36,593 nt of DNA. It comes from Pseudomonadota bacterium. Lineage in GTDB: Bacteria; Desulfobacterota; Desulfobacteria; Desulfobacterales; RPRI01. Positions 1 to 36,593 of the stretch are shown one piece after another. Each line of letters begins with the position of its first letter. Positions within the stretch are counted from its first letter, which is position 1. The stretch covers positions 1-36,593 of the forward strand of contig JAHITX010000055.1 in the NCBI GenBank assembly GCA_018817425.1. Reading direction: 5' to 3'. The notes below the pieces were generated by a model, which saw only the letters and a list, made by a program, of their open reading frames with translations, searched no databases and had not been told where the DNA came from. The translations under genes and the position numbers were made by a program.

Positions 1-164
1 AAAAGTTAATGATATCTCGTTACGCTTATGCGAACTGGTTCCATAGTTTAACACCTATGGGTAAGGAGGTGTCTTAATATTTTTAAATCTTGTGTATGAA
101 CTTAACCCTTTATATGATTATCAAACCTTGAAATATGAACTTACTTGACAAATTTATAAAGCAC

Positions 165-386
165 ACCCCGATCGTGAATGGAGGGCTGCGTGGTCACGTG
201 CCCACTCGCCCCGGATGTACCACACCTCATATCCGGTTCCTGTTCGTCGCCCCGCACTTTTGGATTGGACTTCCTCCAGACCCCACCTCACGATGACGCC
301 CTTGTCCTTCTCCTAACCTTCGGCTTCACGAACACCTGGTGTAAGGACTTTCACCTTACTAGCTCTGTGCCATGCCTGGCACACAC
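165..386 (-). mobile_element. Group II intron 5' fragment (domain I only)
   Basis: Read on the minus strand, the segment starts GTGTGTGCCAGGCATGGC and continues with a GGTGAAAGTCC motif and a GAGGTGGGGTCTGGAGGAAG stretch. This order resembles the 5' end and domain I of bacterial group II introns as I remember them. No reverse transcriptase/maturase frame or 3' domains V-VI follow, so it is a dead fragment. Its 5' end coincides with the distal arm of the hairpin that follows the mazF-like gene; bacterial class C introns characteristically insert behind terminator hairpins. The 3' limit near 165 is approximate. The plus-strand 89-codon open frame here is a by-product. Class assignment is inference. 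Confidence 0.55.
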
Positions 387-436
387 CCTCGGCATAAGGC
401 GCGGCGGCTTTTGCCATCGCCTCATGCCGAGGGTGT
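383..436 (-). terminator. Terminator-like hairpin after the mazF-like toxin gene
   Basis: ACACCCTCGGCATAAGGCG (383-401) pairs with 418-436 over 19 bp with a single mismatch, around a 16-nt loop. It begins 7 nt beyond the toxin stop codon in the direction of transcription. There is no clean U-tract because the intron-like fragment starts in the distal arm, so termination strength is uncertain. Confidence 0.5.
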
Positions 437-443
437 ACGCCGC

Positions 444-773
444 TTAATACGCGAAAAGCTCTTGCAAACAATTGATAATTTTAATCTGCGCGCTTTGGGA
501 AATTACACCAAGTTTTTGAATTAACCTGGATTTGTCAACGGCTCTCATTTGGTCAAGCAGAATCAATCCTTTTTTACCCTGAAATGTATATTGAATTCTG
601 GTTGGATAGCTAAATCCTTTGGATGTCATTGGAGCAACAATCGCGGTCTTCAGTGCAGACATTTCATCAGGGGAGATAACAACACAAGGCCTTATTTTCT
701 TAATTTCAGAACCTTGTGTCGGATCAAGTTGAACCAGCCAAATCTCAAATCTATAAACATCTTTTTTTACCAT
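444..773 (-). CDS. mazF: MazF/PemK-family endoribonuclease toxin
   Basis: A 109-residue protein with the MazF/PemK fold signatures: an N-terminal GEIWLV-like strand (EIWLVQLDPTQGSE), the central RPCVVISPDE strand, and MTSKGFSYPTRI, which matches the conserved (P)xT(S)xxxxxPT region. Length is normal for the family. Such toxins cleave single-stranded mRNA at short sequence motifs and are neutralised by a cognate AbrB-like antitoxin. The ATG overlaps the end of the antitoxin gene by 7 nt (ATGGTAA), giving translational coupling with antitoxin first, the usual order for mazEF. A strong hairpin follows the stop. Cleavage specificity cannot be predicted from sequence. Confidence 0.85.
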   Translation of the reverse strand: MVKKDVYRFEIWLVQLDPTQGSEIKKIRPCVVISPDEMSALKTAIVAPMTSKGFSYPTRIQYTFQGKKGLILLDQMRAVDKSRLIQKLGVISQSAQIKIINCLQELFAY

Positions 774-1021
774 TCCCAGTCCTCTTCATCTACCAATGGG
801 GCATCCAACCACTCCTGATCCGCTTCGCTTGATTCCTGGGATTTAAAGGCTTTATCAAATTGTTCTTTCCAGCCTTCTCTGTTCTTCTTAACAGGTTGAA
901 TTAACAGTCCGTCGTCGATTATTTTGAATTCCAATTGCTTGTCTTCTAATCGTGCTTGCTCGATTACTGCCTTTGGAATACGGATACCCTGCGAATTTCC
1001 TATTCTGATTAAAGTCGTCAT
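767..1021 (-). CDS. mazE: MazE-like antitoxin (AbrB/SpoVT swapped-hairpin)
   Basis: About 84 residues. The N-terminus MTTLIRIGNSQGIRIPKAV is the classic MazE/AbrB DNA-binding strand pattern (IGNSQGIRIPK). The C-terminal half is acidic (EADQEWLDAPLVDEEDWEW), as expected of a toxin-neutralising tail that becomes ordered on MazF binding. I chose the ATG at 1021, not the one at 1033, because GGAGG lies 5 nt before it; the upstream ATG overlaps this ribosome site. The gene overlaps the toxin by 7 nt and is first in the operon. It probably represses its own promoter through the nested inverted repeats just upstream. Confidence 0.85.
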   Translation of the reverse strand: MTTLIRIGNSQGIRIPKAVIEQARLEDKQLEFKIIDDGLLIQPVKKNREGWKEQFDKAFKSQESSEADQEWLDAPLVDEEDWEW

Positions 1022-1030
1022 TTTCGCCTC

Positions 1031-1081
1031 CAATTGTGGTTAATGTAATTACAATATACCCACAATTGAATCGATTGTCAA
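1031..1081 (-). promoter_or_regulatory. mazEF promoter with nested operator palindromes
   Basis: On the minus strand TTGACA (1076-1081) is separated by exactly 17 bp from TATATT (1053-1058). Overlapping it is a perfect 9-bp inverted repeat, CAATTGTGG (1031-1039) with CCACAATTG (1060-1068), which encloses a second perfect 10-bp palindrome TGTAATTACA (1044-1053). Symmetric sites over the -10 region are what autoregulated mazE promoters show. The consensus boxes are seen directly; repressor binding is inference. Confidence 0.75.
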
Positions 1082-1792
1082 ATCATACTTATTGTTATTT
1101 GAGGGCTAACCCACAAACCCCGCAGTCAGCGCAATCCATGATGATAATGTTTTAATTTTATTGTAAAAGTATTGGGAAACTCACAAACACAAAAGTTTCT
1201 TTATATAAAGGAGGTTTTCCAATGCTTGAAAGAAAAGATAAATGATTTTTTAAACTATTGTAAAGTATTAAAATTTTCAAAGATATCAATAGAGACTTTT
1301 ACAATAAGATTAAGGGAGTTTAATTCTTTTATTGTTAATGTTCCGGTCGATAACATTAAAGAACGATTGGTGTCACATCTTGAATTGTGAATAAAACCGA
1401 CTGGCGTCAAACCTTGATTAGTGATTAAGAAAGCAGAAATATGTGTCACATCTTGGACACAACGGTGTCCAAAATTTCAAACAAAAAAACATAAAATTTA
1501 TACATTTAAAATATCGGGGGCGTTCCTTAGTTATTCAGTTTCTCATTGATGTCTTTTTTAGCAAACCATTACGGCTTAGTCCAGCTATGAACCAAACTAT
1601 CTGGCTGTAGTAAAACCTGTTTTAAAAATATGTCTATAAAATTGGATAGCAATTAGGAAGAATCATAATACAAAAATGCATGAGCTGTGGGTGTTAATAT
1701 TATGGCACGATGGACTCTAACGGGGATTAGCTCAGGTGTCTGTGGTTTTTACCCAATCGGCTGAAGCGGGTTATGCATACGCTGTAAATAGC
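1082..1792. other. Stretch without a convincing gene; possible IS-end remnants
   Basis: The largest frame (plus, 1172-1390, 72 codons) has no recognisable domain and no good ribosome site, so I do not call it. A 13-bp direct repeat GTGTCACATCTTG occurs near 1370 and 1444. The second copy runs into a perfect 8-bp inverted repeat TTGGACAC(1453-1460)-AACG-GTGTCCAA(1465-1472). Such sequences could be ends of a lost insertion sequence, but there is no transposase to support it. Confidence 0.35.
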
Positions 1793-1821
1793 TTGACAAC
1801 TATAATGCCCCCCATTATAAA
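1793..1821 (+). promoter_or_regulatory. higBA promoter with perfect operator repeat
   Basis: TTGACA (1793-1798), a 17-bp spacer and TATAAA (1816-1821) form a consensus sigma-70 promoter. Between and over the -10 lies a perfect inverted repeat TATAATG(1801-1807)-CCCCC-CATTATA(1813-1819). The predicted transcription start falls within a few bases of the toxin ATG at 1830, so the mRNA would be leaderless or nearly so. A HigA-like antitoxin is the likely repressor. Confidence 0.65.
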
Positions 1822-1829
1822 CATGACCC

Positions 1830-2099
1830 ATGATAAGAGCCTTTAAATCTGCTGGCACTGAGTATGTTTTTGATGGTGTGGCATCCCGATCAGCTCGCAG
1901 ATGCTGCTCCCAATCCATTTGGCTGGTTGCCCGCCGAAAGTTAGATCAAATAAACCGTGTTCGAGAGATCAATGAACTAAAGGTGCCTCCAGGCAATCGA
2001 TTGGAAATTTTAAAAGGTGACAGGAAAAATCAATACAGTATTCGCATAAATCAGCAGTACAGAATTTGTTTTATATGGGAGGAAGGCCACGCCTACTAA
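1830..2099 (+). CDS. higB: HigB-like RelE/ParE-superfamily toxin, C-terminally truncated by a stop codon
   Basis: An 89-residue protein matching HigB host-inhibition toxins: an N-terminal IRAFKSAGTEYVFDG segment, the core KLPxNRLExLKGDRK-type stretch (VPPGNRLEILKGDRKNQYSI) and INQQYRICFIWEEG. Family members usually end with an acidic-aromatic tail ending DYH. Here the frame reads HAY, then TAA (2097-2099), then IKITDYH and TGA (2121-2123). A single nonsense codon therefore removes the last eight positions. The downstream antitoxin ATG overlaps the original TGA (TGATG), which shows the full frame was once translated. The toxin may be weakened or dead. Basic residues needed for ribosome-dependent mRNA cleavage upstream of the stop are retained. 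Confidence 0.75.
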   Translation: MIRAFKSAGTEYVFDGVASRSARRCCSQSIWLVARRKLDQINRVREINELKVPPGNRLEILKGDRKNQYSIRINQQYRICFIWEEGHAY

Positions 2100-2122
2100 A
2101 TCAAAATCACAGATTACCACTG

Positions 2123-2452
2123 ATGTTGGACGGCGGCTGCCTCGGAATCGCCCCCCCAACACATCCTGGGGAAATGCTTTTTGAAGAATTTGTCAAGCCG
2201 CTTGACCTGACACAGGTAGAACTTGCACGTCGTCTGGGCGTGTCTTACCCTCGTCTGAATGAAATTATTAAGAGCAGGCGTTCGGTAACTCCGGATACCG
2301 CATTGAGACTATCACGTGTTTTGGGTATGTCTGCGGATTTCTGGCTGGGTTTACAACAGGATTGGGATCTTTGGCATGCTATGAACCGTCCTGAAGCAAA
2401 ACAAATTGATCGACTGAAACCAATTGCCAGGGATCAACATTCTTTTACATAA
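2123..2452 (+). CDS. higA: HigA-like antitoxin (XRE HTH, addiction-module family)
   Basis: The start chosen is ATG 2123, which overlaps the ancestral toxin stop as TGATG and yields about 109 residues; the longer frame from 2066 would intrude on the toxin. It carries the family hallmark IAPPTHPGEMLFEEFVKPL followed by an HTH (LTQVELARRLGVSYPRLNEI) and SVTPDTALRLSRVLGMSADFWL, diagnostic of HigA/VapI antitoxins. It should bind HigB and repress the promoter at 1793-1821. It follows the toxin, the normal inverted order for higBA. It appears intact even though its toxin is truncated. Confidence 0.85.
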   Translation: MLDGGCLGIAPPTHPGEMLFEEFVKPLDLTQVELARRLGVSYPRLNEIIKSRRSVTPDTALRLSRVLGMSADFWLGLQQDWDLWHAMNRPEAKQIDRLKPIARDQHSFT

Positions 2453-2613
2453 TCGGGTAAACGAGTGTTGGGGCCCTTTGCATGTGTAGTTTATGGTCTA
2501 AATATTACATATAATTATGAGTATGAACACTGCTTAACTATATTTATCCTATTTGTGCCATCTAAACACTTAAACATAAAAGGCGTTATATATTAAAGAC
2601 GAAAAAGCCCAAT

Positions 2614-2637
2614 TTATCACAATTCAAAATGTGATAA
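2614..2637 (+). promoter_or_regulatory. Inverted repeat upstream of the DUF5661-like gene
   Basis: TTATCACA (2614-2621) and TGTGATAA (2630-2637) form a perfect 8-bp inverted repeat with an 8-nt spacer, 65 bp before the next start codon. The TGTGA half-site is CRP/FNR-like, so it could be an operator. A terminator is less likely because no T-run follows. The remainder of 2453-2701 shows nothing notable. Confidence 0.35.
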
Positions 2638-2701
2638 TAATTTCTTCTGCGATCTTTGGCCGATGAAGAGAACTTATTATCAATCATGAAAGGAAAATAT
2701 T

Positions 2702-3139
2702 ATGAATTTACCGGATTATATAACTGTTGATGAAGTAAAGCGGGTTTGTAAGGAAATGGGAATTCGTGACTGGACTGATATCAAGGATTCAAATATTTCT
2801 GAAAAAGAGGCGGCCACGATACTCAATATGGTGAATACCCAGAAAATGAACATACCCCTTGAGGCTTTTATAAAAGGTTTGGAAGTTGAGTTGGAACATG
2901 GGACAAGATTTGAGGACGCAAATGTAACAAACAATCACCCGATTTTAACAGGCAAGATAGTTATCGCCCACCTCAAAGAGATGATGGATTATTATGAAAG
3001 ACTTGAGGTTGCTGAAATAGAGGGAGATTTATTGAAGGCAATCTTGTCAAAAAATATGGATAAAATTTTGTCAAAATACAAAATGCTTATAGAAGCTCAA
3101 AATTTGCTGAATAAATCGGTTGATACCCAATTGAAGTAA
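2702..3139 (+). CDS. DUF5661-like small protein of unknown function
   Basis: 145 residues, soluble, no signal peptide, preceded by an AGGAAA ribosome site. The segment LEAFIKGLEVELEHG followed by DANVTNNHPILTGKIVIAHLKEMMDYYERLE has the pattern I associate with DUF5661 (ELEHG, TNVT, LTGKIALAHLxExxDYYxRL). The function of that family is not known to me. The N-terminal third (MNLPDYITVDEVKRVCKEMGIRDWTDIKD) could be a small helical domain. The C-terminal 35 residues are Lys-rich helix. It sits between the TA region and a sigma-54 regulator on the opposite strand and ends ahead of two strong palindromes. Confidence 0.6.
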   Translation: MNLPDYITVDEVKRVCKEMGIRDWTDIKDSNISEKEAATILNMVNTQKMNIPLEAFIKGLEVELEHGTRFEDANVTNNHPILTGKIVIAHLKEMMDYYERLEVAEIEGDLLKAILSKNMDKILSKYKMLIEAQNLLNKSVDTQLK

Positions 3140-3158
3140 CCGATCTATACCCAAACAG

Positions 3159-3190
3159 AACAGATTTATGGCAATTGCTATAAATCTGTT
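3159..3190. terminator. 32-bp near-perfect palindrome between convergent genes
   Basis: AACAGATTTAT (3159-3169) and ATAAATCTGTT (3180-3190) are perfect complements around GCAATTGC, itself palindromic; only the 3170/3179 pair (G/T) is off. It sits between convergent genes, consistent with a bidirectional terminator, but there is no T-tract on either side. It could instead be a protein-binding or cruciform site. Confidence 0.4.
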
Positions 3191-3198
3191 AATACTTC

Positions 3199-3213
3199 GC
3201 CAGGCAGCCTGGC
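3199..3213. terminator. Short GC-rich hairpin at the 3' end of the sigma-54 regulator gene
   Basis: GCCAGG (3199-3204), CAG loop, CCTGGC (3208-3213). It is a compact 6-bp stem 10 nt beyond the regulator stop codon. Without a U-tract it may act only as an mRNA 3' end stabiliser. Confidence 0.3.
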
Positions 3214-3222
3214 ATATAAATG

Positions 3223-4770
3223 TTATAGGGCTTTTGAAGCCCCGAAACTGCTGTTTTTCCCGTATTTGATTCCAAGCTTGTCCATTTTGCATCTTAATGT
3301 ACTGGGGTGTATTCCGAGAATATCTGCTGTTCCTCCTGGTCCGTTAATTTTCCCTTTTGTTACTTCCAGCACTTTTTGAATATGACGGGCATTGATCTCG
3401 CTTAGCGTGAGCATTCTGCCATCCGAGCTGGCAAGTTCAGGTGTATCCTCAACCTGAGAGAAAATGGAATGGCCAAAATTCAATAAACCGCCATTATATT
3501 GTATCAGCGCCCTTTCAACCATATTTTCCAGCTCCCGCACGTTCCCTTTCCACGGATAATCCATAAGCCGCTCAATAGCACCGGGTGCTATTGGGGGAAT
3601 GCCGCGCAAATTTAATTCTCTTGATTTACGTTTCAGGAAATGTTCAACAAGCTCGGGAATATCGGATTTTCGCTGCCTTAAAGGGGGAATTACAATCGGA
3701 AATATGCTCAGTCTGTACCATAAATCTTCCCTGAATCTATTCTTTGCAACCATGTATTCCAGGTTACGGTGAGTAGCAGCTATAATGCGGGTATCAACCT
3801 GGATCGTTTTAGCTCCTCCTACACGTTCCAGCTCCTTTTGCTGGATAACCCGTAACAATCTGCTTTGTGCCTGAATAGGTAAATCTCCAATCTCATCTAA
3901 AAAGATTGTCCCTCCGTGTGCACGTTCAAACCGTCCCCGTTTTTGATTAATAGCGCCTGTAAATGCACCTTTTTCATGTCCGAAAAGTTCACTGTCTATA
4001 AGTCCTTCGGGAATAGCACCACTGTTAACTTTTATAAACGGGCCGTCTTTTCGGGGTGAAGAATAATGGATGGCATTAGCTATGACTTCCTTTCCTACAC
4101 CGGTTTCCCCCAAAAGTAGTACAGGGTTATCTCTTGGAGCGACCTGATGAACCATATCCATGACGTTTTTCAGACCTGATTCCGCTCCAACAATTTCTTC
4201 GCCGGATAATTGCCGCAGTTCACTGATAAGATATTGATTTTCATCAGCCAGCATATCCTTTAATTTGAGGACATCCTCATGCCTTAATGCATTAGATAAT
4301 GCAACTGCAAAAGGGTCATGAAGCAAAGTAAGCAGTTCAGCATGCGAATCTGAATATCTTTCTTTTCCCGCCGCTCTCATAACCAAAGATCCCGTCTTGA
4401 CACCATCTGTCAATAAAGGTAAAACCATAAGAGATGAATCAGGATAACCTAAAAAGTTCGATAAATTAATTAGTTCCATCTTATTAATTTTAATAACTTT
4501 TTTTGGTGTGAAATCCTGTTTGTCAAGCCTGTTTCTGACAACCTTGGGGATTGGAATGATGGCATCCATTTTTTTTACACCTGAATGATCAGCAATGGCT
4601 ATGGCTCTTAGCCCTCCTACATCTTTATCAAGTAAAGCCAGCCACATTTCATCCAGGGGGATAAAATCTTTTAGATATTGAAAAGAATGCATTAAAGCTC
4701 GATCAATTTCAAGACTTCCGCATATGCGAATAGTAACCTGATGAAAAAAGTCTTTTTCGTTTATGTTCAT
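3223..4770 (-). CDS. Sigma-54-dependent enhancer-binding transcriptional activator (GAF-AAA+-Fis)
   Basis: 515 residues in three domains. Residues about 10-165 resemble a GAF sensor. Residues about 190-430 form the AAA+ domain with Walker A GETGVGKE (221-228), the sigma-54 contact loop GAFTGA (268-273), Walker B GGTIFLDE (about 286-293) and the arginine-finger region [10 protein letters not shown]. The C-terminus has a Fis-type HTH ([23 protein letters not shown]). It activates sigma-54 RNA polymerase by ATP hydrolysis in response to a ligand sensed by GAF. It is divergent from the hcr operon, which carries a sigma-54 promoter and paired half-sites in the shared intergenic region, so it is very likely the operon's activator. 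No phosphoreceiver or V4R domain is present; the inducer is unknown. Confidence 0.92.
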
Positions 4771-4851
4771 TTCATGCTCGCTTGTTCTGTGTTTAATATT
4801 TTATAAAGTTTTCTATATAAAACTACTGTATTTTGAATAACGTACACTATA

Positions 4852-4886
4852 TTTCTAAATATAGAAACTAAATTTCTAAATACAGA
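4852..4886 (+). promoter_or_regulatory. Upstream activator half-sites for the hcr operon
   Basis: TTTCTA(4852-4857)-AATA-TAGAAA(4862-4867) is a perfect palindrome. A second copy, TTTCTAAATACAGA (4873-4886), follows exactly 21 bp on, two helical turns. A weaker TTTCTA (4810-4815) lies a further 42 bp upstream. Position about 80-110 bp before the -24 element is right for an enhancer-binding protein. Binding is inferred. Confidence 0.55.
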
Positions 4887-4962
4887 TTAATTGCTTTTTA
4901 TTCTATCGAATTTCTCTATTATTATGGACTTAATTAATTGATATTATATATATAAAAATATA

Positions 4963-4979
4963 TTGGCATGATTTAAGCA
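4963..4979 (+). promoter_or_regulatory. Sigma-54 (-24/-12) promoter of the hcr operon
   Basis: TTGGCATGATTTAAGCA places GG (4965-4966) and GC (4977-4978) with the invariant sigma-54 spacing (TGGC-N8-GC). Transcription would start near 4990, leaving a leader of about 120 nt before the first gene. The divergent sigma-54 activator supports this call. Confidence 0.75.
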
Positions 4980-5112
4980 AATAGAATTACATTGCAAAAC
5001 GATTATTATTAAAAAACCATCAATAGTAACCGCATGCCATTTGTTTATAATTATAAAGATAAATTGAATTATATCTATTAGATATTCTTTAAAATAAAAA
5101 AGGAGACCTGTA

Positions 5113-5571
5113 ATGAAACAAGTTATTGAGTTAAAGGTAAATGGGGAATCTTATGAGACAGCTGTTGATCCTCACAGAACTTTACTTGAGGTATTAAGGG
5201 AAAATCTCGGTCTGACCGGATCAAAAGAAGGCTGCGATCTGGGAGCCTGCGGAGCCTGTACGGTTATTATGGACGGAAAGTCGGTTCTTGCCTGTCTTAC
5301 TCTTGCTGCTGCTGCTCACGGAAAAGAAATCACTACTATCGAAGGATTAGCAAAGGAAGGCAAACTTAATCCATTGCAGCAAAATTTTGTGGATTACGGT
5401 GCTATCCAATGTGGTTACTGTACCCCTGGAATGATATTGTCCGCCAAGGCAATGCTTGATGAAAACCCGAAGCCCACCAGAGCTGAAATAAAAAGGGGTA
5501 TTTCAGGTAATTTATGCCGTTGCACCGGATACACCAAGATTATAGAAGCCATTGAGGTTACAGCAAAGTAA
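5113..5571 (+). CDS. hcrC: 4-hydroxybenzoyl-CoA reductase-type gamma subunit (2x[2Fe-2S])
   Basis: 152 residues, the small iron-sulfur subunit of a xanthine-oxidase-family molybdenum enzyme. The N-terminal plant-type [2Fe-2S] ligands are C41, C46, C49 and C61 (KEGCDLGACGACT). The C-terminal helical cluster has C100, C103 (QCGYCTPG), C135 and C137 (CRCTGY). It passes electrons between the molybdenum centre and the flavin subunit. AAAGGAG precedes the ATG. First gene of a gamma-alpha-beta operon with 15 nt to the next gene. By itself it could belong to any three-subunit molybdenum hydroxylase; the specific name rests on the beta subunit loop described at 7908. Confidence 0.88.
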   Translation: MKQVIELKVNGESYETAVDPHRTLLEVLRENLGLTGSKEGCDLGACGACTVIMDGKSVLACLTLAAAAHGKEITTIEGLAKEGKLNPLQQNFVDYGAIQCGYCTPGMILSAKAMLDENPKPTRAEIKRGISGNLCRCTGYTKIIEAIEVTAK

Positions 5572-5586
5572 ATAAAGGAGAGCAAA

Positions 5587-7908
5587 ATGGAAAAATACTC
5601 GATAATAGGAAAAAGACAAGTCAGAACAGATAGCGCAATCAAGGCTACCGGCTCTGCTAAATTTGCCGGTGACTTTATTCTTCCCGGAATGCTTATCGGA
5701 AAAATCTTAAGGAGTCCTTTACCCCATGCCAAAATTCTAAATATAGATACATCAAAGGCGCTCAAGCTTAAAGGAGTCAGGGCAGTTGTTACAGGAAAAG
5801 ATATAACCGATGTTCCACATGGTATTATGAGAGTTGAACCTTTGCCCGAGATTATCAGAGACAAGTTTTCTCTTGCTAAGCAAAAGGTACGTTTTATCGG
5901 AGATGAGGTAGCTGCTGTGGCGGCTGTTGATGAAGATACGGCAATGGAAGCGCTGGAGTTAATAAAAGTTGACTACGAAGAGCTACCGGCTCTTTTTGAT
6001 ATCTATGAAGCAATGAAACCGGATGCTATACAGATTCATGAGTATTTTCCGGGAAATATCTCAACAATGACTGCATTTCATCACGGAGATGTAGATAAGG
6101 CTTTTGCAGAGTCTGATTTTATACTGGAAGACAAGTATGAAACCCAGCAAACATATCACTCCTATATAGAACCGCATGCAGTTACCGCCGAATATTATGC
6201 CTCCGGAGATGTAACAATATGGCCTAGTACTCAAACACCGTTTTATGACAAGGTATGCATTGCGGAAACTATAGGAATACCGGTAAACAAGGTCAGGATA
6301 ATAAAACCCCATGTTGGTGGAGGATTCGGAGGAAAGGGCGATGTTCATAGTCTTTTTCCTGTATCAGCGCTGCTTTCCAAAATAACCGGCAAGCCTGTAA
6401 CGATTTCTTATACAAGAGAAGAAGATATTTCTACCTGCACAAGACGCCATGCAGCTATTATAGAACAAAAAATTGGAGTTAAAAAAGATGGCCGCATAAT
6501 GGGCTTTGACTCCAAGGTTCTTTGCGATGGAGGAGCTTATCAGGGTGTTTCCATGATATCCATTTTTGCTATGGCCGTCTTTCAACATGGACCTTACAGA
6601 CTTAACAATTTCAAGTGTGACGCACGAAGGATATATACAAACAAGCCTTACTGTGGAGCACAAAGAGGTCATGGCGGAATTCAGCCCCGTTTTGTTATAG
6701 AAACAATGATGGATATAATCGCGGAGAAATTGAATGTTGATCCAATAGAAATACGAAAGATTAATGCTCTTAAAGCCGGAGATACCACCATTAATAAATT
6801 TAAAATAAGAAGCTGCGGCCATGTTGAATCTTTGGACACGGCTTCCGAAGGTATCGGCTGGAAAGAAAACTGGAAAAAGCTTCCCAGAGGAAGGGGTGTG
6901 GGGCTTGCTTCCAACTTCTTTGCATCAGGGCCCGGTTTTTCTTATTTCTTTACCAATCCTCCTTCACATTCAGGTGTGAACATGACTGCTGAAGAAGACG
7001 GCTCTTTTCTGCTTTACAGCGGTTCAACCGACTTAGGCCAGGGTTCAGAAACGGCTTTGGCTATGATTGCAGCAGAAGAAATCGGACTGGCCAGCATTGA
7101 TCCGATTAAAGTCATTGCCGCAGATACGGCAACAACACCGATGGATCTTGGGACTTACGGCAGCAGGCTTATAGTGTGTGCCGGAAACGCCGCCAAAATG
7201 GCTGCAAACAAAATCAGGGAAGAACTTATAGAAACCGCAGCAGAAGCGCTTGAGGCAAATAAAGAAGATCTTGAGGCAAGAGACGGAAGAATATATATCA
7301 AGGGTAACCCGGAAAAAGGTTTAACTATAAAACAAGCTGTTCAGACTCGTTTAAAAGTAAAAAGAATACCTCTATCTACTGTAGGATATTATAACCCGCC
7401 TGTTGATACAGGGGATGTAAGCGGATTTGCGGAAGGCAAAGTCAGTTTGGCCTGTACCTGGAGTTTTGGTTGCCATGCTGCAGAAGTGGAAGTGGATGAA
7501 GAAACAGGTGTTGTGAAAGTACCAAAAATTGCTGCTGCTCATGACTGCGGTTTTGCCATAAACCGAATGGCGGTTGAAGGACAAATTGAAGGTTGTGTTT
7601 CCATGACCTTTGGTCAGGCAACGTGTGAAGACTACAGGACGGAAAAGGGATGGTCAATGACTAATTCATTTTTGGATTACAAGATCCCGACAGCAGAAGA
7701 TATGCCCGATGTGCAATCCATCATTGTGGAATCTATGGATACGGAAGGACCATTCGGAGCCAAAGAAGCAAGTGAAGGTGCAAATATCCCCACAATTCCC
7801 GCTATAGCTAATGCAATATATTATGCTACCGGTGCCAGAATAAAAGAACTTCCCATAACCCCGGAACGAATTTTAAGGGCCCTTGAAAAGAAAGGAGGTA
7901 AAGAATAA
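5587..7908 (+). CDS. hcrA: 4-hydroxybenzoyl-CoA reductase-type alpha subunit (Mo-MCD catalytic)
   Basis: 773 residues, the usual size for the molybdopterin-binding subunit. Visible signatures are the N-terminal AKFAGDFILPGMLIGKILRSPLPHA, WPSTQTPF (Q216 region), the glycine-rich GGGFGGKGD (244-252), the GQGSETALAMIAAEE cofactor loop and the C-terminal GAKEASEG with the expected catalytic Glu at 730. In 4-hydroxybenzoyl-CoA reductase this subunit removes the para-hydroxyl group to give benzoyl-CoA; related enzymes hydroxylate aldehydes or N-heterocycles. AAAGGAGAG precedes the ATG. The stop overlaps the beta-subunit start by one base. Substrate identity is inferred from the operon, not from active-site residues. 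Confidence 0.85.
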   Translation: MEKYSIIGKRQVRTDSAIKATGSAKFAGDFILPGMLIGKILRSPLPHAKILNIDTSKALKLKGVRAVVTGKDITDVPHGIMRVEPLPEIIRDKFSLAKQKVRFIGDEVAAVAAVDEDTAMEALELIKVDYEELPALFDIYEAMKPDAIQIHEYFPGNISTMTAFHHGDVDKAFAESDFILEDKYETQQTYHSYIEPHAVTAEYYASGDVTIWPSTQTPFYDKVCIAETIGIPVNKVRIIKPHVGGGFGGKGDVHSLFPVSALLSKITGKPVTISYTREEDISTCTRRHAAIIEQKIGVKKDGRIMGFDSKVLCDGGAYQGVSMISIFAMAVFQHGPYRLNNFKCDARRIYTNKPYCGAQRGHGGIQPRFVIETMMDIIAEKLNVDPIEIRKINALKAGDTTINKFKIRSCGHVESLDTASEGIGWKENWKKLPRGRGVGLASNFFASGPGFSYFFTNPPSHSGVNMTAEEDGSFLLYSGSTDLGQGSETALAMIAAEEIGLASIDPIKVIAADTATTPMDLGTYGSRLIVCAGNAAKMAANKIREELIETAAEALEANKEDLEARDGRIYIKGNPEKGLTIKQAVQTRLKVKRIPLSTVGYYNPPVDTGDVSGFAEGKVSLACTWSFGCHAAEVEVDEETGVVKVPKIAAAHDCGFAINRMAVEGQIEGCVSMTFGQATCEDYRTEKGWSMTNSFLDYKIPTAEDMPDVQSIIVESMDTEGPFGAKEASEGANIPTIPAIANAIYYATGARIKELPITPERILRALEKKGGKE

Positions 7909-8900
7909 TGAGGCTACCTAAATTTGAATACCTTGAAGCAAAAAACGTTAAAGATATAACCTCTCTTCTTAAAAAAAATAAAGAGGCCATCATAGTTGCC
8001 GGGGGAACCGATATTCTTCCAAAGATGAAACAAAGAATCATAACCCCTAAATTTGTTATAAATATAGCAAAAATTGAGGATCTGAAAAGAATAGATTTTG
8101 GCGAGAAAAAAGGACTTATATTAGGCTCTCTTGTTACACTTGATGATATTTCAAAATCAAAGCCTGCAGTGGAAAAGTTTACTGCTCTTGCCCAGGCAGC
8201 CGGAAGAGTGGCAAGCCCCCAGTTAAGAAACATGGGCACAATAGGCGGAAATATCAGCATTGAATCTATGTGCATGTATTATAATCAGTCTCATGAATGG
8301 CGTAAAGGCCGGCCTCATTTATGCTTTAAGCTTGAAGGAGACAGATGCTTTGTCGCAAAAGGCTCCAAAGAATGTCTTGCACTTTTTCAGGCAGACACCC
8401 CCCCTGCTTTAATTGTTTTGGACGCAAAAGTAACAATAGTAGGCAGTACCGGCAAAGAGAAGATCATAAAAATCGAGGATTTTTATACAGGCAAAAGTAA
8501 GAAAGTAAACATTCTTAAGCCAACGGATTTTATAAAAGATATCTTTATCCCTACACCTCCCAAAGGTACAGGAAGCGCCTACCTGAAGATGGCACAACGT
8601 GCAGCAATTGATTATCCTGTTGCAGGAGCTGCTGCATGTATCACAATTTCGGGTGGTAAATGCAAAAACGCAAGAATCGCAGTAACTGCTGTAGGATCAG
8701 GGCCGTTAAGGCTTTTAGAAGCTGAAAAAGTTCTTACAGGCAACACTATTACAGACGAACTTATAGAAAAAGCAGCCGATGCAGCCTATGATAAAGTCCG
8801 TCCCATGCCTCACTTTAATATATCAGCATGGTACAAGCGCAAACTAATAAGAGTGCTTGTAAAAAGATCAATCAGGCAGGCATGTAATAACGCAAAATAG
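7908..8900 (+). CDS. hcrB: 4-hydroxybenzoyl-CoA reductase-type beta subunit (FAD, extra [4Fe-4S] loop)
   Basis: 330 residues of the CO-dehydrogenase/xanthine-dehydrogenase flavoprotein family: FAD motifs IIVAGGTDILP (28-38) and GTIGGNIS (110-117). After it comes an insertion absent from ordinary family members, containing C122, C139, C147 and C156. In the 4-hydroxybenzoyl-CoA reductase beta subunit four cysteines with nearly identical positions hold a [4Fe-4S] cluster that lets the enzyme run in the reductive direction with low-potential ferredoxin. This is the best evidence for the assignment. The next residues (ALFQADTPPALIVLDA) rejoin the common fold. GGAGG precedes the ATG. No 4-hydroxybenzoate-CoA ligase is in the window. 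Confidence 0.85.
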   Translation: MRLPKFEYLEAKNVKDITSLLKKNKEAIIVAGGTDILPKMKQRIITPKFVINIAKIEDLKRIDFGEKKGLILGSLVTLDDISKSKPAVEKFTALAQAAGRVASPQLRNMGTIGGNISIESMCMYYNQSHEWRKGRPHLCFKLEGDRCFVAKGSKECLALFQADTPPALIVLDAKVTIVGSTGKEKIIKIEDFYTGKSKKVNILKPTDFIKDIFIPTPPKGTGSAYLKMAQRAAIDYPVAGAAACITISGGKCKNARIAVTAVGSGPLRLLEAEKVLTGNTITDELIEKAADAAYDKVRPMPHFNISAWYKRKLIRVLVKRSIRQACNNAK

Positions 8901-8915
8901 AAGCGGATAGTAATA

Positions 8916-8952
8916 ATATTTTATCCGGGTGCATTGCGCCCGGATAAAATAT
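8916..8952 (+). terminator. Terminator hairpin of the hcr operon
   Basis: ATATTTTATCCGGG (8916-8929) and CCCGGATAAAATAT (8939-8952) form a perfect 14-bp stem with a 9-nt loop, 15 nt beyond the last hcr stop codon. The lower stem is A/U-rich on both strands, so it could terminate in either direction. Confidence 0.75.
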
Positions 8953-9115
8953 CTATGTGGCAGGATGTTTGATTTGCTTTACCCCAAATAAGTAATTTCT
9001 GTTTTTGCCCCTTGTACCTTTTAGGTAAAAAAATGCTTCCCCCCCCAGCATTCTTTTCAATTCCTTTCGGGTTTTATAAAACTAATAACAATCAGCCCCG
9101 GTGTTAGCTTAATTA

Positions 9116-9173
9116 TTGACTCATTATACCTTGATAGTGTATTATGCTGAAGTTATTACTGATGACATAATAC
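9116..9173 (+). promoter_or_regulatory. Promoter of the diguanylate cyclase gene with overlapping inverted repeat
   Basis: TTGACT (9116-9121), an 18-bp spacer and TATTAT (9140-9145) resemble a sigma-70 promoter. GTATTATG (9139-9146), covering the -10, is perfectly inverted as CATAATAC (9166-9173), suggesting a repressor site or leader hairpin. The gene starts at 9246. Regulator unknown. Confidence 0.4.
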
Positions 9174-9245
9174 TATATTTTTATTCAAACAATATTTCAG
9201 ATCAGCTACCTGCAAGTTAAATTTGAAGAAAGGACTTGGTCTTGA

Positions 9246-11534
9246 ATGAAATATTTCAAATTAAAACTCCGTATTCTAATTCCGTTGATGATAGCAATGA
9301 GCATTTTGTTGGTTTCATTTGCATATACCCTGCAAAGGTTTCATAGGGGGTATGTTGTTAATAATGTAATGAATAATATAAAGTCCGTAAATGACTTGCT
9401 TACCTTGCAGATAGAAAACGATGCGAATTTAATGAGCTCGGTATTAAACGTGCTTTCTAAAGATAAACAAATAAAAAAGGCTTTGATAAATAAAAACAAA
9501 ACCGAATTATTTAATTACACAAGAAGCTTACTTGAAGAACTTAAAAAAAAGTACCGTATTACACATTTTTATTTTACAGGCACTGATAGAATAAACATTT
9601 TACGGGTTCATGATCCTGATAGATACGGTGATAAAATAGAACGTTTTACTACTATTAATGCAGAAAAAACCGGGAAGCTTTTTTACGGGATTGAATTGGG
9701 CCCGCTTGGCACATTTACTCTTCGGGCCGTCATGCCATGGTATGACGGCAAAAAATTAATCGGGTTTGTGGAACTTGGTGAAGAAATAGATCATATTACA
9801 CAAAAACTTCACAAAATACTTGGCCTTGATATTTATATTCTGATAGAAAAAAAATATCTTAATAAAAGGAACTGGGAAAAAGGCATGAAAATGCTTGGCC
9901 GTGACACAAACTGGGATCGCTTCCCGTCTGTAGTTATGATAGGCCAGACATCAAAATATTTTCCGGACAAGCTCACCTCAATCTTTGCCCATAAGGATGT
10001 CAATGCAGGAATAACCGATATTGAGATGACATATAATAAACGGCATTACCGCAGCAAATTTTTCCCGGCTATAGATGCAGGAAACCGGCGTGTAGGAACA
10101 ACGGTAGTTCTACGCGATATTACCGATATAACAATACATCATGATTTAACAATCGCCATAGTATCAGCAATCTGTATGTTATTGGCGCTAATTTTATTTG
10201 TGATTTTTTACAAGTTTTTAGGAAGAATTGAAAAGCAGATTGAAAGCGCAAATATTGAATTGCTGCGTATCAACAAGGCGGTTGAAAACACAAGCGATGC
10301 TATAATACTAACCAGTATTTCGGGCAAAGTTGTTTACAGCAACAAATCATTTTTAGACTTATCCGGTTATACGGCAAATGAATTAAACGAAAACGGCGGG
10401 ATATCCATATTATATACTGGTGACAACTTCTCAGAAGAAGTATTTCAATCTATTGCTAAAGGTAATTCATGGAAGGGCGAGGTTAAAATTAAAACCAGGA
10501 ACAACGGTATTTTCAATATTCTTCTAAGGGCCGATCATATAAGTGATGAAAAAGGAAATATTATTGATCTGATGTTTATTTACACTGACATAACTGAAAG
10601 CAAAAAATGTGAAATCGCCATTATTGAAAATGAGGAGAAGTTTAGAACTATTGCCTCAATGGCAAACGATGCCGTTATGATGATGGATAATAATGGCAAG
10701 ATCTCTTTCTGGAATACCGCTGCGGAAAAAATTCTGGGCTACACAAGCGATGAAGTATTAGGTAAAAATCTTCATAAATTGATTGCTCCACAAAAATACC
10801 ATGAAGCTCATTTGAAAGGCTTTGGTGGCTTTAAACATTCAGGCAAAGGAGATGCAGTTGGAAAAACGCTTGAACTTCAAGCAATCAGAAAAGGTGGCGA
10901 GGAATTTCCAGTGGAACTTTCATTGTCTTCAGTTAAGCTTGAAGAAAAATGGCATGCAGTAGGAATATTAAGAGACATAACAGACAGGAAAAGACTGGAA
11001 GAAGAGCTTAAAAAACTTTCTTACCTTGATGGCTTAACAGGAGTGGCGAATCGAAGACGTTTGGATGAGCTTGTTTTGTATGAGTGGAAGCGTATGATGC
11101 GTGAATCCAAACCAGTATCCATGATAATGAGTGATATCGATTATTTCAAGGCATATAACGACACATACGGCCATCAAAAAGGCGATGACTGTCTAAAAAA
11201 AGTAGCAAATACTTTAAGAATTGTTGTCAAAAGACCCGCCGATTTAGTGGCACGCTACGGCGGGGAAGAATTTGCTATTCTGTTGCCCGGAATCGATGCA
11301 CAGAGTGCGGGTCTCATTGCCGAAAAGATGCGTTTAAAAATTGAAGCTCTTGGAATTAATCATTCCGGCTCTCAAGTATGCAATGTAGTTACAATGAGTT
11401 TCGGGGTAAGCAGCATCGTTCCTTCTGCTGACACCAATATTACAGATTTATTAAAAACTGCTGATTATGCGCTTTATAAATCAAAAAAAGAAGGCAGAAA
11501 CAAAGTGGAAATATACGGTAGTAAAGATTTATGA
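9246..11534 (+). CDS. Membrane PAS-PAS-GGDEF diguanylate cyclase with periplasmic Cache-like sensor
   Basis: 762 residues. TM helix 1 at about 9-28 and TM helix 2 at about 302-324 bracket a roughly 275-residue extracytoplasmic domain that looks like a double-Cache sensor. Two PAS domains follow (about 340-455 and 465-585), then GGDEF (about 590-755). The active-site motif is GGEEF (672-676), and the inhibitory I-site RPAD (663-666) sits exactly five residues upstream. The enzyme should therefore make c-di-GMP from GTP and be product-inhibited. No EAL domain. It is monocistronic, between the hcr terminator and a copy of the 144-bp foldback repeat. The ligand is unknown. YfiR-like proteins, encoded 17 kb away, restrain membrane GGDEF proteins in Pseudomonas, but a link here is only speculation. 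Confidence 0.9.
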   Translation: MKYFKLKLRILIPLMIAMSILLVSFAYTLQRFHRGYVVNNVMNNIKSVNDLLTLQIENDANLMSSVLNVLSKDKQIKKALINKNKTELFNYTRSLLEELKKKYRITHFYFTGTDRINILRVHDPDRYGDKIERFTTINAEKTGKLFYGIELGPLGTFTLRAVMPWYDGKKLIGFVELGEEIDHITQKLHKILGLDIYILIEKKYLNKRNWEKGMKMLGRDTNWDRFPSVVMIGQTSKYFPDKLTSIFAHKDVNAGITDIEMTYNKRHYRSKFFPAIDAGNRRVGTTVVLRDITDITIHHDLTIAIVSAICMLLALILFVIFYKFLGRIEKQIESANIELLRINKAVENTSDAIILTSISGKVVYSNKSFLDLSGYTANELNENGGISILYTGDNFSEEVFQSIAKGNSWKGEVKIKTRNNGIFNILLRADHISDEKGNIIDLMFIYTDITESKKCEIAIIENEEKFRTIASMANDAVMMMDNNGKISFWNTAAEKILGYTSDEVLGKNLHKLIAPQKYHEAHLKGFGGFKHSGKGDAVGKTLELQAIRKGGEEFPVELSLSSVKLEEKWHAVGILRDITDRKRLEEELKKLSYLDGLTGVANRRRLDELVLYEWKRMMRESKPVSMIMSDIDYFKAYNDTYGHQKGDDCLKKVANTLRIVVKRPADLVARYGGEEFAILLPGIDAQSAGLIAEKMRLKIEALGINHSGSQVCNVVTMSFGVSSIVPSADTNITDLLKTADYALYKSKKEGRNKVEIYGSKDL

Positions 11535-11538
11535 CAGC

Positions 11539-11682
11539 TGAGCCAGTTTCAAAACGCCCCATTTTGGCCGATCTCTGCGTTGGGCTCAAATTTCAATCCT
11601 CGAAATACCCAATGTATCCCTGTGGTTGAAATTTTCGCCCACCTTGAGCTTGACCAAACTGAAACGTTTTGAAAGTGGCTCA
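11539..11682 (+). repeat. 144-bp foldback repeat, copy A (full length)
   Basis: Starts TGAGCCAGTTTCAAAACG and ends with the complement of TGAGCCACTTTCAAAACG. The terminal inverted repeats are 29 bp with five mismatches. Inner arms AAATTTCAA (11588-11596) and TTGAAATTT (11626-11634) extend the fold around a loop near ATACCCAATGTAT. It differs from copy B at four positions. It lies 4 bp after the diguanylate cyclase stop and 15 bp from the end of the convergent modC, where it could double as a bidirectional terminator. Confidence 0.9.
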
Positions 11683-11697
11683 ACTATTATAGAATAC

Positions 11698-12405
11698 TTA
11701 TTTCAGAAAAGAAAATTTAGGAAATTTTGGTTCAATACGGCCAATCAATTCTTCAGGAGAACCTGTAGCAATAGCGCTACCTGCTTCAATCAAAACTACA
11801 TTATCTGCAAGAGTCATTATTTCTTCCAGATCGTGGCTAACATAAAGAATAGGCACTGATAAATTTCGGGTGAGGGCAATTATAAATGGAAGAACTTCCG
11901 CTTTTCGTGTTTCGTCCAGAGAAGCAAGCGGCTCATCCATGAGTAGAATTGCCGGACTTGTGAGCAAAGCCCTTCCTATTGCAACACGCTGTTTTTCACC
12001 TCCCGACAGTTTGGCGGGTCTGCGATAAAGCAGGTTTTCAATACCCAGAAGTTCTACAACCTGATCAAGTTTCACAAAACGCTTTGCAGGTTTTATCAGC
12101 CGCATGCCATAAGTAAGGTTGGATAGTACACTAAGGTGCGGAAACAGCCGGCCTTCCTGGAATATATAACCGATATGCCGCTTTTCGGGAGGGATATTTA
12201 TGCCGTTATCTGAATCAAATAAACAGTTCCCGTCTATTGTGATGTGACCTTTGTCAGGGCGCAGGAGCCCTGCCACCATATTTATAATGGATGTCTTTCC
12301 TGCGCCTGAGGGTCCGAAAAGCGCCGTAATGCCCGTTTCTCCGGAAGCAAATGCCGCACTAATACGAAAATCACCCTGTTTTTTTTCAACGTGAATATCT
12401 ATCAC
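11698..12405 (-). CDS. modC: ModC-like molybdate/tungstate ABC transporter ATPase, no Mop domain
   Basis: 235 residues with Walker A GPSGAGKTS, Q-loop FQEGRLFPHL, signature LSGGEKQRVAIGRALL, Walker B ILLMDEPLASLD and the switch His in VSHDLEE. The pairing with ModB and ModA identifies it as the energising subunit. Classical ModC is about 350 residues and ends with an oxyanion-binding Mop/TOBE domain that gives trans-inhibition; this protein stops just after the ABC core, as in WtpC/TupC-like short forms. Oxyanion feedback would then act at transcription. Three nt separate it from modB. Molybdate versus tungstate cannot be decided here. Confidence 0.85.
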   Translation of the reverse strand: MIDIHVEKKQGDFRISAAFASGETGITALFGPSGAGKTSIINMVAGLLRPDKGHITIDGNCLFDSDNGINIPPEKRHIGYIFQEGRLFPHLSVLSNLTYGMRLIKPAKRFVKLDQVVELLGIENLLYRRPAKLSGGEKQRVAIGRALLTSPAILLMDEPLASLDETRKAEVLPFIIALTRNLSVPILYVSHDLEEIMTLADNVVLIEAGSAIATGSPEELIGRIEPKFPKFSFLK

Positions 12406-12408
12406 TAA

Positions 12409-13107
12409 TCAACCCTTTATATATGCGGCAAATCGTTTTGACATAAACTCGGAAGCAACAAGCGCAACCATGGCAACCACAATCGAGATTAAGCATAATC
12501 GCATTGCACCGGCTTCTCCACCAGGGGTCTGAGTGAGCGTATAAAGAGCCAGAGGAAGTGTTTGCGTCTGCCCCTGTATGTTGGATACAAAAGTTATAGT
12601 TGCCCCGAATTCACCAAGGCTTCTTGCAAATGAAAGAATCAGGCCTGTAATAATTCCCGGTGTAATCAATGGAAGCGTAACTGTAAAAAACACTCTTATC
12701 GGCCCTGCGCCAAGTGTGCGGGCAGCATCCTCCATTCCCTGGTCCACACTTTCGATAGAAAGTCTTACTGCCCGGACAAGTAAAGGAAAAGCCATGGCTG
12801 CAGCTGCTATCGCTGCCCCTTTCCAGGTAAAGGCAATAGTAATACCTAAAGTGTTATATAACCAGGCGCCCAACATGCCCCTTTGCCCGAAAAGCAGCAG
12901 CAGCATGTATCCTATAACAACAGGAGGTAAAACCAGCGGCAGATGAAGCAGCCCGTCTAACAGTGATTTACCTGTAAATTCAAAACGCGCAAGAATCCAG
13001 GCAAACAGAATTCCGGGAATCAGGCTACCGGCCACTGCACAAAATGAAACCCAAAGACTTAAACGAAGCGCTTCCCATTCCATCATACTCATAGCATGAA
13101 ACTCCAT
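12409..13107 (-). CDS. modB: ModB-like molybdate ABC transporter permease
   Basis: 232 residues, strongly hydrophobic with about five or six membrane helices. The ABC-permease EAA loop is visible as EDAARTLGAGPIRVFFTVTLPLITPGI, and SFARSLGEFGATITFV is typical of ModB/CysT-type permeases. It forms the homodimeric channel through which substrate handed over by ModA passes, driven by ModC. Spacing is 41 nt after modA and 3 nt before modC, so the three genes are one operon. An upstream in-frame ATG allows a start a few residues later (M6 or M8). Confidence 0.9.
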   Translation of the reverse strand: MEFHAMSMMEWEALRLSLWVSFCAVAGSLIPGILFAWILARFEFTGKSLLDGLLHLPLVLPPVVIGYMLLLLFGQRGMLGAWLYNTLGITIAFTWKGAAIAAAAMAFPLLVRAVRLSIESVDQGMEDAARTLGAGPIRVFFTVTLPLITPGIITGLILSFARSLGEFGATITFVSNIQGQTQTLPLALYTLTQTPGGEAGAMRLCLISIVVAMVALVASEFMSKRFAAYIKG

Positions 13108-13148
13108 TTACCTGTCCTCAATCATTTTACCAACCATTGTAAAAACAA

Positions 13149-13949
13149 TTAATTTTGTAAAACGGTGAAGCCATATTTTTCAAATATTGCTTTTGCTTCA
13201 GGCATTTTAAGAAATTTCATAAACTTTTCAGCTTCTGGTGTTTCACTTCCTGCAACCAATGCTACAGGATATAAAATGGGGGGGTGGCTCTTTTCGGGGA
13301 AAGTAGCAACAACCCTAACCTTTTTTGTAATGGCAGCATCTGTAGCATAAACAATACCCACAGGCGATTCGCCCCGTTCAACCAGCATAAGGGCCGCACG
13401 GACGTCTTTTGATCGTGCAACTTTAGTTTTTATACTATCCCATACACCAAGATTGACAAGAGACTGTTTTCCATAAATTCCTGCCGGCACGTGATCAGGA
13501 TCACCCATGGATAGAAAGCCGTTGCCCAATAGTTTTTTAAGATCAAAACTTGCCTTGATATCTATTGTTTTGATGTCACTGTCTGCCGGAACAATCAACA
13601 CAATGCGATTGCTTAAAAGATCAAACCGGGAAGGTTGATTGATTATATTTTTCTTTTCCAGATAATCCATCCATTTTGAATTAGCAGAAATATAAATGTT
13701 TGCAGGAGCTTTATTTTCAATCTGCTTTGCTAAAGTAGATGATGATGCAAAAGATGGTATGAAACCAACATTTTTTTGTTCAGAAAACATCTTGCCGATT
13801 TCCGTTACGGCATTAGTTGTTGAGGCTGCCGCAAAAACGGTTATGGATTCGGCTTTGGAATCTGCAATAGCTAATTTTGAATAAATACTAAAAATCAAAA
13901 CACAAAATATCAGAAATAAAAAACCCTTTAAATAAAATCTTCTTTTCAT
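13149..13949 (-). CDS. modA: ModA-like periplasmic molybdate-binding protein
   Basis: 266 residues. An N-terminal signal peptide (RRFYLKGFLFLIFCVLIFSI, cleavage likely after the ALA-type site near residue 29) precedes the mature segment SITVFAAASTTNAVTEIG. The AAASTTNA oxyanion loop is the ModA hallmark. VRAALMLVERGESPVGIVYATDA and the C-terminal EAKAIFEKYGF are equally typical. It captures molybdate (possibly tungstate) in the periplasm for ModBC. It is first in the modABC operon, divergent from an XRE/PBP regulator with 167 bp between starts. Confidence 0.92.
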   Translation of the reverse strand: MKRRFYLKGFLFLIFCVLIFSIYSKLAIADSKAESITVFAAASTTNAVTEIGKMFSEQKNVGFIPSFASSSTLAKQIENKAPANIYISANSKWMDYLEKKNIINQPSRFDLLSNRIVLIVPADSDIKTIDIKASFDLKKLLGNGFLSMGDPDHVPAGIYGKQSLVNLGVWDSIKTKVARSKDVRAALMLVERGESPVGIVYATDAAITKKVRVVATFPEKSHPPILYPVALVAGSETPEAEKFMKFLKMPEAKAIFEKYGFTVLQN

Positions 13950-14034
13950 ATTATGATCCTCTCAAATATCTTGTCATACAATCATAAATAATTTATAAAT
14001 AGTTTGACGTTTATAATTGGCATAAATATTTTTG

Positions 14035-14063
14035 ACCATACAAATGCATTTTATAATTGTCAA
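14035..14063 (-). promoter_or_regulatory. modABC promoter
   Basis: On the minus strand TTGACA (14058-14063) is separated by 17 bp from TATGGT (14035-14040), about 85 bp before the modA ATG. A weaker plus-strand TTGACG near 14004 could serve the divergent regulator. I saw no ModE-type palindrome in the spacer. Confidence 0.45.
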
Positions 14064-14116
14064 TCTCTAATTTATAAAATACCTATTGTTAATATGCTGC
14101 AAAAGGAGGATGCATA

Positions 14117-15238
14117 GTGAGTAGATCAGACAAACCGGATATTGTGTGCCGTCTGAAGGAAATAAGGCAGTCAGCGGGAATATCTCAAATCCAGTTTGCT
14201 TCGCTGGTAGGGATAAAAAGGCAGGCGGTTTATGATATCGAATGTGGCAAATACGTACCTAATACAATGATTGCCCTCCAAATGGCGCGTGTTCTCGGCT
14301 GTAAGGTAGAAGACCTGTTTTATCATAATCTGCCTGAAAATGCGGACGATATAATTTTTGCAGACAAAAACATTGCTCCAAATAATAGAATATCTGTTGT
14401 AAAGATCCGCGACCGGCTTGTCGGCTATTCTCTTGAAGGAAGAAATTTATTCGGACGGGGGTTTTTAGCAGCAGACGGTATGATGGAAGCAGATGGAAAA
14501 ACAGTCAAGCTTTTCGAAAACATTGACAGAATCGAAAAAACCGCCCTGCTTTTAGGCTGTGATCCGGCTTTTGGAATACTTGCTTCCCATATAGCCCGGC
14601 GATTCGCTGATATAAGGCTTAACTGCCGATTTGCTTCAAGCGGACAATCACTCAAACATCTTGCAGCAGGTCAAACTCATATGGCGGCCACACATATGCA
14701 TGATTCGGGGAAAAAACAAGCAAATGTTGTATTTGCAAAGAAAATATTAGGGAAAAAACCTGCACATATAATAGCCTTTGCAAATTTTGAGGAAGGACTT
14801 ATGATAGCAAAGGGGAATCATCTTAAAATAAAAGATGTAACTGATCTTACCAAAAAATCTGTGCGATTTGTCAACAGGGAGCCCGGAGCAGCCTTGCGGG
14901 CGCTTATAGATGATCGTCTTGAAAAATCAAATATTCCTGCTGATAAGATTGCAGGTTACAATATAATGGTATTAAGTCATGAAGAAGGAGCCCAGATGAT
15001 AGTATACGGTATGGCAGATGCCGCACTGGGCTTAAGAGCAATTGCTTCGGCCTGGGGACTCGATTTTATCCCTATGGAAACAGTTCGCTGTGATATTGTA
15101 ATTCCAGCTGACTTAATGGATCATCAAGCTATACGAACAATGCTTGATATACTCCAAACCCGCACATTTCGAGATGAACTCGCTCAACTGCCTGGCTATG
15201 AAAATAAAGATACCGGAAAAACAATTGCTTCTATATAG
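14117..15238 (+). CDS. XRE-family HTH regulator with PBP-like ligand domain (probable mod regulator)
   Basis: 373 residues, GTG start nine bases after AAAGGAGG. Residues about 10-65 are an XRE-type HTH (LKEIRQSAGISQIQFASLVGIKRQAVYDIE). Residues about 135-355 resemble the periplasmic-binding-protein-like domain (PF12727 type) found in molybdate-responsive regulators: LLGCDPAFGILASHI, LAAGQTHMAATHMHD, FVNREPGAALRALID, GMADAALGLRAIA. It likely senses molybdate, molybdenum cofactor or another small ligand and controls the divergent modABC genes, replacing ModE. This architecture is known from molybdate loci in Desulfobacterota and Firmicutes; the effector here is inferred. The stop is followed within 6 bp by an SDR remnant. 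Confidence 0.82.
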   Translation: MSRSDKPDIVCRLKEIRQSAGISQIQFASLVGIKRQAVYDIECGKYVPNTMIALQMARVLGCKVEDLFYHNLPENADDIIFADKNIAPNNRISVVKIRDRLVGYSLEGRNLFGRGFLAADGMMEADGKTVKLFENIDRIEKTALLLGCDPAFGILASHIARRFADIRLNCRFASSGQSLKHLAAGQTHMAATHMHDSGKKQANVVFAKKILGKKPAHIIAFANFEEGLMIAKGNHLKIKDVTDLTKKSVRFVNREPGAALRALIDDRLEKSNIPADKIAGYNIMVLSHEEGAQMIVYGMADAALGLRAIASAWGLDFIPMETVRCDIVIPADLMDHQAIRTMLDILQTRTFRDELAQLPGYENKDTGKTIASI

Positions 15239-15244
15239 AAAATA

Positions 15245-15462
15245 CGAGCAAATACTATTGCACCTTGAGTAATCATAACTCCACCTGTAGAACCTCTTGT
15301 TAATGATCCAAACGTTTCCAAGGTATTTTTGCAAAAGATCCCCATGGGAAAATCGGTCAACCGGAGGATACAGCAAAAATGGCTTTGTTTTTGGCCTCGG
15401 ATGGTTCGAGCTATTCTACAGGAGCCTTGTTTGTAGTAGATGGCGGCTGGACCGCCTGGTAA
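15245..15462 (+). pseudogene. C-terminal remnant of a short-chain dehydrogenase/reductase
   Basis: Translating with two corrections gives RANTIAPxVIITPPVEPLV (x is a TGA stop at 15266-15268), NDPNVSKVFLQKIPMGK, and, after a one-base slip near 15346-15352, GQPEDTAKMALFLASDGSS and TGALFVVDGGWTAW, then TAA (15460-15462). These are the C-terminal SDR signatures (N-x-I-x-PG, GQPEDxA, LFLASD, VDGG). The N-terminal Rossmann half, including the YxxxK site, is absent, so the gene is clearly dead. It abuts the preceding regulator, implying a deletion. Confidence 0.75.
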
Positions 15463-15467
15463 AATGA

Positions 15468-15740
15468 TTAAGCAAGGGAAATAAGCACCTCCGTTTCCGG
15501 CGGCATCTCGGCCAGATCTCTACATTCACGCATACTGTTTTGCCGCTATCAAACGCTCCGTTACCTGTAACACAAACTACACGCCTGCCGGGATTGACGA
15601 TCGGAATTCCCATGGCAATTCCGATACCACAAACCATTACACCAAGATCCCGTGGGTAAAAAAGGAGCTTCAGCGCATCGCCTCAATCGCCCAGTGGCAT
15701 GCCTCAGGCCCGGCAGCAGAAACAACAGCGTTTTTGGAGG
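15468..15740 (-). pseudogene. Fragmented TPP-dependent enzyme remnant and small unknown frame
   Basis: On the minus strand PRDLGVMVCGIGIAMGIPIV and NPGRRVVCVTGNGAF (15551-15655) resemble the thiamine-diphosphate domain entry of acetolactate-synthase-like enzymes, which normally continues with a GDG metal site; here the frame decays after GNGAF. An upstream frame reads AAGPEACHWAIEAMR and then a stop, apparently part of the same broken gene. A 21-codon frame (15468-15533, MRECRDLAEMPPETEVLISLA) follows and is unidentified. With the opposing SDR remnant, this marks a zone of gene decay. Assignment is tentative. Confidence 0.35.
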
Positions 15741-15757
15741 TGCTTCTCATATCTATA

Positions 15758-16456
15758 TTATATGTTTCTTTTTATATCGCCTTTTTCCTTTAATTGATCA
15801 AGATGCTTTCCAACCTCATCTTGAATCTTATCCTGCTTTAGCTTTTCTTCTATCCTTTCTTTAAGATGCGTTTCAAAGAAGTTTTTGATTTCTTCATCCG
15901 ATACTTTAATTTTTTCAACAAACTCTTTATTTATATATTGTTGTATAGTCATTACCTGAGTCATCTGATTTCTTAGAGCAGGTTCAGTTAACTTAACCTT
16001 TGCCATCTCTGTTTTAAATTCTTCTTCATTTGGGAATTGATCTTTGAATTTAGTAAGCTGCTCTTCAATAGTAGAATTATCAACTTTAAATCCATTTTTA
16101 ACACTTTCCTGATAAAGCAATTCACCATCAATAAGTTTTTCAAGAACTTTTTTCTTTATATCGGCAAGACTCTTTTCATCAAGTTTTTCGCCTTTATTAG
16201 CATATTGTTGCTGAACACCGAAAAGCTCCCGCGCAAAATCTTCGCTTTTTATTGTAACTCCATTTACCACAGCTACATCACCCTTTGGCATTTGGCTTAT
16301 TTCGACTTTTTTAATTTTTTTGTTCGGATCAACAAGTTGTGTTTTTGCGGCTTTGACGGCTTTATCTTCTTTTTCTGCTTTAACCGGGGATGCCGTTATT
16401 ATAAAAGATATTATAATTAGCATAACCCACAATAATCTCAAACTTTTTGAATGCAT
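15758..16456 (-). CDS. SurA/PrsA-like periplasmic chaperone lacking the PPIase domain
   Basis: 232 residues. A signal peptide (RLLWVMLIIISFIITASPVKA) predicts export. A SurA N-terminal chaperone domain follows: VAVVNGVTIKSEDFARELF, KKKVLEKLIDGELLYQESVKNGFKV, and TIQQYINKEFVEKIKVSDEEIKNFFETH. In ordinary family members this last motif leads into a parvulin rotamase domain. Here it jumps straight to LKERIEEKLKQDKIQDEVGKHLDQL, which looks like the C-terminal helix that normally follows the rotamase. The protein would thus be an isolated foldase/chaperone for outer-membrane proteins without prolyl isomerase activity. It is monocistronic; which clients it serves is unknown. Confidence 0.75.
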   Translation of the reverse strand: MHSKSLRLLWVMLIIISFIITASPVKAEKEDKAVKAAKTQLVDPNKKIKKVEISQMPKGDVAVVNGVTIKSEDFARELFGVQQQYANKGEKLDEKSLADIKKKVLEKLIDGELLYQESVKNGFKVDNSTIEEQLTKFKDQFPNEEEFKTEMAKVKLTEPALRNQMTQVMTIQQYINKEFVEKIKVSDEEIKNFFETHLKERIEEKLKQDKIQDEVGKHLDQLKEKGDIKRNI

Positions 16457-17047
16457 TAATTTCTCCTTATGTTATGGTTAATTAAAATGTTTTCAACTTA
16501 TTTAATATGCTAAAATATATTAACCGAAGCTAATTTTATGAGCTGCAATATGATTTGACTTTTAAGACCGGATTTAATCCCATTTTAATAATATTATAAT
16601 TTTGTACAAATATCACTTATATGTGTTGTTGTGCAAATATTTTTTTAAGACATACAATATTTATAACTTTTTAGCAAAAGTTACCACTTCATTTCAACAT
16701 TTTGTATTTATTCTTTTCGTTTAAACAAGTCTTTTTAGCAACACCGGATTTTGATTTTTTAGTGTTAAAGTAAAGCAGTAAACTTTTTAACTATAAATAT
16801 AGATTTGCGGTTTATTTTTTTATCAGACAGGATTAACAGGAAACACAGGATAGTTACCGGCCAAAAGCAGGACAGTTATTAAAATACAGGTCTGCATTTG
16901 ACGCACCAAATAGATTGCAATATTTCGCGGCTTATTAAAAACCCCTCGTCGGGAAATCAATCAATGGTTAAAGATATTCTGGGTTCATAAGCTCATAAGT
17001 TGAAAAGGTCAAAGCTGTAAGGTACAAGTGTAAAGTAGTAAAAGCCC
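16457..17047. other. 591-bp AT-rich intergenic region with a triple 9-mer
   Basis: No gene is supported. ACAGGATTA-ACAGGAAAC-ACAGGATAG (16827-16853) is a threefold imperfect 9-bp tandem repeat. The rest is AT-rich with short partial palindromes only. The promoter of the SurA-like gene must lie at its left edge, but no convincing boxes were found. Confidence 0.5.
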
Positions 17048-18202
17048 CTAAAATTCATTTAAGGCGAACATGGCGCAGATGCTGTCAAGAAGAAGCATCC
17101 CTTTTGTTGTAAGACTGTATCTGTCACCAGTTAAAACGGCAAGCCGCCTGTTTTGCAGTTCTGATATAGTTTCTTTGAATATATCCTCGAAAATTATTCC
17201 GAATTTCGCATTAAAGTTATTTATGTTTATTCCTTCAGTTTGTCTTAAACCAAGAAGAATTGATTCCATAATCTGCTGTTCTCTTGAAAGTATTTCTTTA
17301 TCTTCTATCGGTGAGGTGCCTGCTTTAATATTTTTTATGTAATCTTTTACACTTCTCACATTCCATCTTCTTTGTATTCCATCAAATGAATGAGCGCTGG
17401 GCCCAAATCCCGTATAGGGCACATCAGACCAATATTTTTGATTATGTCTTGATTTCTTATTTGAAGAGCGGGAAAAATTTGAAACTTCGTAATGTATATA
17501 AGCTTGGTTTTCTAAAAAGCCTGTGGTTAATTCAAATAAAGAGCCTGCAAGAGATTCCGGCAAGGGAGAAAAACAGCCGGTTTTCATATTATTATAAATT
17601 GGGGTATTAGGCTCATATGTAAGCATATAGCAGGAAATATGTTCAGGTTCAAATTGCATAGCGGTTTCAAGATCCAACAGCCAGGATTTCCCCGTCTGCC
17701 CTGGAATCCCGTAAATAAGATCGATACCAAAATTTTCAAACCCGGCATTTTGCGCCCATCTTATGGCTGTTTTGGCTTCTTTGGCCGAATGAATACGTCC
17801 GAGAAATTTAAGATTATTATCTGAAAAAGACTGAACCCCGATATTTATCCGGTTTATTCCGGTTTGTATTAAATTTTGTAAAGATTCAGGACTTATGGTT
17901 TTAGGATTTACTTCTATTGTTACTTCAGTCTCTGGTGCTATTTTAAACAGCTTGAAAGCCGTATCTAATATTTGTGCTATCTCTTTTGGGTTCAGAACTG
18001 AAGGTGTGCCGCCGCCTATATAAATGGAATCAAATAAAAGCGGCGAAGATCTGTACATAGACATTTCGGCAAGTAGAGCTTTTATAAATTCTTCTTTAAT
18101 AGATAAATCCGTGATGGAATAAAAATCACAATAAGGGCATTTACTTATGCAAAAAGGGATATGTATATATATTCCGGCAGGTTTATTACTGAAGTCTATC
18201 AA
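17048..18202 (-). CDS. hemW: HemW-like radical SAM heme chaperone / coproporphyrinogen oxidase homologue
   Basis: 384 residues. The radical SAM cluster motif is C18-x3-C22-x2-C25 within HIPFCISKCPYCDF. The SAM-binding GGGTPS is at 63-68, EVNPK and NRINIGVQSF follow, then the HemN C-terminal domain (SRHNQKYWSDVPYTGFGPSAHSF). The short N-terminus starting AGIYIHIPFC distinguishes HemW from true oxygen-independent coproporphyrinogen oxidase HemN, which has about 40-50 extra residues. HemW binds heme and hands it to apo-proteins. It starts 9 nt after korC and is probably the last gene of the kor operon. Confidence 0.88.
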   Translation of the reverse strand: MIDFSNKPAGIYIHIPFCISKCPYCDFYSITDLSIKEEFIKALLAEMSMYRSSPLLFDSIYIGGGTPSVLNPKEIAQILDTAFKLFKIAPETEVTIEVNPKTISPESLQNLIQTGINRINIGVQSFSDNNLKFLGRIHSAKEAKTAIRWAQNAGFENFGIDLIYGIPGQTGKSWLLDLETAMQFEPEHISCYMLTYEPNTPIYNNMKTGCFSPLPESLAGSLFELTTGFLENQAYIHYEVSNFSRSSNKKSRHNQKYWSDVPYTGFGPSAHSFDGIQRRWNVRSVKDYIKNIKAGTSPIEDKEILSREQQIMESILLGLRQTEGININNFNAKFGIIFEDIFKETISELQNRRLAVLTGDRYSLTTKGMLLLDSICAMFALNEF

Positions 18203-18211
18203 TTCCTTCTA

Positions 18212-18757
18212 TTATTCCTTAAACGGCTCTCCAAGTTTTATCCCAAGTTCCAGAGCTTTTTTATTTATATCTATAAATCCCGCAGGCATTCTTGTTTCAA
18301 GTACTTTCATAATGGATTCGGGCCGAACAAAATCTATCATAGATATTACTGCTCCCAACATACAGATATTGTATACAACCGGTTTGCCTATATTGTCCAT
18401 AACCGACTGATACATGGGAAGTTCTCTCTGGCGTGCAGCAACTCCGTTATGGGTTTTTACATAATGGGTATCGGTAACAAGAAAGCCACCGGGACGTATT
18501 ATAGGTGAAAATTGGTTATATGCCTCCTGAGTAAGACAGACAAGAAGGTTGGGATTGTTTACTTTTGGAAAATTTATTTCTGAATCCGATATTAATACAT
18601 CGGCTTTTGTTGCGCCTCCTCTTGCTGCTGCTCCGTATGATTGGGATTGTACTGCAACAAGGTTTTCATAAAGAACGGCTGCCTCTGCAATAATAATTGA
18701 AGCAGTAATTACTCCCTGGCCTCCCGAACCTGAAAAAACGATCCTGATTCTTTCCAT
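18212..18757 (-). CDS. korC: 2-oxoglutarate-type ferredoxin oxidoreductase, gamma subunit
   Basis: 181 residues. It begins MERIRIVFSGSGGQGVITAS, the glycine-rich GxGGQGV start of the 2-oxoacid oxidoreductase gamma family, and has SYGAAARGGATKADVLIS, the next conserved block. With KorA, KorB and KorD it forms an enzyme that converts a 2-oxoacid plus CoA to acyl-CoA and CO2, reducing ferredoxin, or runs in reverse to fix CO2. It lies 2 nt after korB. Substrate (2-oxoglutarate, branched 2-oxoacid, or other) cannot be settled from this sequence. Confidence 0.9.
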   Translation of the reverse strand: MERIRIVFSGSGGQGVITASIIIAEAAVLYENLVAVQSQSYGAAARGGATKADVLISDSEINFPKVNNPNLLVCLTQEAYNQFSPIIRPGGFLVTDTHYVKTHNGVAARQRELPMYQSVMDNIGKPVVYNICMLGAVISMIDFVRPESIMKVLETRMPAGFIDINKKALELGIKLGEPFKE

Positions 18758-18759
18758 AA

Positions 18760-19563
18760 TTAATTGCCTTTCGTCGCTCTTTCGATGATTTTATCATACT
18801 CTGCGCAATATTCAGGCTTATCTTTTTCAACAAAAATGCCTGTCTCAATCAGATCAGGATTTTCTTTTTTTGCTTCTGAACCAATGGGCGTTGTCGTTTG
18901 CTTCATAAGTTCCATCATTTCATATGCATTGCCTTCCTTGTTTTTCCTGCCGTAGTAAGTAGGGCACTGGGAAAGGATTTCAACAACAGAAAAGCCTTTA
19001 TGGGTGATCGCCTTTTTGATTAAATCGGTTAACTGCTTTATGTGGTATGTTGTTGAGCGGGCTACGAAAGTAGCGCCGACAGCCGTAGCTAAATCCACAA
19101 CATCAAAGGGATGATCTATATTGGTATATGGCGCTGTTGAAGCAAGAGAGCCATAACCGGAAAGAGGAGAGAATTGTCCGCCTGTCATTCCGTAAACACG
19201 ATTGTTCATAACTATGGCTGTAATATCTATGTTGCGGCGTGCTGCGTGAATGAAATGGTTTCCGCCTATTGCCAGTGCGTCGCCGTCTCCCATCGGGACA
19301 AGAAGATTCAATTCAGGTCTGCTCATTTTTATGCCTGTTGCAAATGCAAGCGCGCGTCCGTGCAGTGTGTGCATTGTGTGAAAATCAAGATAGCCGGATA
19401 TCCTGGCGGAACATCCAATGCCTGATACCATAACAATATCGTTTTTGTTTATGCCGAGCTCTTCTACTGCTTTTATCAGGCCGTTTAAAATTATGCCGTG
19501 CCCGCATCCGGGACACCACATCTGTGGAAAAAACCTTTCTCTGATATAATCTTTAACTGGCAT
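18760..19563 (-). CDS. korB: 2-oxoglutarate-type ferredoxin oxidoreductase, beta (TPP) subunit
   Basis: 267 residues. N-terminal MWCPGCGHGI (C17, C20) and a later GIGCSARI provide cluster ligands seen in this family. The TPP/Mg site is GDGDALAIGGNHFIHAARRN followed by NN at the end of ITAIVMNNRVYGMTGGQFSP, which is strongly characteristic. It carries thiamine diphosphate and the proximal [4Fe-4S] cluster. It ends 2 nt before korC and starts 3 nt after korA, so translation is probably coupled. Confidence 0.93.
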   Translation of the reverse strand: MPVKDYIRERFFPQMWCPGCGHGIILNGLIKAVEELGINKNDIVMVSGIGCSARISGYLDFHTMHTLHGRALAFATGIKMSRPELNLLVPMGDGDALAIGGNHFIHAARRNIDITAIVMNNRVYGMTGGQFSPLSGYGSLASTAPYTNIDHPFDVVDLATAVGATFVARSTTYHIKQLTDLIKKAITHKGFSVVEILSQCPTYYGRKNKEGNAYEMMELMKQTTTPIGSEAKKENPDLIETGIFVEKDKPEYCAEYDKIIERATKGN

Positions 19564-19566
19564 TAT

Positions 19567-20718
19567 TTATACACCTTTGCCTCTGATCAGCCTCATTATA
19601 TTCCTGATATCCGTGGGAGTTATGAGTTCACCGTCAATACGGTTTGCAAGAAATACCTTATCAGGATTGTCTACGGCTGTTTTTACCTGCTGTAGTACTT
19701 GCCCCATGTTCATTTCAACTACTATAACACAATGTGCTTCAGAACATTTTTGCCTTACAATTCCTGCGGGAAAAGGCCATAAAGTCTGAAGTTCAAGCAG
19801 ACCGATACGTTCTCCCCGCGCTCTTCTGTTATTTACCACATGAAGCGCCGATCTGGCTGATGATCCGTAGGAGATAAAAATGGTTCTGGCATCATCAAGA
19901 AAGTATTCTTTATATCTTGCAATATTATAAACATTATTTTCTATCTTATCTACAAGATGGCGAAGAAGCCCATGAACAATTCCAGGGTCACTTGAAGGAA
20001 ACCCCCACATGTCGTGAAAAAGCCCTGTAACATTGTATCTGTGAATGCCTCCGAAATAGGACATAGGAAGACGTCCGTCTTCTCTTGGCAGATAAGGATG
20101 AAAATCGACTCCTTTTTTTACAGAAGTCTTCAGTCTGTCAACAATATCAAGAGCGCCCTTTTCAGGCACTGTTAAACCTTCTCGCATATGCGCTGTAACT
20201 TCGTCAAAAAGAAGAATAACGGGCGTTCTGTATGTTTCGGCCATATTGAAAGCATCAACAGTAATGGAGAAAATATCCTGATGATTTGAAGCGGTAAGCA
20301 CAATTATGGAATGTTCCCCGTGAGTTCCCCACCTTGACTGGTTAACATCGCCCTGGCTGACATGTGTAGGATTACCTGTTGAAGGACCGCCGCGCTGAAC
20401 ATTTACTATCACGCATGGAATTTCGGCCATGATCGCATAACCCAATGCTTCCTGCATGAGAGAAAAACCGGGGCCGCTTGTTGCGGTCATAACTTTATTC
20501 CCTGTTAAAGAGGCCCCTATAATTGCGCATATTGATGCGATTTCATCTTCCATCTGGAGAAATTTTCCGCCTGTTTGCGGAAGTCTTGCTGAAAGCAGTT
20601 CTGCGATTTCAGTTGAAGGCGTTATAGGATAGCCTGCAAAAAAACCAAGCCCGGCATATAACGCAGCTTCTACGCAAGCTTCATTTCCCTGAACAAATTT
20701 TATATTCTTCTCATTCAT
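19567..20718 (-). CDS. korA: 2-oxoglutarate-type ferredoxin oxidoreductase, alpha subunit
   Basis: 383 residues, the normal KorA size. Features: GLGFFAGYPITPSTEIAELL (substrate/TPP pyrimidine domain), KVMTATSGPGFSLMQEALGYA, VNVQRGGPSTGNPTHVSQGD and, in the C-terminal domain, VVEMNMGQVLQQV. Together with korB it forms the catalytic core. The ORF starts ATG AAT GAG after a leader that includes a repetitive hairpin sequence separating it from korD. The absence of a fused gamma domain fits the four-subunit type. Confidence 0.93.
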   Translation of the reverse strand: MNEKNIKFVQGNEACVEAALYAGLGFFAGYPITPSTEIAELLSARLPQTGGKFLQMEDEIASICAIIGASLTGNKVMTATSGPGFSLMQEALGYAIMAEIPCVIVNVQRGGPSTGNPTHVSQGDVNQSRWGTHGEHSIIVLTASNHQDIFSITVDAFNMAETYRTPVILLFDEVTAHMREGLTVPEKGALDIVDRLKTSVKKGVDFHPYLPREDGRLPMSYFGGIHRYNVTGLFHDMWGFPSSDPGIVHGLLRHLVDKIENNVYNIARYKEYFLDDARTIFISYGSSARSALHVVNNRRARGERIGLLELQTLWPFPAGIVRQKCSEAHCVIVVEMNMGQVLQQVKTAVDNPDKVFLANRIDGELITPTDIRNIMRLIRGKGV

Positions 20719-20753
20719 GTTATGGCCTTATTCAGTAACAACACATTTTGTTA

Positions 20754-20835
20754 GGTTCACAGTGCAGGATTCACGGTTGGTTGCCTTTAGATCTTCATTC
20801 TTACCTAACCTTGAACCGTGAACCTTGGAACCTTG
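20754..20835. repeat. Intergenic GGTTCA/TGAACC hairpin repeat, copy 1
   Basis: Between korD and korA. TTCACGGTT (20770-20778) and AACCGTGAA (20814-20822) form a perfect 9-bp inverted repeat, flanked by further AACCTTGAACC/GAACCTTGGAACC runs. A relative occurs at 25768-25830, with TTCACAGTT/AACTGTGAA instead: the central pair G-C has become A-T on both arms. Confidence 0.6.
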
Positions 20836-20848
20836 GAACCTGAATTGT

Positions 20849-21064
20849 TTATTCAGTCTCAATTTCTATGGCAAGATCAGGACACCTTAATTCGCAAAGC
20901 TTGCAGGCAATACAATCCTTGGGACGTGCTGCAACCACTTTTTCATCCTTATCAATTTCAAGAACCTGTTTGGGGCAAAAATGCGCGCAAATTCCGCAGC
21001 CTTTGCACCAGCGCCTGTTTATCTTATGTTCTTTAAGTTTAGCTTTTGCCATATGTTTATTCAC
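20849..21064 (-). CDS. korD: Ferredoxin-type delta subunit of the 2-oxoacid oxidoreductase
   Basis: 71 residues with two CX2CX2CX3C motifs: C20, C23, C26, C30 and C51, C54, C57, C61, hence two [4Fe-4S] clusters. It wires the oxidoreductase to ferredoxin. The frame can begin at GTG 21064, overlapping the upstream radical SAM stop by 4 nt, or at ATG 21052 (MAKAKLKEH); neither has a strong ribosome site. Overlap and short length support the coupled GTG. It is the first kor gene. Confidence 0.88.
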   Translation of the reverse strand: MNKHMAKAKLKEHKINRRWCKGCGICAHFCPKQVLEIDKDEKVVAARPKDCIACKLCELRCPDLAIEIETE

Positions 21065-22227
21065 ATCATTCTGCTAGTCAGTTCATCAATCTGTCTATCC
21101 GCATTTTCAGGATTTATTCCAAGGCTTATACGAGCATTGTCAACTCTCTCGAGCTTTTGCGGATTATTCATATCGCTTAACCGTGAGAAAATACCAAGCC
21201 TTCTTCCAATCCGGTAATTCAATTGCTCCTGTGGCGGCATATCAAGGAATGTACGAAGGACGTTCATAATTTTTTCTTTGTCCTGCGGAAGTTTTCCTTC
21301 AACATCTTCAAAAAGATTCAAGATATGATCGCTTACTATATTGCTTGTTATGTTATCAAGGTTTTCTATAAAAAGCAGAATCTCTTGTGCTGTAATAATA
21401 TCATTGCCTTTTTCAAACCTTCCTGCCCGGTGATCATCATAAAGACCTGTGTTTTGAGGGATTGTAAGCGAGCGCAACCTTATAAAATCCGGATTTATCT
21501 GATTTAAGGCATCTGCGGTTTCAAGAGCATGTTCTTTTGATAAAGCAACACCACCAAGACCCGGCATAACATATTCGGAAAGTTCAAAGCCTGCTTTTTT
21601 CGCTTTTTGCCCTGCTTTTATATGGGTTTCTTTTGTAACTCCTTTTTTCACCATTTTAAGAACTTTGTCCGATCCTGATTCAAGCCCTATATGTATCCTG
21701 TTTAAACCTGCTTCTCTTATAGCCAGAAGATCATCATCGCTTATTCTTGCAACAGTATGGGACCTTGCATAAGATGTTATTCTTTCCGTCCATGGAAAGC
21801 ATTTTTTCATATGCACAAGAATTTTAATAAGATCCGGTGGTTTAATTATAAGGCTGTTTGCATCCTGAAGAAATATTGATTTCATTCCTGCTGAAAGCCA
21901 GTAATATGCAGCATTGAAAGCTCTGCTCTCACCCGGCGCAACATTAATTTCGGAAGTACTTATTTCTTTCTTGCCTTTCTTGCGGGCGTCCTCTGCAAGA
22001 TCAAGCAAATGTGTGACGTATTTATGTAAGGTATCAATATCTTTTATAACATGTTCAACAGGTCGGACAGAAAACTTTGATGCCTTATATACAGGACAAA
22101 AAGAACATCGGTTCCATGGGCAGTTTCTTGTTATGCGTATTAGAAGACTGTGTGCTTCACTAGGAGGGCGAATCGGCCCCTGTTCAAAGCCTTTGTATTC
22201 AGAATCCAAATTGTTATTTGATTTCAT
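21061..22227 (-). CDS. Radical SAM protein of unknown substrate
   Basis: 388 residues. The cluster motif is C36-x4-C41-x2-C44 (RNCPWNRCSFCPVYKAS), a CX4CX2C spacing that differs from the commonest CX3CX2C. The radical SAM barrel continues with NVAPGESRAFN, RIHIGLESGSDKVLKMVKKG and ELSEYVMPGLGGV. It resembles the oxidoreductase-type radical SAM proteins common in anaerobes (HemN/Elp3 SMART class). No B12 or SPASM domain is seen. It overlaps korD by 4 nt, so it is the first gene of the korDABC-hemW cluster; a role in maturation or in the same pathway is possible but unproven. Confidence 0.8.
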   Translation of the reverse strand: MKSNNNLDSEYKGFEQGPIRPPSEAHSLLIRITRNCPWNRCSFCPVYKASKFSVRPVEHVIKDIDTLHKYVTHLLDLAEDARKKGKKEISTSEINVAPGESRAFNAAYYWLSAGMKSIFLQDANSLIIKPPDLIKILVHMKKCFPWTERITSYARSHTVARISDDDLLAIREAGLNRIHIGLESGSDKVLKMVKKGVTKETHIKAGQKAKKAGFELSEYVMPGLGGVALSKEHALETADALNQINPDFIRLRSLTIPQNTGLYDDHRAGRFEKGNDIITAQEILLFIENLDNITSNIVSDHILNLFEDVEGKLPQDKEKIMNVLRTFLDMPPQEQLNYRIGRRLGIFSRLSDMNNPQKLERVDNARISLGINPENADRQIDELTSRMM

Positions 22228-22557
22228 AAGTATATTCCTGATTGAAAAAATTGCAAAAATATTTTAAAGTATACAACATTTTAATTTGATGTGTATATAT
22301 TACGAGCCATTTGGAGAATAATTGATTTTCCCAAAGTTTATGAGAAATAACAATTGCACAAAATTCTCATTAAAACCATAACATAAATTGCCATTTGTAA
22401 AAACCCCTATGTAATAAAATATATATAAGTTTAAATAGTATTTTATCAAGATTGAAAATGCAGGTTTGTTTTATTAAGGTATATTTTACAGGTAATTACA
22501 GTAATAAGAAATGCCGGATTATAGGCCGGTAACAATAAATATAAGTTTATATTTTTT
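22228..22557. other. 330-bp divergent intergenic region
   Basis: Separates the radical SAM gene (minus) from mltG (plus) and must hold both promoters. It is very AT-rich. GCCGGATTATAGGCCGG near 22513 is a small imperfect dyad. I saw no convincing -35/-10 pair or gene. Confidence 0.4.
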
Positions 22558-23586
22558 ATGGATTTGCATAAATCGAAAAAATTAAACAAATATACAAAAA
22601 TATCATTGTTATTATTTGCTGTGTCTATAATAGCTGTGTTGCTTTTTGTATTTGATATAATAAATTATGCAAATAAACCTGCAGGTTCGGACAAATCTTT
22701 GAAATATGTTGTTGTAGAAAAAGGTCAGACTTTTATCAAAACCGCATATAGCCTTAAAGAATCCGGTATTATCAAAAATCCGAAAAAATTCATATTGTAT
22801 GCCCTGCTGAAAAGATATGACAAAATAATAAAGTCAGGCGAATACTCCTTTTCATCTTCGATGTCGCCTGCTTTAATCCTTGATAAAATGGTGCAAGGGA
22901 AAACATATCTTCATAAAATCACTGTGCCTGAAGGGTATAATATGCAGCAGATTGAGGCTCTTATATCAGAAGCCGGTTTTGGGACAAAGGAATCATTTTT
23001 AACAATCTCATCAGATGCTTCATTTATACATGAAAAAAAAATAGAAGCTTTGTCATTTGAAGGGTATTTATATCCTGATACATATTTTTTCTCAAAAGGG
23101 GAATCTGTTAAAAATATCATTTCTACAATGGTTGATAGGTTTTGGTCCGTTTATTCATCAAAATTGGAAGCAAGAGCAAAAGAGATAGGATTTTCAACCC
23201 ATGAAATTATCACGCTTGCGTCAATAATTGAAAAAGAGACGGCTGCTCCTGATGAGCGCCCATTGATTTCGGCTGTTTTTCACAACAGGCTTAAATTAGG
23301 TATGAGACTCGAAACAGATCCTACTGTAATATATGGGATTAATAATTTTAAGGGAAATATTACACGCAAACATCTTTCGGCAAAAACTCCATATAATACT
23401 TATGTAATAAGGGGGCTTCCGCCAGGCCCGATTGCAAGTCCGGGGTATGAATCTATTGAAGCTGCACTTTATCCGGCTAATATACCTTATCTTTTTTTTG
23501 TTTCAAAAAATGACGGCACACATTATTTTTCAGCTAAATTTAATGAACATAATAATGCTGTCAGGAAATACCAGCTGCGAAAATAA
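22558..23586 (+). CDS. mltG: MltG-like endolytic peptidoglycan transglycosylase
   Basis: 342 residues. One N-terminal membrane anchor (residues about 14-34) is followed by a LysM-like segment (VVVEKGQTFIKTAYSLKESG) and the YceG/MltG catalytic domain: TVPEGYNMQQIEAL, FEGYLYPDTYFF, LASIIEKETAAPDERP (220-234, containing the catalytic Glu) and HNRLKLGMRLETDPTVIYG. It cleaves nascent glycan strands in the periplasm as a terminator of glycan polymerisation. The ATG at 22558 has no clear ribosome site, so initiation may be inefficient. It is the first gene of a plus-strand housekeeping run. Confidence 0.93.
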   Translation: MDLHKSKKLNKYTKISLLLFAVSIIAVLLFVFDIINYANKPAGSDKSLKYVVVEKGQTFIKTAYSLKESGIIKNPKKFILYALLKRYDKIIKSGEYSFSSSMSPALILDKMVQGKTYLHKITVPEGYNMQQIEALISEAGFGTKESFLTISSDASFIHEKKIEALSFEGYLYPDTYFFSKGESVKNIISTMVDRFWSVYSSKLEARAKEIGFSTHEIITLASIIEKETAAPDERPLISAVFHNRLKLGMRLETDPTVIYGINNFKGNITRKHLSAKTPYNTYVIRGLPPGPIASPGYESIEAALYPANIPYLFFVSKNDGTHYFSAKFNEHNNAVRKYQLRK

Positions 23587-23593
23587 GTTATAT

Positions 23594-23738
23594 TTGACAG
23601 CATACGATTTATTTTGGTATAAGGGCTTTAAAAACAAATTTGTATGTATAAACTGAGATTGCGCTCGTAATATATTGGCATTTTAATAATTAGCCGATAA
23701 AAATATTTGCAGCGGGCTAGGCAATCTCTTTATATTTT
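23594..23738 (+). ncRNA. Candidate small structured RNA or psd leader with own promoter
   Basis: TTGACA (23594-23599), 17-bp spacer and GTATAA (23617-23622) form a consensus promoter. The predicted transcript folds: GAGATTGC (23655-23662) with GCAATCTC (23721-23728), GCTCG (23663-23667) with CGGGC (23713-23717), and an inner hairpin TTGGC (23675-23679) with GCCGA (23693-23697). The outer stem is followed by a U-rich run (TTTATATTTT), as in an intrinsic terminator. It could be a stand-alone RNA of about 110 nt or an attenuating leader of psd, which starts at 23784. No known family was recognised. Confidence 0.4.
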
Positions 23739-23783
23739 GATGAGAAGCAGTTTTACATACCATATATATATTATATATAATTG

Positions 23784-24452
23784 ATGAACGATAAAAAAGC
23801 TGACCCTGATAAAAGATCCGCAATTCCTATTGCAGCGCCTGGTTATTATTTTATACTTGCAGCAGGTTTTGCAACTGTTGTTTTTGCGTTTGCTGGAACT
23901 AGTATACTTGCGAGTGTATGTTTTGCGGTTACTCTTTTTATTTGCTGGTTTTTCCGTGATCCGGAAAGAGTTGTGCCTATGGATCAAGGAGCCGTTGTAT
24001 CTCCTGCTGACGGAAAAGTAATTATTGTTGAGCGTTTAAAGGAAAATCCTTTTACCAAGGAAGATTGCATTAAAATAAGCATATTCATGAATGTATTTAA
24101 TGTCCATGTTAACCGTATTCCACATGAAGGAAAGGTTACAAACATTAGCTACTTTCCGGGAAAGTTCTTTAATGCAAGTTTTGATAAGGCTTCAAAAGAA
24201 AATGAGCGTAATGCGGTTTTAATTGAAACGGCAAGTGGTAAAAAAATCTGTGCAGTACAAATAGCCGGGCTTATTGCAAGGAGAATTATTTGCCGGTTAA
24301 AGCATGGAGATGTTGTAAAAAGAGGTGAACGTTTCGGCATGATTTGCTTCGGATCGCGTCTTGATGTTTATATGCCTGCCGATTCAAAAATTAGTGTAGC
24401 TGTTGGAAATAAAATAAAAGCGGGGTCAGGTATTTTAGGATATCTGGCATGA
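23784..24452 (+). CDS. psd: Phosphatidylserine decarboxylase, short proenzyme type
   Basis: About 222 residues from ATG 23784 (a TTG three bases earlier is the alternative). Two membrane-spanning hydrophobic segments lie at about 20-55. Conserved blocks: WFFRDPER, VVSPADGKV (Asp 75 region), FMNVFNVHVNR (His 108) and the self-cleavage site FGSRLDVYMP, with the pyruvoyl group expected from Ser191 after Gly190. It decarboxylates phosphatidylserine to phosphatidylethanolamine at the inner membrane. Short psd genes usually neighbour pssA, which is missing here. No obvious ribosome site; a structured RNA candidate lies just upstream. Confidence 0.9.
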   Translation: MNDKKADPDKRSAIPIAAPGYYFILAAGFATVVFAFAGTSILASVCFAVTLFICWFFRDPERVVPMDQGAVVSPADGKVIIVERLKENPFTKEDCIKISIFMNVFNVHVNRIPHEGKVTNISYFPGKFFNASFDKASKENERNAVLIETASGKKICAVQIAGLIARRIICRLKHGDVVKRGERFGMICFGSRLDVYMPADSKISVAVGNKIKAGSGILGYLA

Positions 24453-24467
24453 AAAAGATAATGCGTT

Positions 24468-24611
24468 TGAGCCAGTTTCAAAACGCCCCATTTTGGCCGA
24501 TCTCTGCGTTGGGCTCAAATTTCAATCCTCGAAATACTCAATGTATTCCTGTGGTTGAAATTTTCTCCCGCCTTGAGCTTGACCAAACTGAAACGTTTTG
24601 AAAGTGGCTCA
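24468..24611 (+). repeat. 144-bp foldback repeat, copy B (full length)
   Basis: Same 144-bp length, ends and interior as copy A (four differences, clustered at the hairpin tip and in the right inner arm). It begins 15 bp after the psd stop and ends about 80 bp before leuB, in the same orientation as copies A and C relative to the plus strand. No clear target-site duplication was found. Confidence 0.9.
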
Positions 24612-24690
24612 GTTTGGAAAATATACAATTTAATTATTGCTAACGCCGGTTTTTTTAGGCTTTTAGCAAAATATTTATTGCGGTGAAAAG

Positions 24691-25758
24691 ATGACAAAGG
24701 AATACAAGATAGCTGTTATACCCGGCGACGGCACCGGGCCTGAAGTTGTTGCCGAAGGGATCAAGGTATTGGATGCAGTTTCCGAAAAGTGCGGGTTTAA
24801 ACTTTCCTATCATAATTATAATTTAGGTGGAGAGCATTATCTGGCTACGGGAGAACTACTTACAGAAACTGTTATTGAATCTTTGCTCACTAACGACGCT
24901 ATGTATCTTGGCGCAATCGGCCATCCTGGCGTTAAACCCGGAATCCTTGAGAAGGGGATACTGTTAAATTTAAGATTTCGTTGTGATCAATATATAAACT
25001 TAAGACCTGTAAGGCTTTATGAAGGAGTTGAAACTCCTGTTAAAAACAAGGGTCCGGAAGATATAGATTTTGTAGTTGTTCGTGAAAATACTGAGGGGCT
25101 TTACACAGGAGCAGGCGGTTTTCTTAAAAAGGATACACCTGATGAAGTTGCTATTCAGGAATCGATCAATACCCGTAAAGGTGTTGAACGATGTGTGCGT
25201 TTTGCATTTGAGTACTGCCGTAAAAGAAACAAAGAGAAAAAACTCACTCTTTGCGGCAAGACTAATGTTTTGACCTATGCTTTTGATCTTTGGGAGCGCA
25301 CCTTTAATGAGGTTGCGAAGGAATATCCTGATATCAAAACCGATTATGCCAATGTTGATGCAATCTGTATGTGGATGGTAAAAAATCCGGAATGGTTTGA
25401 TGTCATTGTTACAGACAATATGTTTGGAGATATAATTACCGATCTTGGCGCCATGATTCAGGGTGGTATGGGTATAGCCGCAGGTGCCAATATTAATCCT
25501 GAAGGAGTATCAATGTTTGAGCCAATAGGTGGTTCTGCTCCAAAATATACCGGCAAACAGATTATAAATCCGATAGCAGCAATTTCGGCAGCTCAAGTTA
25601 TGCTTGAGACATTAGGAGAAGAACAGGCTGCCGTTATGATTGAAAATGCAGTTAAAAATGTTCTTCGCAATGACATAATAGATGTAGCTGCCGGTAAAAT
25701 GGGTTATACCACAAGTGGAGTTGGCGATCTGATAAAAGGTTATATTGTAAACGGTTAA
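24691..25758 (+). CDS. leuB: 3-isopropylmalate dehydrogenase (decarboxylating beta-hydroxyacid dehydrogenase family)
   Basis: 355 residues. N-terminal [16 protein letters not shown], substrate arginines in [32 protein letters not shown], the Lys in KTNVLTYA, the metal aspartates in [18 protein letters not shown] and the NAD-binding [11 protein letters not shown] loop. These mark the NAD-dependent isopropylmalate/tartrate/isocitrate family. It converts 3-isopropylmalate to 2-oxoisocaproate in leucine synthesis. leuB directly followed by asd is, to my knowledge, a recurrent order in this phylum, which favours LeuB over isocitrate dehydrogenase. GGTGA precedes the ATG. Specificity is not proven by residues alone. 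Confidence 0.82.
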
Positions 25759-25767
25759 CGTCTTTAC

Positions 25768-25830
25768 GGTTCCGGGTTCACAGTTGGCTATTGGTGGTTT
25801 ACAATAACTGTGAACCATGAACCTTGAACC
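25768..25830. repeat. Intergenic GGTTCA/TGAACC hairpin repeat, copy 2
   Basis: GGTTCACAGTT (25775-25785) and AACTGTGAACC (25806-25816) form a perfect 11-bp inverted repeat, followed by ATGAACCTTGAACCATG. It lies between leuB and asd and supplies a spurious upstream ATG for asd. Its arms co-vary with copy 1 at 20754. Confidence 0.6.
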
Positions 25831-25848
25831 ATGATTAAGGAAAGAACA

Positions 25849-26871
25849 ATGTCTGAAAAAAAATTTAATATTGCGGTAGCCGGGGCAACGGGTGCTGTGG
25901 GCAATCAGATGATACAATGCCTTGAAGAGAGGAATTTTCCGGTAAAGTCCATTAAACTTTTAGCTTCAAGCCGTTCGGTTGGGCGGATGCTTAAGTTTAA
26001 GGGCGATGCCGTACCTGTGGAAGAACTTACAGAAAACTCTTTTAAAGGCATGGATATTGCTTTGTTTTCAGCTGGCGGAGGAACAAGCCTTAAATTTTCG
26101 CCGATTGCGGCAAATAGCGGATGTGTAGTAGTTGATAATTCCAGTGCATGGCGGATGGATGTCGATGTTCCGCTTGTGGTTCCGGAAGTCAACCCCCATG
26201 CCATTGCCGGTTATAAAAAGAAGGGGATTATTGCAAACCCGAACTGTTCTACAATTCAAATGGTCGTTGCTTTAAACCCTATACAGAAAAAATGCGGAAT
26301 CAAAAGAATTGTTGTCTCAACATATCAGGCGGTTTCAGGTACCGGGAAAAAGGCGATAGATGAACTTTTTGATCAGACAAGGGCCATGATAAACTGTATT
26401 GATTATAAGAAGAATGTTTATCCGCACAGAATAGCTTTTAATTGTCTTCCTCATATAGATGTGTTTCTTGATAACGGCTACACCAAAGAAGAAATGAAAA
26501 TGTTAAATGAGACCAGAAAGATAATGGAAGACGATACTATCGGAGTAACAGCTACAACTGTAAGGGTGCCTGTCTTTTTCAGTCATGCCGAGTCCGTTAA
26601 TATTGAGACAAAAGCATTTATTTCTGCCAGTGAGGTTAAAGCATTGCTTGAAAAAGCCCCAGGGATTAAGCTGGTTGATGATGTCAAGAATAATGTTTAT
26701 CCTCTTCAGATAGATGCAGCCGGTCAGGATCTGACGATGGTAGGGCGCATCAGGCAGGACGAGTCGATACCAAACGGGATAAATATTTGGATTGTTGCGG
26801 ATAACATCCGAAAGGGAGCCGCAACCAATGCCGTTCAGATTGCAGAAATTCTGGCGGATAAGTATTTATAA
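25849..26871 (+). CDS. asd: Aspartate-semialdehyde dehydrogenase
   Basis: 340 residues from ATG 25849, chosen because AAGGAA lies 8 nt upstream; the earlier ATG at 25831 belongs to the hairpin repeat. N-terminal NADP-binding AVAGATGAVGNQM, GGGTSLKFSP, the catalytic Cys133 in NPNCSTIQMV, and the substrate-binding RVPVFFSHAESVNIET block. It reduces aspartyl phosphate to aspartate semialdehyde for lysine/diaminopimelate, threonine and methionine synthesis. It is followed 15 nt later by greA and likely shares its transcript. Confidence 0.95.
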   Translation: MSEKKFNIAVAGATGAVGNQMIQCLEERNFPVKSIKLLASSRSVGRMLKFKGDAVPVEELTENSFKGMDIALFSAGGGTSLKFSPIAANSGCVVVDNSSAWRMDVDVPLVVPEVNPHAIAGYKKKGIIANPNCSTIQMVVALNPIQKKCGIKRIVVSTYQAVSGTGKKAIDELFDQTRAMINCIDYKKNVYPHRIAFNCLPHIDVFLDNGYTKEEMKMLNETRKIMEDDTIGVTATTVRVPVFFSHAESVNIETKAFISASEVKALLEKAPGIKLVDDVKNNVYPLQIDAAGQDLTMVGRIRQDESIPNGINIWIVADNIRKGAATNAVQIAEILADKYL

Positions 26872-26886
26872 TACAGGAGTGTAAAG

Positions 26887-27354
26887 TTGGAACGAATACC
26901 CATTACAACAAGAGGCTATGAAACTCTTAAAAAAGAACTAGAACATTTAAAAAAAGTTGAAAGGCCTGGCAACATAAAAGCTATTGAGGAAGCAAGAGCA
27001 CACGGTGATCTTTCTGAAAATGCCGAGTTTGCGGCTGCCAAGGATCGGCAGGCATTTCTTGAATGCCGGATAGGCGAGCTTAGTTATAAACTTGGAAATG
27101 CAGATGTAATTGATCCGGACTCATTGCCGAAAGATAAGGCTGTTTTTGGTTGCAATGTTGTTCTTGAAAATATAGATACGAGTGAAAGTATAGAATATCA
27201 GCTTGTAGGTCCCGATGAATCTGACATTGAAAAAGGACGAATATCGGTTTCTTCTCCTCTTGGAATGGCCATTATAGGTAAAAAACCGGGGGAAGAGATA
27301 GTGCTCCAGGCTCCCGGTGGTAAGAGGTTTTATGAACTGGTTGAAATATTATAA
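26887..27354 (+). CDS. greA: Transcription elongation factor GreA
   Basis: 155 residues, TTG start with AGGAG 7 nt upstream. The N-terminal coiled coil begins IPITTRGYETLKKELEHLKKVERP and contains EARAHGDLSENAEFAAAKDRQ, whose acidic tip (D-L-S-E-N-A-E) reaches into the RNA polymerase secondary channel to trigger cleavage of backtracked RNA. The C-terminal FKBP-like domain has SPLGMAIIGKKPGEEI. Length is standard. The TTG start may keep expression low. It is followed by rpoZ, placing two polymerase-associated genes together. Confidence 0.96.
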   Translation: MERIPITTRGYETLKKELEHLKKVERPGNIKAIEEARAHGDLSENAEFAAAKDRQAFLECRIGELSYKLGNADVIDPDSLPKDKAVFGCNVVLENIDTSESIEYQLVGPDESDIEKGRISVSSPLGMAIIGKKPGEEIVLQAPGGKRFYELVEIL

Positions 27355-27393
27355 TTTTATTCATAAAAGAGTGTCGCAGACGGAGGTTGGATT

Positions 27394-27624
27394 TTGGCAA
27401 GAATAACAATTGAAGATTGTATGAAAAGAGTACCTAACCGTTTTATACTTGTAAACATGGTTGCAAAAAGGGTCAGGCAGATTCGGGAAGGTTCCGAATA
27501 TCTTGTCAGCGCACCAAAAAACGAAGATATCGTTATAGCGCTTAGGGAAATTGCCGCAGGTAAAATTGTTCTTAAACAAGAAGATATTAAAGTTGAAAAC
27601 AGCAATATTGACGACAAAGAATAA
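27394..27624 (+). CDS. rpoZ: RNA polymerase omega subunit
   Basis: 76 residues, TTG start preceded by GGAGG. It reads ARITIEDCMKRVPNRFILVNMVAKRVRQI, then KNEDIVIALREIAAGKI, the conserved omega core that wraps the beta-prime C-terminus and assists enzyme assembly. In many bacteria this subunit also contributes to a ppGpp site. Lies 39 nt after greA and 79 nt before folE2. Confidence 0.94.
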   Translation: MARITIEDCMKRVPNRFILVNMVAKRVRQIREGSEYLVSAPKNEDIVIALREIAAGKIVLKQEDIKVENSNIDDKE

Positions 27625-27703
27625 TTGCTATTGTCTGACAATCAATGGTTCAAGGGCTTAGTTGATTTTGTTGCTTGCCGGTTAAAGAGGCGGCGTATTT
27701 TAA

Positions 27704-28477
27704 ATGAAAGATGTACAGGGTCAGAGAGATTACAGAAATATATCGATCAATAAGGTTGGTATAAAAAATATTCGTTACCCAATTACTGTTCTTGACAGGC
27801 AAAACAGGGTTCAGAATACCGTTGCTACGATCAACATGTACGTTGATTTGCCCCATAAATATAAGGGGACACACATGAGCCGTTTTGTGGAACTCCTTCA
27901 TCTATTCCTGCATGACGAAGTGTCATTAAAAAAAATTGCGACCATATTAAATCAGATGAAAAAACATCTGAATGCAGAATCAGCACATCTCGAAGTCACT
28001 TTTCCTTATTTCATAGAAAAAAAAGCCCCGGTAAGCAATGCTCCAGGCCTTATGGATTATACCTGCCGTATTATAGGATCAAGTGATCCCAGTGATAAAA
28101 TCGATATCGTATCTGAAGTTATTGTTCCAATATCATCTGTTTGCCCCTGTTCTAAGGAAATAAGCGAAATCGGAGCACACAACCAAAGGGGAGAAGTGAG
28201 GCTTTCTACAAGGTTTAAAAAATTTATCTGGATGGAAGATATGATAGAGCTTGTTGAAAGTTCAGCTTCCTGTGATGTTTTTTCTGTCTTAAAACGGGTA
28301 GATGAGAAAAGTGTAACGGAAAGGGCTTTTTCCAATCCAAAGTTTGTTGAAGATATTGTGCGTGATGTTGCCGCAAAAATCAAAAAAGATGATAACATAA
28401 CCTGGTTTTCCGTAAGTGCTGAAAACTTTGAATCCATTCATAATCATAATGCTTATGCGCATATTTCAAGTGATTAG
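27704..28477 (+). CDS. folE2: GTP cyclohydrolase FolE2 (type IB)
   Basis: 257 residues. Family blocks: MYVDLPHKYKGTHMSRFVELL (50-64), ISSVCPCSKEIS (C147, C149; metal/substrate cysteine), IGAHNQRGEVRLS and the C-terminal ESIHNHNAYAHIS. FolE2 opens GTP to 7,8-dihydroneopterin triphosphate, first step of folate and queuosine synthesis, and unlike zinc-bound FolE1 it can use other metals. The ATG follows AGAGGCGG. No zur-type site was seen upstream. It ends a plus-strand run; the next genes converge from the right. Confidence 0.93.
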   Translation: MKDVQGQRDYRNISINKVGIKNIRYPITVLDRQNRVQNTVATINMYVDLPHKYKGTHMSRFVELLHLFLHDEVSLKKIATILNQMKKHLNAESAHLEVTFPYFIEKKAPVSNAPGLMDYTCRIIGSSDPSDKIDIVSEVIVPISSVCPCSKEISEIGAHNQRGEVRLSTRFKKFIWMEDMIELVESSASCDVFSVLKRVDEKSVTERAFSNPKFVEDIVRDVAAKIKKDDNITWFSVSAENFESIHNHNAYAHISSD

Positions 28478-28562
28478 AAAATCAATTATTAACTTTAATC
28501 CCACTTTTAATACAATAATGGTAAACCGGTAGTTATGTTTAGCTGAAGGAATGAAAACCTTC

Positions 28563-29123
28563 TCATTTTATAATTCTTCTTGCAAGTGCCAAAAGGTCCG
28601 ACCTGATTTTCAGATTAGATTTTTCGGCTGTTTTTAAGTTAACATCAAAACGAATTTTATTTTCTATCCTTACAAATCCTATGCTTCCACCCTTATCCAC
28701 AAAATTATTCATATCGCTGATAGTAAGTATTTCTTTGTTTTTTACTGCATTTAAAATGCTGATAAGATTATTTTTCTCTGAAGCGCTTATGAAAACAACC
28801 TGACATCCTTTTATGTCTTGAATATCCGACAGTGTTCTGACAAGCATTTTTCTGCCCTTTATGAGTTTTCCTTCAATAGCTAAAAGTTCTTCGGTTATAG
28901 GGTCATTGCCCAGTACGCCTATTAAAAACGGTTGGGATGATATGCCTTTACTATATGTGGTGGACCAATCGACAAATTTGGCGAAGTTATAAATAAATGC
29001 CGCCTTTAGTTTGGGTTCCATTTTTGATGATTCTGATCCATAGCTTCCTGATATCGCAATTGATACGGATATCATCAGAACCAGGATAACCCAAAGAATA
29101 TATTTTATTGCCTTATTAGCCAT
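28563..29123 (-). CDS. YfiR-like periplasmic protein (DUF4154), copy 1
   Basis: 186 residues. A signal peptide (IKYILWVILVLMISVSIAIS, cleavage near residue 30) precedes the DUF4154 pattern: KLKAAFIYNFAKFVDW, FLIGVLGNDPITEELL, CQVVFISASEKNN, ILTISDMNNFVDKGGSIGFV, then IRFDVNLKTAEKSNLKIRSD and LLALARRI at the C-terminus. In Pseudomonas YfiR binds and inhibits the membrane diguanylate cyclase YfiN. DUF4154 proteins next to TonB receptors are common and may report on them to signalling enzymes. It lies 71 nt after the receptor gene copy 1 and is last in the array. No cognate GGDEF or kinase gene adjoins it in this window. Confidence 0.85.
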   Translation of the reverse strand: MANKAIKYILWVILVLMISVSIAISGSYGSESSKMEPKLKAAFIYNFAKFVDWSTTYSKGISSQPFLIGVLGNDPITEELLAIEGKLIKGRKMLVRTLSDIQDIKGCQVVFISASEKNNLISILNAVKNKEILTISDMNNFVDKGGSIGFVRIENKIRFDVNLKTAEKSNLKIRSDLLALARRIIK

Positions 29124-29194
29124 ATTATGAGTTGTAATGTCTTATAATATTAAAATTGGTTATGCAAAATCATTAAAATACCATACGGATACTG

Positions 29195-31288
29195 CTAAAA
29201 ACGCCAGGTTACCTTTAAATAAAATGTACGTTCCACTTCTGTTCTATCTAAGTTTAGAAGTTCTTCCTGAAATTCAGGATGTTGGTTGTCAAAAATATTC
29301 TGCCCTACAAGAGATAATTCAATGTTTTGAGTTGGCTTCCATCCTAAGCGAACATCCATTGTGCAGTATCCGTCAATATTTATGAACGGAAGATCGTCAA
29401 CATAACGAAGCCACATATCAAACTCCATATCCTTTGGTAGATCCATAGAAGATCTTAAGGAGAATTGATGTCTTGGAGCTGCAGTTTCATAAGTTAAACT
29501 ATTAGAGGTATCCTGAGTTCCCGACAGGTTCATATGTAAAAAAGAGTAAGCTGGTTTAATTTTCCACCATAAAACCGGATTCCATTCGGCAGATACTTCT
29601 ATGCCGTATGTATGTCCATGAATATCGTTAGTCATTGTGGCAGGTAACACCATGTGAGGCGGAAGAGGTGAAAGCTCTGTAAATGTAGAGGTATAATCAA
29701 TTGCAGTTTCCCTGAGGTCTTTATATTTATTATAAAAAGCAGTAATATCCATTGAAATTGATTCGCTTATATTATTGCGATAGCCGATTTCATAGGCATA
29801 GAGGATTTCAGATTTATAATCATCGTTGGGAATATTAGATATAACCATGGGAATGCCTGATGTGTTTGGAGGATAGCCAGGGGGAATCATAAGAATATTC
29901 AAACGGGCATCATATTCAGCTCTTGAAGGTGTTCTCACAGCCCTTGAAAATGATGCCCAAATGGAGTTTTGTTTATCAGGGGTCCAGAGTGCCCGGATAT
30001 TGGGCTGGAATTCAAAACCACTATAATCGTTGTATTCAAACTTTGCGCCAAGGGTCAACCTGAGATGATCTTCCACTATTGTGATATCATCTTGCACAAA
30101 TGTGCTTAATAGGTCATCGGTACGGCTTTTAGGATAAACAGATATCATATATGAAGATTTTATATTATCGCTTGTAATCCGGTAACCTATGCCCCATATA
30201 AGTTCGTGTTTTTCCCAGGGGGAAAACCTGTGTTGAAAATCAAAATCATATGTGTCTCTTGTTTCACTAATCACTGTTTGATGTATTCTTGTTCTGTCAT
30301 AATACAGTTGCAACGACATATCCGATTTGCCTGAAAACAAATGGTTCCACCTATAAAGAAAGTTTACTCCATCGGTTTTAGTCTCTTCATCAACAGGAAA
30401 TGAATAGGGTGCAGTCAAAGATGGAAAAGAGTAAGACTGGCTTTCATCAGCATGGTAGTGATTTCCCTGAAACATTACAGAATCCGTGGCTGTCGGGTTC
30501 CAATCCGTTCGAAATCCTAATGTATAAATATCCCAGTCATCTTTGGCATCACGACCCGATGAAACTTTTGATTCATCTCTGTCAAAATATTTACTAAAGA
30601 ACCTGTAGGAAGCCTTTTCGTTAATTGAATCACCATATCGAAAAGTTCCGAAACCTCTTTCTTCCTTTCCGGCTCCGGTGCTGACAAGCCCGCCTTTAGT
30701 ATCATGGGCGCTCTTTGTGATGATGTTAATAACTCCGTTTACGGCATTTGCTCCCCATAAAGCTGCACCGGGTCCTCGGATTACTTCTATTCTGTCAATA
30801 TCTTCCAAAGGAGTATCCTGAACATCCCAGAAAACTCCGGAAAAAAGTGGTGTGTAAACAGTACGACCATCCATTAATACAAGAAGCTTATTGGCATAAT
30901 GCCCGTTAAAGCCACGCGATGATATTGCCCACTTGTTTGCATCAATCCGGGCCACCTGTAATCCCGGAACCATGCGCAGGGTTTCGGCAATAGAGGTTAC
31001 CCCGGAGCGCCTGATATCTTCCTGTGTGATAACAAAAGCGGCAGCGGCAGTATTTGCAAGTTTCTGGCTCTTTCTGGCACCCGTGGTAATTTCTATTTCC
31101 ATCAGGTCCTGGATGCTTAGCTCGGTCAGGTCGGCGGAGGATATTTTTCCCGCATAGCATGTATCGACCATTACCGTGCAGGTAAACAAGGCTGAAGCAA
31201 TACATAGCAGAACAAAGTTGAATTTCATAATCGGGTAAATTTTTGCATTTGCCCCCGTCTTCCTCATGCGAAGAATATTTTTTAACAT
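29195..31288 (-). CDS. TonB-dependent outer-membrane receptor, copy 1
   Basis: 697 residues. The ATG at 31288 is preceded by AAGGTG. A long basic N-region leads to a signal peptide around MKFNFVLLCIASALFTCTVM. Then DLTELSIQDLMEIEITTGAR and a plug domain: AAAAFVITQEDIRRSGVTSI, VPGLQVARIDANKWAISSRG, LLVLMDGRTVYTPLFSGVFW and DRIEVIRGPGAALWGANAVN, NGVINIITK. The rest is a 22-strand-type barrel ending FYLKVTWRF with the C-terminal aromatic. It would import a ligand using TonB energy. Ligand unknown; siderophores, cobalamin or other substrates are all possible. Close paralogue of copies 2 and 3. Confidence 0.9.
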   Translation of the reverse strand: MLKNILRMRKTGANAKIYPIMKFNFVLLCIASALFTCTVMVDTCYAGKISSADLTELSIQDLMEIEITTGARKSQKLANTAAAAFVITQEDIRRSGVTSIAETLRMVPGLQVARIDANKWAISSRGFNGHYANKLLVLMDGRTVYTPLFSGVFWDVQDTPLEDIDRIEVIRGPGAALWGANAVNGVINIITKSAHDTKGGLVSTGAGKEERGFGTFRYGDSINEKASYRFFSKYFDRDESKVSSGRDAKDDWDIYTLGFRTDWNPTATDSVMFQGNHYHADESQSYSFPSLTAPYSFPVDEETKTDGVNFLYRWNHLFSGKSDMSLQLYYDRTRIHQTVISETRDTYDFDFQHRFSPWEKHELIWGIGYRITSDNIKSSYMISVYPKSRTDDLLSTFVQDDITIVEDHLRLTLGAKFEYNDYSGFEFQPNIRALWTPDKQNSIWASFSRAVRTPSRAEYDARLNILMIPPGYPPNTSGIPMVISNIPNDDYKSEILYAYEIGYRNNISESISMDITAFYNKYKDLRETAIDYTSTFTELSPLPPHMVLPATMTNDIHGHTYGIEVSAEWNPVLWWKIKPAYSFLHMNLSGTQDTSNSLTYETAAPRHQFSLRSSMDLPKDMEFDMWLRYVDDLPFINIDGYCTMDVRLGWKPTQNIELSLVGQNIFDNQHPEFQEELLNLDRTEVERTFYLKVTWRF

Positions 31289-31379
31289 AACGCACCTTTT
31301 TGGTTAAAAATAATAAATTTAAGATAGAATTGAGCTGATTATGATTCTATTTAAATTTTGATAACTTTTTACTATCTCC

Positions 31380-31475
31380 TCAATTTATAATTCTTCTTGC
31401 AAGCGACAAAAGATCCGATCTGATTTTCAGATTAGATTTTTCGGCTGTTATTAAGTTAATATCAAAACATATTTT
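31380..31475 (-). pseudogene. yfiR-like remnant: last 31 codons only
   Basis: The minus strand reads KICFDINLITAEKSNLKIRS, DLLSLARRIIN, then TGA, the exact C-terminus of the two intact YfiR-like genes (only about three substitutions from copy 2). Homology breaks at about 31475, seven bases from the end of the foldback repeat remnant at 31484. The gene was therefore truncated at or beside that element. It occupies the position after receptor copy 2 where an intact yfiR would be expected. Confidence 0.9.
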
Positions 31476-31483
31476 ATATGTCT

Positions 31484-31542
31484 TGAGCCACTTTCAAAAC
31501 GTTTCAGTTTAGTCAAGCTCAAGGCTGGAGAAAAATTCAACC
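31484..31542 (-). repeat. Foldback repeat, copy D (59-bp remnant, inverted)
   Basis: Plus-strand TGAGCCACTTTCAAAACG is the right-hand end of the element in inverted orientation. Similarity to copies A-C continues through the inner arm (AAAATTCAACC) and stops 11 bp before the stop codon of receptor copy 2. It lies precisely between that stop and the yfiR remnant. Confidence 0.85.
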
Positions 31543-31553
31543 GCTTTAAACTA

Positions 31554-33626
31554 TCAAAAATGCCAGGTTGCCTTTATGTAGAATGCGCGTTCCACCTCAT
31601 ATGTTGCATAGTTTAAGTAGTCTTCTTTAAATTCCTGGTGCTGACTGTCAAAAATATTTTGCCCCACAAGAGATATTTCAAAATTTTCAGCAGGCTTCCA
31701 TCCCAGACGGGCATCAACCATACTATAGCTATTAACGTCTGAATCCGAAAGATCGTCTACATAACGAAGCCAAAGGTCAAGCTCAAGATTCATGGGAAGA
31801 TCCATGTTGGATTGAAAAGAGAATTGATGCCTTGGTGCTTCGCCGGAAGAGTCTTCCGTGGGTTCCGACAGGTTTACATGTAAAAAGGAATAAGCCGGTT
31901 TGATTTTCCACCATGAAAGAGGTTTTAATTCAGCAAATGCTTCTATGCCATATGTGTGTCCTTCATTATCGTTAGAAATTGCAATGGGCAATACAATATG
32001 AGGTACACTGGAATTGAGCTCAGAAAACGGGGTATTATAATTATGTGATCTAAGATCTTTATATCTGTTGTAGAATGCTGCAATATCGATTGAAGCTGAT
32101 TTGCTTATCTCATTGCGATATCCCATCTCATAGGCATAAAGGCTCTCCGGCTTGAAATCTCCAGTGGCAATATTTGAAATAACCATGGGAAGACCGGATG
32201 GATTTTGAGGAGTACCGGGTGGAATTACGAAGAGATTAGTATGCACATCATTTTCTATTCTTGAAGGGGTTCTTACCGCCCTTGAAAATGATGCCCATAT
32301 GGAGTTGTGTTTGTCCGGAGTCCAGAGTGTCCGGATATTGGGTTGGAATTCAAAGCCGCTGTAATCATTGTGTTCAAACTTTGCGCCAAGAGTCAGTCTC
32401 AGATGATCTTGCACTATTGTAATATCATCTTGAACAAATGCGCTTAAAATGTCATCAGTGCGGTTTTCAGGGTCAACTATTACAATGGGGGAGGAATTTG
32501 TTTCAAAGCTTATAAGCCGGTACCCGATACCCCATATAATTTCATGTTTCTCCCGAGGAGAAAACCGGTGTTGAAAATCCAGATCGTAAGTATCTGTTGT
32601 GTTACTGAGTGCTGTCTGTTCTATTCTCGCTCTGTCGTAATATATCTGTAGCTTCATATCCGATGTGTTTGATATAAACCGTTCCCAGCTGGCCAGAAAG
32701 TTTACGCCATCGGATTTGGCATCTTCATTAAAAGTTTGCGAATATGGTGGGGATATATCAGGAAAAGTCATTGTTTGTCCATCGTCCGAACGATAGTGGT
32801 TTCCTTCAAACAAAACAGAATCCGTTGCCGTTGGAGTCCAATCTGTTTTAAATCCAATTGTATAAATATCCCAGTCATCTGCAGCGTCGCGTCCCGATGT
32901 TAATTTGGATTCATCTCTGTCTGCATATTTACCAAAGATACGGTAGCAAGCATTTTCTCCAAGTGAATCACCGAAGCGAAAATTTCCGAATCCTCTTTCT
33001 TCCTTTCCGGCTCCGGCGCTTACAAGTCCACCCTTTGTATCATAGGTGCTTTTTGTGATGATATTTATAACACCGTTTACCGCATTTGCTCCCCACAAAG
33101 CAGCACCTGGTCCACGGATTACTTCTATTCTGTCGATATCTTCAAGAACTGTATCCTGAATATTCCAGAAAACACCGGAATAAAGAGGAGAATAAACCGA
33201 ACGCCCATCCATTAATACAAGCAGCTTATTTGCATATCGGCTATTGAATCCACGCGATGATATGGCCCACTTGTTTGCATCAATTTTGGCAACCTGTAAT
33301 CCCGGAACCATACGAAGAGCATCGGCAATAGAGGTTACACCGGAGCGCCTGATATCTTCCTGTGTGATAACAAAAGCGGCTGCGGCGGTATTTGCTAATG
33401 TCTGGCTTTTTCTTGCGCCCGTAGTAATTTCGATTTCCATCAGATCCCGGATACTCAGTTCTGTGAGGTCGCCTGAAGATATTTCATCCGCATGACATGT
33501 ACCGACCAATGCTGTGCATGGAAACAAGGCTGAAGCAATACATAGCAGGATAAAGATTAATTTCATAATCAGGAAAATATTTAAATATTTTCCTGATTTT
33601 CTCAGAAGAAGGCAACTTTTTAACAT
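31554..33626 (-). CDS. TonB-dependent outer-membrane receptor, copy 2
   Basis: 690 residues with AAGGATG before the ATG. The same layout as copy 1: basic N-region, signal peptide (MKLIFILLCIASALFPCTAL), DLTELSIRDLMEIEITTGAR, plug with ITQEDIRRSGVTSIADALRM and DRIEVIRGPGAALWGANAVN, then the barrel ending FYIKATWHF. Sequence is close to copies 1 and 3 in the plug and inner strands and differs most in extracellular-loop-like segments, as expected for paralogues with altered ligand or phage exposure. Its downstream yfiR partner is reduced to a remnant, so it may now depend on the other copies. Confidence 0.9.
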   Translation of the reverse strand: MLKSCLLLRKSGKYLNIFLIMKLIFILLCIASALFPCTALVGTCHADEISSGDLTELSIRDLMEIEITTGARKSQTLANTAAAAFVITQEDIRRSGVTSIADALRMVPGLQVAKIDANKWAISSRGFNSRYANKLLVLMDGRSVYSPLYSGVFWNIQDTVLEDIDRIEVIRGPGAALWGANAVNGVINIITKSTYDTKGGLVSAGAGKEERGFGNFRFGDSLGENACYRIFGKYADRDESKLTSGRDAADDWDIYTIGFKTDWTPTATDSVLFEGNHYRSDDGQTMTFPDISPPYSQTFNEDAKSDGVNFLASWERFISNTSDMKLQIYYDRARIEQTALSNTTDTYDLDFQHRFSPREKHEIIWGIGYRLISFETNSSPIVIVDPENRTDDILSAFVQDDITIVQDHLRLTLGAKFEHNDYSGFEFQPNIRTLWTPDKHNSIWASFSRAVRTPSRIENDVHTNLFVIPPGTPQNPSGLPMVISNIATGDFKPESLYAYEMGYRNEISKSASIDIAAFYNRYKDLRSHNYNTPFSELNSSVPHIVLPIAISNDNEGHTYGIEAFAELKPLSWWKIKPAYSFLHVNLSEPTEDSSGEAPRHQFSFQSNMDLPMNLELDLWLRYVDDLSDSDVNSYSMVDARLGWKPAENFEISLVGQNIFDSQHQEFKEDYLNYATYEVERAFYIKATWHF

Positions 33627-33724
33627 AACTCATCCTTTTCGATTCAAATAATAAATGTCATAAATATTGAACTCCTCTATTTATGAGTGTATATATATAC
33701 ATTCGATAGCTTTTTATAAGTTAT

Positions 33725-34324
33725 TCAATTTATAATTCTTCTTGCAAGTGCCAAAAGGTCCGACCTGATTTTCAGATTGGATTTTTCGGCTGTTTTTAAG
33801 TTAATATCAAAACGTATTTTATTTTCTATCCTTACAAATCCTATGTTTCCTCCGTTACCCACAAAATTATTCATATCGCTTACAGTAAGTATTTCTTTGT
33901 TTTTTACTGCATTTAAAATGCTGATAAGATTATTTTTCTCTGAAGCGCTTATAAAAACAACCTGGCAGTTATTAATTTCTTTAATGTTTGACAATAATCT
34001 TACAGCCAGTTTTCTGCCCTTTATGATTTTTCCTTCAATAGCTAAAAGTTCTTCAATAATTGGATTACTGCCAAGTACGCCTATTACAAACGATTGGGAT
34101 GAGGTATCTTTACTTTCTGTGGCAGGCCAGTCGACAAATTTGGCAAAATTATAAATAAATGCCGCCTTTAGTTTGGATTCCGTATTTAAAGATTCCGATG
34201 CATAACTCAATGACGAAGAAATCGATACGGATATCATAAGGATAAGGATTACCCATAGGATATATTTTGAAACCTGATTAGTTGTAAATACCTTATAATA
34301 TTTAATTTGATTATGTATAATCAT
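33725..34324 (-). CDS. YfiR-like periplasmic protein (DUF4154), copy 2
   Basis: 199 residues as called from ATG 34324; the homologous start in copy 1 corresponds to a point about 16 codons downstream where the ATG has been lost. The signal peptide core (KYILWVILILMISVSISSSL) is followed by KLKAAFIYNFAKFVDWPA, VIGVLGSNPIIEELLAIEG, CQVVFISASEKNN, LTVSDMNNFVGNGGNIGFVR and the conserved tail LKIRSDLLALARRIIN. It follows receptor copy 3 by 21 nt, so the two are co-transcribed. Role as in copy 1: probably a periplasmic regulator linked to the receptor. Confidence 0.82.
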   Translation of the reverse strand: MIIHNQIKYYKVFTTNQVSKYILWVILILMISVSISSSLSYASESLNTESKLKAAFIYNFAKFVDWPATESKDTSSQSFVIGVLGSNPIIEELLAIEGKIIKGRKLAVRLLSNIKEINNCQVVFISASEKNNLISILNAVKNKEILTVSDMNNFVGNGGNIGFVRIENKIRFDINLKTAEKSNLKIRSDLLALARRIIN

Positions 34325-34345
34325 TTAAGTATGATATTTATGCTG

Positions 34346-36445
34346 TTAAAAATGCCATGTTATCTTAAAATAAATTGTACGTTCCACCTCGGTAGAAACT
34401 AAATTTAAAACCGAGTCATTAAACTCCTTGTGCTGGTTGTCAAAAATATTCTGTCCTGCAAGAGATAATTCAAGGTTTTGAGTAGGCTTCCACCCTAAGC
34501 GGGCATCCACCATGCAATATCCATCAATATTTATAACCGGCAGATCGTCAACAGTACGTAGCCACAGGTCAAGCTCCAGATTCATGGGAAGGTCCATGTT
34601 GGACATCAAAGATAGCTGATGTCTTGGTGCCGCCTTATCAAGTGGTTTAATAGAAAAGTAACTTGGAGATTTTGTAATGTTAATATGCAAAAAGGAATAA
34701 GCCGGTTTGATTTTCCACCATGCAATTGGTTGCCATTGCCCATATACTTCTATGCCATAAGTATGTCCATGAGCATCGTTGTCAAGCAATATGGGTGCTA
34801 CAAGATGAGACGGAAGAGGATCAGATTCAAAAAATACAGCCGTAAAATCCAAATTGGTTGATCTAAGATTATTATATTTATTATAGAAAGCGGTGATATC
34901 CATTGAAATTGAGTCACTTATCTGATTTCGGTAGCCTATTTCATAGGCATATAGGATCTCGGATTTAAGATTATCATTGGGAATATTTTGTATAAGAATG
35001 GGGAGCCCTGATGAGTTTGGAGGAATGCCGGGAGGCAGTACAGAAAAATTAGCTTTTCCATTACTTTCGGCTCTTGAAGGGGTTCTTGTTGCCCTTGAAA
35101 AGGACGCCCATATAGAGTTTTGTTTATCAGGTGTCCATAGTGCACGTATATTAGGCTGGAATTCAAAACCTGTATAGTCATTGTATTCAAATTTTGCACC
35201 AATGGTTAACCTCAGATAATCTTCAAATATTTTTATATCATCCTGTACAAACGCACTTAAAAGATCATCGGTGCGACTGTTCGGATCAATAGATACATTG
35301 CTGGAAGGCTTTATATTATCTTTTGTAAGACGGTATCCGAGCCCCCATATAGTCTCATGATCTTTTAATGGGGAAAACCGGTGTTGAAAATCCAAATCGT
35401 ATGTATCTCTTGTTTCGCCAACTATAGACAGATTTTGTTTTGTTCTGTCATAATATAATTGAAGAATCATGTCCGATGTGTTCGATAAAATACTTTGCCA
35501 TCTTACAAGAAAGTTTATGCCTTCGTTGTTATTATCTTCTACTAAAGTTGTTGAATAGGGCGGTGTCAAGCTTGAGACAGTTGTTGCCGAGCCGCTATCC
35601 GTACTGGAATTATTTGCCTGAAACATCACAGAATCAGTTGCTGTCGGATTCCAGTCAGTTCGAAATCCTAAAGTATAAATATCCCAGTCATCTGAGGCAT
35701 CACGTCCCGATGAATATCTGAATTCATCTCTGTCGGCATATTTGCCAAAGATGCGGTAGTATGCATTTCTACCAAGCGTATCGCCGAAACGAAAACTACC
35801 AAACCCTCTTTCCTCTTTTCCGGCTCCCACGCTTATAAGCCCGCCAGTTGTATCTTTGGCGTTTTTGGTGATTATATTTATAACTCCGTTTACGGCATTC
35901 GCACCCCATAGAGCTGCGCCGGGCCCTCGTATTACTTCTATTCTGTCAATATCATCAAGAAGGGTGTCCTGGATATCCCAGAATGCAGAAGTGTATAGAG
36001 GAGAGTAAAGTGTGCGTCCATCCATAAGCACAAGCAGCTTATTGGAAAGTCGGCTGTTGAATCCGCGAGATGATATGGCCCACTTGTTTGCATCGATCCG
36101 GGCAACCTGCAATCCGGGAACCATGCGCAAAGCTTCAGGAATACTGGTTACCCCGGAGCGTCTGATATCTTCCTGCGTAATTACAAAAGCGGCAGCAGCA
36201 GTATTTGCAAGTGTCTGACTTTTTTTGGAACCTGTGGTAATTTCAATCTCAATTTCCATTAACTCCCGGATGCTTAATTCTGCAAGATCATCGGTGGATA
36301 TTGTTTCAGCATAGCACGCACCTATCCACACCGTACCAGGCAAAAAAGTTAAAGATATAAATAACAAAATCCCGATAAATTTAAGAAGCAAGGTACTTTT
36401 TGTATCTTTTGCTGTCTTTTTTATAAGCAGGCTATTATTTTGCAT
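34346..36445 (-). CDS. TonB-dependent outer-membrane receptor, copy 3
   Basis: About 699 residues from ATG 36445 (MQNNSLLIKKTAKDTKSTLL). A longer reading from 36469 would begin inside the foldback repeat, so I reject it. Signal peptide around LLKFIGILLFISLTFLPGTV, then DLAELSIRELMEIEIEITTG with an extra IE relative to the paralogues, plug ITQEDIRRSGVTSIPEALRM, DRIEVIRGPGAALWGANAVN, and a barrel ending IYFKITWHF. It is the first gene of the array. The foldback element copy C ends 11 bp before its start, leaving little room for a native ribosome site; AAGAG 8 nt upstream straddles the junction. Confidence 0.88.
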   Translation of the reverse strand: MQNNSLLIKKTAKDTKSTLLLKFIGILLFISLTFLPGTVWIGACYAETISTDDLAELSIRELMEIEIEITTGSKKSQTLANTAAAAFVITQEDIRRSGVTSIPEALRMVPGLQVARIDANKWAISSRGFNSRLSNKLLVLMDGRTLYSPLYTSAFWDIQDTLLDDIDRIEVIRGPGAALWGANAVNGVINIITKNAKDTTGGLISVGAGKEERGFGSFRFGDTLGRNAYYRIFGKYADRDEFRYSSGRDASDDWDIYTLGFRTDWNPTATDSVMFQANNSSTDSGSATTVSSLTPPYSTTLVEDNNNEGINFLVRWQSILSNTSDMILQLYYDRTKQNLSIVGETRDTYDLDFQHRFSPLKDHETIWGLGYRLTKDNIKPSSNVSIDPNSRTDDLLSAFVQDDIKIFEDYLRLTIGAKFEYNDYTGFEFQPNIRALWTPDKQNSIWASFSRATRTPSRAESNGKANFSVLPPGIPPNSSGLPILIQNIPNDNLKSEILYAYEIGYRNQISDSISMDITAFYNKYNNLRSTNLDFTAVFFESDPLPSHLVAPILLDNDAHGHTYGIEVYGQWQPIAWWKIKPAYSFLHINITKSPSYFSIKPLDKAAPRHQLSLMSNMDLPMNLELDLWLRTVDDLPVINIDGYCMVDARLGWKPTQNLELSLAGQNIFDNQHKEFNDSVLNLVSTEVERTIYFKITWHF

Positions 36446-36455
36446 AATACACTCT

Positions 36456-36593
36456 TGAGCCAGTTTCAAAACGCCCCATTTTGGCCGATCTCTGCGTTGG
36501 GCTCAAATTTCAATCCTCGAAATACTAAATGTATTCCTGTGGTTGAAATTTTCGCCCGCCTTGAGCTTGACCAAACTGAAACGTTTTGAAAGT
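36456..36593 (+). repeat. 144-bp foldback repeat, copy C (cut by the window end)
   Basis: 138 bp visible, identical in start and layout to copies A and B (two differences from B). It occupies the upstream region of receptor copy 3, so any promoter for the array lies within it or beyond it. On the minus strand its transcript would form the receptor leader. Confidence 0.9.

Follow-up and report, generated by a model that had tools for sequence, protein, structure and literature searches.

Among the systems described so far, one of the closest to the locus analysed here is YfiBNR of Pseudomonas aeruginosa. YfiR proper has two conserved cysteine pairs (PMC4655355), and an AAVVF motif in YfiN was put forward as the site for YfiR (PMC3375315). 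The latter study already reports distant systems that lack YfiB and have a histidine kinase as output, and it proposes that YfiR may itself be the input, via redox cysteines or an undiscovered mechanism; the word "TonB" occurs nowhere in its main text. Two TonB-dependent receptors (TBDRs), OmpS of Alcanivorax dieselolei and TOL_0244 of Thalassolituus oleivorans, have been tied by their authors to the sensing or uptake of alkanes (PMC6304351). The association of receptor, YfiR, and kinase genes already carries NCBIfam names: the TOL_0244 TBDR (NF053590) and the TOL_0243 YfiR-like protein (NF053591) are catalogued together with a YfiR-associated kinase (NF053592). A search mostly outside subscription journals returned no paper title joining YfiR and TonB receptors in one system. 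In cell-surface signalling of the FecA-FecR-FecI type, a TonB receptor is likewise tied to inner-membrane signalling.

The window, i.e., the whole stretch of 36,593 nucleotides that was analysed, spans positions 1 to 36593 of contig C55, and we saw no C55 sequence past this point. Its minus strand carries, at 28563-36469, an array of three TBDRs, two intact yfiR genes, and one yfiR remnant. In the order of transcription, these are receptor A, yfiR A, receptor B, the yfiR remnant, receptor C, and yfiR C, together with pieces of a dispersed repeat:

36456..36593, unstranded: copy of the dispersed repeat at the contig end, immediately upstream of receptor A
34346..36469, minus strand: receptor A, TBDR (Pfam Plug and TonB_dep_Rec; NF053590, 652.2 bits), starting with TTG at 36469 or ATG at 36445
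33725..34324, minus strand: yfiR A, YfiR-like periplasmic protein (DUF4154, 153.4 bits; NF053591, 144.3 bits)
31554..33626, minus strand: receptor B (Plug and TonB_dep_Rec; NF053590, 655.7 bits)
31484..31544, unstranded: one half of the dispersed repeat (142 bp when complete), adjoining the remnant
about 31377..31478, minus strand: yfiR remnant, reduced to its final 32 codons (matching positions 155-186 of the YfiR model, which has 186)
29195..31288, minus strand: receptor C (Plug and TonB_dep_Rec; NF053590, 694.3 bits)
28563..29123, minus strand: yfiR C (DUF4154, 147.8 bits; NF053591, 141.3 bits)

The gene identities are strongly supported. Coordinates, Pfam, and NCBIfam bear out the gene order and the receptor and YfiR assignments of the original prediction, as well as the remnant that it placed between receptors, which matches just the end of the YfiR model. 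The modules are tied by direct repeats whose spacing is mostly constant (2338 and 2813 bp in 4 of 9 repeat families), and folE2 bounds the array on the downstream side. The ORF list and the Pfam scan of 28563-36469 contain no kinase or cyclase gene, and no genes other than receptors and YfiRs, hence no YfiB (an OmpA-like lipoprotein). Over the whole window, Rfam gave a single match, a piece of a group II intron.

The comparison with the catalogued set is close for two of its three members. The receptors (652-694 bits) and the YfiRs (141 and 144 bits) pass the curated cut-offs of NF053590 (645 bits) and NF053591 (125 bits), but the window repeats the receptor-YfiR unit without a kinase, and the kinases of the genus fall below the cut-off of NF053592. 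Both intact YfiRs contain DUF4154 (YfiR/HmsC-like), yet at 40.4 and 37.6 bits they miss the cut-off of 85 bits for YfiR proper (NF053586), and each has one cysteine instead of four; the redox-cysteine input proposed for YfiR (PMC3375315) has a single cysteine per protein to act on here. Their likeness to the P. aeruginosa protein lies in the sequence profile and the predicted fold: the 15 best PDB matches of the AlphaFold model of yfiR A (pLDDT 90.4) are all YfiR or YfiB-YfiR entries (highest TM 0.82 by target length). The model of receptor A (pLDDT 84.5) has a barrel of 22 long strands by our own count on DSSP, the plug is also present by Pfam, and the best PDB matches are PirA, Cir, PfeA, BtuB, and ChuA. 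Many TBDRs were matched by Foldseek, which gave no clue to the ligand. TOL_0244 is the namesake of the receptors' NCBIfam family; the alkane link belongs to OmpS and TOL_0244 themselves. Alkane degradation gave no firm clue to the ligand: the genome has two PFL-like enzymes, which may or may not be alkane-activating. Unlike FecA-type systems, the array consists of receptors and YfiRs only, and none of the three receptors has a match to the STN domain (Pfam, E 0.001).

The original prediction had noted that the usual cyclase or kinase partner was absent. This holds inside the array and fails for the genome, where three contigs carry kinases with CHASE8 (PF17152), the Pfam family to which sensors of the YfiN type are similar. 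Contigs C44 and C58 have complete operons in which a receptor and a yfiR precede a CHASE8-HAMP-PAS-HisKA-HATPase-REC kinase, while the kinase on C36 has no YfiR and is followed by a REC-GGDEF-EAL gene. All are above the Pfam cut-off of 27 bits (57.1 for C58, 53.3 for C44, 46.5 for C36). The NF053592 cut-off of 194 bits is missed by five kinases of the genus (C58 171.6, C36 169.0, C44 165.8, G006 166.9, G007 180.9) and passed by that of the outgroup L055 (198.9). The N-terminus of the C58 kinase matches the DgcN/YfiN model at 80.8 bits, below the cut-off of that model. The partner kinases thus share with YfiBNR the CHASE8 sensor and, in C44 and C58, a segment (NSKAAIIF) that resembles AAVVF, although segments of the type NS.A..F occur in just 40 or 41 of 58 kinase N-termini by our own motif patterns. 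They differ in that the genus operons have a kinase in place of GGDEF, and in that the array pairs YfiR with TonB receptors and has no YfiB gene. The cyclase at 9246, put forward as a YfiR target, has a dCache_3 sensor without a CHASE8 match in Pfam, and we rejected it. Loss of an array kinase at a contig edge is unlikely, even though the assembly has 147 contigs, because all three CHASE8 proteins are placed and folE2 closes the downstream side. The C36-type kinase and this YfiR are found in exactly the same 3 of 10 genus genomes, as scored with alignment A2, with which very divergent YfiRs could be missed; this co-occurrence (3/3) may reflect inheritance within a clade, since the folE2 region is 85-87% identical to that of G000 in G006 and G007, and 78-81% in G001 and G008. 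In G007, the receptor-yfiR pair is doubled ahead of one kinase, whereas the same neighbourhood has a single pair in G000 and G006.

We surveyed gene neighbourhoods starting from either component. Among 77 loci, taken from the best 80 of 314 matches to a pair of peptide patterns from this receptor subfamily, YfiR is present at 67 and a CHASE8 ORF lies within 1.5 kb of it at 58, with Pfam finding DUF4154 in 67/67 of these YfiRs and CHASE8 in 58/58 of the sensors. This sample includes two loci (L053 and L054) of the genus mate G007. The other sample was selected by YfiR within the class, from a draw of 146 genomes, and contains 59 loci after leaving out L221, where no YfiR ORF was called, and 8 of 68 places in G000 and G006. 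Custom HMMs alone underlie its calls, which placed a TBDR within 1 kb of YfiR in 46/59 loci (upstream in 43), a CHASE8-like ORF within 300 bp in 51/59, and both nearby in 40/59. No TBDR was found within 1 kb at 13/59 loci, 4 of which have less than 750 bp of contig upstream. The background of Plug in the window's genome is 25 matches in 5.12 Mb. The two samples overlap because they share at least two contigs (L172 and L177 are L055 and L061). The order receptor-YfiR-kinase is widely conserved across the surveyed loci. Such adjacency is evidence of a shared pathway, though not of how it works.

Signalling, as originally predicted, is more likely than plain import, because a CHASE8-bearing kinase usually comes next after receptors and YfiRs of the same types. 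With likely partner kinases elsewhere in the genome, the tandem array points to sensing with several inputs and not to mere import of a nutrient. We give a probability of about 0.55 to the reading that its modules, which lack kinases of their own, serve as inputs to a trans-envelope pathway and feed shared kinases in trans. The chain would run from a TBDR through a periplasmic YfiR-like repressor to a kinase in the inner membrane whose CHASE8 sensor is of the YfiN type. YfiR would bind and silence this sensor, as YfiR does YfiN; a ligand or TonB action at the receptor would alter its hold, the receptor taking the outer-membrane role that YfiB has in Pseudomonas. The orphan modules might work on the kinases of C58, C44, or C36, giving a few kinases several ligand inputs. 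They might fail to reach those of C44 and C58 because these have their own YfiR.

The modules have distinct histories. Forcing receptors A, B, and C together with receptor D of contig C73 fails the AU test (p = 1e-37 for proteins, 3e-91 for codons), which rejects the predicted tandem triplication as a single recent local event and leaves the receptors as separate lineages; an older triplication, before the species diverged and followed by losses elsewhere, may be compatible with this result. The sister of receptor A is receptor D (dN 0.071, dS 0.293; for their yfiR genes, dN 0.062, dS 0.265), and the A and D modules are under purifying selection (dN/dS about 0.24). Receptor B lacks a close sister with good support in the protein tree; the codon tree places it, weakly, with the receptors of C44 and C58. 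Receptor C is sister to a G007 receptor (C92a), and its barrel (dS 0.23) was probably exchanged horizontally between species after their split. Independent acquisition, the alternative to duplication named at the outset, would therefore apply to this barrel and not to receptor A, which stands at an ordinary between-species dS (0.53) from the receptor at the thiD locus of G006. Neither G006 nor G007 has a receptor or YfiR match beside folE2. The array appears to be an assembly or a reshuffling of distinct receptor lineages. Between yfiR A and yfiR C, dS falls from 0.63 (0.39-0.98) in the first part to 0.09 (0.02-0.20) in the last 80 alignment columns, such that the 3' ends look converted. Gene conversion would thereby keep alike the end that is part of the partner-binding surface in P. 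aeruginosa.

The expected contrast between a conserved plug and differing loops was recovered among receptors A, B, and C, with 26/130 variable positions in the plug, 159/305 in the extracellular halves of the barrel, and 69/193 in its periplasmic halves. Variation is not quite restricted to extracellular parts, since periplasmic turns (18/34) and the stretch preceding the plug (21/39) also vary. Recent conversion as the source of plug likeness is mostly rejected because dS in the plug (0.53-1.03) comes close to that in the barrel (0.94-1.11); the exception is the B/C pair, where dS is 0.60 in the N-terminus and plug and 1.07 in the barrel. The loops do diverge, as predicted for diversification, but their dN (0.33-0.40) stays below dS (0.70-1.67).

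This last comparison argues against the idea that receptors are switched to escape TBDR-dependent phages or bacteriocins, which we regard as very improbable. The concentration of variability in the extracellular halves and the probable exchange of the receptor C barrel would fit such switching, but it leaves the linkage to YfiR and kinases unexplained. Uptake alone would mean that several related ligands enter through the array, with YfiR as either a passenger or a carrier of the ligand in the periplasm. This is unlikely, though it has more to recommend it: receptor A resembles ordinary TBDRs with variable extracellular loops, TOL_0244, an alkane receptor according to its authors, is up sevenfold on n-C28 relative to Tween 80 (PMC6304351), and the weaker fold matches of YfiR (ranks 16-19; TM 0.41-0.46, query length) include substrate-binding proteins. 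These rank below the uniform YfiR and YfiB-YfiR entries, and the CHASE8-like sensor beside YfiR at 51/59 YfiR-selected loci also speaks against uptake alone. The array could also be a decaying leftover that lost its kinase and was eroded by repeat insertions and deletions. The missing kinase, the fusion of the remnant to half a repeat, and decay elsewhere (a deletion in G006 C69, a truncated receptor and yfiR at the G006 thiD locus) are what erosion would produce, but three receptors and two YfiRs are intact, the A and D modules are constrained, and the YfiR 3' ends are held alike, which makes this reading rather improbable.

Kinase-less arrays are a natural place to ask whether receptor-YfiR modules act in trans; if they do, a bacterium can equip a kinase that it already has with further ligand inputs by duplicating a pair of genes. 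The neighbourhood data point to TBDRs as the input of YfiB-less YfiR systems in many phyla. A tentative extension, against which we would still wager, is a many-to-one network: reshufflable kinase-less receptor-YfiR cassettes would converge in trans on a few CHASE8 kinases, including the YfiR-less one of C36, which would hand its signal to the REC-GGDEF-EAL protein, so that a ligand at the outer membrane sets c-di-GMP. TBDRs would be the outer-membrane partner in YfiB-less systems, with barrels traded between species and the kinase-facing end of YfiR homogenised.

The 142-bp repeat is mobile and has about 200 copies. One half copy is joined to the yfiR remnant, which is identical to the yfiR of C73 at 95/99 bases. 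C55 and C73 agree at 133/133 bases through a common copy of the repeat in a fitting orientation, and their receptors A and D are sisters. A join of the two contigs was not upheld, given the number of copies and the 4-bp flanks, which, read by eye, are not an exact match.

The window is positions 1-36593 of contig C55 in a genome of 5.12 Mb in 147 contigs. The array lies on its minus strand (28563-36469) and is transcribed in the order receptor A, yfiR A, receptor B, a yfiR remnant, receptor C and yfiR C, which agrees with the original prediction in gene order, coordinates and gene types. We assign these parts with high confidence. On one side, folE2 (Pfam GCHY-1) is on the opposite strand, 85 bp from the stop of yfiR C; on the other, a copy of a dispersed repeat forms the right end of the window, immediately 5' of receptor A. 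Near the left end of the window (119-297, minus strand), there is a match to the group II intron D1D4-3 (Rfam, 84.1 bits). The gene names thiD, greA, asd, lnt and prfB used below are presumed assignments, made by the look of the proteins. The array consists of receptor-YfiR modules without a kinase, and the association itself is known and already named: release 20 of NCBIfam has names for the receptor (NF053590), YfiR (NF053591) and the YfiR-associated kinase sensor (NF053592). The receptors and YfiRs of the window score above the cut-offs, and the kinases of the genus below that of the kinase sensor. A 2012 study reports systems without YfiB and with kinase outputs (PMC3375315). The search for literature joining YfiR with TonB receptors returned none on topic, judged by title.

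With the receptor alignment, the best 80 of 314 matches gave 77 distinct named loci, whose titles include Desulfobacterales, Geobacter, Nitrospirota, Nitrospina, Acidobacteria, Verrucomicrobia, Planctomycetota, Gammaproteobacteria and others. Among these best matches, 67 of the 77 loci have a YfiR ORF, at most 1 kb from the best receptor in 60, and 58 have an ORF with CHASE8, the sensor domain of the partner kinases, within 1.5 kb of YfiR; rechecking with Pfam gave DUF4154 in 67/67 and CHASE8 in 58/58. The 58 loci divide by output into 48 with a kinase match, 2 with a GGDEF match, 1 with both and 7 with neither, and a REC-GGDEF gene is close to the kinase in 15/77 loci. Of the 10 loci with no YfiR, three have a contig that ends less than 1.4 kb downstream. 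Counting split ORFs, 20/77 loci have two or more receptor ORFs. One Verrucomicrobia MAG (L091) has five consecutive ones, with the last truncated at the edge of the locus, and no YfiR in the locus; in a Nitrospira MAG (L062), three in a row precede one YfiR and a kinase.

Because this sample was chosen by receptor, we drew a second one by YfiR. PF13689 matches occur in 43 of 146 genomes drawn from the class (42 above the family cut-off), at 68 places, of which the 60 outside the window's genome and its genus mate G006 were fetched; 59 contain a YfiR ORF. A TonB-dependent receptor (TBDR) lies on the same strand at most 1 kb from YfiR in 46/59 (43 upstream, 3 downstream), a CHASE8-like ORF at most 300 bp away in 51/59 (49 of these have a kinase match), and both together in 40/59. 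Among the 13 loci without TBDR, four have a contig that ends less than 750 bp upstream. With 25 Plug matches in the 5.12 Mb of the window's genome, chance adjacency of a TBDR and YfiR would be rare. The two samples share at least two contigs, judged by their lengths (L172 = L055, L177 = L061). In G006, a divergent yfiR is followed by a receptor (contig C192, L144:9725-12385), inverting the usual order, and the 19-kb stretch around this pair has no kinase match.

The original prediction also held that the usual partner is absent; this is correct beside the array but not genome-wide. CHASE8 occurs three times in the genome, on contigs C58, C44 and C36, and the partner type is therefore missing only beside the array. 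C44 and C58 have full operons of receptor, yfiR and hybrid kinase (CHASE8, HAMP, PAS, HisKA, HATPase, REC). Searching the genome with PF13689 gave five YfiR genes: besides the two in the window, C73, C44 and C58 have one each. The C73 gene belongs to a fourth receptor-yfiR pair (D), beside thiD, whose yfiR ends at a repeat copy located at the contig end. The C36 locus comprises:

L147:4042-6933, CHASE8 hybrid kinase without YfiR (CHASE8, HisKA, HATPase, two REC, Hpt)
L147:1819-3999, REC-PAS-GGDEF-EAL gene after the kinase

No YfiR or receptor match was found in the fetched stretch around this kinase, nor around its relatives in G006 and a second genus mate, G007, where a GGDEF gene is also 3' of the kinase (72-73% identity to the C36 pair for the kinase, 74-80% for the GGDEF gene). 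The kinase contains a segment, GINTTAAVLF, resembling the AAVVF motif of YfiN (PMC3375315). The same 3 of 10 genus genomes hold both this YfiR and a C36-type kinase; as they may form a single clade, this co-occurrence is only suggestive. In one neighbourhood, the window's genome and G006 have a single receptor-yfiR pair, and G007 has two pairs ahead of one kinase. It is plausible that the array modules signal through shared kinases in trans. The full network, in which receptor-YfiR cassettes would act in trans on a few CHASE8 kinases, including that of C36, to set c-di-GMP, is a tentative reading, with a probability of roughly 0.3.

The array had been taken for a tandem triplication. As a single recent local event this fails, since forcing A, B, C and D into one group is rejected (AU test, p = 3e-91 codon, 1e-37 protein), as is a grouping of receptor C with those of A and D (codon p = 2e-5); an older triplication, with speciation and loss afterwards, may have occurred. 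In the trees, receptor A is sister to D, and these two to the thiD-locus receptor of G006, which is truncated; receptor C is sister to C92a, a receptor of G007; for B, the protein tree gives no well-supported sister, and the codon tree places it with the receptors of C44 and C58. Between receptor A and the G006 thiD-locus receptor, dS is 0.53 over the first 270 codons, near the 0.58-0.74 of six other genes compared between these genomes. Receptor C and C92a have an overall dS of 0.33, with 0.23 (0.18-0.30) in the barrel against 0.61 (0.44-0.86) in the N-terminus and plug and 0.62-0.81 for folE2, greA, asd and thiD between the window's genome and G007, which points to a barrel exchange after the species split. 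A and D differ by dN 0.071 and dS 0.293 in the receptor and by 0.062 and 0.265 in yfiR; with dN well under dS, both modules are, by these rates, under purifying selection. The truncated G006 locus (contig C69, L143:7793-9066) has lost the receptor C-terminal part and the yfiR start, in what looks like one deletion, and a repeat copy is just upstream.

In the yfiR trees, yfiR C clusters with those of A and D; a tree constrained to join it to that of C92a is rejected (AU p = 2e-5 codon, 0.01 protein). Between yfiR A and C, dS drops from 0.63 (0.39-0.98) in the first part to 0.09 (0.02-0.20) in the last 80 alignment columns, the pattern expected of a conversion tract; this step is absent between A and D (0.25 and 0.28) and weaker between C44 and C58 (0.71 and 0.35, intervals overlapping). 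In Pseudomonas aeruginosa YfiR, the C-terminal helices and nearby strand make up much of the conserved YfiB-binding surface, which is also predicted to bind YfiN (PMC4655355).

The AlphaFold model of receptor A has a mean pLDDT of 84.5, and its 50 listed PDB matches (13-19% identity) include PirA, Cir, PfeA, BtuB and ChuA. We set the sides of the barrel strands by the usual TBDR topology. Among A, B and C, 26/130 plug positions vary, against 88/145 in extracellular loops, in agreement with the original prediction of similar plugs and differing loops; the counts are 71/160 in extracellular strand halves, 48/150 in periplasmic ones and 18/34 in periplasmic turns. The extracellular loops show no sign of positive selection (dN 0.33-0.40, below dS 0.70-1.67) and, on these substitution data, are under looser constraint. 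The namesake of the receptor family, TOL_0244, is sevenfold up on n-C28 versus Tween 80; its authors compare it to OmpS, which they describe as needed for alkane detection (PMC6304351). Hydrophobic ligands are a lead only.

The yfiR remnant is the last 32 codons of the gene and adjoins a half copy of the dispersed repeat, which occurs in the window at:

11540-11681, repeat
24469-24610, repeat
36456-36593, repeat
31484-31544, half copy

Complete copies are 142 bp long (one 144) with inverted terminal repeats, 4-bp target duplications flank 5 of the 9 examined, and RNA parameters give one copy folding energies of -56 and -66 kcal/mol for the two strands. With at most one mismatch allowed, the end pattern has 201 forward and 211 reverse matches in the genome, compared with 0 and 1 when it is read backwards, and there are therefore about 200 copies; among the matches listed, most are 95-100% identical to the window copy. 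Searching with a G006 copy found related repeats in 5/5 other genus genomes, and between lnt and prfB a copy is present in G006 and absent in the window's genome. The repeat looks like a MITE-type hairpin element and may account for the decay of the middle yfiR. On C44 (L017:5796-6580), an ORF without Pfam match (5796-6527) takes its last codons from a repeat copy (6439-6580).
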